Below are positions 1 through 50,687 of a stretch of 50,687 nt of DNA, one piece after another. Position 1 is the stretch's first letter, and the number at the start of each line of letters is the position of its first letter. A model generated the notes under the pieces. The model was given only the letters and a program-made list of their open reading frames with translations. It did not search any database and was not told the DNA's origin. The position numbers and the translations under genes are program-made. The stretch is from an uncultured Litorivicinus sp. (GTDB lineage: Bacteria; Pseudomonadota; Gammaproteobacteria; Pseudomonadales; Litorivicinaceae): contig CACAXU010000004.1 in assembly GCA_902536515.1 (NCBI GenBank), positions 1-50,687 on the forward strand, given 5' to 3'.

Positions 1-2
1 CA

Positions 3-662
3 ACATATTTTCAGCGCGCAAATGTCCTCATTGAACTGCCGAAAGAGCTGATACCCCTTGCAAACCAAGATTGGGTTAGTGTATCCCTTGACCAATTTAA
101 ACCGAATAAAATCGGTAGATTCTGGATCAAACCATCGTGGAATGATGAACCAATGCCTCAAGATCTCACAATACTGAATTTAGATCCTGGTTTGGCATTT
201 GGGACAGGCATGCATCCAACGACGCAACTATGTCTCGAATGGCTCAGTGCTAACCCCCCCACATCCCAAACTGTGATGGACTTTGGTTGTGGGTCAGGAA
301 TTTTGGGTGTTGCAGCTGGTTGCCTTGGTGCAAGCCAAATCACCGGGCTTGATATCGACCCACAAGCGCTTATTGCTACCGAACATAATGCGAGTTTAAA
401 TCACTTAATGGTTGAGACGCTTCTGCCCGATCAAATGCCAAACCATACTTTTGATATTGTCGTCGCTAACATCCTCGCGAATCCTTTAATTGAGCTAGCG
501 AGCACTCTCACTGGCCTTACTCGACCGGGAGGAAAAATTGTAATGGCTGGTCTACTCGATGAACAGGCCGATCGGGTAAAGGCTGCTTACCCCGAAATCA
601 CCTTTGATCTTTATCAATCGAGAGAGGGCTGGACTCGTCTCTCGGGAATAAAAACCGAGTAA
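3..662 (+). CDS. prmA: Ribosomal protein L11 methyltransferase, 5' truncated by window edge
   Basis: PrmA trimethylates ribosomal protein L11 in the cytoplasm using S-adenosylmethionine. The frame is open from the first bases, so 219 residues are visible and roughly 75 N-terminal residues lie outside the window (the E. coli protein is 293 residues). An internal ATG at 153 is not the real start, because coding sequence continues upstream of it. The SAM-binding motif DFGCGSG and the NILANPL motif, typical of the family, are both present, as is the GTGMHPTT segment. The gene ends 5 bp before dusB, which suggests a prmA-dusB-fis transcript. Confidence 0.96.
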   Translation, partial: TYFQRANVLIELPKELIPLANQDWVSVSLDQFKPNKIGRFWIKPSWNDEPMPQDLTILNLDPGLAFGTGMHPTTQLCLEWLSANPPTSQTVMDFGCGSGILGVAAGCLGASQITGLDIDPQALIATEHNASLNHLMVETLLPDQMPNHTFDIVVANILANPLIELASTLTGLTRPGGKIVMAGLLDEQADRVKAAYPEITFDLYQSREGWTRLSGIKTE

Positions 663-667
663 TCGTT

Positions 668-1657
668 TTGCGTATTGGCTCTCATCAATTTGACAATCCT
701 GTCTGGCTAGCCCCTATGGCTGGCGTCACCGACCGCCCCGTTCGTGTCTTATGCAGAACGCTTGGAGCAGGTATGGCAATTTCCGAAATGATTCACTCAG
801 ACACCAGCCTCTGGGATACGAAAAAAATTGATCGGCGACTGGATATTCAAGATGAGCCAGGGCCAATCAGTATTCAGATTGCAGGATATGATCCTCACAT
901 GATGGCCAAGGCCGCTCGCGCCAATGAAGAGCGCGGCGCAGATATCATTGACATCAATCTCGGCTGCCCTGCTAAGAAGGTACTCAAAAAAGCGGCTGGC
1001 TCAGCACTTATGCGTGATGAAGCACTCTGTGCAGAAATTTTTCGCCAAGTTATAAAAACCGTACAAATTCCCGTCACAGTCAAAATGAGAACAGGATGGG
1101 ACCAGTTATCAAAAAACGGTCCTGTAATCGCGAAAATGGCACAAGATCTTGGACTTCAGGCAGTGACTATGCATGGAAGAACGCGTTGCGATCTATACAA
1201 GGGTGAGGCCGAATACGATACGATCAGAAGGACACGCGATGCGATCCAAATTCCATTGATCGCCAACGGCGACATTACATCGGCCGAAAAAGCGCGTGGC
1301 GTATTGTCCGCAACTGGCGCAGATGCAGTTATGATCGGTCGTGGGACGCAAGGCGATCCCTGGCTACCAGGACTGATCGCCGCTGAGCTCAGCGGCAGAT
1401 TCCTCTCTCGACCCACTATCGAGGTTCAAATCAGAACCATGGCTGAACTTGTAAAAAGAATTCAACTGTTTTACGGCGAAAGAACTGGCGTGAAAATGGC
1501 TCGTAAGCACATGCAATGGTTTTTAAAACGATTTGCAAATGGGGCCGAAGCATGGTCACAATTACATTCGATCGTCGAGGCAGATGCGCAATATACAAGG
1601 TTTAAAGAATTAATAGACGGAGGAGGACTCCGCGATGGGATTGAAAGAACTGGTTAG
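668..1657 (+). CDS. dusB: tRNA-dihydrouridine synthase B
   Basis: DusB is the flavoenzyme that reduces uridine to dihydrouridine in the D-loop of tRNA. The 329-residue product has the family opening RIGSHQFDNPVWLAPMAGVTD, the catalytic cysteine at residue 100 (LGCPAKK), the TGW strand and the MIGRGTQG phosphate-binding loop near the end of the barrel. The start is TTG at 668, chosen because it restores the conserved MRIG N-terminus. No strong Shine-Dalgarno precedes it. The 3' end overlaps fis by 23 bp, the conserved dusB-fis operon arrangement of gammaproteobacteria. Confidence 0.96.
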   Translation: MRIGSHQFDNPVWLAPMAGVTDRPVRVLCRTLGAGMAISEMIHSDTSLWDTKKIDRRLDIQDEPGPISIQIAGYDPHMMAKAARANEERGADIIDINLGCPAKKVLKKAAGSALMRDEALCAEIFRQVIKTVQIPVTVKMRTGWDQLSKNGPVIAKMAQDLGLQAVTMHGRTRCDLYKGEAEYDTIRRTRDAIQIPLIANGDITSAEKARGVLSATGADAVMIGRGTQGDPWLPGLIAAELSGRFLSRPTIEVQIRTMAELVKRIQLFYGERTGVKMARKHMQWFLKRFANGAEAWSQLHSIVEADAQYTRFKELIDGGGLRDGIERTG

Positions 1658-1862
1658 AAAACAGATCGATAAGTACTTTGACGAACTTGATGGTGAGATA
1701 CCACAAGACCTCTACGACCTTGTTGTTGGCCAGGTCGAGCACGCGTTGCTTGAGGCTGCTCTCCACCAAAGTAATAACAATCAATCCAAGGCGGCCGAGA
1801 TGCTAGGCATCAGCCGGGGGACATTACGTACCCGCATGAAACTCTTCGGTTTACTCTCCTAG
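1635..1862 (+). CDS. fis: Fis family DNA-binding protein, short form
   Basis: Fis is a dimeric nucleoid protein that bends DNA and regulates stable-RNA and other promoters. The 75-residue product aligns with the C-terminal three quarters of E. coli Fis: helices A and B, then the helix-turn-helix (AAEMLGISRGTLRTRMK). It begins at helix A, so it lacks about 25 N-terminal residues that form the beta-hairpin arms used to contact site-specific invertases. The ATG start is well supported by a strong GGAGGAGG ribosome site just upstream, inside the dusB end. It is probably translated from the dusB mRNA. Confidence 0.95.
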   Translation: MGLKELVRKQIDKYFDELDGEIPQDLYDLVVGQVEHALLEAALHQSNNNQSKAAEMLGISRGTLRTRMKLFGLLS

Positions 1863-1916
1863 ACTTCTCAAGACACTGTTATACTTGATGCCTTTTTCAG
1901 GGAGCGTTAACCAAGG

Positions 1917-3479
1917 ATGCCAGCCACCGATTCAATTCAGGTGCGTCGAGCACTGCTCAGTGTTTCAGACAAAACGAACTTAATCGACTTTGCCCGAGGT
2001 CTTCATGATCTTGGTGTTCATTTGGTATCCACCGGCGGCACATTCCGTGCGCTTCGAGATGCAGGCCTGCCGGCGATCAAAGTCTCCTCAGTAACTAAAT
2101 TTCCGGAAATGATGGATGGACGTATCAAAACCCTTCACCCAAAAATTCATGGGGGAATTCTCGGCCGCCGCTGCCAAGATCAAGCGGTCATGGCAGCACA
2201 TGGGATCGAAGCAATTGATCTTGTGTGTGTTAACCTCTATCCCTTCCAGGAGACGATTGCGAACCCTGACACGACTCATGAAGAAGCGATTGAAAATATC
2301 GATATCGGCGGCCCGGCTATGGTTCGCTCAGCAGCCAAAAATCATCGATTTGTCGGCATCGTGACGTCACCATTTCAATATAAAACGGTGTTATCTGAAC
2401 TCGAAGCAGGCGGACTGTCATTTGAGACTCGAAAGCAACTTGCTAAGGCTGCTTTCCAGCATACTGCTGCATATGACGGAGCAATTGCCAATTATTTAGG
2501 GTGCGATGACCATGGAGCTCAGTATCCAGAAAAACTATTTATGCATTTTGAGCGTGATTCGGTCTTGCGTTACGGCGAAAACCCACACCAGTCCGCTGCG
2601 TTTTATCGCGACCCACGTTTTACCGAATCATCTGTTGGCACATCACAGCAACTCACAGGCAAAGCCCTCTCTTTTAACAACATTGCAGACACCGACGCGG
2701 CGCTTGAATGTGTTCGCCAGTTTGATCGACCTGCATGCGTTATCGTGAAACATGCAAACCCATGCGGCGTCGCCGTCGAAGAATCGATTTTTGACGCCTA
2801 TAAAAAAGCATTTGAGACAGACCCAACTAGCGCATTTGGTGGAATTATTGCCTTTAACCTACCACTTGATAAGAAAACAGCGGATCAGATTTTAGAGCGC
2901 CAATTCGTGGAGGTCATTATCGCTCCAAGCGTCGAGACCGGTGTTATTGACCTCTTTAAGAAAAAGCCATCGGTTCGCCTACTGACCGTTGGTTCACTCG
3001 CACAAACCTCTGAGCAGTCGGATTATCGTCGTGTTCGGGGTGGACTTTTGATTCAAGACACCGACACAGGAGCGAGAACAGAATCTGAATTCACGTGTGT
3101 CACAGACACAAAACCAACTTCTGCGCAAATGGCAGATCTTTTGTTTGCGTGGAAAGTCGCGAAGTTTGTGAAATCTAACGCGATTATCTACGCCAAAAAT
3201 AACCAGACGATTGGCGTGGGGGCAGGTCAGATGAGCCGTGTCTATTCAGCACGAATTGCAGCGATCAAAGCACAAGACGCCAATCTTGAAGTTGCAGGTA
3301 GTGTTATGGCCTCTGATGCGTTTTTCCCATTTAGAGATGGAATCGATGCTGCTGCTGAATCTGGAATCGCCGCAGTAATCCAGCCCGGTGGGTCCATTCG
3401 TGATAACGAAGTCATCAAAGCCGCAAATGAACACGGCATCGCAATGGTATTCACCGGTATGCGTCACTTCCGACATTAA
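1917..3479 (+). CDS. purH: Bifunctional AICAR formyltransferase / IMP cyclohydrolase
   Basis: PurH carries out the last two steps of purine synthesis: formylation of AICAR with 10-formyl-tetrahydrofolate, then ring closure to IMP. The 520-residue length is normal. The N-terminal MGS-like cyclohydrolase domain (residues about 10-150, STGGT motif) is followed by the AICARFT domain with the conserved KHANPCGVA segment and a C-terminal [13 protein letters not shown] region. It lies 54 bp after fis and 9 bp before purD, giving a purH-purD operon that may have its own promoter in the fis-purH gap, though I see no convincing -35 element there. Confidence 0.98.
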
Positions 3480-3488
3480 GGTTTAATT

Positions 3489-4769
3489 ATGAAAGTTCTT
3501 GTTATTGGCGGCGGTGGCCGCGAACACGCGCTTGCTTGGAAACTCGCACAATCTTCCCGGGTAACAAATGTCTTTGTTGCACCAGGAAATGCCGGCACAG
3601 CGCTCGAAGGTACGATCACCAACGTGGATCTTTCCGTTTCTGACTTGGATGGCTTGGTGACATTCGCAGAAAGTCAGGATATAAACTATACCGTTGTGGG
3701 ACCAGAAGCCCCTCTTGTGGACGGGATTGTCGATCGCTTTGAAGCAAAAGGGCTCCGCTGCTTCGGTCCACGCGCTGATTGCGCGCAACTCGAGGGATCC
3801 AAGGCGTTTACCAAAGAATTTTTAAAACGTCACAATATTCCCACTGCAGCTTACGGCACCTTCACCGATGTCGACCAAGCAATCGCCCACCTCGATAAAG
3901 TCGGTGCGCCAATTGTTATTAAAGCCGATGGGTTGGCCGCAGGCAAAGGTGTCATCCTCGCAAAGACTATAAATGAGGCTAAAACTGCCGTACGAGATAT
4001 GCTTCAAGGAAACCAGTTTGGAGATGCTGGCAGTCGCGTTGTGATCGAAGAATTCCTGACTGGAGAAGAAGCAAGCTTCATTGTGATGGTCGATGGTACG
4101 GATGTTCTGCCACTGGCATCCTCACAGGATCATAAGGCTGCTCACGATGGTGATACGGGACCCAACACTGGAGGGATGGGAGCATACTCACCCGCACCAG
4201 TTGTTGATCAAACCTGTCATGATCGTATTATGGCTGAGGTGATCCAGCCAACAATCCATGGACTGGCCGCCGATGGATTGAGATATCGCGGGTTTCTTTA
4301 CGCTGGCATTATGGTGACTGCTGATGGGACACCCAAAGTACTCGAATATAATTGCCGATTTGGAGATCCTGAAACTCAGCCAATCCTTTTGCGTTTAAAG
4401 AGTGATCTACTCGATCTAGTTGAGGCTGCATGCCACGGTAGCTTGGCGAACCAAATGGCAGTGTGGGACTCTCGCGCCGCCCTGGGGGTTGTTATGGCGG
4501 CACCTGGATACCCCGGCGACTACCCTACAGGAAGCGCTATTCGATTGGGCCAGGACATGACTGACACCAAAGTGTTCCATGCCGGAACTGTAATGAACCA
4601 AGACCAACCTGTCACATCAGGCGGTCGAGTGCTTTGCGTGACTGCACTTGGATCAGGAGTAACAGAAGCTCAAACCAAAGCATATGAGCGTTTGAAAACC
4701 GTACGATTCGAGTGTGCTGAGTATCGCACTGATATCGGATATCGAGCAGTCGAGCGCGAAAACGCTTAA
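3489..4769 (+). CDS. purD: Phosphoribosylamine-glycine ligase
   Basis: PurD joins glycine to 5-phosphoribosylamine with ATP to give GAR, the second step of purine synthesis. The 426-residue ATP-grasp protein opens with VLVIGGGGREHALAWKL. It has the KADGLAAGKGV nucleotide-binding segment, the DHKAAHDGDTGPNTGGMGAYSPAP signature and the metal-binding EYNCRFGDPE motif. It is co-oriented with purH, 9 bp away. Its stop codon interlocks with the convergent sfsA stop in a shared TTAA (4766-4769). Confidence 0.98.
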   Translation: MKVLVIGGGGREHALAWKLAQSSRVTNVFVAPGNAGTALEGTITNVDLSVSDLDGLVTFAESQDINYTVVGPEAPLVDGIVDRFEAKGLRCFGPRADCAQLEGSKAFTKEFLKRHNIPTAAYGTFTDVDQAIAHLDKVGAPIVIKADGLAAGKGVILAKTINEAKTAVRDMLQGNQFGDAGSRVVIEEFLTGEEASFIVMVDGTDVLPLASSQDHKAAHDGDTGPNTGGMGAYSPAPVVDQTCHDRIMAEVIQPTIHGLAADGLRYRGFLYAGIMVTADGTPKVLEYNCRFGDPETQPILLRLKSDLLDLVEAACHGSLANQMAVWDSRAALGVVMAAPGYPGDYPTGSAIRLGQDMTDTKVFHAGTVMNQDQPVTSGGRVLCVTALGSGVTEAQTKAYERLKTVRFECAEYRTDIGYRAVERENA

Positions 4770-5452
4770 TCTAAAGAGACCGGAATCACTCCAGCCAACT
4801 GAATGTACTGTGGCGTAATTTCTGTCCTCAGTGCATGGAACGTAACGCCGAGGTTACGAGCGCTCTGACACGCGTCGGCAAAGGCGCCATCAAGTTTTCG
4901 GTATGGGCTCACAGACTTAATTCCCGTATGCATCGCAACAAAGACCAAGTGCGTCTCGATTCCATCGGCTGCCATATCCGCCAAAAGATTCAAATGTTGC
5001 GTTGCGCGCTCAGATGGCGCATCTGGAAATAAGCCAACACCCCGATCGCTACACATCGTGACCGATTTGATTTCGACGTATACCGGTTGACTACCACGCG
5101 CCAATTCAAGATCAAAGCGATGTGACCCAACAGTCGGCTCACGACGAACAAACGTCACCTCTGGAATCCAACGTGACAGATCGGTCAAAGACAATAACTC
5201 ATTGGCACGAGAGGTGTTAATACATGCGATGCCCGACGGTGCTTCAACTAATTCCCAAGCAAACCCTAATTGTCGCCCAGGTGGTTGCTGACGAAACCAA
5301 ACACGTGAACCTTCATCAAGCAATCCAGTCATGCGACCCGTGTTTGCACAGTGAGCAGTAATCACCCCATCACTTGTATCGATGTCAGCAAAAAATCGTT
5401 TGTATCGACGAACGAACCGCCCTTCAATGAGCGATTGCTCATATTTAATCAT
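4766..5452 (-). CDS. sfsA: SfsA family DNA/RNA-binding protein (sugar fermentation stimulation protein homolog)
   Basis: SfsA is a conserved DNA-binding or nuclease-like protein first linked to maltose metabolism in E. coli. Its biochemical role is still poorly defined. The chosen ATG at 5452 gives 228 residues, close to the E. coli length of 234. A longer frame to 5584 exists but adds sequence lying inside the aminotransferase gene. Family hallmarks include the FVRRYKRF start, HCANTGRMTGLL, the GSHRFDLEL segment and VYVEIKSVT with its conserved acidic and lysine residues. The start overlaps the aminotransferase end by 8 bp, so the two are probably co-translated. Confidence 0.93.
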   Translation of the reverse strand: MIKYEQSLIEGRFVRRYKRFFADIDTSDGVITAHCANTGRMTGLLDEGSRVWFRQQPPGRQLGFAWELVEAPSGIACINTSRANELLSLTDLSRWIPEVTFVRREPTVGSHRFDLELARGSQPVYVEIKSVTMCSDRGVGLFPDAPSERATQHLNLLADMAADGIETHLVFVAMHTGIKSVSPYRKLDGAFADACQSARNLGVTFHALRTEITPQYIQLAGVIPVSLD

Positions 5453-6617
5453 AAATAAAACGGGCCATTCTATCGAGTGCTTCCAGCAATCGATCAGCGG
5501 GTTGCGTATAAGCAATACGAATCCACGTTGGGGGAAGAACATGTGAAAAATCAATGCCCGGAGTAATCGCGACACCTGTCTCACGAATTAAATCAGAACA
5601 GAATTGCTGACTATCACTCGTGATATCTGATGCATCCACAAACACATAAAACGCACCATCCGGCTCCGTAGCAATCTTAAAACCCATCGCCTCCAGGCGA
5701 GGGATTAACAGGTCGCGGCGCGCTTTTAATTCTCGCCGATGCGTCTCTGCTTCTTGCAACGCTTCAGACTCGAAACAAGCAAGCGCAGCCTCTTGTGCAA
5801 ATGATGGCGCACAAATGAAAAGGTGCTGCGCTAATCGTTGTGTAGCTTCAAGCGCATACTCTGGAATCACAAGCCAGCCAAGGCGCCAACCTGTCATGTT
5901 GAAATATTTCGAAAAACTTCCGGCCACGAAGTGTTGATCTGACATTGCAAGACTACTGCCCAACGTATCGTTAAAGGCAAGACTCTGATAGATCTCATCG
6001 ACAATTAGGTGGCGATGCGTTGCTAAGCACCAGTGGATCATCCGCTCAAGCTCTGCACGAGGAACAGCCTGTCCTGTTGGATTTGCTGGGTGTGCGAGCA
6101 TTAGTGTCCGATCACTCGCTGTCGCTTTAGCCTCGAGTACTTTACACGTTGGCTGAAACAGCGTTGTCACATCAGTTGTAATCCAATGAACTTCGCCACC
6201 CACTGCTTCGACAAATCTTGGATTACATGGATATGCTGGATCGGCCATCAGCACCCTATCTCTAGGGTTCGTGGTTGCAGCTACAGCCAGCAAGAGACCT
6301 GCTGAGGCCCCCACGGTGATCTGAATTCGTCGCGCTGGTACATCCAAACCGTACGATTGATACCAGACCGATATTGCATCTCTTAACCTTTCAATACCAC
6401 GTGAATCGGTGTATCGGGTCTTCCCGGCTTCCAGGGCAGTACAGGCACGCTTTATCACAGACGACGATGTTGGAAAATCAGGCTCCCCGACTTCAAGGTG
6501 AATCACATCAACACCCTGAGACTCCAGTTCTTCTGCAATCCGGACCACTTCCATCACATGAAAAGGCGGAATTGTCTGTAGTCTGTCAGCCAATGGGCGC
6601 GGATCAATAGGCCTCAA
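5445..6617 (-). CDS. Class I/II pyridoxal-phosphate aminotransferase
   Basis: This is a fold-type I PLP enzyme, most like the AspC/AAT-I family, which transfers amino groups between amino and keto acids. Substrate specificity cannot be read from the sequence. Motifs are HLEVGEPDFPT, the AHPANPTGQ loop, VDEIYQSL (PLP-ring Asp) and the PLP lysine in SFSKYFNMTGWR. The chosen start is a TTG at 6617 preceded by GGAG six bases away, giving 390 residues. A longer frame to 6725 would run into dksA. An aminotransferase next to dksA is also found in Pseudomonas. It is divergent from dksA. Confidence 0.88.
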   Translation of the reverse strand: MRPIDPRPLADRLQTIPPFHVMEVVRIAEELESQGVDVIHLEVGEPDFPTSSSVIKRACTALEAGKTRYTDSRGIERLRDAISVWYQSYGLDVPARRIQITVGASAGLLLAVAATTNPRDRVLMADPAYPCNPRFVEAVGGEVHWITTDVTTLFQPTCKVLEAKATASDRTLMLAHPANPTGQAVPRAELERMIHWCLATHRHLIVDEIYQSLAFNDTLGSSLAMSDQHFVAGSFSKYFNMTGWRLGWLVIPEYALEATQRLAQHLFICAPSFAQEAALACFESEALQEAETHRRELKARRDLLIPRLEAMGFKIATEPDGAFYVFVDASDITSDSQQFCSDLIRETGVAITPGIDFSHVLPPTWIRIAYTQPADRLLEALDRMARFIYD

Positions 6618-6707
6618 TGTGTTCTCCAGTTGAAAGAAGGTGGTAGAGTCGTCAATGTTCTGATACTTTCTCGCGTCTAATTTTGATATTGTGGGGTTTC
6701 GCCGGCA

Positions 6708-7142
6708 ATGGCAACGAATAAACAAGAATCACTCTTAGGCTACGTCGATCCGTACCAGGCATCAAAAGGTGAAGAGTACATGAGTGAGGCGATGCGTGGA
6801 CACTTCGTGGAAATTCTCGATCAGTGGAAACGGAATTTGATGGAAGAAGTCGACCGCACCGTTTCACACATGAAAGAGGAAGCAGCAAACTTCGCTGATC
6901 CAGCCGATCGTGCTACGCAAGAGGAAGAGTTCAGTCTCGAACTGCGTACCAGGGATCGCGAACGTAAACTAATTAAGAAGATCGATAAGACACTTGAGGC
7001 GATTGAAAACGACGACTACGGTTTTTGCGAAACATGCGGAATCGAGATCGGTCTTCGTCGCCTGGAAGCGCGTCCAACAGCAACTCAATGCGTCGACTGC
7101 AAAACACTCGACGAGCTCCGCGAAAAACAAATTGGCACATGA
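6708..7142 (+). CDS. dksA: RNA polymerase-binding transcription factor DksA
   Basis: DksA inserts a coiled coil into the RNA polymerase secondary channel and works with ppGpp to reset transcription during starvation. The 144-residue protein has the N-terminal GEEYM segment, the coiled-coil hairpin with the DRATQEEEF tip that carries the conserved DxA residues, and a four-cysteine zinc site (CETC, CVDC), which is the canonical Zn-dependent form. The start ATG at 6708 leaves about 90 bp to the divergent aminotransferase start, where the promoters of both should lie. gluQ follows within 5 bp. Confidence 0.97.
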   Translation: MATNKQESLLGYVDPYQASKGEEYMSEAMRGHFVEILDQWKRNLMEEVDRTVSHMKEEAANFADPADRATQEEEFSLELRTRDRERKLIKKIDKTLEAIENDDYGFCETCGIEIGLRRLEARPTATQCVDCKTLDELREKQIGT

Positions 7143-7146
7143 CAAT

Positions 7147-8016
7147 TTGGCCCATTATTGTGGTCGGTTTGCACCCTCAGCGACCGGCCCGTTACATCTC
7201 GGGTCCATTCTTGCTGCACTTGTTAGCTACACTCATGCAAAACATCATCATGGAGACTGGTTGATTCGTATTGATGACCTCGACGAGAAGCGGTGTAATG
7301 AAATCCATGTTGATTCCATTCTTGAATGTCTGGATGCATTTGGATTCAGGCCCTCTGCATCAGTTTGTAGGCAAACAGACCGAATATCTGACTACCAATT
7401 CGCTTTGAGGTCACTCGAAAATCAAGGAAAGCTTTATTCGTGTACTTGCACTCGGAAATCACTTCCAAAAGGACCTTACCCGGGTTTTTGTCGTCACCAA
7501 ATCGGCCAGACCTTGATTGAAGACAGAACAGTACGAATTGATACCAGCGACATCGATCTGACGGTCGATGATCTAATTGCGACTTCATCAATCAGCCAGC
7601 CACCCGGAGATTTTGTCGTCAAGCGACGTGATGGACTCTTCGCCTATCAGCTGGCGTGTGCGGTCGATGAGCGGATCGATGGAATTACGCATGTGATCCG
7701 AGGGATTGATCTTCTTAATTCAACGCCCATGCAGCGGTTCATAGCGAAATGCCTTGGGTATAAGAGCCCAACATACGGACATTTTCCCGTCTTAGTCGGT
7801 GCTAACGGTGCAAAGTTATCCAAACAAACATTCGCTAAACCTGTTGATTGGACTCGGCCAGGCGAGACTTTCGCCTTGATTTCGCGATTACTGTTACTAA
7901 ACGATACACCTGGGCCGAACGAACACCCACACGTGTGGTTGGACTATTTTGTATCGCTGGACGATCTCATCCCAATCATTTTAAGGGCTTCAGAAGCCAA
8001 TACCCTTTCGCTCTAG
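7147..8016 (+). CDS. gluQ: Glutamyl-Q tRNA(Asp) synthetase
   Basis: GluQ-RS is a truncated glutamyl-tRNA synthetase paralog that attaches glutamate to the queuosine base of tRNA-Asp. The product has the HIGH-like motif in RFAPSATGPLHLGS, the RIDDLDEKR segment, cysteines of the small zinc site (CTCTRK and FCRH) and the KLSKQ (KMSKS-like) loop. It lacks the anticodon-binding domain, as expected. The likely start is TTG at 7147, giving 289 residues (E. coli about 300). No clear Shine-Dalgarno is seen, so translation is probably coupled to dksA, whose stop is 4 bp upstream. Confidence 0.92.
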   Translation: MAHYCGRFAPSATGPLHLGSILAALVSYTHAKHHHGDWLIRIDDLDEKRCNEIHVDSILECLDAFGFRPSASVCRQTDRISDYQFALRSLENQGKLYSCTCTRKSLPKGPYPGFCRHQIGQTLIEDRTVRIDTSDIDLTVDDLIATSSISQPPGDFVVKRRDGLFAYQLACAVDERIDGITHVIRGIDLLNSTPMQRFIAKCLGYKSPTYGHFPVLVGANGAKLSKQTFAKPVDWTRPGETFALISRLLLLNDTPGPNEHPHVWLDYFVSLDDLIPIILRASEANTLSL

Positions 8017-8049
8017 AAACTCGTAAACTACCTGCAAACAGGGGTGCCT

Positions 8050-9378
8050 ATGGCAACGCTACTTCTTGTTACAGACGAAGCAATTATTCGAAAGTCGATT
8101 CAGCTTGGCCTTGAGCAGCGCGAACATCATGTTTTGATCGCAAAGTCGGTCAAGGAAGCGATATCCCAGGAAAGGGACATTGATTGCGTTATTTGTGAGC
8201 ATCGACTTGCCGACGGATCAGGGATTGATTTGATATCTCACTTTAAACCCCTGCCTCTCATTTTACTTGTTGGTCAAGCCTCACTCCAAGCCGGTATTTT
8301 AGCGATGCGAAAAGGCGCTTTCGATTGTTTCACCAAACCTATTGATCACAAAGATTTGCTTCGATCGATCGAAAAAGCAACAGCGACGAGATCCGCGATA
8401 AGCACCGATAACATGATTGGACAGAGTGCAGTGATGCTGAAATTAAAAAAGCAGGTATTACGAGTCGCTCCTCTCGATACAACCATTTTAATCGGAGGTG
8501 AATCTGGGACTGGCAAAGAACTAGTTGCAAAATCTATTCATCGAATGTCTTCACGATCCGAAAAGGACATGGTTTCAGTCAACTGCGCTGCAATCCCAGA
8601 GTCGCTAATAGAAGCAGAGCTCTTTGGCCATATGAAAGGCGCATTTACGGGCGCAACACAGGATAGAGCCGGGTTAATCGAGTCCGCAGATGGATCCACG
8701 CTTTTCTTGGACGAAATCGGTGAGCTCCCATTAGAAGCACAATCTCGATTACTAAGAGTACTTCAGGAAGGAGAAATTCGCAGAGTGGGGAGTACCGACC
8801 GAACATATGTCAATGTTCGATTGGTCGCCGCAACGCATCGAAATTTGCTGGAAATGGTCTCGAAAGGTCAATTTCGAGAAGACCTCTATTACCGACTCAA
8901 TGTCATTGAACTGCAATGTCCACCACTCAGAGAGCGTGGCGGAGACATCATGGTTCTTGCTGAAGCTCTTCTTGACCGGATCAAGCATCAGATGAATCGA
9001 CCTGATCTGAAATTTAGTGGTAGCATCCGGTCAACGATCGAAAGCCATCCATGGCCAGGTAATGTGCGAGAACTCGGTAATGTTATCGAAAGAGCAGTGG
9101 TCTTGTGTGAAGGTCCTTTGATTGATCTCTCTGATCTTGGACTATCGAGCGCGCCCGATCCAGATCACACGTTTTCTGCTAGAGAACAGCGGCCCATGGG
9201 GCGAGTGCGGCCAATGATGTCGCTGGAAGACTATTTCCAACATTTTGTGCTTTCCCATGAGGATCAAATGAGCGAAACCGAGCTAGCCAAGCGACTCGGA
9301 ATCAGCCGAAAGAGTCTTTGGGAGCGGAGAAATCGTCTGGGAATTCCCCGGCGTAAAGACGAGTCGCAAGATTCGTAA
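8050..9378 (+). CDS. cbrB: CbrB-like sigma-54 transcriptional activator with degenerate receiver
   Basis: In Pseudomonas CbrB is the response regulator of the CbrAB carbon/nitrogen balance system and activates the CrcZ small RNA. This 442-residue protein has a receiver (1-115), an AAA+ domain (about 130-365) with GESGTGKE Walker A and the sigma-54-contacting GAFTGA loop, and a Fis-type helix-turn-helix ending in WERRNRLGIPRRK. The CbrB assignment rests on position between gluQ and pcnB and on the C-terminal MSETELAKRLGISRKSLWERR region. In the receiver the expected phospho-acceptor Asp aligns with Glu (VICEHRLADG), one acidic-pocket Asp is Thr, and the conserved Thr is Val. The KP lysine remains. 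No cbrA is present. ATG 8050 follows a GGGG ribosome site; a GTG at 8044 is an alternative. Confidence 0.85.
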   Translation: MATLLLVTDEAIIRKSIQLGLEQREHHVLIAKSVKEAISQERDIDCVICEHRLADGSGIDLISHFKPLPLILLVGQASLQAGILAMRKGAFDCFTKPIDHKDLLRSIEKATATRSAISTDNMIGQSAVMLKLKKQVLRVAPLDTTILIGGESGTGKELVAKSIHRMSSRSEKDMVSVNCAAIPESLIEAELFGHMKGAFTGATQDRAGLIESADGSTLFLDEIGELPLEAQSRLLRVLQEGEIRRVGSTDRTYVNVRLVAATHRNLLEMVSKGQFREDLYYRLNVIELQCPPLRERGGDIMVLAEALLDRIKHQMNRPDLKFSGSIRSTIESHPWPGNVRELGNVIERAVVLCEGPLIDLSDLGLSSAPDPDHTFSAREQRPMGRVRPMMSLEDYFQHFVLSHEDQMSETELAKRLGISRKSLWERRNRLGIPRRKDESQDS

Positions 9379-9436
9379 CACCTAATTGCTACTAATAGTA
9401 ACGATGGGTAACGATTTTTCTCGAAAAAAGGTTACC
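9375..9436. promoter_or_regulatory. Cluster of GTAAC/GTTAC half-sites, candidate CbrB activator sites
   Basis: Four copies of a GTAAC-type half-site lie upstream of the sigma-54 promoter: GTAACA at 9375, GTAAC at 9398, GGTAAC at 9407 and GGTTACC at 9430. Core start distances are 23, 10 and 23 bp. CbrB sites reported in Pseudomonas use TGTTAC and GTAACA half-sites. Here the orientation and order differ, so binding by this CbrB is inferred. The cluster sits about 75 to 135 bp upstream of the promoter, a normal activator distance. Confidence 0.5.
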
Positions 9437-9510
9437 TATAGGTCTAAGATCAGTGATCTTTGGTTTAGAAAAACTCGTTAAATCCGCAACTTAATGTGAA
9501 TACTCTAGAT

Positions 9511-9526
9511 TGGCACAGCATATGCA
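9511..9526 (+). promoter_or_regulatory. Sigma-54 (RpoN) promoter of CrcZ-like RNA
   Basis: TGGCAC at 9511-9516 and ATGCA at 9522-9526 match the -24 and -12 elements. The GG and GC dinucleotides are separated by 10 bases, the strict spacing for sigma-54. Transcription would start near 9537. A weak IHF-like sequence lies at about 9481-9493, between the promoter and the upstream half-sites. Confidence 0.8.
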
Positions 9527-9536
9527 GATCTCTTGT

Positions 9537-9813
9537 CAGTTCGGAATAAGATCAATAAAAAAGAACATTAGCAGCGACAACAATAAGAAGTTAGCTGAAT
9601 GAGATTACGGTTCACTGTGAGAACTGAGTTTCACGGGGGTAAGTTTACTTCCTTAGGCCGATAACAATAAAAAAAGCGAAAGCTAAGGCCTTAGTTGCCT
9701 AAAACGTAACTTGAAACTGAGATTGCACACTGAAAGGTAATTTCGATTGGTGCAAGCAAAAAAATAAATAACAATGCACAACGATTAAAAGGGGCGAAAG
9801 CCCCTGTTTTATT
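9537..9813 (+). ncRNA. CrcZ-like Hfq/Crc-sequestering small RNA
   Basis: A non-coding stretch of about 275 bases runs from the predicted sigma-54 start to an intrinsic terminator (stem GGGGC-GAAA-GCCCC at 9791-9804, then TGTTTTATTT). It contains at least four A-rich catabolite-activity motifs of the AAnAAnAA type, near 9554-9565, 9579-9589, 9663-9675 and 9758-9774. In Pseudomonas the cbrB-pcnB interval encodes CrcZ, a CbrB/sigma-54-dependent RNA that titrates Hfq-Crc and relieves carbon catabolite repression. Position, promoter class and motifs all agree. The primary sequence need not be conserved. Start and end are predicted, not measured. Confidence 0.78.
9787..9813 (+). terminator. Intrinsic terminator of CrcZ-like RNA
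   Basis: A perfect five-pair GC stem (GGGGC/GCCCC) with a GAAA tetraloop is flanked by AAAA before and TGTTTTATTT after. It separates the small RNA from pcnB, which begins about 45 bp downstream. Confidence 0.85.
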
Positions 9814-9858
9814 TATGGGCTCTGGTATCATTTCTCCGTATGCCAGTGGAGTCTTCTC

Positions 9859-11187
9859 TTGTTTTCGGTGTTTAAAAAGAAATCTTCTCGAAGTGTTCAC
9901 ATCTTCAAAGATGTGGTGACTCAGGAGTATCACGGAATTAATCACCGAGACCTATCACATGGCAGTTTACGTGTCATTGAGATCCTTCAACGTGCAGGGT
10001 TCGAAGCCTATCTTGTTGGTGGAGGAATTCGAGATTTGTTACTCGGAAAACATCCAAAAGACTTCGATGTTGCAACCAGCGCCAAACCCGTTGAAGTTCA
10101 GAAACTATTTCGAAAAGCACGCATCATCGGACGACGCTTTCAGATCGTCCATGTTCGTATGGGATCTGAAATCATTGAAGTGACAACCTTTAGAGGTTCT
10201 GCCGAAAATAGTTGTCGACAACAAGCGAATGCGTCAGGCATGTTAGTTCGAGACAACGTATTTGGTTCGGTTGAGGATGACGCTGTACGCCGCGACTTCA
10301 CTATGAACGCGCTCTACTACGATCCGTCGAACCATGAAGTACTGGACTTTGTTGGCGGCTACGATGATCTCGAAGATGGAATGATTCGAATCATTGGTAA
10401 TCCTGAGACGCGCTACCGGGAGGATCCAGTGCGCATGCTTCGCGCTGTGAGATTTGTTGGAAAGTTGGGCCTTCAGATAGAGGCTGACACAGCAGAACCT
10501 ATCCGCCGTCTCGCTCCCCTTTTAAGAGACGTCTCGCCATCGCGGCTATTTGATGAAATCTTAAAGTTACTTCAGACAGGTCACGGCCAAGCAACATTCC
10601 CTGAGCTCGTCAAATACGATCTGTTAAGACAATTGTTTCCGCAAACTGAAGCACTGTTAAGCGAGGCCGATGATCTTCATCACCAACACTTGATTAATCT
10701 AGCTCTTTTAAATACGGATACAAGATTGAACGAAGGCAAGTCAGTGACTCCCGCATTTTTATATGCAGCACTTCACTGGCCTCAGGTTCAACATCGATGG
10801 GAAGAGCTCGAGGCTGAGGGACACGGACGCACACAGGCTCTTGCGATCGCATGCTCTGAAACCCTTGACTTTAATCAGCAATTCATCGCGATACCCAAAC
10901 GTTTCAGCGTCCCCATCCGGGAAATCTGGGGGCTGCAAGTGAAGCTTGAAAAGCGACATGGCCGTCGCCCAGACTCAACCCTCGAGCATCCCAGATTCCG
11001 TGCTGGGTATGACTTCCTTCTGTTACGTGAACGCTCCGGAGAAATCATTGGTGGGCTTGGCGAATGGTGGACGCAGTATCAAATTGCTGATGACGCGCTA
11101 CGCCGTGACTTGATTGCATCAGCCAAAGATGATCAAAACGAACCAAAAGCATGGCGTCCGCGCAGACGATCTAAACGCCGTGACTAG
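9859..11187 (+). CDS. pcnB: Poly(A) polymerase I
   Basis: PcnB adds poly(A) tails to RNA 3' ends and so promotes decay by exonucleases such as PNPase. The 442-residue protein has the nucleotidyltransferase signature (LVGGGIRDLLLG, then DFDVATSA with catalytic aspartates), the RRDFTMNALYYD segment, the REDPVRMLRAVRFV region and a very basic C-terminus (RRRSKRRD) typical of bacterial poly(A) polymerases as opposed to CCA enzymes. The start is TTG at 9859 with GGAG seven bases upstream; a GTG at 9868 is a weaker alternative. The end overlaps folK by 8 bp. Confidence 0.95.
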   Translation: MFSVFKKKSSRSVHIFKDVVTQEYHGINHRDLSHGSLRVIEILQRAGFEAYLVGGGIRDLLLGKHPKDFDVATSAKPVEVQKLFRKARIIGRRFQIVHVRMGSEIIEVTTFRGSAENSCRQQANASGMLVRDNVFGSVEDDAVRRDFTMNALYYDPSNHEVLDFVGGYDDLEDGMIRIIGNPETRYREDPVRMLRAVRFVGKLGLQIEADTAEPIRRLAPLLRDVSPSRLFDEILKLLQTGHGQATFPELVKYDLLRQLFPQTEALLSEADDLHHQHLINLALLNTDTRLNEGKSVTPAFLYAALHWPQVQHRWEELEAEGHGRTQALAIACSETLDFNQQFIAIPKRFSVPIREIWGLQVKLEKRHGRRPDSTLEHPRFRAGYDFLLLRERSGEIIGGLGEWWTQYQIADDALRRDLIASAKDDQNEPKAWRPRRRSKRRD

Positions 11188-11653
11188 TCACGTCTTCTTG
11201 GCACTGGGCTCAAATCTCAATGATCCAGTTGCCCAGATCCGACAAGCGATTCAAGCCTTAGCAAGCACAATCGATGGAATTGAATGCGCGCCTCTGTATC
11301 AATCCGAGCCGCTCGGACCTCAAGATCAGCCGGACTTTGTCAATACAGTTATTTCAGGCTATACAGACCTCAGTCCAGATGCGTTGTTGACCGCCCTCCA
11401 AGGAATCGAACAGCAACAACAGCGTGTTAAAACCCAGCATTGGGGACCGAGAACGATCGATATTGATATCTTGTTTTACGATGATCTTCGATTACACACG
11501 CCTCAACTCACCATCCCGCATCAAGAGCTGTTTAACCGCTCATTTGTGACCATCCCGCTGTTCGACCTGATTCCGGACGGAATCATGCCAACAGGTGACC
11601 AACTCAACCGAAACCGCTACGATTCGTCAAAGTTGGTCCGAATCGATACATAG
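11180..11653 (+). CDS. folK: 6-hydroxymethyl-7,8-dihydropterin pyrophosphokinase
   Basis: FolK transfers pyrophosphate from ATP to hydroxymethyl-dihydropterin in folate synthesis, just before dihydropteroate synthase (folP, also in this window). Visible motifs are FLALGSNLND, the SEPLGPQDQPDFVN segment and the WGPRTIDIDILFYDD signature. The GTG at 11180 gives 157 residues, the usual family size. An upstream ATG at 11114 would lie inside pcnB. The 8-bp overlap with pcnB and the short gap to panB indicate a pcnB-folK-panB-panC transcript. Confidence 0.94.
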   Translation: MTSHVFLALGSNLNDPVAQIRQAIQALASTIDGIECAPLYQSEPLGPQDQPDFVNTVISGYTDLSPDALLTALQGIEQQQQRVKTQHWGPRTIDIDILFYDDLRLHTPQLTIPHQELFNRSFVTIPLFDLIPDGIMPTGDQLNRNRYDSSKLVRIDT

Positions 11654-11663
11654 GAAGTACGCA

Positions 11664-12461
11664 GTGCCACAAATCACCCTAAACACCCTCAAAAAACATC
11701 GCGCTGAAAATACCAAATTCAGTATGGTCACTGCCTACGACGCTTGTTTCGCAAGCCTCGCCTCAAAAGCAGGCATCGACACGATCTTAGTTGGCGATTC
11801 GCTCGGTATGGTTCTCCAAGGACATCGAAGCACCCTGCCCGTGACAGTCGCTGATATCGCCTACCATACCCGTTGTGCAGCAGCCGCTCCATCGTCATGC
11901 CTAATCGTTGCTGATGTTCCTTTCATGGCGTCGGCGACCACACAGGATGCGGTTGATACTGCCCGAGAGTTAATGCAGGCGGGTGCTCATGTTGTCAAGA
12001 TCGAAGGCGGAACTAACCTCGTGGATCTCGTCACACTGTATCGAGATCAAGGGGTTGCCACCTGCTGCCATCTCGGGCTGACACCACAATTTGTTAATCA
12101 ATTTGGGGGATATCGTGTTCAAGGCAGAACCGGTGAAAGTGCAAAGCGACTTATCGACGCCGCTGCAGCCCTCGACGCCGCTGGAACAAACCTGATTTTG
12201 CTCGAATGTGTTCCGAATCATGTCACTGAAGCAATCATGAACGTCACAACCGTTCCTGTCATAGGTATCGGTGCAGGACCATTAACCACCGGTCAGGTAC
12301 TTGTCATGCACGATCTGCTAGGAATTACGCCAGGAAAAACGGCTCGGTTCGTGAAGAATTTCATGGCATCTGCAGACTCGATTCAAGACGCTTTTCAAGC
12401 CTATGATCGAGCGGTTAAGAACGGCTCATTCCCTGCACCGGAACACTGCTTTGAGGAGTGA
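11664..12461 (+). CDS. panB: 3-methyl-2-oxobutanoate hydroxymethyltransferase
   Basis: PanB transfers a hydroxymethyl group from methylene-tetrahydrofolate to ketoisovalerate, giving ketopantoate for pantothenate and CoA synthesis. The GTG at 11664, preceded by AGGAAG six bases away, gives 265 residues, matching the E. coli length of 264. The metal-binding GDSLGMVLQGH region, VKIEGG, the HLGLTPQ motif and the GIGAG loop are all present. A longer frame from 11595 overlaps folK and is not needed. panC follows immediately. Confidence 0.96.
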   Translation: MPQITLNTLKKHRAENTKFSMVTAYDACFASLASKAGIDTILVGDSLGMVLQGHRSTLPVTVADIAYHTRCAAAAPSSCLIVADVPFMASATTQDAVDTARELMQAGAHVVKIEGGTNLVDLVTLYRDQGVATCCHLGLTPQFVNQFGGYRVQGRTGESAKRLIDAAAALDAAGTNLILLECVPNHVTEAIMNVTTVPVIGIGAGPLTTGQVLVMHDLLGITPGKTARFVKNFMASADSIQDAFQAYDRAVKNGSFPAPEHCFEE

Positions 12462-12477
12462 TTCATCGCCCATCATA

Positions 12478-13314
12478 TTGACTGCCGTCAGTGACCTCCG
12501 GGCATTCTTGATGCTAACACGCGGTAACGGAAAGACAGTCGGTTTTGTCCCCACCATGGGTAACCTTCATCAAGGACATCTCGAACTGGTGAAAAAAGCC
12601 TCCGACATGTCGGATGTCGTCGTTGTTAGCATCTTTGTCAATCCGATGCAATTCGGCCCACATGAAGATTTCGATGCCTATCCAAGAACCCTAGAGACAG
12701 ACTGCAAAGCGCTGACCAATCACCCTTGCGATGCGGTATTTGCGCCAACGGTTCGCGAAGTCTATCCGAAAGGCGTTAATACAGAAATTGACCTACCGAG
12801 TTTATCGACTATTTTATGTGGACATCATCGTCCTGGACATTTCAAAGGTGTCACGACGGTCGTAACAAAGCTTTTGAATATCGTACAACCTGACGTAGCC
12901 GTTTTTGGAAATAAAGATTATCAACAGCTGCAGTTGATCCAGACCATGGTTGCTGATTTGTTGATACCAGTAACGGTCGTTGGAGTCGATACAACCCGAG
13001 AACCGAATGGCCTCGCAATGAGTAGCCGAAATGCATATCTTTCTGCAGAAGAAAAAGAAACCGCTGCAATGCTTTATGAGACGTTGAAACGGATTGGAGA
13101 TACATTACGGAGCGATTCTCAGATTATTACGACACTGAAACAGGAAAAGAAACGACTGACCGATGCCGGCTTCGTACTCGACTACTTAGAAATCAGGGAC
13201 GCACACGACCTATCAAAATCCTACGTTGAGGCGGATTCGGCGGTCATATTGGTGGCCGCAAAACTTGGGCGCGCACGACTGATCGATAATTTGGTTATTG
13301 AGTTAAAACACTGA
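12478..13314 (+). CDS. panC: Pantothenate synthetase
   Basis: PanC condenses pantoate with beta-alanine using ATP to make pantothenate. The ATP-binding PTMGNLHQGH motif, the FVNPMQFGP segment, FGNKDYQQLQ and the MSSRNAYLS (KMSKS-like) loop are intact. The start is uncertain: TTG at 12478 gives 278 residues, near the usual 283, but the only good ribosome site (GAGGAG at 12453-12458) is better spaced for a codon before this one, where only TCA, TCG, CCC, ATC and ATA occur in frame. The ATG at 12403 lies well inside panB. Confidence 0.93.
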   Translation: MTAVSDLRAFLMLTRGNGKTVGFVPTMGNLHQGHLELVKKASDMSDVVVVSIFVNPMQFGPHEDFDAYPRTLETDCKALTNHPCDAVFAPTVREVYPKGVNTEIDLPSLSTILCGHHRPGHFKGVTTVVTKLLNIVQPDVAVFGNKDYQQLQLIQTMVADLLIPVTVVGVDTTREPNGLAMSSRNAYLSAEEKETAAMLYETLKRIGDTLRSDSQIITTLKQEKKRLTDAGFVLDYLEIRDAHDLSKSYVEADSAVILVAAKLGRARLIDNLVIELKH

Positions 13315-13318
13315 CATC

Positions 13319-13343
13319 AAAAAGCCCCGCGATTTGCGAGGCC
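13319..13343 (-). terminator. Terminator between convergent panC and pnp
   Basis: Imperfect seven-pair stem GCCCCGC/GCGAGGC (one C-A mismatch) with a GATTT loop. On the minus strand it is followed by five T residues, a good intrinsic terminator for the rimP-to-pnp operon. On the plus strand the CTTTAAT tail could also terminate panC. Confidence 0.7.
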
Positions 13344-13385
13344 TTTAATCGTATCTCATGCGAGGCGAATCACCCCGATGTGAAC

Positions 13386-15461
13386 TCAGATATCTTTCAT
13401 TGTGAGTTTGATACGACCGCGTGCGTCAACGTCAAGCACTTTGACCTTCACGACGTCGCCAACCTTCATATAATCTTCGACGTTCTCGACACGCTCCTCT
13501 GCGATTTGACTGATATGAACCAAGCCATCTTTGCCGGGTAGAATATTCACGAAGGCTCCAAAATCAACAATTCGCTCGACCTTCCCTTTATATACACCAC
13601 CAATTTCGGCTTCCGCTGTGATTGCCTCAATCATCGAAATCGCTTTTTGCGCCTTTTCTTTGGTCTCTGCATACACCCGAACTAAACCATCATCATCAAG
13701 ATCGACGGTCGCACCGGAGGTTTCGCAAATACTGCGGATTGTAGCCCCGCCTTTTCCAATAACCTCCCGAATCTTGTCTGGATCAATACGGAAGCTGTAG
13801 GTCCGCGGCGCGGTATCGGCGACTTCGTCACGTGCACTATCAATCACTTTGTTCATTTCACCAAGAATGTACAAACGGGCCTCTTGCGCCTGAGCCAACG
13901 CGACACGCATGATCTCTTCAGTGATACCTTGAATCTTGATGTCCATTTGTAGCGCAGTCACACCATCAGATGAGCCGGCAACTTTAAAATCCATGTCACC
14001 CAAGTGGTCCTCATCACCCAAGATATCTGTCAAGACAGCATAACCATCGTCTTCTTTCACAAGACCCATCGCAATGCCCGCAACAGGTGCACGCAAGGGA
14101 ACACCTGCATCCATCAACGCTAACGATGCGCCACACACAGATGCCATCGATGATGAACCATTTGATTCAGTGATCTCGCTCACAACACGGATGGTGTATG
14201 GGAATGTCTCTTCATCAGGGAGCATTGCGTAAACACCACGGCGGGCTAAACGGCCATGACCAATCTCACGGCGCTTCGGACCAGACATCATGCCGGCTTC
14301 ACCAACACAGTATGGCGGGAAGTTGTAATGCAGCATGAAGGTATCTTTTTCGTCCCCCATCAGACCATCGACGATTTGTGCATCTCGTAAAGCGCCAAGC
14401 GTGGTAACAACAATCGCTTGCGTTTCACCACGAGTAAACACAGCCGAACCGTGTGCTCGCTTTAGCATTCCTACGTTACAATTTATCGGACGCACAGTTT
14501 TCTGGTCACGTCCGTCAATCCGCGGCAACCCTTGAATCACTCGGCTACGAACCACGTTCTTTTCGACCTTACTAAAAAGCTCTCCGACTGCTTCAGCGTT
14601 CTCACCATCAGTCCCACCCAATGAAGCGATTGCATCTGAACGAATCTCGCCTAAGGCGTTATAACGGATCATCTTTTCAGAAATCTGGTACGCCTCGACA
14701 ATTCGTGGCTGATACTGTTCTTTGATTTTTGACAGTAATACTTCATCAATTGATGGAGCTTCCCATTCCCAAGCGTCTTTGCTGAACTTCTGGCCAAAAT
14801 CCCCAATTGCATCAATCGCAACTTGAAACTCTTGGTGCGCAAACATCACAGCGCCAAGCATCTGCTCTTCTGTGAGCTCATCTGCTTCAGACTCAACCAT
14901 CAATACCGCGTCTTTTGTCCCAGCAACGACCATGTCAAGACGTGAGTCAGACAGCTCGTCGAAGGATGGGTTCAACATGTACTGGCCATCTTCTGAAAAA
15001 CCAACACGCGTAGCACCCAATGGTCCATTGAATGGAATACCTGAAACCGCGAGTGCAGCTGATGCGCCAAGCATCGCCGCAATATCCGAATCATGCGTCT
15101 TTGATGCGGACATCACTGTCAAAACAACCTGCACTTCGTTCATGAAGCCATTGGGAAAAAGTGGGCGGATCGGACGATCAATCAAACGGGATGTCAGCGT
15201 TTCTTTCTCTGTTGGACGACCTTCGCGCTTGAAGTAACCGCCTGGGATTTTACCTGCGGCATATGTCTTTTCTTGGTAATGAACTGAGAGCGGGAAAAAA
15301 TTCTGACCGGGTTTGGCATTTTTTGCTCCTACGACTGTTGCGAGGATTTGCGTCTCACCCATTGATATTAAAACGGCACCCGTTGCCTGACGCGCAAATG
15401 CGCCCGTTTCTAGCGTGACATCTTGCCCGCCGAACTGAAATTGTACTATTTGCTTTTCCAT
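13386..15461 (-). CDS. pnp: Polyribonucleotide nucleotidyltransferase (PNPase)
   Basis: PNPase degrades RNA 3'-5' phosphorolytically and can add heteropolymeric tails. The 691-residue protein has two RNase PH-like domains, the second with the active-site region ([14 protein letters not shown]), then a KH domain ([15 protein letters not shown], about 555-610) and an S1 domain ([18 protein letters not shown], about 620-690). Length is slightly under E. coli (711). It follows rpsO, separated by the rpsO terminator hairpin, as in most gammaproteobacteria. Confidence 0.98.
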
Positions 15462-15506
15462 TATTTCCTACTTCCAACATGCCAGATCTCATCCGGCTAA
15501 AATGCA

Positions 15507-15530
15507 AAAACGGCCCCGAAGGGCCGTTTT
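15507..15530 (-). terminator. rpsO intrinsic terminator / rpsO-pnp intercistronic hairpin
   Basis: A perfect CGGCCC-TTCG-GGGCCG type hairpin on the minus strand, flanked by AAAA and TTTTT, lies directly after the rpsO stop. It should end most rpsO transcripts and leave partial readthrough into pnp. Confidence 0.88.
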
Positions 15531-15542
15531 CGTCTAGACCGA

Positions 15543-15812
15543 TTAACGGCGCAAACCAAGTTCCTTAATCAATGCTGCATAGCGGCCCAGATCCTTTGAC
15601 TTCAGATAGTCAAGCAACTTCCTACGCTGGTTGACCATGCGAATTAATCCACGACGGCTGTGGTGATCATGAATGTTCTTTTTAAAATGGCCTTGTAGAG
15701 CTTCAATGTTTGCTGTCAATAAAGCCACTTGAACCTCTGGTGAACCTGTATCATTTCCTCCACGGCCAAACTTTTCAACGATTTCAGCTTTCTTTTCTAC
15801 TGATAAAGCCAT
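15543..15812 (-). CDS. rpsO: Small ribosomal subunit protein S15
   Basis: S15 is a primary 16S rRNA-binding protein of the 30S platform. The 89-residue length is exactly typical. The conserved [19 protein letters not shown] start and the [25 protein letters not shown]-binding segment (split here across two family motifs) are present. It is 30 bp after truB and followed by a strong terminator and pnp. Confidence 0.98.
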
Positions 15813-15842
15813 CTCTCTACTCCTACAATGGCACGCCCGACC

Positions 15843-16799
15843 TCATTGGCCAGAATTCGAACTGCCACGCATGCCAGCAGCAGCCGGAGATAACATCCGT
15901 TTTGCAGTAATCATCCCGCTAGACCCAACCGAAACAAGGCCGATAAACCGACCGCCTGCAAAATAAGCGCGCGCATTATCGCACAAATCGGCTCGTTTAC
16001 CAGAAACTTTTTGCCCCTGAATCAATATCATGCATTCATTTTCGGTCAAATCGATCCGCGGAAAATGACTCAGAATTGCATCAATCGGCAACAACGACGA
16101 ATCAATTAGCGAGGGATCACTGTCTTGAAGGGACTCAAGTACATTCCATGCATACGCCTGCTCAAGTGAAAATCCACCCGACAGATCGCGCCGTAAACGA
16201 CTCAAATGGGCGACAGAGCCAAGTGCATCACCAATCGATTCAGCGAGGCTTCTGATGTAGGTACCTTTTGAACATCGGACACAAATATCAATCCACCCTT
16301 CGCTCGCATCAAACTGCAATAGGTCATTACTGAAGATTTGGATCGGACGAGGTGAGCGCTCAACCTCTTTTCCCTGACGTGCTAATTTATAAAGTGGTTG
16401 CCCTTGGTACTTGAGAGCTGACACCAGTGGAGGGATCTGCATATGAGCACCTGTCAGTGCGGACAGTACAGTGGTGATCTTCGATTTGTTTAATTCCGGA
16501 ATCGGCTTGACTAAAACAACATTGCCATCCGCATCCAGCGTATCAGTTGCAGAACCGAGTTGAATACGCGCCAAGTACTCTTTATGGGCATCCAAACCGT
16601 ATTGACTGAATTTTGTTGCCTCCCCAAAAACAATCGGCAAAACCCCTGTAGCCATGGGATCCAGCGCCCCTGTATGACCCACTTTTTTGGCTTGAGACCA
16701 CCGTTTTAAACGACTGACCACGCCATTGGATGTCAAACCTTGAGGCTTATCCACGATGAGGACTCCGTTTAAATCCCGACCCTTGTTACGTTTACTCAT
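15843..16799 (-). CDS. truB: tRNA pseudouridine-55 synthase
   Basis: TruB isomerises U55 in the T-loop of elongator tRNAs and also acts as a tRNA-folding chaperone. The 318-residue protein has the family opening GVLIVDKPQGLTSNGVV, the catalytic Asp in GHTGALDPMATG, the RCSKGTYIRSL segment and a C-terminal PUA-like region. The last residues (about 300-318) are low-complexity Ser/Gly. Its ATG overlaps the rbfA stop (TGATG), a sign of translational coupling. Confidence 0.97.
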   Translation of the reverse strand: MSKRNKGRDLNGVLIVDKPQGLTSNGVVSRLKRWSQAKKVGHTGALDPMATGVLPIVFGEATKFSQYGLDAHKEYLARIQLGSATDTLDADGNVVLVKPIPELNKSKITTVLSALTGAHMQIPPLVSALKYQGQPLYKLARQGKEVERSPRPIQIFSNDLLQFDASEGWIDICVRCSKGTYIRSLAESIGDALGSVAHLSRLRRDLSGGFSLEQAYAWNVLESLQDSDPSLIDSSLLPIDAILSHFPRIDLTENECMILIQGQKVSGKRADLCDNARAYFAGGRFIGLVSVGSSGMITAKRMLSPAAAGMRGSSNSGQ

Positions 16800-17170
16800 C
16801 AGTTGTGTCTATCACTCTTTAATGCCTGATGGATCAGCGCATTAATACGCGCTCCCCGTTTGAGTGAATCATCGTAATGAAATCTGAGATGAGGTACCTT
16901 GCGAGCTTTCAGCGCTCGACCAAGTTCCATTCGAAGGAAAGTTGACGCCTCATTGAGGATCGTCAAACTCTCAACAATCTTCTCATCAGAGTCGTCAGTA
17001 ACTAACACTGTGATATTCACATCCGCGTAGGACAAATCTCTAGATAGATCAACAAAGTTCACCGTAACCATACCAATACGAGGATCCTTTAATTCGCGCT
17101 GGATGAGGAGAGCAAGATCCCGCTTGATCTGCTCACCCAATCGCTGAGTGCGATTAAATTCGACCGGCAT
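16799..17170 (-). CDS. rbfA: 30S ribosome-binding factor A
   Basis: RbfA is a KH-like cold-shock factor needed for late maturation of the 30S subunit and 16S 5'-end processing. The 123-residue product shows RTQRLGEQIKRDLALLIQ, KDPRIGMVTV and the C-terminal LRFHYDDSLKRGARINALI segment. It starts on an ATG that overlaps the infB stop by one base and ends by overlapping truB, so the infB-rbfA-truB genes are tightly coupled. Confidence 0.97.
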   Translation of the reverse strand: MPVEFNRTQRLGEQIKRDLALLIQRELKDPRIGMVTVNFVDLSRDLSYADVNITVLVTDDSDEKIVESLTILNEASTFLRMELGRALKARKVPHLRFHYDDSLKRGARINALIHQALKSDRHN

Positions 17171-19656
17171 TAGACCTTCCGTGCAACCTCGCGAACATCG
17201 AAAACTTCGATTTTATCGCCTGACTTCACGTCCGTGTAATTCTTAACGCCGATACCGCACTCGGTGCCATTCCGCACTTCGTTGACGTCATCTTTGAAAC
17301 GACGAAGTGATTCAAGTTCACCCTCGTAAATCACGACGTTATCGCGTAGCACTCGTATTTTCTTGTTTCGGTAGACGATACCCTCAACCACCATACAACC
17401 AGCAATCTGACCGAATTTTGGCGAATTGAAGACATCACGTACTTCAGCCACACCGATAATTTCTTCACGCAATTCGGGCGCGAGAAGACCAGACAGTGCA
17501 GCTTTCACGTCATCAACGATGTCATAAATTACGCTGTAATAGCGCAATTCGATTCCATCACGCTCGATGACCTGACGAGCGCCAGCATCCGCACGGACAT
17601 TAAAGCCCAAGACAATTGCGCCAGCAGACGATGCAAGCGTTGCATCAGATTCAGTAATTCCGCCAACTCCTTGTGCAATTAAATTCACTCGTACTTCATC
17701 TGTAGCAAGCTTAATAAGTGCGGCTGATAAAGCTTCAAGCGTGCCTCGCACATCCGTTTTCAAGACGATATTAAGATTGGATACCTCACCAGCTTCCATA
17801 TTGGAGAACATTTGATCCAGCTTTTGCGCCTGCTGACGTTTGTGTTCAGCATCACGAGTACGCTCTGATCGGAATTCAGCAACCTCACGCGCCTTCCGCT
17901 CATTCTCAAGCACCATGAGCTCGTCACCCGCATCCGGAGTTCCTGACAGGCCTAGAATCTCAACAGGAATCGATGGACCTGCTTTTTTAAGCTGCTTACC
18001 ATTTTCATCCACCAGTGCGCGGACTTTACCGACTTGCTCACCAGCGAGAATGGCATCTCCAACTTTCAAAAGTCCATTTTGCACAAGCACTGTTGCAACG
18101 GGACCACGACCACGATCAAGACGTGACTCAACAACGGTACCACGGGCTTGACCTTCGTGAACGGCGGAGAGTTCCAACAGCTCGGATTGCAACAATACCG
18201 CTTCCAAAAGCTCATCGATCCCTTGACCCGTATTTGCGCTCACTGAAATAAATTGAACATCCCCACCCCAGTCCTCTGGAATCACTTCTCGGCTCGCCAA
18301 CTCGGTCTTTACGCGATCCGGATCTGCTTCTTCCTTATCAATTTTATTGACTGCCACAACGATTGGGACACCAGCCAAGCGCGCATGCTGAACTGCTTCC
18401 TCCGTCTGTGGCATGACGCCATCATCAGCTGCAACGACAAGAATCACCACGTCAGTAACCTGTGCACCACGTGCACGCATACTCGTGAAAGCAGCGTGAC
18501 CCGGCGTATCGATAAACGTAATCATTCCGTTGTCCGTATCGACGTGATAGGCACCGATATGTTGGGTGATCCCTCCGGCTTCGCCAGCGGCGACACGGGA
18601 TTTCCGAATTCGGTCAAGTAACGATGTTTTCCCGTGGTCTACATGCCCCATCACTGTCACGACTGGCGCACGAGGTGCCCGCTCACCTTGAAGCTCTTGA
18701 TAATCGTCAAGTACGGATTGTTCGAGTGCATCGTCGGCGACAACTTCGATTTTATGTCCCATTTCCTCGACAACTAGCACGGCAGTGTCTTCATCCAGAA
18801 CTTGGTTGATGGTGGCCATGACACCCATCTTCATCAAAATTTTAATCAGCTCACCTGACTTCACTGCCATTTGGTTAGCCAACTCAGCGACAGTCACGGG
18901 TCCTGAAATCTTCACCTCGCGGATAATTGGTGCGGCTGGCTTTTCGAATTTATGCGAGGACAGCTCCTCAGCAGCTTTACCCGGCTTCCGTCGACCACGC
19001 ATTTTAGGTCCACGCTCATCGTCAGTTGCAACAATCTTGCCACGCTTGTCATCGCGTTTGCCCAGTGGCTTACCATGACGCCGCGGTTCATCATCATCGT
19101 TCGGACGATCGCGGCGTGCATGTGGTTCTTTTTTATGACGTCGGCCATCATCTTCTTTCGGCGGTGGTGGTGGCTCGACGATAGGCGCCACAGTCACTGC
19201 TTCTTCAACAGTTGGCGCGCTCTCTTCAGCAACAGGCGCTTCTTGAGGCACCTTAGCTTCAGCAACTTGCTCAGCCGACTCAGCCTCGCGATGAGCCCGT
19301 TCTTCCGCTTCTTGTACCTCACGTAATTTCGCGTCCTCAATTTCACGCTGCTTTTCTGCTTCCGAAGTCAAATCTCGATGCACATAGGTGCGCTTTTTGC
19401 GAACCTCAACATTTACTGCGCCAGCACCTGCCTTTATGGTTGATGTCGATTTACGACGTAACGTGACTTTGGCGGGTTCCGCAGAGACTTTCGCTTGTCC
19501 TGAACGAATATGCGCAAGGAGTTTCTGTTTCTCATCATCAGTAACGACATCATCTGACGATGATTTATCGATTCCAGCCCCCGCCATCTGAAAGAGTAAT
19601 TGTTCAGCTGATATACCAACCAATGTGGCCAGCTGTTTCACTGTTGTGTCAGACAA
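17170..19656 (-). CDS. infB: Translation initiation factor IF-2
   Basis: IF-2 is the GTPase that brings initiator tRNA to the 30S subunit and promotes subunit joining. The 828-residue protein has an N-terminal IF2_N domain (1-55), a long charged linker rich in Glu, Ala and Arg (about 80-245), a second IF2_N (about 250-305), then the G domain with [17 protein letters not shown] and NKID, and domains II to IV. The start is TTG at 19656 with AGGAG five bases upstream. It begins only 3 bp after nusA. Confidence 0.98.
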
Positions 19657-19659
19657 AAC

Positions 19660-21180
19660 TTACTCCTGTTCGCTACTTTCTTCGGCTGATTCGTCCGCAT
19701 CTTCTGCGAACCATGGTTCACGCGCTTTCATGATGAGAGTTGCTGCAGCAGCTTCATCCACCCCTTCGATTTCAGTCAATTCATCGACTGAAAGTTCGGC
19801 CAAGTCTTGCATGGTACAAACCCCACGGTCGGCAAGCTGATAAGCAAGCCCTGGTGTCATTCCCTCCATAGTAAGGAGATCATCCTGTGGCTCACGTGCT
19901 TCATCACCAGCAAGAGCGGCTGTCAACAAGACATCACGTGATCGTGCTCTCAGAGTTTCCACCAGATCTTCATCGAACCCCTCGATTGAGAGCATCTCCT
20001 CAACAGGGACATAAGCCACTTCGTCAATCGAAGTAAACCCTTCTTCAACCAAGATGCGCGCTAATTCCGCGTCTGCATCGAGTCGGACCATAAACATATT
20101 GACAAGCTTCTCAGACTCAGCCTCCTGCCGCTCGACAGCCTGTTCCTCACTCATCACATTGAGCTTCCAAGCGGTCAGCTCAGAGGCCAAGCGGACATTT
20201 TGACCACCGCGACCAATCGCTTGGGCTAGATTGTCACCGGTGACCGCCACGTCCATCGACCGATTATCTTCGTCCATCACAATTGAAGACACTTCCGCTG
20301 GCGCCATGGCATTAATCACGAGTTGCGCTGGGTTATCGTCCCATAAAACAATATCCACACGCTCTCCGTTGAGCTCGTTAGAAACAGCTTGCACGCGAGC
20401 GCCACGCATACCGACGCAAGCGCCCACTGGATCAATTCTTCCATCGTTGGTCTTAACAGCAATTTTCGCTCTCATTCCAGGATCGCGAGCAGCACCACGA
20501 ATTTCGATGGTTTCTTCAGCGATCTCTGGGACTTCGATTTTGAACAGTTCGATCAAAAATTCAGGCGAATTGCGCGACAGGATCAATTGCGGGCCACGAC
20601 CCTCGGTACGAATTTCCTGCAAAATCGCGCGGACACGATCATTCACTCGGAAAATTTCGCGGCCGATCAAATTATCACGTGGCATGAGTGCTTCTGCGGC
20701 ACCTCCCAAATCCACAATCACTGAATCACGAGTTACTTTTTTGACTGTGCCGTTTATCAGGCTAAGCAGTCGACTTTCATAATCGGCAACAACTTTTTCG
20801 CGCTCAGCCTCTCGGACTTTCTGAACAATGACTTGCTTGGCGGTCTGTGCCTCAATGCGACCGAAATCAGCTGACTCAACTTCAATTTCGTATTCATCAC
20901 CAACTTGAAGCCCCGTATCGATTTCAGCTGCTTCCTCGGTGGTGAGCTCTGAACCCAAGATGGCCAGGTGGTCATCTGGCACAACAACCCAGCGACGATA
21001 AGTATCGTAATCCCCGGTTGTACGATCAATCGCAACACGAATATCTGCCTCTTCATCTTCATAACGCTTGCGCGTAGCTGTCGCCAACGCCTGCTCGATT
21101 GCTTCAAATACGATACCTTTCGGAATCCCCTTTTCGTTCGAAAAGAGTTCGACTACCTGAAGGATTTCCTTACTTCCCAT
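19660..21180 (-). CDS. nusA: Transcription termination/antitermination factor NusA
   Basis: NusA binds RNA polymerase, enhances hairpin pausing and intrinsic termination, and takes part in rrn antitermination. The 506-residue product has the N-terminal polymerase-binding domain, an S1 domain (GTVKKVTRDSVIVDLGG), two KH domains (AIGRGGQNVRLASELT) and two C-terminal acidic helix-hairpin-helix repeats (about 370-490), the proteobacterial form. ATG at 21180 follows GGAAG five bases upstream. The frame extends to 21207, but that part overlaps rimP. NusA could feed back on the attenuator-like leader upstream of rimP. Confidence 0.97.
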   Translation of the reverse strand: MGSKEILQVVELFSNEKGIPKGIVFEAIEQALATATRKRYEDEEADIRVAIDRTTGDYDTYRRWVVVPDDHLAILGSELTTEEAAEIDTGLQVGDEYEIEVESADFGRIEAQTAKQVIVQKVREAEREKVVADYESRLLSLINGTVKKVTRDSVIVDLGGAAEALMPRDNLIGREIFRVNDRVRAILQEIRTEGRGPQLILSRNSPEFLIELFKIEVPEIAEETIEIRGAARDPGMRAKIAVKTNDGRIDPVGACVGMRGARVQAVSNELNGERVDIVLWDDNPAQLVINAMAPAEVSSIVMDEDNRSMDVAVTGDNLAQAIGRGGQNVRLASELTAWKLNVMSEEQAVERQEAESEKLVNMFMVRLDADAELARILVEEGFTSIDEVAYVPVEEMLSIEGFDEDLVETLRARSRDVLLTAALAGDEAREPQDDLLTMEGMTPGLAYQLADRGVCTMQDLAELSVDELTEIEGVDEAAAATLIMKAREPWFAEDADESAEESSEQE

Positions 21181-21661
21181 CTTTGCTTCCGCCTGCTTGT
21201 GTGACATTAGTCACAACCAATTGACCTCGTTCTATATGCTCTGCTGGGAATTCGTATTCTGTATCCCCGGATTGCAAAAGCACAGCTTGATTCGCGACAC
21301 CAGCGATGACGCCAGAATAATTTTTCCTCCCCTCAAAAGGGACTTTGAGCTTAAGTCTTATTTGAAGACCAACAAATCGCGTAAAATGCTCAAGCCGATA
21401 CAACACACGCTCGATTCCGGGCGATGACACCTCAAGGATGTATCGCTCTGGAAGTGGGTCTTCAACATCAAGAACACGCGAGACCTGACGACTCACCGCT
21501 TCACAATCGTCGACTGTCACTGGGCGATTGGGATGGTCGATCACAAGGCGTAATGTTGACCGGTTTGCTCTGCCAACAATCTCAATCGCCCACAACTCCA
21601 AATCAAGCGAAGTGACACTTGGCCCGAGAAGCTCTGTCAGTTGCTGTTGCTTCGGTGTCAT
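21170..21661 (-). CDS. rimP: Ribosome maturation factor RimP
   Basis: RimP is needed for maturation of the 30S subunit and heads the nusA-infB operon in most bacteria. The 163-residue product contains the LELWAIEIVG strand, DCEAVSRQVSRVLDVEDP and the YILEVSSPGIER signature, with normal length (E. coli 150). ATG at 21661 is preferred; a TTG two codons earlier (21667) is possible. It overlaps nusA by 11 bp. Its start codon overlaps the stop of a 14-codon leader ORF. Confidence 0.95.
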   Translation of the reverse strand: MTPKQQQLTELLGPSVTSLDLELWAIEIVGRANRSTLRLVIDHPNRPVTVDDCEAVSRQVSRVLDVEDPLPERYILEVSSPGIERVLYRLEHFTRFVGLQIRLKLKVPFEGRKNYSGVIAGVANQAVLLQSGDTEYEFPAEHIERGQLVVTNVTQAGGSKDGK

Positions 21662-21702
21662 TTCCAACCGCCAAAAACAAAAAAACCCCTAATGGGGTTC
21701 AT
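21658..21702 (-). CDS. Candidate leader peptide of the rimP operon (14 codons)
   Basis: An ATG at 21702 opens a 14-residue frame, MNPIRGFFVFGGWK, whose TGA overlaps the rimP ATG (ATGA). The coding stretch runs through the whole terminator hairpin at 21679-21699. A purine-rich GAGGA lies ten bases before the ATG. If translated, ribosomes would melt the hairpin and deliver themselves to rimP. This is inference from geometry alone; the frame could be chance. Confidence 0.4.
   Translation of the reverse strand: MNPIRGFFVFGGWK
21679..21699 (-). terminator. Intrinsic terminator in the rimP leader (candidate attenuator)
   Basis: Six-pair stem AACCCC/GGGGTT with an ATTA loop, followed by seven T residues and, after a G, five more. 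It ends less than 20 bases before the rimP start codon, which leaves no room for a promoter between them. Transcripts entering rimP must therefore pass this terminator. Confidence 0.75.
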
Positions 21703-21777
21703 GGCCTGCGTATCCTCTTCTTACAGCACTTGGCGAAACGCAAATCCTACCAAGGCCCCCTTGCAAAAAGCCGCAAT

Positions 21778-21806
21778 ATTATGACGGAGACGTTTTAGTA
21801 AATCAA
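21778..21806 (-). promoter_or_regulatory. Sigma-70-type promoter for the rimP operon
   Basis: TTGATT (21801-21806) and CATAAT (21778-21783) on the minus strand are separated by 17 bp. A start near 21771 would give a leader of about 110 bases that includes the terminator at 21679-21699. The promoter lies just after the stop of the small 74-residue gene. Confidence 0.6.
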
Positions 21807-21809
21807 TCG

Positions 21810-22034
21810 TTAATCTCGAGCGATTCGATCGACCGTACAGCGCTCTCCTGCGGGACATAATAGATTGCGAAGCACCTTGTCTGAACGCTCGATCAGGCTA
21901 TCACTATCACCGAGAGTCGGATAGGGTCTGAAGTTCCACATTTTGGAACCGCGCATAAAACGGACGATACCGATTGGAGATCCTCGACGAAAAACCTCAA
22001 AACTTCGTCGACCGAGACGTTTGATTATGAGCAT
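21810..22034 (-). CDS. Small basic protein of unknown function (74 residues)
   Basis: I do not recognise this protein. It has 74 residues, is basic in its first half (KRLGRRSFEVFRRG, then RFMRGSKMWNFRPYP), carries two cysteines near the C-terminus and shows no signal peptide or membrane segment. It looks real because it has an AGGAGGTG ribosome site six bases before the ATG and a consensus-like promoter 35-63 bp upstream. It lies between the tRNA-Leu gene and the rimP leader, where E. coli has the initiator tRNA gene metY. It could encode a small RNA-binding or ribosome-associated protein, but nothing shows this directly. Confidence 0.6.
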   Translation of the reverse strand: MLIIKRLGRRSFEVFRRGSPIGIVRFMRGSKMWNFRPYPTLGDSDSLIERSDKVLRNLLCPAGERCTVDRIARD

Positions 22035-22068
22035 CGCGGCACCTCCTCATCACTATCTCCAATCTCTT

Positions 22069-22097
22069 AATCTAGGCATCACAACCAATTTTTTCAA
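22069..22097 (-). promoter_or_regulatory. Promoter of the 74-residue gene
   Basis: TTGAAA (22092-22097) and TAGATT (22069-22074) on the minus strand with a 17-bp spacer, 35 bp before the start codon at 22034. Confidence 0.55.
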
Positions 22098-22589
22098 ACC
22101 TTCGTGGTATTAGATGATTTCGCAACCGCAAAAGAATGCAGTGATGCCAATCCAAATCATCGATAATCACTGAAAGCCAAAGAACCCCGGCAAAAATCAA
22201 CGCTACAAACACTGCTGCAGAACCTAGGTCCTAAGTCTTTAATCCGGCCGAAAAGCAGGTGTGGTTCATCACCCACACGAACAACGATAGCCTCAATCGC
22301 TGAGTTGGGCGCCTAACACCGACGACAAGTTCTAAGTACGATTTCAACAGGATCACGAACAAACTAGAAAGCGAAGGTAATGAGAGTCCCCTTAAGACTA
22401 CCTCCTGACAAAAAGCAGACTCATGCTTCCATGCATCCCGAAATCCTTTTGTAGAATATCATGTAGCCTTAATGATGTGCGTCAAACCCTAATAACAGAC
22501 TTCGCCATCGAACTCTCAACCCGACGTCAAGAAACCATAAAACACAGATCAATTAGAATTTTGGGGAGATGACGACCATATTTCAAAGA
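22098..22589. other. Non-coding interval between tRNA-Leu and the 74-residue gene
   Basis: About 490 bp with no credible gene on either strand. It contains a 7-bp inverted repeat CAGTGAT/ATCACTG (22139-22145 and 22166-22172), placed like an operator upstream of the small-gene promoter. It also contains a GTGTGG/CCACAC hairpin near 22260-22279 that, read on the minus strand, is followed by CTGCTTTT and might be a weak terminator for the tRNA transcript. A 12-codon frame near 22400-22440 has a fair ribosome site but no other support. Confidence 0.4.
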
Positions 22590-22675
22590 TGGTGCCGAAG
22601 GCCGGACTTGAACCGGCACGAGCTACGCTCACTACCCCCTCAAGATAGCGTGTCTACCAATTCCACCACTTCGGC
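22590..22675 (-). tRNA. leuU: tRNA-Leu (anticodon GAG)
   Basis: An 86-base cloverleaf with perfect seven-pair acceptor GCCGAAG/CTTCGGC and encoded CCA. The D-arm is of class II type, the anticodon stem CTATC/GGTAG has loop TTGAGGG (anticodon GAG), and a long variable arm precedes the GGTTCAAGTCC T-arm. It lies 44 bp downstream of secG, the same secG-leuU arrangement as in E. coli. Confidence 0.97.
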
Positions 22676-22719
22676 GAGGAAGCCGCAGGTTAATTATCTG
22701 CGCCTAAAAAATCAAGAAA

Positions 22720-23046
22720 TCAGTCGACCGTTTTCGGTGCAACGGGCTCTTTAATAACCGATTGTTTACCTTGAGCTGGCACTTCGGGCAAGCCAAAAGT
22801 ACCGACCGCCTCGGCTTTCTGCTTGGCAATCACAGCCAACGCAAGGCTCGTGGCAAAGAAAAGAGCAGCCAACCCCGCAGTGAGTTTCACTAGGAAACTT
22901 CCTGTACCCGCCGAACCGAAGACTGTCTGCGAAGCGCCACCACCGAAGGAGGCACCGGCATCAGCGCCTTTTCCTTGCTGGATCAAAACGAGACCGATGA
23001 CTGATGCCCCAATCAACACATGTACAATTAAAAGAATCGTTTCCAT
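22720..23046 (-). CDS. secG: Protein translocase subunit SecG
   Basis: SecG is the small auxiliary subunit of the SecYEG channel in the inner membrane. From the ATG at 23046 the product has 108 residues with two membrane segments (about 1-20 and 50-72), separated by the conserved glycine-rich loop QQGKGADAGASFGGGASQ. The C-terminal tail is hydrophilic and rich in Pro and Lys. The start overlaps the tpiA stop by one base (TAATG), so the two are coupled. Confidence 0.95.
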   Translation of the reverse strand: METILLIVHVLIGASVIGLVLIQQGKGADAGASFGGGASQTVFGSAGTGSFLVKLTAGLAALFFATSLALAVIAKQKAEAVGTFGLPEVPAQGKQSVIKEPVAPKTVD

Positions 23047-23771
23047 TATTTCCGTTCCCATGCAGCAATAATCGCCGCAAATTTATCTGCTTTCAAAGAG
23101 GCTCCACCCACTAAAGCACCCGAAACCCCTTCGGCTGAAAACACTTCATCAGCCGATTCCGGAGAAACACTCCCTCCGTATAAGACTAAAGCATCTGCTC
23201 GACCGACCACATCACGAACAGTGGCGTGCATCTCTGCAATATCCGAACGCGTCGCAGATAAACCAGTACCAATAGCCCATACAGGCTCATAAGCGATCAC
23301 AATACCGCTCACATCCAAACTTGCTGTTAACAACGGTTTCAATTGCTGGGCAACCACATCAAGAGCCCGACCAGACTCACGCTCCCCTCGAGTTTCGCCG
23401 ACGCAGAATACTGGGAACATGCCAGTTTCGAGTACCGCAGCAACCGCTGGCAACAAGCTTTCGGAGGTTTCGCCAAAGCGTATTCGTCTCTCCGAATGAC
23501 CTAAGATCGCCATTGAGCAGCCAGCATCATGGGCCATATCCGCGTTGATACACCCAGTTTGTGCCCCGAAATGGTCGCCAATACAGTCTTGAGCACCTAG
23601 CAGAATCGATGAACTGTCGAGGACTTGCGCGATTGGATCAATCCACAATGCAGGCGGACAAATCCCAACAGATGTTGCAGGTTGATGCTCAATCCCAGCG
23701 ACAGCTTGGGCTAATGCAACTGCATCAGCCCGAGCCGTATTCATCTTCCAGTTTCCGATAATCATCGACAT
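23046..23771 (-). CDS. tpiA: Triosephosphate isomerase
   Basis: TpiA interconverts dihydroxyacetone phosphate and glyceraldehyde 3-phosphate. The 241-residue TIM barrel has the substrate lysine in GNWKMN, the catalytic His in ILGHSERR, the catalytic Glu in AYEPVWAIGTG and the C-terminal LYGGSVSPES phosphate loop. It is slightly shorter than E. coli TpiA (255). Position between glmM and secG is the common Pseudomonas-type arrangement. Confidence 0.98.
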   Translation of the reverse strand: MSMIIGNWKMNTARADAVALAQAVAGIEHQPATSVGICPPALWIDPIAQVLDSSSILLGAQDCIGDHFGAQTGCINADMAHDAGCSMAILGHSERRIRFGETSESLLPAVAAVLETGMFPVFCVGETRGERESGRALDVVAQQLKPLLTASLDVSGIVIAYEPVWAIGTGLSATRSDIAEMHATVRDVVGRADALVLYGGSVSPESADEVFSAEGVSGALVGGASLKADKFAAIIAAWERK

Positions 23772-23794
23772 CTATTTCCTCTGGAGCGAGTACG

Positions 23795-25141
23795 TTAGCT
23801 GATTGAAGCGACCTTTTCTACCGATGTCGCAATTTGCTCAGCGCAATCCTTCACTTCGGTTGGGTTAACACCTTCGACCATCACGCGAACCACGGGTTCT
23901 GTTCCACTTGGACGTAACACGACCCGACCAGAATCGCCCAACTGAGATTCGACAGCACTGACCGCGTGGTTCACCAGTTGATGATCCAAATGATCACGGG
24001 AAACAAGAGGGACGTTGATGAGGATTTGCGGATACTTTGTCATGCCATTACGCGCTTCGCTCAATGTTTGCCCAGAGAGTAACAGTGCATTGACAACCTG
24101 AAGCGCGGCCACTAGCCCATCGCCGGTCGATGTCAGGTCAGAGCAAATAATGTGACCAGAAGTCTCGCCTCCCAATGTCCACTGGCGCTCCTCCATTGCC
24201 TCAATCACATAACGATCGCCCACGTTCGTTCGTAAAAATGGAATTTGCATATCAGCCAATGCTTTCTCGAGGCCTAGGTTAGTCATTAAAGTGCCAGCGA
24301 CACCACCATCCATACGACCACGCTGATATCGAGATGCCGCAATGATGTATAAAATCTCGTCGCCATCAACAAGTGCACCATTTTCATCGACTAAGACCAC
24401 TCTATCAGCGTCGCCATCAAGAGCGATACCTAGGTCAGCTTGGGTTGAAACAACGGCTTCAATCAACGCATCAGGTGCTGTCGACCCGACCCCATTGTTG
24501 ATGTTAAGTCCATCGGGAGTCACACCAATCGCTTCGACAGTTGCGCCGAGTTCTCGAAGCACCTTGGGCGCGATTTGATAGGCCGCACCGTTCGCACAAT
24601 CGACGATCACCTTCAATCCCGAGAGGTCTGTACCGAGACGCAAAGTATGCTTACAGAATTCGATGTACCGACCAGCAGCAGCATTGGCCCGAGAGGCACG
24701 CCCTAATAACGGCCCGCTCACTGTGGTAAACGGCTCATCGAGCAGTCGCTCAATTTCGTGCTCCACGTCATCAGGAAGTTTAGTTCCGTTCTTGTCGAAG
24801 AACTTGATGCCGTTATCTTCATAACCGTTGTGGCTTGCGCTGATTACAATCCCGCCCTCAGCTGAGAATATCCGCGTCAGATATGAAATGGCAGGGGTTG
24901 GCATTGGTCCAAGCATCACAGGATCCACGCCAGCTGCGATTAAGCCAGCTTCGAGCGCGGTCTCAAACATATAACCAGAGAGCCGTGTATCTTTTCCAAT
25001 CAAGATCTTCGGGCGGCCGGTATGGCCCCGACGGACTGTTTGACCGAATGCCCAACCGAGCTTAAGTACAAATTCGGCGGTGATGCATCCTTCACCAACT
25101 CGGCCTCTGACACCGTCTGTTCCGAAATACTTTCGACTCAT
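23795..25141 (-). CDS. glmM: Phosphoglucosamine mutase
   Basis: GlmM converts glucosamine 6-phosphate to glucosamine 1-phosphate for peptidoglycan and LPS precursors. The 448-residue protein has the YFGTDGVRG opening, the phosphoserine loop [10 protein letters not shown], the metal loop ALDGDADRV, the GETSGHI sugar loop and the C-terminal [12 protein letters not shown] phosphate loop. It starts 2 bp after folP, which indicates one operon from ftsH to secG. Confidence 0.98.
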
Positions 25142-25143
25142 AT

Positions 25144-25986
25144 TTACTGCGTTCCCTGCGTTAACGTTTGCATCACGGCCATTGCATCACGCGTCTCAGC
25201 AACATCATGAACCCGCAAAATTGCAGCGCCATACGATGCTGCAATAGCCGCCGCCACCGCGCTTCCTGTGACACGTTGTTCGACTGGACGACCGGTCATG
25301 TCACCTATCATGGTCTTTCGAGAGACCCCAACCAACACAGGATATCCACTTTGAACAAAGCGATCCAAACTTCTGAACAGAGCAACATTGTGCTCAAACA
25401 TCTTCCCAAATCCGAAGCCCGGGTCGAGCAAAAGCTGATCTTCGGTAAATCCTGCATCTCGGCAAACGTCAACACGTGTCATCAGCCACTGGTACACATC
25501 GTCTACAGCATCATCGTATGTTGGCTGATTTTGCATCGTCTGTGGCGTGCCTTCCATATGCATCAGACAAACGGGGAGGCCTGTCTGTAACGCCGCGGCC
25601 ATCGCTCCCTCGCGTAGCAACGCCCTCACATCATTAATCATCCGGGCGCCATTAGCGGCGCTCTCAATCATCACAGTCGGAGTGGAGGTATCAACTGAGA
25701 TCACTGCATCGAACCTATCGGACAGTGCTTCGACTACTGGAACTACTCGGTCAAGTTCCTCACTTTCCGACACGGGAGCCGCCCCCGGACGTGTGCTCTC
25801 TCCACCTACATCGAGTATGGTCGCACCTTCGGCCAGATAACAGTCAGCATGTGATAAAATCTTATTAAACGACGCTCGCCCGTCAAAAAATTTGCCGCCA
25901 TCAGAAAATGAATCAGGGGTGACATTTAAGACAGCCATTACCTGGGGTCCTCGGAACCCCAGATCTGGCCATGCAATCTTTTGCAT
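25144..25986 (-). CDS. folP: Dihydropteroate synthase
   Basis: FolP condenses p-aminobenzoate with hydroxymethyl-dihydropterin pyrophosphate, the product of FolK, and is the sulfonamide target. The 280-residue barrel shows [26 protein letters not shown], the LMHMEGTP strand, LDPGFGFGK and [10 protein letters not shown]. It lies 5 bp after ftsH and 2 bp before glmM, as in E. coli. Confidence 0.98.
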
Positions 25987-25991
25987 CGCTG

Positions 25992-27932
25992 TTAATTGGT
26001 TGGCGCTGCGCCATCCTCTGTAGCAGTATCAGAAGCGTCATTGCTCGCCGCTTCATGCAAATCATCGTTCCTGTCTGGTGATCCGCCTTGTGGCTTGTCA
26101 CCATCATTCCAATCCGCTGGAGGGCCAGGTTTCCGTCCTTCCATGATCTGATCGATTTGTTTTGAGTCGATTGTTTCGTATTCCATCAAACAATCGGCCA
26201 TAACATGTAGTTTATCCATGTTCTCTTCTAGCGTTGTTTTGGCCACCTGATAACAGGAATCCAATATGTCTTTCACTTCTTCGTCGATCAGCCGCGCGGT
26301 ATCGTCTGATTGACCATGCGCTGGTCGGCTCATCGAGCGACCCAAGAAAGGCTCATTGTCTTCTTCATCGTACATCTGCGGCCCAAGCTTTTCGGAAAGA
26401 CCCCACTTCGTCACCATATTGCGAGCGATCGAAGTCGCACGCTGAATATCGTTCGATGCACCTGTGGTCACGCCTTCCACGCCCAAAGTAAGTTCTTCAG
26501 CAATCCGACCACCGTAGAGCGAACAAATCTGACTAATCAAACATCGCTTGGAATGACTGTACTTATCTTCTTCCGGCAAGAACATGGTGACACCCAGCGC
26601 ACGCCCTCGAGGAATGATCGAAACCTTATATACCGGGTCATGTTCTGGCATCAATCGACCCACAATAGCGTGACCAGCCTCGTGGTAAGCCGTGTTCCGT
26701 TTTTCAGATTCTTTCATCACCATAGACCGACGTTCAGCACCCATCATGATCTTATCTTTTGCCTGCTCAAAGTGGCTCATTGCTACGACCCGCGTGCTGG
26801 CACGAGCGGCGAATAACGACGCTTCATTGACCAGATTCGCGAGATCGGCGCCGGAAAATCCAGGTGTACCCCGAGCAATTAACGATGCATCGACTTCTGA
26901 AGCAACTGGCACTTTTTTCATGTGAACCCTAAGAATCTGCTCACGTCCTCGGATATCTGGGAGCCCAACAACCACTTGCCGGTCAAATCGACCCGGGCGG
27001 AGTAATGCCTGATCGAGAACATCTGGTCGGTTTGTCGCGGCAATGACGATGACTCCATCATTGACATCAAAACCATCCATCTCGACCAACAATTGGTTCA
27101 ATGTCTGCTCACGTTCATCGTGACCACCTCCAAGCCCAGCACCACGCTGACGGCCGACAGCATCAATCTCATCAATGAAAATGATACAGGGTGCTTGTTT
27201 CTTCGCTTGTTCAAACATGTCGCGCACTCGAGATGCACCAACACCAACGAACATCTCTACGAAATCTGATCCCGAAATGAAAAAGAAGGGCACCTTGGCT
27301 TCACCAGCGATTGCCTTCGCTAACAATGTTTTACCAGTACCCGGAGGCCCTGCCATTAAAACACCACGTGGGATCCGCCCACCAAGCCTTTGAAACTTGC
27401 CTGGATCTTTCAAAAATTCAACCAGTTCTGCAACGTCGTCCTTGGCCTCATCACAACCGGCCACGTCGGCAAACGTAGTTTTGATTTGGTCCTCGCTAAT
27501 CAAGCGCGCCTTTGATTTTCCAAACGACATCGGGCCCCCACGCCCACCGCCCATGCCGCCCTGCATTTGACGCATGAAAAAAATGAAAATCGCGAGAATT
27601 ATCAGCACTGGAAAAGCGGCAACCAACAGTTGCGTCCATACGGACTGCTGCTGTGGTTTGCGGCCTTCGACAACGACGTTATGCTGAAGCAGATCATCCA
27701 TCAATCGCGGGTCCTGCACTGCCGGGCGCACAGTCTCGTAAACATCGCCATTAGAACGCGTTGCAACAATCGACTGCCCGTCGATGATAACGCGACGAAT
27801 CTGGTCTCGATTCACTTCCTCAACGAACTGAGAGTAATTAATCTGCTGTGACTGTGTTTCCACACTGAAGTTGTTGAATACTGTAAGTAAAACAGCAGCG
27901 ATCACCAACCAAAGCACCAAATTTCTCGCCAT
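25992..27932 (-). CDS. ftsH: ATP-dependent zinc metalloprotease FtsH
   Basis: FtsH is the membrane-anchored AAA+ protease that degrades unstable or misassembled proteins such as SecY, sigma-32 and LpxC. The 646-residue product (ATG 27932 with GGAG seven bases upstream) has two N-terminal membrane segments (about 3-20 and 97-120) flanking a periplasmic domain, Walker A GPPGTGKT near 195, the ARPGRFDRQ second region of homology, and the zinc motif HEAGH near 415-420. The C-terminal tail is charged and disordered. Confidence 0.98.
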
Positions 27933-28003
27933 AATTTTCTCCATTCCTTCAGAGGAGACGGGCTCCTCAATATTTATAGTGTATTTGGGCAGGCCAACCG
28001 AAT

Positions 28004-28633
28004 TCAAAGGGTTGAACCGCGAAAGCCCTTTGCTAAAAGATAAGTTTCTCGGCTACGCGAACGCGACGCGCCAGGTTTCCGCGTTTTCAGGACACAGAAA
28101 TCTGTCTGAAGCGCCTGAAAAAATTCATCGAACCCCTCGCCCTGAAACACTTTCACGAAAAAAGCACCGCCGGGATTCAACGTCTGTCGCGCAAAATTAA
28201 GTGCTAGTTCACACAAATACATAGCCCTCGGTTGATCCACAGATTTATTTCCTGATAAGTTTGGCGACATATCAGACAACACAACGTCAACCCCAACCCC
28301 GTTTAATGATTGCATCAAGCGATCAAAAACCGCGTCTTCTGTAAAGTCCCCCAGTATAATTTCTACGTCCGCGATTGAATCCATTTTGAGGATATCAAGC
28401 GCAAATATTCGGCCAGAAGGGCCTGTCCAATTCGCAACTAACTCAGTCCAACCACCAGGAGCGGCCCCTAGATCAACGACGACATCCCCTGATTTAATCA
28501 GTTGGTTCTTCACTTGTACTTCTTCTAACTTAAAGCTCGCCCGCGACCGACGACCTTCCGCTTGTGCTTTCTGTACGTACGGATCATCAAAATGCTCTTT
28601 TAACCAGCGACCGCTGGACTTGGATCGTGCCAT
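28004..28633 (-). CDS. rlmE: 23S rRNA (uridine-2552-2'-O)-methyltransferase
   Basis: RlmE (FtsJ/RrmJ) methylates U2552 in the A-loop of 23S rRNA on the assembling 50S subunit. The 209-residue Rossmann-fold protein has the SAM motif [13 protein letters not shown], the DILKMD segment, LSDMSPN with the catalytic Asp, and FFVKVFQG with the catalytic Lys. It is upstream of ftsH, as in E. coli, and divergent from yhbY with 41 bp between start codons. Confidence 0.97.
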
Positions 28634-28674
28634 GTTTTGCTCTACACTCGCGCGCTCCCTCGATGGAGACGACT

Positions 28675-28977
28675 ATGTTAACGCCAGAACGCAAAAAACA
28701 GATGCGGGCGATTGGGCATCACTTGAAGCCGGTTGTATTGGTAAGCGATCAAGGAATGTCTACTGGTTTAATCGACGAACTCAATCGCGCACTAAACGAT
28801 CATGAGTTAATCAAAATTAAAGTGCGCGCAGAGCGCGATACACGAAAAGTTTTAATTGCCTCCCTTTGCGAGGAAACCGGTGCTCAATGTGTGCAATCAA
28901 CCGGTGCTATGGCGCTTCTTTTTAAGGCTGCGGAACGACCCAATCCTCGTTTATCAAATCTGATCCGCCCAATCTGA
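28675..28977 (+). CDS. yhbY: YhbY / CRS1-CRM domain RNA-binding protein
   Basis: YhbY is a small pre-50S-associated protein with a single CRM RNA-binding domain. The ATG at 28675 follows GGAGACG and gives 100 residues with the family pattern LTPERKKQMRAIGHHLKPVVL, a glycine-containing loop (DQGMS) and ELIKIKV. An in-frame extension to 28564 lies inside rlmE and is rejected. The stop abuts the convergent greA stop with no intervening base. Confidence 0.95.
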   Translation: MLTPERKKQMRAIGHHLKPVVLVSDQGMSTGLIDELNRALNDHELIKIKVRAERDTRKVLIASLCEETGAQCVQSTGAMALLFKAAERPNPRLSNLIRPI

Positions 28978-29454
28978 CTATCGATGTTCTACGGAATCAA
29001 TCTCATATTCGACGACACCGCCAGGGGTTGTCACCGACACGTCGTCACCCTCTTCTTTCCCAATCAACCCACGGGCGATTGGTGATGTCACAGAGATTTT
29101 TCCATTTTTCACGTCCGCCTCATCTTCACCCACAATTTGATAGGTCACTGATTGGCTAGCCTCTAGATTAATGAGCGTCACCGTGACTCCAAAAATCACT
29201 TTACCGGTATTTTCAATTTGCGTCACATCGATCACTTGAGCATGGGATAACTTCGCCTCGATATCTTTAATCCGGCCTTCACAGAATCCCTGCTGTTCGC
29301 GCGCAGCGTGGTACTCAGCATTTTCTTTCAGATCACCATGCTCACGCGCTTCAGCAATTGCAGCAACGATGCGGGGACGTTCAATTTGCTTTAAACGCTG
29401 CAGTTCGTCCCGGAGCAACGATTCTCCGGATTTGGTCATCGGTATCTTACTCAT
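28978..29454 (-). CDS. greA: Transcription elongation factor GreA
   Basis: GreA rescues backtracked RNA polymerase by stimulating transcript cleavage. The 158-residue product is the exact family size. The N-terminal coiled coil has the acidic tip [20 protein letters not shown] (its catalytic acidic residues present) and the C-terminal FKBP-like domain ends in [13 protein letters not shown]. The start at 29454 lies 11 bp after carB; the longer frame to 29487 overlaps carB. It is probably the last gene of the grpE-to-greA series. Confidence 0.97.
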
Positions 29455-29465
29455 TTGAGTCCCTA

Positions 29466-32400
29466 TTATTGTGTCTCGACACGACAATGAAGTTCCTGAA
29501 GTCGTCGGACTTCACGTTCGTTACCAAACTTCAGCGCACGCACAATCGATTCCCCACCTGCTAAGGTTGTTGTATAACAAACTTTATGATTCAAGGCTGT
29601 ACGACGAATCGTTGCAGAATCTGTGATCGCTTGTCGACCCTCAGTTGTATTTACAATAAACGCGATTGCATCATTTTTTATCATATCAACAATATTTGGC
29701 CGACCTTCCATCACTTTATTCACATGCTGGCAAGCGATGCCAGACTTGATTAAGTGATCGCATGTTCCACCAGTTGCGACGAGCTCAAATCCCATTTCAA
29801 TTAAGGATTGTGCAAGAACCGCAGCGCGAGTCTTATCTGCATCGCGGACAGATACAAAAGCACGCCCAATGCTAGGTAACCGATCGCCAGCGGCCTCATG
29901 CGCTTTGGCAAAGGCCTCATCAAAACTATCACCAGTTCCCATGACTTCACCGGTTGATTTCATTTCAGGACCCAGGATTGGGTCGACTCCTGGAAATTTT
30001 ATGAAGGGGAAAACGCTCTCTTTCACACTAAAAAATGGCGGAATCAGTTCCTTGGTCATGTTCTGCGCTTCAAGGGACGCACCCGCCATACAGCGAGCAG
30101 CGACTTTCGCTAGGGACACCCCTATACATTTCGAGACGAATGGGACTGTTCGTGAGGCGCGTGGATTCACTTCAATTACATACACATCCTCGCCCTGCAC
30201 AGCCATCTGCACATTCATTAAGCCAACAACACTCAACTCACGCGCCATGCGGATTACTTGATCACGAATTTCATCCTGAATGTGTTTTGACAAACTATAG
30301 GGTGGCAGTGAACATGCAGAGTCACCCGAGTGGACGCCAGCCTGTTCGATGTGTTCCATAATGGCACCAATCACCACGTGCTCACCATCGCTCACTGCAT
30401 CCACGTCAACTTCGATTGCTGGATCGAGGAAGTGATCAAGAAGCACTGGAGAGTCATCACTCGCGACCACAGCATCCTGAAGATAACGTTGTAGCTCAGA
30501 GAGATTTGAAACCACTTCCATCGCACGCCCTCCAAGAACGTAGGAAGGACGGACAACCAGGGGGAAACCTATGCTTTCTGCCAAAGCCAATCCCTCTTCA
30601 AGACTCCGCGCCGTCGCGTTCGCCGGCTGTCTCAGACCCAAACGCGTAACCATTTGCTGGAATCGCTCCCGATCTTCAGCACGGTCAATGGCTTCAGGCG
30701 ATGTGCCAATAATAGGAACACCGGACGCCTCAAGTTCGCGTGCAAGCTTGAGCGGTGTCTGACCACCAAACTGAACAATCACGCCCTTTGGCTGTTCGAT
30801 ATCGACAATCGCCAACACATCCTCAAGCGTCACTGGCTCAAAGAACAAACGATCTGAAGTGTCGTAGTCAGTAGAGACAGTCTCCGGGTTACAGTTCACC
30901 ATAATGGTTTCATAACCATCTTCACGCATCGCAAATGCAGCGTGAACACAGCAATAATCAAATTCAATACCCTGGCCGATTCGGTTCGGACCACCACCCA
31001 AGACCATAATCTTGTCACGGCTTGATGGGGTCGCCTCACACTCTTCCTCATAGGTTGAATAGAGATATGCCGTTGGTGTCGCAAACTCACCAGCACAGGT
31101 GTCAACGCGCTTATACACAGGCCTTACATCAAGTTTTAGGCGACGGTCACGCAATTCTTTTTCTGACACATCGAGGAGCACCGCTAAACGTTTATCAGAA
31201 AATCCCTTGCGCTTTAAACGCCACAGTGAATCACGATCGAGATCCGATAAAGCCATCTCCGTTAGACGCGCCTCCTCCCAAACTAAATCCTCGATTTGCG
31301 CGAGGAACCACGGATCAATTTTTGAGGCCTTAAAAATCTCGTCAATGCTCATTCCACTGCGGAAAGCGTCTGCAACGCACCATAAACGACGTGGACCAGG
31401 ATTCGCGAACTCATGACGCATTGCCTGCACAGACTCGTCAGAATCCCACTCAAATGTTGGATCCAAGCCGCTGACACCAATTTCAAGACCACGTAATGCC
31501 TTTTGCATCGACTCCTGAAAGCTCCGGCCAATCGCCATCACTTCACCGACAGATTTCATCTGCGTCGTCAAACGATTATCAGCTTGCGGGAATTTTTCAA
31601 ATGTAAAGCGTGGGACTTTGGTCACTACGTAATCAATTGACGGCTCGAATGATGCAGGCGTTGCTCGACCTGTGATCTCATTGGCGAGTTCGTCAAGCGT
31701 GTAACCAACCGCCAATTTGGCAGCGACCTTCGCAATCGGGAATCCTGTCGCTTTGGATGCGAGTGCGGATGAACGTGATACACGCGGATTCATCTCGATC
31801 ACCACTAAGCGACCATTTTCAGGATCGACACCAAACTGGACATTAGAACCACCTGTTTCGACACCAATTTCACGCAACACAGCCACCGAGGCATTTCGCA
31901 TGAGTTGATATTCTTTATCGGTCAGTGTCTGTGCTGGAGCAACAGTGATGGAGTCACCGGTATGCACACCCATTGGATCGAAGTTTTCAATCGAGCAGAC
32001 TATGATGCAGTTGTCCTTGCGGTCGCGCACCACTTCCATCTCGTACTCTTTCCAACCGAGTAGAGACTCGTCGATCAATAATTCATGTGTCGGTGATAAG
32101 TCGAGGCCACGCTCGCAAATCTCTTCGAATTCTTCGCGGTTATATGCAACACCGCCACCTGATCCACCCATGGTGAACGACGGACGAATAATGCAAGGAA
32201 AACCGAGATCATCGGCTGCACTACGCGCTTCGTCCATCGTATGCGCAATATGGCTACGTGGCGTTTCAAGCCCGATTGCTTTCATCGCCTTATCGAAACG
32301 GTCCCTGTCTTCAGCCTTGTTGATGGCATCCGCATTCGCGCCAATTAGCTGAACACCATACTTTTCGAGAATCCCTACACGATCCAAATCGAGCGCACAA

Positions 32401-32690
32401 TTCAGTGCAGTCTGACCACCCATGGTTGGCAGCAATGCGCTCGGATGCTCCTTCTCGATCACCTTTGCAACGGACTGCCAGCGGATTGGCTCAATGTATG
32501 TTGCATCAGCCATCACTGGATCAGTCATGATGGTAGCGGGGTTTGAGTTTACCAAAATGACTCGATAGCCCTCCTCGCGAAGCGCTTTACATGCCTGTGC
32601 GCCGGAGTAGTCAAACTCACATGCTTGCCCAATAACAATCGGACCTGCACCGATAATCAGAATCGATTCAAGATCAGTACGTTTTGGCAT
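29466..32690 (-). CDS. carB: Carbamoyl-phosphate synthase large subunit
   Basis: CarB makes carbamoyl phosphate from bicarbonate, ATP and ammonia channelled from CarA, feeding pyrimidine and arginine synthesis. The 1074-residue protein has two ATP-grasp halves ([11 protein letters not shown] in the first, [10 protein letters not shown] in the second), an oligomerisation region and a C-terminal MGS-like allosteric domain ([15 protein letters not shown]). It begins in a TGATG overlap with carA. Full length, no anomaly. Confidence 0.99.
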
Positions 32691-33826
32691 CAGCGAGACT
32701 CCATGTTCGCGATAAATTGATCAAACAATGGGGCCAAATCATGTGGTCCCGGGCTCGCTTCAGGATGACCCTGAAAACTGAATGCTGAGGTATCGATCCG
32801 CGATATCCCCTGCAAAGACTGATCAAATAATGACTGATGCGTTATCTTGAGGTTCGCTGGCAAGGTGTGTGCATCAATCGCAAAACCGTGATTTTGGCTA
32901 GTAATCATCACAATCCCTGACTCGATATCCTGAACAGGATGGTTCGCACCGTGGTGACCGAACTTCATTTTCATCGTTTTGGCGCCTGATGCGAGACCGA
33001 GGAGTTGGTGACCTAAACAGATCCCAAACAGCGGAATTTTCGTTTCTAAAATTTCCTGAATCGCCTCAATCGCGTAAGTGCAAGGCTCAGGATCTCCAGG
33101 TCCATTCGACAAGAACACCCCATCAGGATTCATCGCTAACACATCTTCTGCTGGAGTTTTCGCAGGAACAACGGTCAAGCGGCAACCGCGATCAGCGAGC
33201 ATTCTTAGAATATTGCGCTTCACCCCAAAGTCATACGCAATAACATGGAAGCGCGCATCCATCGTTTTAGGGTGTCCCTTACCTAAAAGCCACGAGCCCT
33301 CATCCCACTCGTACGCTGATGCAGTTGTAACCTCTTGAGCGAGATCCATACCAGCGAGCCCGGGGAACTCAGCCAGCGCGGCCTGTGCTTTTGCAACACC
33401 CGCATCCGAACATGCGTCAACACCCGAAATAATGACACCTGCTTGAACCCCTTTATCACGCAAAATACGAGTCAGCTTGCGTGTATCGATATCTGCTATT
33501 GCAACAAGGCCTGCTGATTTTAAGTAGGTGGCCAATGATCCATGTGCGCGGAAATTACTCGGCAAGAGCGGGAGATCACGAATGATCAATCCACCTGCAT
33601 GAATCATGTTCGATTCTTCATCCTCCGGAGTCACACCCGTATTTCCGATGTGTGGATACGTCAGCGTCACTAATTGCCGTGCATACGACGGGTCTGTCAA
33701 GATTTCCTGATACCCCGTCATTGCGGTGTTAAATACTACTTCACCGACAGATACCCCGTCCGCGCCGATGGAGCTACCGACAAACCGTGTGCCGTCCGCA
33801 AGTGTTAAAGTTGCAGGTGATTTCAA
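32690..33826 (-). CDS. carA: Carbamoyl-phosphate synthase small subunit
   Basis: CarA hydrolyses glutamine and passes ammonia to CarB. The C-terminal class I glutamine amidotransferase domain has the nucleophile Cys in [11 protein letters not shown] and the His/Glu pair in [11 protein letters not shown]. The N-terminal domain carries [19 protein letters not shown]. The preferred start is TTG at 33826, with AGAGGA seven bases upstream, giving 378 residues (E. coli 382). Another TTG at 33865 is possible but has no ribosome site. The 100-bp gap from dapB is the largest in this block and may hold a promoter. Confidence 0.97.
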
Positions 33827-33928
33827 CCGGGAATCCTCTGTCTCGACAGACTCGGCTGGCGCCAAGCGATTGACAGCGCAGTTTAGGGAGATTAGACCGA
33901 GAAGTCCAACGACGCTGTAAGGTTTTAC

Positions 33929-35865
<1,937 letters not shown>

Positions 35866-35900
35866 TCAGCTCTCCTTCCCTGAGACTTGAGTCATGCAAC

Positions 35901-37826
35901 TCACTTCTTCTCGTCGTCCTTCACTTCTTCAAACTCAGCATCGACAACATCATCATCTTGTTTTGAAGAATCTGCATCTGCAACTGCATCAGTCGCATCG
36001 ACATCAGCGTCTGCGGCTGCGTAAAGCTTCTCTGCAATCTTTGCTGAGGCCTCGGTCAAAGCCGTCGTCTTTGCAGTGATTTCATCCTTAACATCACCTT
36101 TCAACGCTTCTTCAAGCTCAGAAATGGCCGCCTCAACTGGCGCTTTTTCTTCGTCGGTCAGCTTATCGCCGGCATCTGCCATCGACTTCTTAGTCGCGTG
36201 TATTATGCCGTCGGCGGTATTCCGCGCACCGATCATTTCTTCAAACTTTTTATCCGCTTCAGCATTAGCTTCCGCATCTTTAACCATTTTCTCAATTTCT
36301 TCATCCGAAAGGCCGGATGATGCTTTGATCACAATCGACTGCTCTTTACCGGTCGCTTTGTCTTTTGCAGACACGTTCAAAATACCGTTCGCATCGATGT
36401 CAAAGGCAACTTCAATCTGTGGCATACCACGGGGTGCCGGTGGAATATCGGCCAGATCAAATCGACCTAACGACTTATTTTGACCTGCCTGTTTACGCTC
36501 ACCCTGCAAGACGTGAATAGTCACTGCGGTCTGATTATCTTCAGCCGTTGAAAATACCTGAGTCTTCTTAGTTGGGATGGTGGTGTTTTTCTCGATCAAT
36601 GCAGTCATAACGCCACCCATTGTCTCAATACCAAGAGAAAGAGGCGTCACATCAAGAAGCAATACATCTTTCACGTCACCAGCTAGCACCGCACCTTGAA
36701 TTGACGCTCCCATCGCGACAGCCTCATCTGGGTTGACATCACGACGCGGTTCTTTGTTAAAAAACGCCTTTACCTTGTCTTGAACGAGTGGCATCCGTGT
36801 TTGACCACCAACAAGAATTACATCGTTAATTTCAGAGGTCGAATGACCCGCATCCTCAAGAGCCTGTTTAACTGGCGCCAGTGTGCTCTCAACCAGATCC
36901 TCTACTAATGACTCGAGCTTCGCGCGCGTCAACTTCAGATTCAAGTGCTTAGGGCCACTTGCATCGGCCGTGATATAGGGCAAGTTAACATCTGTTTGCT
37001 GGCTAGAAGATAACTCGATCTTCGCCTTCTCAGCAGCTTCTTTTAAACGTTGCATCGCCAGTGGATCACCTTTGAGATCCATTCCCTGATCTTTCTGGAA
37101 TGACTCCGCCAGGTAATCGATCACGCGTAGGTCAAAATCCTCACCACCAAGGAATGTGTCGCCATTGGTGGACAAAACTTCAAACTGGTGCTCGCCATCG
37201 ACTTCAGCAATTTCAATAATCGAAATATCAAAGGTACCACCACCCAAATCATAGACCGCAATCACCGAGTCACCGCGGGCCTGGTCCATTCCGTAAGCAA
37301 GAGCGGCAGCTGTCGGCTCGTTGATGATCCGCTTGACATCGAGACCTGCAATCTTACCCGCGTCTTTCGTGGCCTGACGCTGACTGTCGTTGAAATACGC
37401 GGGAACTGTGATAACGGCCTCCGTTACGTCTTCCCCGAGATAATCTTCGGCAGTCTTTTTCATTTTTTTCAAAACTTCGGCAGAGATTTGAGGAGGAGCA
37501 AGCTTCTCTCCCTTAACATCAATCCATGCGTCGCCGTTATCGGCACCTACTATTTTATAGGGAACCATTTTTATATCTTTCTGCACCACATCATCACTAA
37601 ACTTACGACCGATCAGACGCTTAACAGCAAATAATGTATTATCTGGGTTCGTTACAGACTGTCGCTTCGCAGGCTGGCCGACCAGCGTTTCGTCATCGGT
37701 ATACGCAATGATCGACGGGGTCGTACGATCACCCTCAGCATTCTCGATGACGCGTGGCTTCCCGCCTTCCAGCACAGCCACGCAAGAATTAGTTGTACCA
37801 AGATCGATTCCTATGATCTTACCCAT
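35901..37826 (-). CDS. dnaK: Chaperone protein DnaK (Hsp70)
   Basis: DnaK is the ATP-driven Hsp70 chaperone. The 641-residue protein has the ATPase domain with [26 protein letters not shown] and the [11 protein letters not shown] signature, the linker [13 protein letters not shown], a beta-sandwich substrate domain and a helical lid ending in an acidic tail ([18 protein letters not shown]). It lies 83 bp after grpE and before dnaJ, so it is presumably heat-inducible from the promoter before grpE. Confidence 0.99.
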
Positions 37827-37909
37827 GGTTTTTCCTCTCTAGTCTTCCTTGTCCGGATGCCCGGATTCACTATCTCGTTTATTGCGGTTTTTTATCCGCA
37901 TTCAAGTGA

Positions 37910-38524
37910 CTAATTCGAAGCACCTTTGGTAACCATGACCATCGCTGCTCGGATCACTCGTCCTTCCAATTTGTAGCCTTTCTGCATCACCGCCGTCACT
38001 GTGTTTGGATGATAATCAGCTGACTCCACCATGCTCATTGCCTGATGCTCTTTTGGATCAAATGCCTCTCCAACCGGATCGATTAGCTCCACCCCATGCT
38101 TTGCCGCTGTATCTAAGAGAAGCTTGTGCGTCATCAGAGTCCCCTCAAGCATCGACGCATCAAAACCTTCCGTCGTCTCGGCAAGTTCAAGCGCTCGATC
38201 CATTGAATCCAATACTGCTAGTAAATCCTTAACAAATTTCTCAACTGCGTACTTGTGTGCATTTTCGACGTCACGCTCGGCACGGCGACGAACATTCTGA
38301 AGATCTGCATGGGAACGCATCAACGCCTCTTTCAACTCTTCAACTTGCGTTTCCAAGCTGGCCGAATCACCATCATCCAAATCAGCTGGTTCATCGCTGG
38401 TGTCAATATCTTCGTTTTCGTTGACTTGAATCGCATCGTCATCAAGCTCCTCATCTCGGATTTCAGACGCTTCCACTGTGTCTTTAATGACATCCTCATC
38501 CGCTGGTGATTTATCGTCGGCCAT
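37910..38524 (-). CDS. grpE: Nucleotide exchange factor GrpE
   Basis: GrpE releases ADP from DnaK and acts as a thermosensor. The 204-residue protein has a long acidic N-terminal segment (about 1-55), a coiled coil (about 55-110, ADLQNVRRRAERDVENA), and the C-terminal beta-wing with DPKEHQAMSMV and GYKLEGRVIRAAMVMV. It starts the heat-shock gene series, with a GGAGG ribosome site directly upstream. Confidence 0.97.
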   Translation of the reverse strand: MADDKSPADEDVIKDTVEASEIRDEELDDDAIQVNENEDIDTSDEPADLDDGDSASLETQVEELKEALMRSHADLQNVRRRAERDVENAHKYAVEKFVKDLLAVLDSMDRALELAETTEGFDASMLEGTLMTHKLLLDTAAKHGVELIDPVGEAFDPKEHQAMSMVESADYHPNTVTAVMQKGYKLEGRVIRAAMVMVTKGASN

Positions 38525-38576
38525 AAACTCCTCCTTGTTTCTCCCGTGAGTGAGCTACACTCTCAACAGAAACGGA

Positions 38577-38604
38577 TGTATAAGGTCATATCCGCGAGTT
38601 TCAA
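38577..38604 (-). promoter_or_regulatory. Candidate heat-shock/sigma-70 promoter of grpE
   Basis: On the minus strand TTGAAA (38599-38604) is followed after 16 bp by TATACA (38577-38582), a sigma-70 arrangement. The same -35 followed after 13 bp by CCTTATAC resembles the sigma-32 CCCCAT-type -10, so one region could serve both sigma factors. It lies about 55 bp before the grpE ATG, in the 91-bp gap shared with the divergent recN. Confidence 0.5.
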
Positions 38605-38615
38605 CAGAAAAACAA

Positions 38616-40274
38616 ATGCTCTCACACCTGAATGTTAAAAACTTAGCGACACTCGCGTCAGTCGACCTTGAACTGACCAGTGGATGTATTGCAGTGACCG
38701 GCGATACAGGCGCCGGTAAATCGCTAATTATTGACGCGCTTGAACTAGCTCTGGGGGCTCGTGCGGATCTCGGGCTAGTACGCGCCGGGGCCGAGCGCGC
38801 GCAGATCATTGCTGAATTCGATATTGAACGCCTTCCTCAAGCGAAAGCATGGTTAAATGATAATGAACTGGACCAAGACGATGGGCTAGTTTTAAGACGA
38901 ACTCTGTCCTCAGAAGGCCGCTCGAAGGCCTATGTCAACGGGACTCCGATTTCAAATTCACAATTGAAGGAACTGTCAGAGCAACTCGTTTTGATGCACA
39001 CCCAACACGCGAACCAAAAACTGCTCCAACCGAAGCATCAACTTGAACTATTGGATGAATATGCTGACCAAAGCCTGGCACGCCAGCGTACATCGGCTGC
39101 CGTGGTGGAATGGATAGACACCCTATCGACACTGAACACGCTTCGAGCTGATTCATTGAAAGCAGACGCTGAACGAGAGCTTCTCAGTTTCCAAGTGGAA
39201 GAACTCAACGCATTTAACCTTAAGGCCGGTGAATTCGAACAACTTGACCAAGAACAGCGTCAGTTGGCAACCGGCGATTCTTTTATCCGAGTTACCGAAC
39301 AAACACTCGCGCTCCTGTCAGGCGACGAAACCGGTGGAATAATCAGTCACACAGAAAAAATCGCTAATGATGTCAGTCAAATTGCAGATGGCCATAAAGG
39401 ATTAGGGGATGCGACTGAGCTCCTCGAGCAAGCAGCCATTGCGCTAAGTGAAGCGAAAAGCGAAATTCAACATGCACGAGACCAATTCGATCTTGATCCA
39501 GAACGCCTGCAATTTGTTGAGGAGCGTCTTGCACAGATATTTCAGCTCGCAAGAAAACACAAAATTGAACCAGAGGACCTAGTCCAGCATCACACAAATC
39601 TTGTCTCGCGACTTACGGGAATCGCCGAAGCCAGTGATCGGATTCCGATGTTGGAACAGAGAGCTGCTGAGCTTGAAATCATCGCGCAGCAAAAAGCCAC
39701 TGAATTAACAACCATACGAACCGTTGCCGCAGAGCAACTGTCTCGAGAAGTCACTGCCAACTTTCAGGATCTGGGGATGGATCATGCGCGATTAAATATA
39801 CGCCTGATTCCCAACGAAGTACTTTCGGCTACCGGTGCCGAATCTGTTCAGTTTTTTTTCCAGCCCAATCCCGGTCAACAAGGTGGTCCATTGTCGAAAA
39901 TAGCATCCGGTGGCGAACTATCTCGCGTTAATCTCGCGATTCAGGTCATCTCAGCGACTAGATTAGCGACACCAACCCTGGTCTTCGACGAAGTCGATGT
40001 CGGCATCGGCGGGAAGACTGCCGCAAAAGTCGGCGAGCTGTTGACTGAATTGGCTGTGAATGCCCAGGTGCTCGTCGTCACTCACCAACCACAGGTTGCA
40101 GGGCAAGCAGATCAGCATTTACATGTGCAAAAACAATCTGATGAAAACGTGACGGTTTCACAAGCTCGCCTTTTGTCGCGCAGTGAGCGAATCGATGAAA
40201 TTGCGCGAATGCTTGGCGGGCACTCGATCACTGAAAGCACGCGACAAGCTGCAACAGATCTGTTACGAAATTAA
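38616..40274 (+). CDS. recN: DNA repair protein RecN
   Basis: RecN is an SMC-like ATPase acting in double-strand break repair. From the ATG at 38616 it has 552 residues (E. coli 553). It has Walker A GDTGAGKSL near 30, long coiled-coil arms (about 150-370), the ABC signature LSKIASGGELSRV and Walker B LVFDEVDVGIGG. The longer frame from 38550 overlaps the grpE promoter region. No LexA box with the CTGT-N8-ACAG pattern is visible, so SOS control is not supported by the sequence. Convergent with sbtA through a shared TTAA. Confidence 0.97.
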   Translation: MLSHLNVKNLATLASVDLELTSGCIAVTGDTGAGKSLIIDALELALGARADLGLVRAGAERAQIIAEFDIERLPQAKAWLNDNELDQDDGLVLRRTLSSEGRSKAYVNGTPISNSQLKELSEQLVLMHTQHANQKLLQPKHQLELLDEYADQSLARQRTSAAVVEWIDTLSTLNTLRADSLKADAERELLSFQVEELNAFNLKAGEFEQLDQEQRQLATGDSFIRVTEQTLALLSGDETGGIISHTEKIANDVSQIADGHKGLGDATELLEQAAIALSEAKSEIQHARDQFDLDPERLQFVEERLAQIFQLARKHKIEPEDLVQHHTNLVSRLTGIAEASDRIPMLEQRAAELEIIAQQKATELTTIRTVAAEQLSREVTANFQDLGMDHARLNIRLIPNEVLSATGAESVQFFFQPNPGQQGGPLSKIASGGELSRVNLAIQVISATRLATPTLVFDEVDVGIGGKTAAKVGELLTELAVNAQVLVVTHQPQVAGQADQHLHVQKQSDENVTVSQARLLSRSERIDEIARMLGGHSITESTRQAATDLLRN

Positions 40275-41236
40275 CCACCGATCAGCCAATGGGCTGTCCA
40301 ATGATACAGCGGGATACCGACAATAATATTAAATGGGAATGTCAGACCAAGAGATAGCCCGAGGTACAGGCTTGGATTGGATTCTGGTAATGCATGTTTT
40401 AAAACGGCAGGGACAGCGATATAGGACGCCGATCCTGCAAGGACGGCCAACAGGGTCGCATTGGCAACCGATAAACCACCCACCCATGCCAACGTTAACG
40501 CGATTGAGCCGTGCGTCAGGGGCGCAATCACTCCATAGAATGCCAATCGCTTCGGCACACCGCGCAAATCAGTGATTCGTTTAGCAGTTGCTACGCCCAT
40601 ATCCAGCAAGAAAAACGCAAGCATGCCTTTAAAGATCATGCCAGTAAATGGATCCATAATCGTTTTACCGGTCACCCCGGTGATCATCCCGATGACCATC
40701 GCTCCTAACAGTAGAATCTGAGCACCCTCAGTGAACGATTCCCTCATCACAACCAAGAAACCTTGATGCTCCTGACGCTCCTTTTTTGTTCGGTAAAGAT
40801 TCGCCATTAAAACTGCAAAAATAATCGCTGGCGATTCCATCAACGCCATGGCAGCAGCCATATGACCACCGTACTCGAGACCGTTAGTTTCTAAAAATTG
40901 TGTTGCCGTGATGAACGTAACCGCAGAAACAGAACCGTAAGTCGCCGAAATCGCCAGCGCATCCAACGGATTAATCACACTCTTCAGCGCAATAAAGCTA
41001 ACAAATGGGATGACTAGAGCGAGACCAAACGCAAACATAAGATCTCTCAAAATTGCCGGATTAAAACCACTTTCTGCAAGAGAAAATCCACCCTTGAGTC
41101 CGAGAGCCATTAATAAATAAAGCGATAAGAAGCGAGCGATCGCACTCGGGATTTCCAGATTGGATCGCACAAGACCAGCAAATAGACCAAGCACGAAAAA
41201 GAGAATACTCGGATCGAGAAGAGGACTCGAACCCAT
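40271..41236 (-). CDS. SbtA-type sodium-dependent bicarbonate permease family
   Basis: The 321-residue protein has about ten membrane segments and the family features LLMALGLKGGFSLAESG and ATYGSVSAVTFITA, repeated in character near residues 250-300 (LAGSASYIAVPAVLKHALP). Characterised SbtA proteins of cyanobacteria import bicarbonate with sodium. Homologs in heterotrophs are untested, so the substrate here is inferred. The ATG overlaps the fur stop by one base (TAATG) and has no clear ribosome site, so expression is probably coupled to fur. The typical recN-fur neighbourhood does not contain this gene. Confidence 0.85.
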   Translation of the reverse strand: MGSSPLLDPSILFFVLGLFAGLVRSNLEIPSAIARFLSLYLLMALGLKGGFSLAESGFNPAILRDLMFAFGLALVIPFVSFIALKSVINPLDALAISATYGSVSAVTFITATQFLETNGLEYGGHMAAAMALMESPAIIFAVLMANLYRTKKERQEHQGFLVVMRESFTEGAQILLLGAMVIGMITGVTGKTIMDPFTGMIFKGMLAFFLLDMGVATAKRITDLRGVPKRLAFYGVIAPLTHGSIALTLAWVGGLSVANATLLAVLAGSASYIAVPAVLKHALPESNPSLYLGLSLGLTFPFNIIVGIPLYHWTAHWLIGG

Positions 41237-41661
41237 TACTTTTTCGTAGAGCAATCAGAGCAAGTCACATAAATTACATGTGTGTGGTCAACAATGTCGC
41301 ATCCATGGTCTTTAGCAACTTTCTCCTGCAGGGCTTCAATTTCAGGACTCACGTACTCAATAACCTGATGGCATTGAACACAGACCATATGGTCGTGGTG
41401 ATCGTCGGGTTTTAGTTCAAACACACTGGTCGTGGCGTCAAACTGATGACGCTCCACCAGTCCGGCTTCTTGAAATTGCGTCAGGACTCGATAAATCGTC
41501 GCGAGGTTCACATCAACGCCAGACTCATGCAGTTTCCGATAGACCACCTCCGCCGACATATGCTCTCCTTCGTTGGAAAGCAATAGCTGTAAGACATGAA
41601 TCCGCGGAAGCGTCGCTTTTAGTCCTGCTTTTTTTAATTCCTCAGTTTCGTATTGCATCAT
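41236..41661 (-). CDS. fur: Ferric uptake regulator Fur
   Basis: Fur is the dimeric iron-responsive repressor. The 141-residue product has the winged helix (LKATLPRIHVLQLL, then NLATIYRVLTQFQEAGLV) and the metal-binding DDHHDHMVCVQC region with a second cysteine pair CSDC near the C-terminus, the usual Fur pattern, not that of Zur. ATG at 41661 or 41658 may be used. It is divergent from bamE, as in Pseudomonas (fur-omlA). I do not see a convincing Fur box in the 62-bp gap. Confidence 0.95.
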   Translation of the reverse strand: MMQYETEELKKAGLKATLPRIHVLQLLLSNEGEHMSAEVVYRKLHESGVDVNLATIYRVLTQFQEAGLVERHQFDATTSVFELKPDDHHDHMVCVQCHQVIEYVSPEIEALQEKVAKDHGCDIVDHTHVIYVTCSDCSTKK

Positions 41662-41723
41662 AATTGGACTCAGTGGCTAAGCATCTTTATTATTCTGCCA
41701 AGAATTTCCCCAGGAAGATATCG

Positions 41724-42119
41724 ATGCGACTGATTTCCATTCTCGTTCTGTTTACCGCCATCGTACTCACCGGTTGCAGTTTCCCTGGTGTCCACAAAAA
41801 TCCTGTGAAACAAGGTAATCAACTCATCCCAGAGCGTGTCGGGCGGTTGGAAGTGGGAATGTCAAGGGATCAAGTCCAGTTCCTACTCGGGTCACCAATC
41901 ACTGTGAATACCTTCAATCCCAACCGCTGGATTTATTTGGAGCGGATCGATTTTAATGGCGAAGTTCAACAAAATACCTATCTGATTGTGAACTTCACGA
42001 ACGATCAAGTTTCTGAGATTCAGCGCGAGTCCGGCGGCTCTCCTTCGGATCCGCTATTAAAGATCGATACAACTCCACCCGATCGCCCGGATGAAGGATC
42101 GTGGTGGTGGCCGTTTTGA
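41724..42119 (+). CDS. bamE: Outer membrane assembly lipoprotein BamE (OmlA)
   Basis: BamE is a small lipoprotein of the Bam complex that inserts outer-membrane proteins. From the ATG at 41724 (AGGAAG six bases upstream) it has 131 residues, with a signal sequence and lipobox LTGC (lipidated Cys18), then the SmpA/OmlA domain GRLEVGMSRDQVQFLLGSP and WIYLERI. The C-terminal 30-40 residues, ending GSWWWPF, extend beyond the E. coli protein. This 3' end overlaps rnfH on the opposite strand by 125 bp. Confidence 0.95.
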   Translation: MRLISILVLFTAIVLTGCSFPGVHKNPVKQGNQLIPERVGRLEVGMSRDQVQFLLGSPITVNTFNPNRWIYLERIDFNGEVQQNTYLIVNFTNDQVSEIQRESGGSPSDPLLKIDTTPPDRPDEGSWWWPF

Positions 42120-42285
42120 CACGGACGCCAAAGACCCCCATCGGAGTCGTTGCAAGATCGATTTCTGGGAATTCGGCCGCGAAACCAGACAGATCTGCGG
42201 CCTGATATACAGTTGTTCCTTCGGGCACATCCAAGTCAACTAAGTATTGTTGATCGGGCTTTGCGTAAACGACCTGAACTTTCAA
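41995..42285 (-). CDS. rnfH: RnfH family ubiquitin-like protein
   Basis: RnfH is a beta-grasp protein of unclear function, often found beside ratA. The 96 residues equal the E. coli length, and VQVVYAKPDQQYLVDLDVPEGTTV, GDRVELYRSLIADPKE and the basic tail are clear family matches. The start is TTG at 42285, 3 bp after ratA. Its last 41 codons lie antisense to the bamE C-terminal coding region, yet both proteins keep conserved residues there. Confidence 0.92.
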   Translation of the reverse strand: MKVQVVYAKPDQQYLVDLDVPEGTTVYQAADLSGFAAEFPEIDLATTPMGVFGVRVKTATTTILHPGDRVELYRSLIADPKESRRTRAESQKLDRS

Positions 42286-42288
42286 AAC

Positions 42289-42723
42289 CTACCAACCATA
42301 CAACTGATCTGCACGATCACAAAACGCATCAACAAGGCTTCCAGCGATTTGCGAAAACACAGCGCCGAGTGCCATGGCGATTAGTTTACCCGCAAATTCA
42401 AATTCAAGATCGAGGCTCACGCGACAGCAGTCCTCTCCGACTGATTCAAAACGCCAATGTCCTGATAACGATTTAAAAGGTCCATTCACCAAAGATAAAT
42501 CGATCTGTTCCGGTGGCGTTAAGTTATTTTTCGTCGTGAATGCTTGCCGAATACTACCTTTTTGAATCAATAGCTCTCCGACAATGACTGTGTCAGATGA
42601 ATCGATGACCCGTGCAGCACCGCACCAGGGTAAAAATTCGGGATAGCGCGCAAAGTCATTGACCAGTTCAAACATTTGCTCTGGAGTGTGAGACACTAGT
42701 GCGGATCTTGTGATTTTCGGCAT
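42289..42723 (-). CDS. ratA: RatA-like START/coenzyme Q-binding protein
   Basis: This 144-residue protein belongs to the polyketide cyclase/START family that includes E. coli RatA (YfjG), reported as a ribosome-association inhibitor, and the mitochondrial Coq10 ubiquinone-binding proteins. Which role applies is unknown. It shows SALVSHTPEQMFELVNDFARYPEFLPWC and the C-terminal helix VFSQIAGSLVDAFCDRADQLYG. ATG 42723 follows GAGGA. The longer frame to 42882 overlaps divergent smpB and is rejected. ratA-rnfH opposite smpB is the standard gammaproteobacterial cluster. Confidence 0.94.
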   Translation of the reverse strand: MPKITRSALVSHTPEQMFELVNDFARYPEFLPWCGAARVIDSSDTVIVGELLIQKGSIRQAFTTKNNLTPPEQIDLSLVNGPFKSLSGHWRFESVGEDCCRVSLDLEFEFAGKLIAMALGAVFSQIAGSLVDAFCDRADQLYGW

Positions 42724-42777
42724 CAATTCCTCAATCGCGGTTTGAAAAAACGGAAAATATACGTAAAGTCGCCCGCC

Positions 42778-43254
42778 ATGGCCAAAAAATCGAACAGTAG
42801 TAGTAATCAAATCGCTCAAAATAGACGCGCCCGTTTTGATTACCACATCGGCGAAACATTCGAAGCCGGCATGCAACTCCACGGTTGGGAAGTGAAATCG
42901 ATCCGTGCTGGGAAGGCTAACTTAAGCGATACCTACGTTATCATTCGTAACGGCGAGGCCTACCTTTTAAATTCACAAATCACGCCGCTGGATACTGCGT
43001 CAACACACGTAATCACGGATCCGACGCGCACGCGAAAACTGCTTCTCCACAAAAAAGAACTCGCAACGATTCACGGCGCGTTAAGCCAAAAAGGGCATGC
43101 ATGTGTTCCACTTGAGATGTACTGGAAAGGTCCGCTAGTCAAAATCAAAATTGGTCTGGCCCGCGGGAAGAAACAGCACGATAAACGCGACACCATCCGT
43201 GATCGCGAGTGGAATATCGAGAAGCAGCGCGCTGTCCGTCACCGTGTTCGCTGA
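42778..43254 (+). CDS. smpB: SsrA-binding protein SmpB
   Basis: SmpB binds tmRNA and places it in stalled ribosomes for trans-translation. The 158-residue protein has the OB-fold with RRARFDYHIGETFEAGMQL and GWEVKSIRAGKANL, and the basic C-terminal tail KKQHDKRDTIRDREW that enters the mRNA channel. ATG at 42778 matches the conserved MAKKS start. Its stop overlaps the next gene (TGATG), and its RNA partner ssrA lies about 630 bp downstream. Confidence 0.98.
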   Translation: MAKKSNSSSNQIAQNRRARFDYHIGETFEAGMQLHGWEVKSIRAGKANLSDTYVIIRNGEAYLLNSQITPLDTASTHVITDPTRTRKLLLHKKELATIHGALSQKGHACVPLEMYWKGPLVKIKIGLARGKKQHDKRDTIRDREWNIEKQRAVRHRVR

Positions 43255-43865
43255 TGGCTGAATTCGATTGGATTAAGCTGACTCTTCTGTGCCTAGCCGG
43301 AGCCGCCTCTCCCGGATTGTCGTGGCTACTCATCTTGTCAATGTCGGCCTCTCGAGGGACAGCCGTTGGTATCAGCGGTGCGCTTGGGCATGGCCTTGGC
43401 ATCACGATATTCGCACTCACAACAGTCTTCGGTCTTACTGCTTTGCTACTTGCTCTGCCGGAACTCACAGTCGCTTTGACCTTTCTTGGAATCGCACTGC
43501 TGGTTTATTTCGGATATCAGTTGGTCATCGCGGGTGACATGCCCCTTCCTGACAAACTGACGACCCAGAGTGGCTTTATCGCTGGCTTTTCGATTGCTAT
43601 CGTGAATCCAAAGGTTCTTATATTTTTCTTGGCTGTTTTCGGACCCTTTGTCGATCCTCAACACACACTCCACATAAAGCTCACCATGGGAGCGTTAGCC
43701 GGAGGTATTGATGCGACGGTCTATGTTGGTGTGGCGCTCGCGGGTACAGCACTTAAACAACAACTCGAAAGCGGGCGTATCCAGCTCATCAATCGCCTAA
43801 TTGGCATCCTATTAATTGCCTCTGGTTTTTGGATTTTCGTTCAAGAGATTTCAAATTTTGTCTAA
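43254..43865 (+). CDS. LysE/RhtB family amino-acid exporter
   Basis: The 203-residue inner-membrane protein has six predicted hydrophobic segments and the LysE-family features GAASPGLSWLLIL near the N-terminus, GISGALGHGLGITIFA, LVYFGYQL and the FSIAIVNPKVLIFFLAVFGPF segment. Family members export amino acids or homoserine lactone-like compounds; the substrate here is unknown. It is translationally linked to smpB by a one-base overlap and is followed 20 bp later by ssrA, whose -10 element lies just beyond its stop. Confidence 0.88.
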   Translation: MAEFDWIKLTLLCLAGAASPGLSWLLILSMSASRGTAVGISGALGHGLGITIFALTTVFGLTALLLALPELTVALTFLGIALLVYFGYQLVIAGDMPLPDKLTTQSGFIAGFSIAIVNPKVLIFFLAVFGPFVDPQHTLHIKLTMGALAGGIDATVYVGVALAGTALKQQLESGRIQLINRLIGILLIASGFWIFVQEISNFV

Positions 43866-43871
43866 ATAGTC

Positions 43872-43877
43872 GATAAT
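43872..43877 (+). promoter_or_regulatory. Probable -10 element of ssrA
   Basis: GATAAT ends eight bases before the predicted tmRNA 5' end at 43886. The corresponding -35 (TTTCAA-like, near 43849) is poor and lies inside the exporter gene. Confidence 0.45.
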
Positions 43878-43885
43878 TCGGCTAC

Positions 43886-44244
43886 GGGGACGATATGGAT
43901 TCGACGCCGGTTACAAAACCAAATGTGCATGCCGAGCAGTTCTACAGTGCTCGTAAACCCAACTGTGGACTCGTTAGCTATAACTGCCAACGACGAAAAC
44001 TACGCTCTAGCAGCTTAAGCTAGACCCTGGGTGGAGATCGTCTCTGGTCTTCATCGACAGGGTTCGAAACAGAGACTCGCTTCAACGCTATGTCCGGGGT
44101 TGAGAAGCTAAACTTTAACTGGACTCGGAAAGGCGTTCCCTGTGCGTTGGGAGACCCGGACTTAAATTGAAAAACGTGACTAAGCATGTAGAGCGTTTGG
44201 CAGCGGACTGACGGACGCGGGTTCAAATCCCGCCGTCTCCACCA
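43886..44244 (+). ncRNA. ssrA: Transfer-messenger RNA (tmRNA)
   Basis: tmRNA rescues stalled ribosomes and tags the nascent protein. The 359-base gene begins GGGGACGATATGGATTCGACG, whose first seven bases pair with CGTCTCC at the 3' end, followed by A and encoded CCA. The tag frame at 43986-44018 encodes ANDENYALAA then TAA, the same peptide as in E. coli, with resume codon GCC. The T-arm GGGTTCAAATCCC is intact. The last bases are also the left attachment site of the integrated element, and the insertion preserves the mature RNA. Confidence 0.97.
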
Positions 44245-44245
44245 C
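44233..44245 (+). repeat. attL core repeat
   Basis: CCGTCTCCACCAC, the 3' end of tmRNA plus one base, identical to 50668-50680. Confidence 0.88.
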
Positions 44246-44251
44246 CTACCG

Positions 44252-44278
44252 AAATAAGGATAAAAGCTCCTTATTTTC
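44252..44278 (+). terminator. Terminator downstream of ssrA
   Basis: A perfect nine-pair stem AAATAAGGA/TCCTTATTT with loop TAAAAGC lies eight bases past the tmRNA CCA. It is inside the element, so the element supplies the current ssrA terminator. Confidence 0.75.
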
Positions 44279-44305
44279 AATAAGTTAAAAATCCACCGTA
44301 TTCCG

Positions 44306-44334
44306 ATGTATGGAGTATGTGTGGAGTTTTAACC
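44306..44334 (+). repeat. Left copy of a subterminal repeat (candidate integrase arm sites)
   Basis: Two tandem TRTGGAGT-type units (TATGGAGT and TGTGGAGT, about 10 bp apart) followed by TTTAACC. A near-identical 30-bp copy lies at 50578-50607 in the same orientation. Paired repeats near both ends fit arm-type binding sites of the tyrosine recombinase. Confidence 0.6.
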
Positions 44335-44598
44335 CTCCAAAAATAATTTATCGAACAACTTGCCGGTAGGCATGGAGCACTACCCCCCACCGTGAAAAGT
44401 GCTAGTGCGCCCGACAGATTTTTAATTTTTCGCCGATCGCATTCGTTCTGAACCTAACTGAGGCATCCTATGCATTCATACCGCAGTACTGACGGCTAGT
44501 CCGATCTGTAGTCTTGAGCAATGCGACAGCAAAACCGGGACAAAGTAATGCTTATGGAGATTGCTAAATGCTGATCTAAAACTAGTGAGAATTTTTTT
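44335..44598. other. Non-coding left part of the element
   Basis: No credible gene. It contains a 6-bp inverted repeat AGCACT/AGTGCT (44376-44381 and 44398-44403) and ends in an A-then-T9 tract at 44591-44600 just before the DUF805 frame. I see no convincing promoter. Confidence 0.4.
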
Positions 44599-45009
44599 TT
44601 GGTTTGGGTTACCTTCGAAAAAAATTACACATGGACAGATTTCGATGTGAAGTGGTTCAGTTATTACGGTCAAGACAATCGTTTTGAATTTTGGATGCTC
44701 CCTTTGGTACTTCTTGGGATAAATATTTCGATTGGAGTGTTGATAGGTGCTTTTGAAGGCCTAAGCGGCCAAATTTTTCTTGGCGACGATAAACATATCA
44801 AACCGTTCGGTTTTGTTCTCAATACACTTATAATTTCAATGTCATTTGCTCGTCGATTAAGGGATACCGGTACGAATCCATGGTGGGCATTGATGCTAAT
44901 TGTTCCACTCTTAAACTTAATGCTCTTGCTATACGCTGGGATCAAACCATCAGCGCACCATATCATCTCTTCTCATAAATCAAATATCGGAGAGGAGGGC
45001 AAACCATAA
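44599..45009 (+). CDS. DUF805 family small membrane protein
   Basis: The 136-residue frame matches the DUF805 pattern: an N-terminal FSYYGQDNRFEFWML (usually FxGRxxRxEFW), then ARRLRDTGTNPWWALMLIVPLLN. Three to four membrane segments are visible (about 34-56, 68-86, 95-115). The family is common in bacteria and phage-like islands, but its function is unknown. The start is uncertain: TTG at 44599 sits in a T-run without a ribosome site, and a GTG at 44647 would give a shorter form. It is cargo of the ssrA element. Confidence 0.72.
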   Translation: MVWVTFEKNYTWTDFDVKWFSYYGQDNRFEFWMLPLVLLGINISIGVLIGAFEGLSGQIFLGDDKHIKPFGFVLNTLIISMSFARRLRDTGTNPWWALMLIVPLLNLMLLLYAGIKPSAHHIISSHKSNIGEEGKP

Positions 45010-45044
45010 ATAAAGTCGACGTTAGCAAATGTTCTAAAAAGGCT

Positions 45045-45644
45045 TTGCGACTAGTGATACCTGACCTTCTGTCAAAGAATAAGTGCTCATTCATCTTCGT
45101 CCTCACTTTAGTGTTATCTATCAGTGTTGCCAATGGACAAGAAGAAACACAAATGGCAGGAACATATTTTGTTCCGCTAACGTCTGAAGACATTCAAGAC
45201 GACACGCACGAGCTAGTTGATTTCCTATCAGTCGTTCAGACTCACAACGGGTATCAAGTAGATGTCCTAACCAATTTTTTTAATGGCCACATTTGTTCAT
45301 TCAGCGGTGTCATGCAACGCGTACTAGAGAATCGATTACTGTTCGATGGGCCTCAAGAATATCCAAGCGAAGATTGCGTATTCGGCATTACTTGGACCGA
45401 GAAAGAGCTCGTGTTCGATGCAAAAGGCTGTCGAGATTATTGTGGCATGAGGGGAAGTTTGATTGGCGCGAAGTTCCCTCTCAGCTCAAAAAATTATCCA
45501 CCAATGCAAGATCGGACAGATAGGGAACTTTGCGAGCAAATCATAAGTCCAGATAGGGGAATCAATGATATGACTGAAGTGGAACAGGCTATTTTATTTG
45601 CTCGTGGTGTCGACCTTTGGGAGTGTAGAGAGGTTGTGCCTTAA
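45045..45644 (+). CDS. Exported cysteine-rich protein of unknown function
   Basis: I do not recognise this protein. It has 199 residues from a TTG at 45045, with a hydrophobic signal segment (CSFIFVLTLVLSISVANG, about 14-31) and likely cleavage near ANG-QEE. The mature part has six cysteines (HIC, EDC, GCRDYC, LC, WEC), suggesting disulfides in the periplasm. The TTG has a poor ribosome site. A strong AGAGGAGGG (44991-44999) is spaced for an in-frame ATA at 45006, which would add 13 residues. The frame is open there, so the true start may lie upstream. Paired with the DUF805 gene 36 bp before it. Confidence 0.6.
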   Translation: MRLVIPDLLSKNKCSFIFVLTLVLSISVANGQEETQMAGTYFVPLTSEDIQDDTHELVDFLSVVQTHNGYQVDVLTNFFNGHICSFSGVMQRVLENRLLFDGPQEYPSEDCVFGITWTEKELVFDAKGCRDYCGMRGSLIGAKFPLSSKNYPPMQDRTDRELCEQIISPDRGINDMTEVEQAILFARGVDLWECREVVP

Positions 45645-45712
45645 TCAAGAGTAAACGAATTTTTGTTAAGTAAATAATTCCATATAGAACAGGTAGTTAA
45701 TTGCATAAATGC

Positions 45713-45741
45713 TTGGTGTTCATGGGGTTTGAGGTTATACT
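45713..45741 (+). promoter_or_regulatory. Promoter of the PolA-like gene
   Basis: TTGGTG (45713-45718) and TATACT (45736-45741) with exactly 17 bp between them. A start near 45748 would give a leader of about 85-110 bases containing a hairpin that ends at the start codon. Confidence 0.65.
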
Positions 45742-45793
45742 CAGTCCCTATTGAACATCCATAAGCCTTTGGCTTCCAAACGTTATTAGTACG

Positions 45794-45831
45794 CAGTCAC
45801 AACCGGGGAACCCACCTTCTGGTACTGACTG
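45794..45831 (+). promoter_or_regulatory. Hairpin in the leader of the PolA-like gene
   Basis: CAGTCA (45794-45799) pairs with TGACTG (45826-45831). After a 2x2 internal loop, ACC pairs with GGT, enclosing GGGGAACCCACCTTCT. The stem ends immediately before the ATG at 45832, a position suited to translational or copy control. Confidence 0.4.
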
Positions 45832-47373
45832 ATGAAAACAACATTGAAAGAGAAGCCAATGAGTCAAAAACACATTCTTGAAACCATCGTCGATAGATTA
45901 GTTACTGAGTTAAATACCTACTTCACCGAGGTTGGTAAGAAACAAGTTAAGTCAAAACTCCCTAACCTCAAGTTGTCGGTCAAAACCCTCATTGGCAACG
46001 TTCTTATTTCAGAAAATAAAGTTAGTGGACAAGGATACGCATCAATCCATCTCAGCCCTAACTGGTATAGTGACTCCACACGATATAAGACAAAACACTC
46101 ATACCGCATCCTTGTCGAGAGAGCCTATCGGGGCCTAATCCATCTAGGGTACCTGTCCCAAGCAAAAGTCGGGGTATCTCATGGCTCTCGTGGTTTGTAT
46201 CTCACCCGCTACAGAGCGACACTAAAATTACTGAATCTCTTCGATTCAAGGTCCCTCATTGAACTTCCCGTTCTCTTCGCGGGACAGCTTGAGGTTGGTG
46301 AAACCATCCGAGTTCAACAGACCTATCAAGAACAGGTGCCGTTGAAAGAATTCGATAAAAACGGAGAACCGAAAACAAGGACAGTGAAATACAGAAAACT
46401 GGTTGATTACTACGATACAGAACAAACAAACCAGATGCGACAAAACCTTCAGTTCATTAATGACCGTATCGCAACGAAGTGGATCGATCTTGAGTTAAGT
46501 AAAGAAGAGCACCTTGATTTAGTCGCCCAGATGGCCAAGAAAGACAAAGAACATCTCGAAGACAGTCCCGATGATTACCGTCCACTCATGCTCTCAAAAC
46601 GAAGTCTTTACCGTGTGTTTAACGACACTGAATTTAAAACTGGGGGTCGCTTCTACGGAGGCTGGTGGCAAGAGATACCGTCAAAGTTCAGAGATCGTAT
46701 CACTATCGACGGCAAGAGGACGGTACAACTCGACTACTCGGGATTACATCCGCATATCCTGTATCACGAGAAGGGTCTTGAGCTCAATGACGACCCGTAT
46801 CAGGTGAATTTAATCCCAAGCAAGAATGCCGAAGATGCGGATGGGTTCCGAAAATTTGTTAAGCAATCTTTCAACGCAATGCTAAATGCAACGGTTGAGA
46901 TGCAAAGAGCCCCGAGGGGAAGCCGGCTTGGCCACTGGGGTATGACGTGGAAGCAGGTCGTTAAAGCCATCAGAGACAGACACCCTGATATCGAAGATCA
47001 GTTCTTCACCGGAGCTGGTCTCAGACTTCAACGTATCGACAGCGATCTGTGTGAAGCAGTGATGCTTGCAATGATGAAACGCTCCCCGGAAATCGTCGTC
47101 CTACCCGTCCATGACAGCTTTATTGTGCATCACGGATATAAGAATGAACTGATGGCGATGATGTTGGGTACCTACTGTGTTAAGTACGGAAACATCCCCT
47201 TGCCTAAGACATCGGAAGATATGGTGGTTGAAGTTGCTGGACCACCAGCGTGGGCTAGCTGGACTAGTCAACAACTCGATCATGATGATCTCACTGACAT
47301 GCTTCGGCTGGCAGATACCGTACCGAACGAAGTTAGGCGAATGCTCTTTCTATTAAACCGATCTAGCGTTTAA
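45832..47373 (+). CDS. PolA-like (family A polymerase palm) protein of a mobile element
   Basis: The 513-residue product has no exonuclease domain. Its C-terminal half resembles a family A polymerase palm/fingers: LDYSGLHPHILY (301-311) like motif A DYSQIELR, FRKFVKQSFNAML (339-351) like motif B with R340 and K344, RIDSDLCEAVMLAMMK (401-416) like the helix before motif C, and VVLPVHDSFIV (422-432) like motif C, with H427 and D428. Both catalytic Asp positions are kept. GGRFYGGWWQEIP (271-283) is a distinctive extra block. The N-terminal half (1-250) looks like DNA-binding or winged-helix sequence. It probably replicates the element, but polymerase activity is inferred. ATG 45859 is an alternative start. 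Its stop interlocks with the convergent DUF262 gene. Confidence 0.78.
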   Translation: MKTTLKEKPMSQKHILETIVDRLVTELNTYFTEVGKKQVKSKLPNLKLSVKTLIGNVLISENKVSGQGYASIHLSPNWYSDSTRYKTKHSYRILVERAYRGLIHLGYLSQAKVGVSHGSRGLYLTRYRATLKLLNLFDSRSLIELPVLFAGQLEVGETIRVQQTYQEQVPLKEFDKNGEPKTRTVKYRKLVDYYDTEQTNQMRQNLQFINDRIATKWIDLELSKEEHLDLVAQMAKKDKEHLEDSPDDYRPLMLSKRSLYRVFNDTEFKTGGRFYGGWWQEIPSKFRDRITIDGKRTVQLDYSGLHPHILYHEKGLELNDDPYQVNLIPSKNAEDADGFRKFVKQSFNAMLNATVEMQRAPRGSRLGHWGMTWKQVVKAIRDRHPDIEDQFFTGAGLRLQRIDSDLCEAVMLAMMKRSPEIVVLPVHDSFIVHHGYKNELMAMMLGTYCVKYGNIPLPKTSEDMVVEVAGPPAWASWTSQQLDHDDLTDMLRLADTVPNEVRRMLFLLNRSSV

Positions 47374-49154
47374 TAACACCATCTCTCACAACACCATTGA
47401 GCAATGCGAATAGAACGCTGTTCAATCGCTTCAAGATTCCAAGTCTCGTTTTCAAGAGCAACTTCTCTGGTTCCAGCAAAAACTGAATTCTTCAGTCTTT
47501 CTCGCTTGCCTTCCCACGGGCCATTCGATATTTCCGCGTTCATAACACCAGTAATTAAAACCAAATTACCCCATGCGCTGTTTAGTTCGCGGAATCTCTG
47601 AGAGGTACTCAAAACACTCCAACCAGCTGATGGCTTTTGAGGCATGAGGTGTTCAATTTGGAATTCATTCTCCGCAAGTTCACTCCCAGCAACTGCTTTC
47701 TCACGTTCCAACATTGCTGATCTCGAGATTTTTCGTGCATAAAAATTGCCAGACCGAAGAGCATTCTTTATCTCTTCATCATCGGGCCATTTAACAGTCG
47801 GGTTTGATCGGAGAATATCTGTGAGTATCTCAGGCCATGTACCCGGATCATGTAACGCTTGATCCTCAATTTGTTTCCACATCCCTTTAAAAACAGCATG
47901 TAGTCCAGAGGGCTCGTGACCACACAAAGCTCTTCGCACTACGAAGGATTCGAAGACATCTAAACACGCTAAAATTGACTCAATCGAATCATCATGTGAA
48001 CAACCGTGACGCCATAATCCGAAGAGGAATGGATAAGTAGTGCTTGGAACCCTGAACGAGTTTAAAAGAGAATATCGTCGAGCTACGTTCTGCATATGAT
48101 TGGGCATATGCTCCGTAGGAGTTTTACCTGATTCGAGCAAGATAAGAGGTGCAGAAAATATCTGCATCTCATCAATCAATTCTCTCGTTGTTCGCTCAAT
48201 ACCCCAATATTTTCTTAAAGCAATGAACAGCTCTTTTTTCGCAGTGGCAGGATCGACTAAGAGGCCATAGGGGAAAAGCAATTTGGCAAAATCGACATCG
48301 TATTTGGTAAAGGTGCTGACGAAAGGTTTCCAATGATTTTTGAAGGTATTTTGTTCCTCCGAAATATCTTTTGTACGCGAAAACAACTCATTCCTAACCA
48401 AATCGGCTATATCAATTTTCTCTCCACGAGCATTCAAACGTTCGAAAACTTGCGGGGCAGTTAGAGGGTCTTTCAAATCGATCGTAACAAAGGACAAATT
48501 TCTCGTGAGGATACTTAGATAGGAGTTCCACGCTGGATATCCTCCGTCCGATAATAACGCTTTGAACTTGCGGTCAAAGTAATCAAAACATTTCGTTAGT
48601 TTACCGTCATCATATCCAGATCCAGCGTCAGTTGTAGGTTCGTTCCCACGCCAAACTGTAGGATCAACAATTCCCTGAATTCTCGACCAAATCCGCGTAA
48701 ACTGAGCACCATCCTCCGCCGAAGGGATCAGCCTTGTATTACCGTGTTGTTGATATTGAGCTGTTCCAGCCAAACCTACCGTTTGGAATATCTGAACAGC
48801 CTCTACCCTTCTATCAACTTCCCTCTCGTGAAGAGCGTACGCGGCGGCCATGATAGCTAAATACAAAGTGGTTAAACGCTGTTGTCCATCTACAACATCA
48901 TAGATTGATCCGGCACCAATCCCGGCTGATGTCGTTGGAACCAGAACCAGAACACCCAAGAATTGACTGGCGTTGGAGTCATCCTTTAGATCAATCTCTA
49001 TTTTTTCAACATCGCTCCACAACTGATCAAAATGTTTTCTCTGCCACGTAAAAGGGCGCTGAAATAGAGGAATGCGCAGTCTATCGCCGCCCTGAAAAAT
49101 ATCGACAATTGCCTTTTCTTGCTGATCGTTAGTAAATTTCAGTTCCGCTTTCAT
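47370..49154 (-). CDS. DUF262-DUF1524 protein, GmrSD-like type IV restriction enzyme
   Basis: GmrSD enzymes cut modified phage DNA, for example glucosylated hydroxymethylcytosine, using an NTP-dependent ParB/Srx-like DUF262 domain and an HNH-type DUF1524 nuclease. This single polypeptide of 594 residues has IPLFQRPFTWQRKHFDQLW and DVVDGQQRLTTLYL (DUF262) in its first 100 residues. Near the C-terminus it has EFQIEHLMPQ and WGNLVLITGVMNAEISN (DUF1524 His and Asn), so the two modules are fused. ATG 49154 is preferred over GTG 49163. It is probably the element's anti-phage cargo; the specific target is unknown. Confidence 0.88.
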   Translation of the reverse strand: MKAELKFTNDQQEKAIVDIFQGGDRLRIPLFQRPFTWQRKHFDQLWSDVEKIEIDLKDDSNASQFLGVLVLVPTTSAGIGAGSIYDVVDGQQRLTTLYLAIMAAAYALHEREVDRRVEAVQIFQTVGLAGTAQYQQHGNTRLIPSAEDGAQFTRIWSRIQGIVDPTVWRGNEPTTDAGSGYDDGKLTKCFDYFDRKFKALLSDGGYPAWNSYLSILTRNLSFVTIDLKDPLTAPQVFERLNARGEKIDIADLVRNELFSRTKDISEEQNTFKNHWKPFVSTFTKYDVDFAKLLFPYGLLVDPATAKKELFIALRKYWGIERTTRELIDEMQIFSAPLILLESGKTPTEHMPNHMQNVARRYSLLNSFRVPSTTYPFLFGLWRHGCSHDDSIESILACLDVFESFVVRRALCGHEPSGLHAVFKGMWKQIEDQALHDPGTWPEILTDILRSNPTVKWPDDEEIKNALRSGNFYARKISRSAMLEREKAVAGSELAENEFQIEHLMPQKPSAGWSVLSTSQRFRELNSAWGNLVLITGVMNAEISNGPWEGKRERLKNSVFAGTREVALENETWNLEAIEQRSIRIAQWCCERWCY

Positions 49155-49223
49155 TTGGCCCACTCAGTAATCATTAGTCAATCGTTCTCGCGTTGAAAGA
49201 ATCGATACAAGTTAACGGAAAAA

Positions 49224-50570
49224 TTATTGCGTATCTATGAGCTTCGAACATCCGTCGGGAAGCAGAGGCAGTGAGTTCACTATTTTTGCTTTCTCTGCAT
49301 GTCCCAAGCCCGCATAATATGTCCTACCAAGCTCAGTCGCACTTACAGAATCCCGGCCATGACCGGTCAACTCACTTGCTTTTAATTCCCCGAATTCATT
49401 CACCAGATATGTTGAAAACGCGTGTCGAAAAGAGTGAAACACGTACTTAGCGTCGTCGACACCCAGCTGTCTGAAATATCGCCGCTTAAAATAAGTGAAG
49501 CATTTGCCTAATGAGTCTGAGTTCGGAGCCAACCATTGAATACGGCCCACCGAAGCATCGTACAGTGGTGATTCAGAAATCAGAGTCCAGAGATGATCGT
49601 GTAATGGAATCTGTCGAGTTGCGGCTTTAGTTTTACCACCCTGATCGGCAATTCGTAACAACATATATCCATCAATTTGCTCAATAGTCGCTGAAAAGGC
49701 TTCTGAGATGCGCACACCGGTATAGTGCCCGATGGCTATCAAGAGCGATAATTGAGAATTTGGAGCCTCAGCAAATAAACCACGTGCATATTCTAGTGGC
49801 ATCATGGCTCGTGGCTTGTCATCACGCTTTACCGAACGTAATCGTTGCTCCTTGAACGGATTCAATCGCTCGTCAGTGATATATCCAAGTCGCTGTGCAT
49901 AATCAAAAACCTGACCAAGTGATGTGAGATAGCCGCGTATTGTGGTTTCATGCAGGCTTTTGCGCTCCAAATACTGCACATATTTGAAGACCAGCGTTTT
50001 CTTCACGCGCGAGAAGTCATATGTGTCTGAACGCATAAACTCGTTGAAAGTCCGCACAGCCCGACGACTGCGACTGATGGTCTTCACCGCAAAGTCGCTC
50101 GAACGATAATTCAGGTACTCATCGTGTAACGTTACCAAGTGAAGAGGATGATGGTGCTGAATAGTAGCCAATGGGTCGCGCAGGCTTTGCTCACGACTCC
50201 GATCTCCAGCAATACGACTGGCATAAGTCTCTGGAAGCTTCGATCCAAGACCAACGGTGTCTTCAACCACCTCTTGCAGAAGCTCACGCTCTTCATCGCT
50301 GAATCGCTCATCACCACTAAAGGTCTTCCAATAAATTTCTGCCGGCGATGCCTCGTCGCTGAAACCAAATAACCCATGTTCTTTAAAAAACGCATCGCGA
50401 AATCGACAGGCCTCTTGTATATCTGGTGTTCTAGTCGAGCACTGATAAGTTTCGCGACCAGCAAATGGCGGCTGGTTCCGATGAGACTCGGGCACCCGAA
50501 AGTTGAGCATCCAGTTCTTCGACTTGCTCCGATTGATGGTAAGATAGTCATGACGATATCGACGGGTCAT
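49224..50570 (-). CDS. Tyrosine recombinase / site-specific integrase
   Basis: The 448-residue integrase should catalyse recombination at the ssrA 3' end. It has a core-binding domain (about 145-240) and a catalytic domain with Arg287 (TGVRISEA), a lysine at about 313 (GGKTK), HSFRHAF (His379, Arg382), His404 in GHG, and the nucleophile Tyr at 418 or 419 (RTYYAG). The N-terminal 130 residues resemble those of large proteobacterial island integrases. It is transcribed away from the right end, 97 bp from attR, with its ATG eight bases from the right subterminal repeat, which suggests autoregulation. Confidence 0.95.
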   Translation of the reverse strand: MTRRYRHDYLTINRSKSKNWMLNFRVPESHRNQPPFAGRETYQCSTRTPDIQEACRFRDAFFKEHGLFGFSDEASPAEIYWKTFSGDERFSDEERELLQEVVEDTVGLGSKLPETYASRIAGDRSREQSLRDPLATIQHHHPLHLVTLHDEYLNYRSSDFAVKTISRSRRAVRTFNEFMRSDTYDFSRVKKTLVFKYVQYLERKSLHETTIRGYLTSLGQVFDYAQRLGYITDERLNPFKEQRLRSVKRDDKPRAMMPLEYARGLFAEAPNSQLSLLIAIGHYTGVRISEAFSATIEQIDGYMLLRIADQGGKTKAATRQIPLHDHLWTLISESPLYDASVGRIQWLAPNSDSLGKCFTYFKRRYFRQLGVDDAKYVFHSFRHAFSTYLVNEFGELKASELTGHGRDSVSATELGRTYYAGLGHAEKAKIVNSLPLLPDGCSKLIDTQ

Positions 50571-50577
50571 ACATTAA

Positions 50578-50607
50578 ATGTATGGAGTTTGTATGGAGTT
50601 TTCAACC
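50578..50607 (+). repeat. Right copy of the subterminal repeat (candidate integrase arm sites)
   Basis: Two TATGGAGT units (50581 and 50592) followed by TTTTCAACC, matching 44306-44334 with few differences and in direct orientation. It overlaps the region where the integrase promoter and ribosome site must lie. Confidence 0.6.
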
Positions 50608-50667
50608 ACTGAAGGCCCCTATATCATTGATATCTCGGGGTTTAGACCAATTAAGGGGAGCCTCCCT

Positions 50668-50680
50668 CCGTCTCCACCAC
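50668..50680 (+). repeat. attR core repeat
   Basis: CCGTCTCCACCAC, identical to the ssrA 3' end at 44233-44245. It marks the displaced original end of the tmRNA gene and the right boundary of the element. Confidence 0.88.
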
Positions 50681-50687
50681 ACAATCA

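Follow-up and report, generated by a model that had tools for sequence, protein, structure and literature searches.

The ORF at 45832–47373 raises two linked questions, namely whether the polymerase-like protein that it encodes is a working enzyme, and what such a gene is doing at this site. The window, that is the whole 50,687-nucleotide stretch of DNA analysed here, derives from an uncultured Litorivicinus sp., and its ORF listing contains the frame on the + strand with an ATG start and 513 codons for amino acids. The original prediction had described the product as a divergent family A polymerase-like protein on the strength of ordered motif blocks. These blocks are present in the order claimed: GGRFYGGWWQ at residues 271–280, DYSGLHPH at 301–308 (motif A), RKFVKQSFNAML at 340–351 (motif B) and VHDSF at 426–430 (motif C). 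The residue numbers given for the two aspartates, D301 and D428, are correct, and motif B has indeed lost its usual Tyr-Gly, with N352-A353 standing in that place.

Residue conservation was assessed in alignments of differing breadth. In 77 rows (76 locus ORFs of at least 440 aa plus the window protein), D301, R340, K344, H427 and D428 were each kept in 77/77. A broader set of 115 rows, with phage members included, kept D301, R273 and K344 in all 115 and R340, H427 and D428 in 114 each, P0092 being an exception at R340 and P0101 at D428. In a 96-row alignment (A1), D301 and K344 were found in 96/96, D428 in 95/96 (the exception again P0101) and R340 in 92/96. Chance occurrence of the motifs is ruled out by this conservation together with the fold. 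The near-invariance of the catalytic residues speaks against an inactive derivative, for which the original prediction had allowed.

The predicted model was compared with known polymerase structures. Residues ~150–470 superpose on family A polymerases, showing the palm/fingers/thumb fold of that family, and then on single-subunit RNA polymerases, whose superfamily fold is also recovered at a score below that of family A. Family B chains came much lower in the ranking (4q5v, E 0.11, prob 0.44), and the window protein matched no family B Pfam model at E <= 1; the ranking of folds thus favours family A. In the model, D301 is the end of a strand (295–301) and D428 sits in a hairpin turn (strands 424–426 and 429–433), which are the positions expected for the Asp residues of motifs A and C; going by the ranges that superpose, the two residues would be co-located. 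R340 and K344 are on a predicted helix (336–352) in the place of the O helix. Residues before ~150 are predicted to form a separate small domain that is DNA-binding-like. No exonuclease family was matched in the Pfam search of the window protein, in agreement with the exonuclease-free architecture first proposed.

Searches of the window protein against Pfam, NCBIfam, PADLOC and PDB sequences returned no match of value, and neither PF00476 nor PF00940 was matched at E <= 1. For 96 relatives, PF00476 was absent among the best 25 of 52 families listed, and PF00940 was weakly matched by 7/96 (best E 0.0059). The window protein matched phrog_4756 (E 2.1e-44), a family annotated 'unknown function' whose name retrieved 0 papers. 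The polymerase family is large: of the 7996 candidates scored when 5.8 billion proteins were searched, 2602 were relatives at E <= 1e-3. Among the 120 relatives listed, however, not one carries a precomputed Pfam domain. In hhalign comparisons of shallow alignments, A1 scored E 0.15 with Pol A, motif A being in register, and E 0.2 with T7 RNA polymerase, no motif being aligned. Pol A and T7 RNA polymerase, which are known relatives, reached only E 0.75 with the same shallow alignments, and profile–profile comparison is therefore too insensitive here. When A1 was used as an HMM, Pol A proteins scored no better than decoys (best E 4.1). With a broader HMM they came in at E 0.1–8, a range shared with decoys and with a small number of reversed Pol A sequences, which is not significant. 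Motif A was in register in the 4 Pol A sequences with an alignment listed, and the 1 RNA polymerase listed aligned elsewhere; no match was reported for T7 DNA polymerase, T7 RNA polymerase or two phage polymerases. Judged by sequence profiles alone, there is no significant link of the window protein to Pol A.

With family A DNA polymerases (Pol I/Klenow, T7 gp5, apicoplast Pol; PF00476), the window protein shares the predicted fold, the catalytic Asp of motifs A and C, and the Arg and Lys of motif B (114/115 and 115/115). It differs from them in having no PF00476 match and no exonuclease, in its length of 513 aa with another N-terminal domain, and in missing the motif A Glu and the YG of the motif B pattern R...K.......YG. 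Pol I has Glu five residues after the motif A Asp (D+5) and Tyr-Gly in motif B (alignment A2), and T7 RNA polymerases have Gly at D+5 (alignment A3). Among the 115 rows, the D+5 position (H306) is H in 74, N in 31, Q in 4, F in 3, W in 2 and S in 1, so that Glu does not occur. Position 352 is N in 84, Q in 30 and T in 1, thus N or Q in 114/115. Position 400 is Q in 106, M in 8 and H in 1, and Q400 presumably corresponds to Gln849 of Klenow and His784 of T7 RNA polymerase. An H, N, Q, F or W side chain at D+5 would fit a sugar gate and, for that reason, would fit a DNA polymerase. Motif A may also resemble the family B consensus, and GGRFYGG the YxGG of protein-primed polymerases.

The original prediction had not seen the setting of the gene, which is part of an integrative element, as are its relatives. 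It shares the interval between att-like repeats with genes for a tyrosine integrase and a restriction protein. The element spans 6.4 kb and is bounded by repeats of a tmRNA 3' end. The tmRNA gene (43886–44244, + strand; ARAGORN; Rfam RF00023, 193.8 bits) has its 3' end as the integration site. An 18-nt copy of this end, attL (44228–44245, +), matches attR, the second copy (50663–50680, +), at 17/18 positions (direct repeat D4), and the window ends 7 bases past attR. Inside attL follow a DUF805 protein (44599–45009, +; PF05656 E 2.5e-10) and a 199-aa ORF with no credible family match in the profile searches (45045–45644, +; from the ORF list), both of which are probable cargo. The Pol A-fold polymerase-like gene comes next, and beyond it are a GmrSD-type (DUF262/DUF1524) restriction protein, which is defence cargo (47370–49163, − strand; PF03235 E 1.8e-28, PF07510 E 2.2e-21; PADLOC Orf5, HEC-06), and the tyrosine integrase (49224–50570, −; PF13102 E 1.8e-10, PF00589 E 6.6e-7; phrog_1 integrase E 2.9e-29). 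The restriction gene is convergent with the polymerase gene and overlaps it by 4 bp. A 30-nt direct repeat (D2, 87%) is found near attL at 44306–44335 and again at 50578–50607, immediately upstream of the integrase start. These repeats, inside both element ends, contain a repeated GGAGT unit and are likely integrase arm sites.

Scanning GTDB species genomes gave 248 relatives. The 80 retained include many that belong to SAR116 and Rhodobacteraceae-type Alphaproteobacteria; IMG/VR supplied 8. The presence of the polymerase in every locus is by design because the loci were fetched by the polymerase gene. What was measured in them is what else occurs nearby, in collections rich in marine Alphaproteobacteria, with neighbourhood ORFs called by a simple longest-ORF rule and clustered by single linkage. 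Among the 31 of the 80 genome loci with at least 8 kb on both flanks, a tyrosine integrase was found within 8 kb in 29, a tRNA or tmRNA in 27, and both in 25. Integrase density fell from 1.5 per 10 kb within 500 bp of the polymerase to 0.0 at 8–10 kb, and tRNAs peaked at 1.5–2.5 kb. The two loci with no integrase were L051 and L012. The latter, from an uncultured Litoricola, has a polymerase 65% identical to that of the window, which adjoins a tmRNA and is accompanied by the same type of 30-nt repeat, with no integrase within 10 kb of the polymerase.

Direct repeats of a tRNA end beyond the polymerase were detected in 25/91 loci (L010–L099 plus the window), bounding 4.8–18.1 kb; the window's own att repeat was missed at this stricter cut-off and found in a separate direct-repeat analysis. 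By an arithmetic estimate, the chance of such a repeat is < 1e-4 per locus. The integrase lay inside the called bounds in 23 of these 25 loci, and in the other two (L024, L089) the start of its ORF overlaps the boundary. In whole genomes (G000, G061–G067), a PF00589 match was present within ~8 kb of all 11 polymerase copies, a count that omits one 59-column fragment of G064 and stands against a background of 5–43 PF00589 matches per genome. Because seven of the genomes were picked from loci already seen, an unbiased check is limited to the three additional copies in G063 and G066; all 3/3 have a PF00589 match nearby. Contig C5 of G066 has three copies (1042575, 2554497 and 3812425), two of them with equal scores and each lying ~1.7 kb from an integrase match, possibly through recent duplication or transposition. 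The polymerase family was found in 32/248 genomes drawn from the family of G061, and several of these copies carry stop codons, which fits decaying elements.

Empty sites were sought by joining element flanks. In the case of the L041 element of Paracoccus alkanivorans, which is flanked by a tRNA-Val gene and by what is presumably a ribosomal protein L36 gene, the joined sequence was matched in 286/295 genomes, and all matches listed run across the joint, as in an uninterrupted site. For the L063 element the joint was spanned in 1/15 genomes of the genus (G370). In another genome of the genus (G314, contig C10, 250174–262118), an insertion of ~11.5 kb separates the two halves of the tRNA-Ala site of L063. 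It carries an integrase that is a 44% relative of that of L030, but the polymerase family has no match anywhere in this genome.

Apart from the polymerase itself, the polymerase-fetched loci share no gene but the integrase. Polymerase and integrase distances correlate (r 0.745 over 45 loci; at most 0.18 in 500 permutations), a value that may be raised by shared host descent. In the converse test, with at most five candidates scored per genome, relatives of the integrase of L030, an att-bounded element of Rhodovulum euryhalinum, were found at >=60% identity in 12 genomes, and the polymerase lay on the same contig within ~5 kb in 5/12 (G061, G277, G220, G275 and G194). In 7/12 (G098, G102, G158, G147, G092, G181 and G069) no polymerase lay within ~5 kb, the integrase matches of G092 and G181 being at contig ends and that of G069 a 91-residue piece; the polymerase is thus not obligatory for an integrase of this type.

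Cargo varies among elements and includes type I, II, III and ISP restriction, STAND and SLATT proteins, and others. Of 112 cargo ORFs of at least 120 aa, 93 were scanned (best 25 of 45 families listed) and 74 rescanned with complete lists; the other 19 belong to L074 (14), L041 (2), L055, L072 and L087 (one each). The complete lists for the 74 hold no relaxase, replication initiator, primase, DnaB-type helicase or virion family. They do hold the helicase-type domains DEAD, ResIII, AAA_11/12, AAA_30 and Viral_helicase1 and one RNase_T exonuclease, which were taken as putative defence-type cargo. A phage remnant was rejected, no capsid, terminase or tail family being present among the scanned cargo (93/112 ORFs, 74 with complete lists). 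A resolvase-type serine recombinase occurs in 9/25 att-bounded elements (L026, L038, L041, L048, L050, L053, L060, L065 and L086), directly beside the polymerase in 6 by the listed gene order, and could resolve multimers of a replicating circle.

Two known classes of element resemble this one. Pipolins, as described in PMC7385651, are integrative elements marked by a polymerase gene of family B, their hallmark and only core gene, and have tyrosine recombinases, att-like direct repeats in tRNA genes and restriction cargo. The present elements likewise have a tyrosine recombinase and att-like repeats in a tRNA or tmRNA gene. They differ in that their polymerase has a predicted family A fold rather than being a piPolB, that they are about 5–18 kb long, and that their sites include tmRNA and several tRNAs; the core status of their polymerase rests on loci fetched by the polymerase itself. 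Since the elements depart from the pipolin definition in polymerase family, and the protein lacks two canonical sequence marks of family A, they are set apart from both. The IntY tmRNA/tRNA defence islands described in PMC12595487 share the tmRNA site, short direct repeats, tyrosine integrase and defence cargo, and the window element shows the first three. The word 'polymerase' is absent from the main text of that paper, whereas here a polymerase gene accompanies the integrase. In a literature search of titles and abstract starts, with subscription journals largely uncovered, nothing was recognised on this family or on integrative elements encoding a Pol A.

Relatives are also carried by phages. 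A tblastn search with an Aeromonas phage protein as query gave 290 phage records, mainly of Vibrio (146) and Rheinheimera (115), and including ICP1. Aeromonas phages 4L372D and 2L372X each have a Pol A-type gene in addition to the relative, and the annotation of Barba1S names a DNA polymerase and a primase apart from it. The relative is accessory in these three phages because each has its own replicative-type polymerase, and for the same reason the BFVD label 'DNA polymerase' on one Barba protein adds little functional weight. In Vibrio phage ICP1, the relative is ORF100 (L136:11179–12846), which keeps D301, R340, K344, H427 and D428; a Mom-like DNA modification gene is found two genes downstream of it.

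We lean, if only slightly, towards the reading that the 513-residue protein, with its predicted family A (Pol I/T7) fold, replicates the excised circular form of its own tmRNA-bounded element. On this reading it is the likely replication polymerase of a pipolin-like class of elements, in which a Pol A fold takes the place of Pol B, and by analogy it would work as the pipolin polymerase does on a Pol A scaffold. Excision by the integrase would yield a circle, the N-terminal domain (residues 1–150) may bind element DNA, the palm with D301 and D428 would extend DNA on the element with no editing exonuclease, and the element would then re-integrate at a tRNA or tmRNA 3' end. We infer that the protein is active and that its product is DNA rather than RNA. 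Counting against replication of the element are the missing Glu gate and motif B YG and the non-significant profile comparison with Pol A, and also the accessory status in the phages checked, the 7/12 genomes with an integrase relative and no polymerase within ~5 kb, and a count of 10-nt direct repeats that is not in excess over the 330 nt preceding each of 71 polymerase genes (11 vs 8.5 in 20 mononucleotide shuffles).

Were the product RNA, the protein would be an element-specific single-subunit RNA polymerase or a primase, recognising element DNA through its N-terminal domain and making transcripts or primers, a reading that we regard as unlikely. The window protein shares the superfamily fold and the HDSF of motif C with the T7 and mitochondrial enzymes (PF00940), but it has no Gly at D+5, scores lower against their fold and is 370 residues shorter than T7 RNA polymerase. 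The richness of these elements in defence genes, together with the occurrence of the gene in ICP1- and Barba-group phages, three of which have their own polymerase, would suit defence or counter-defence cargo, in which the polymerase makes DNA or RNA during phage infection, in the manner of abortive-infection reverse transcriptases. Having no PADLOC match, it would then be a new defence type. Defence cargo varies from element to element, whereas the polymerase stays and diverges with the integrase, a constancy that is partly due to the search design; we judge this role to be decidedly unlikely. The constant pairing with a tyrosine integrase, the lack of initiator, primase and DnaB-type helicase families in the complete cargo lists, and the accessory status in the phages checked would also suit an accessory repair or gap-filling polymerase that assists excision and integration and is not a replicase. 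Tyrosine recombination as generally understood, however, has no need for DNA synthesis, and integrase relatives exist with no polymerase, which makes such a helper role very unlikely in our estimate.

A broader form of the replication reading is possible, though on balance doubtful. The integrative elements would then form a new, self-replicating class, found in Alpha- and Gammaproteobacteria and in many cases marine, and would combine an integrase with a one-protein replicon fusing a DNA-binding domain to a primer-independent Pol A-fold polymerase. Such elements would be a family A counterpart of pipolins and a third, compact branch of the Pol A/T7 RNA polymerase superfamily. If true, the branch would be informative on sugar selection, through its His/Asn gate, and on how polymerases start synthesis, and might provide a useful small enzyme. 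The movement of small islands that carry no transfer genes has been called enigmatic in PMC11389934. A polymerase that stays with the integrase would, if the reading is true, offer a testable partial answer, namely that islands self-replicate after excision.

Inverted repeats were also counted in the 330 nt upstream of the 71 polymerase genes. Those of 9 nt were in excess (27 vs ~5 in shuffles) and were concentrated in a few loci (L023, L033, L031 and L039), where they are possibly terminators or regulatory structures.
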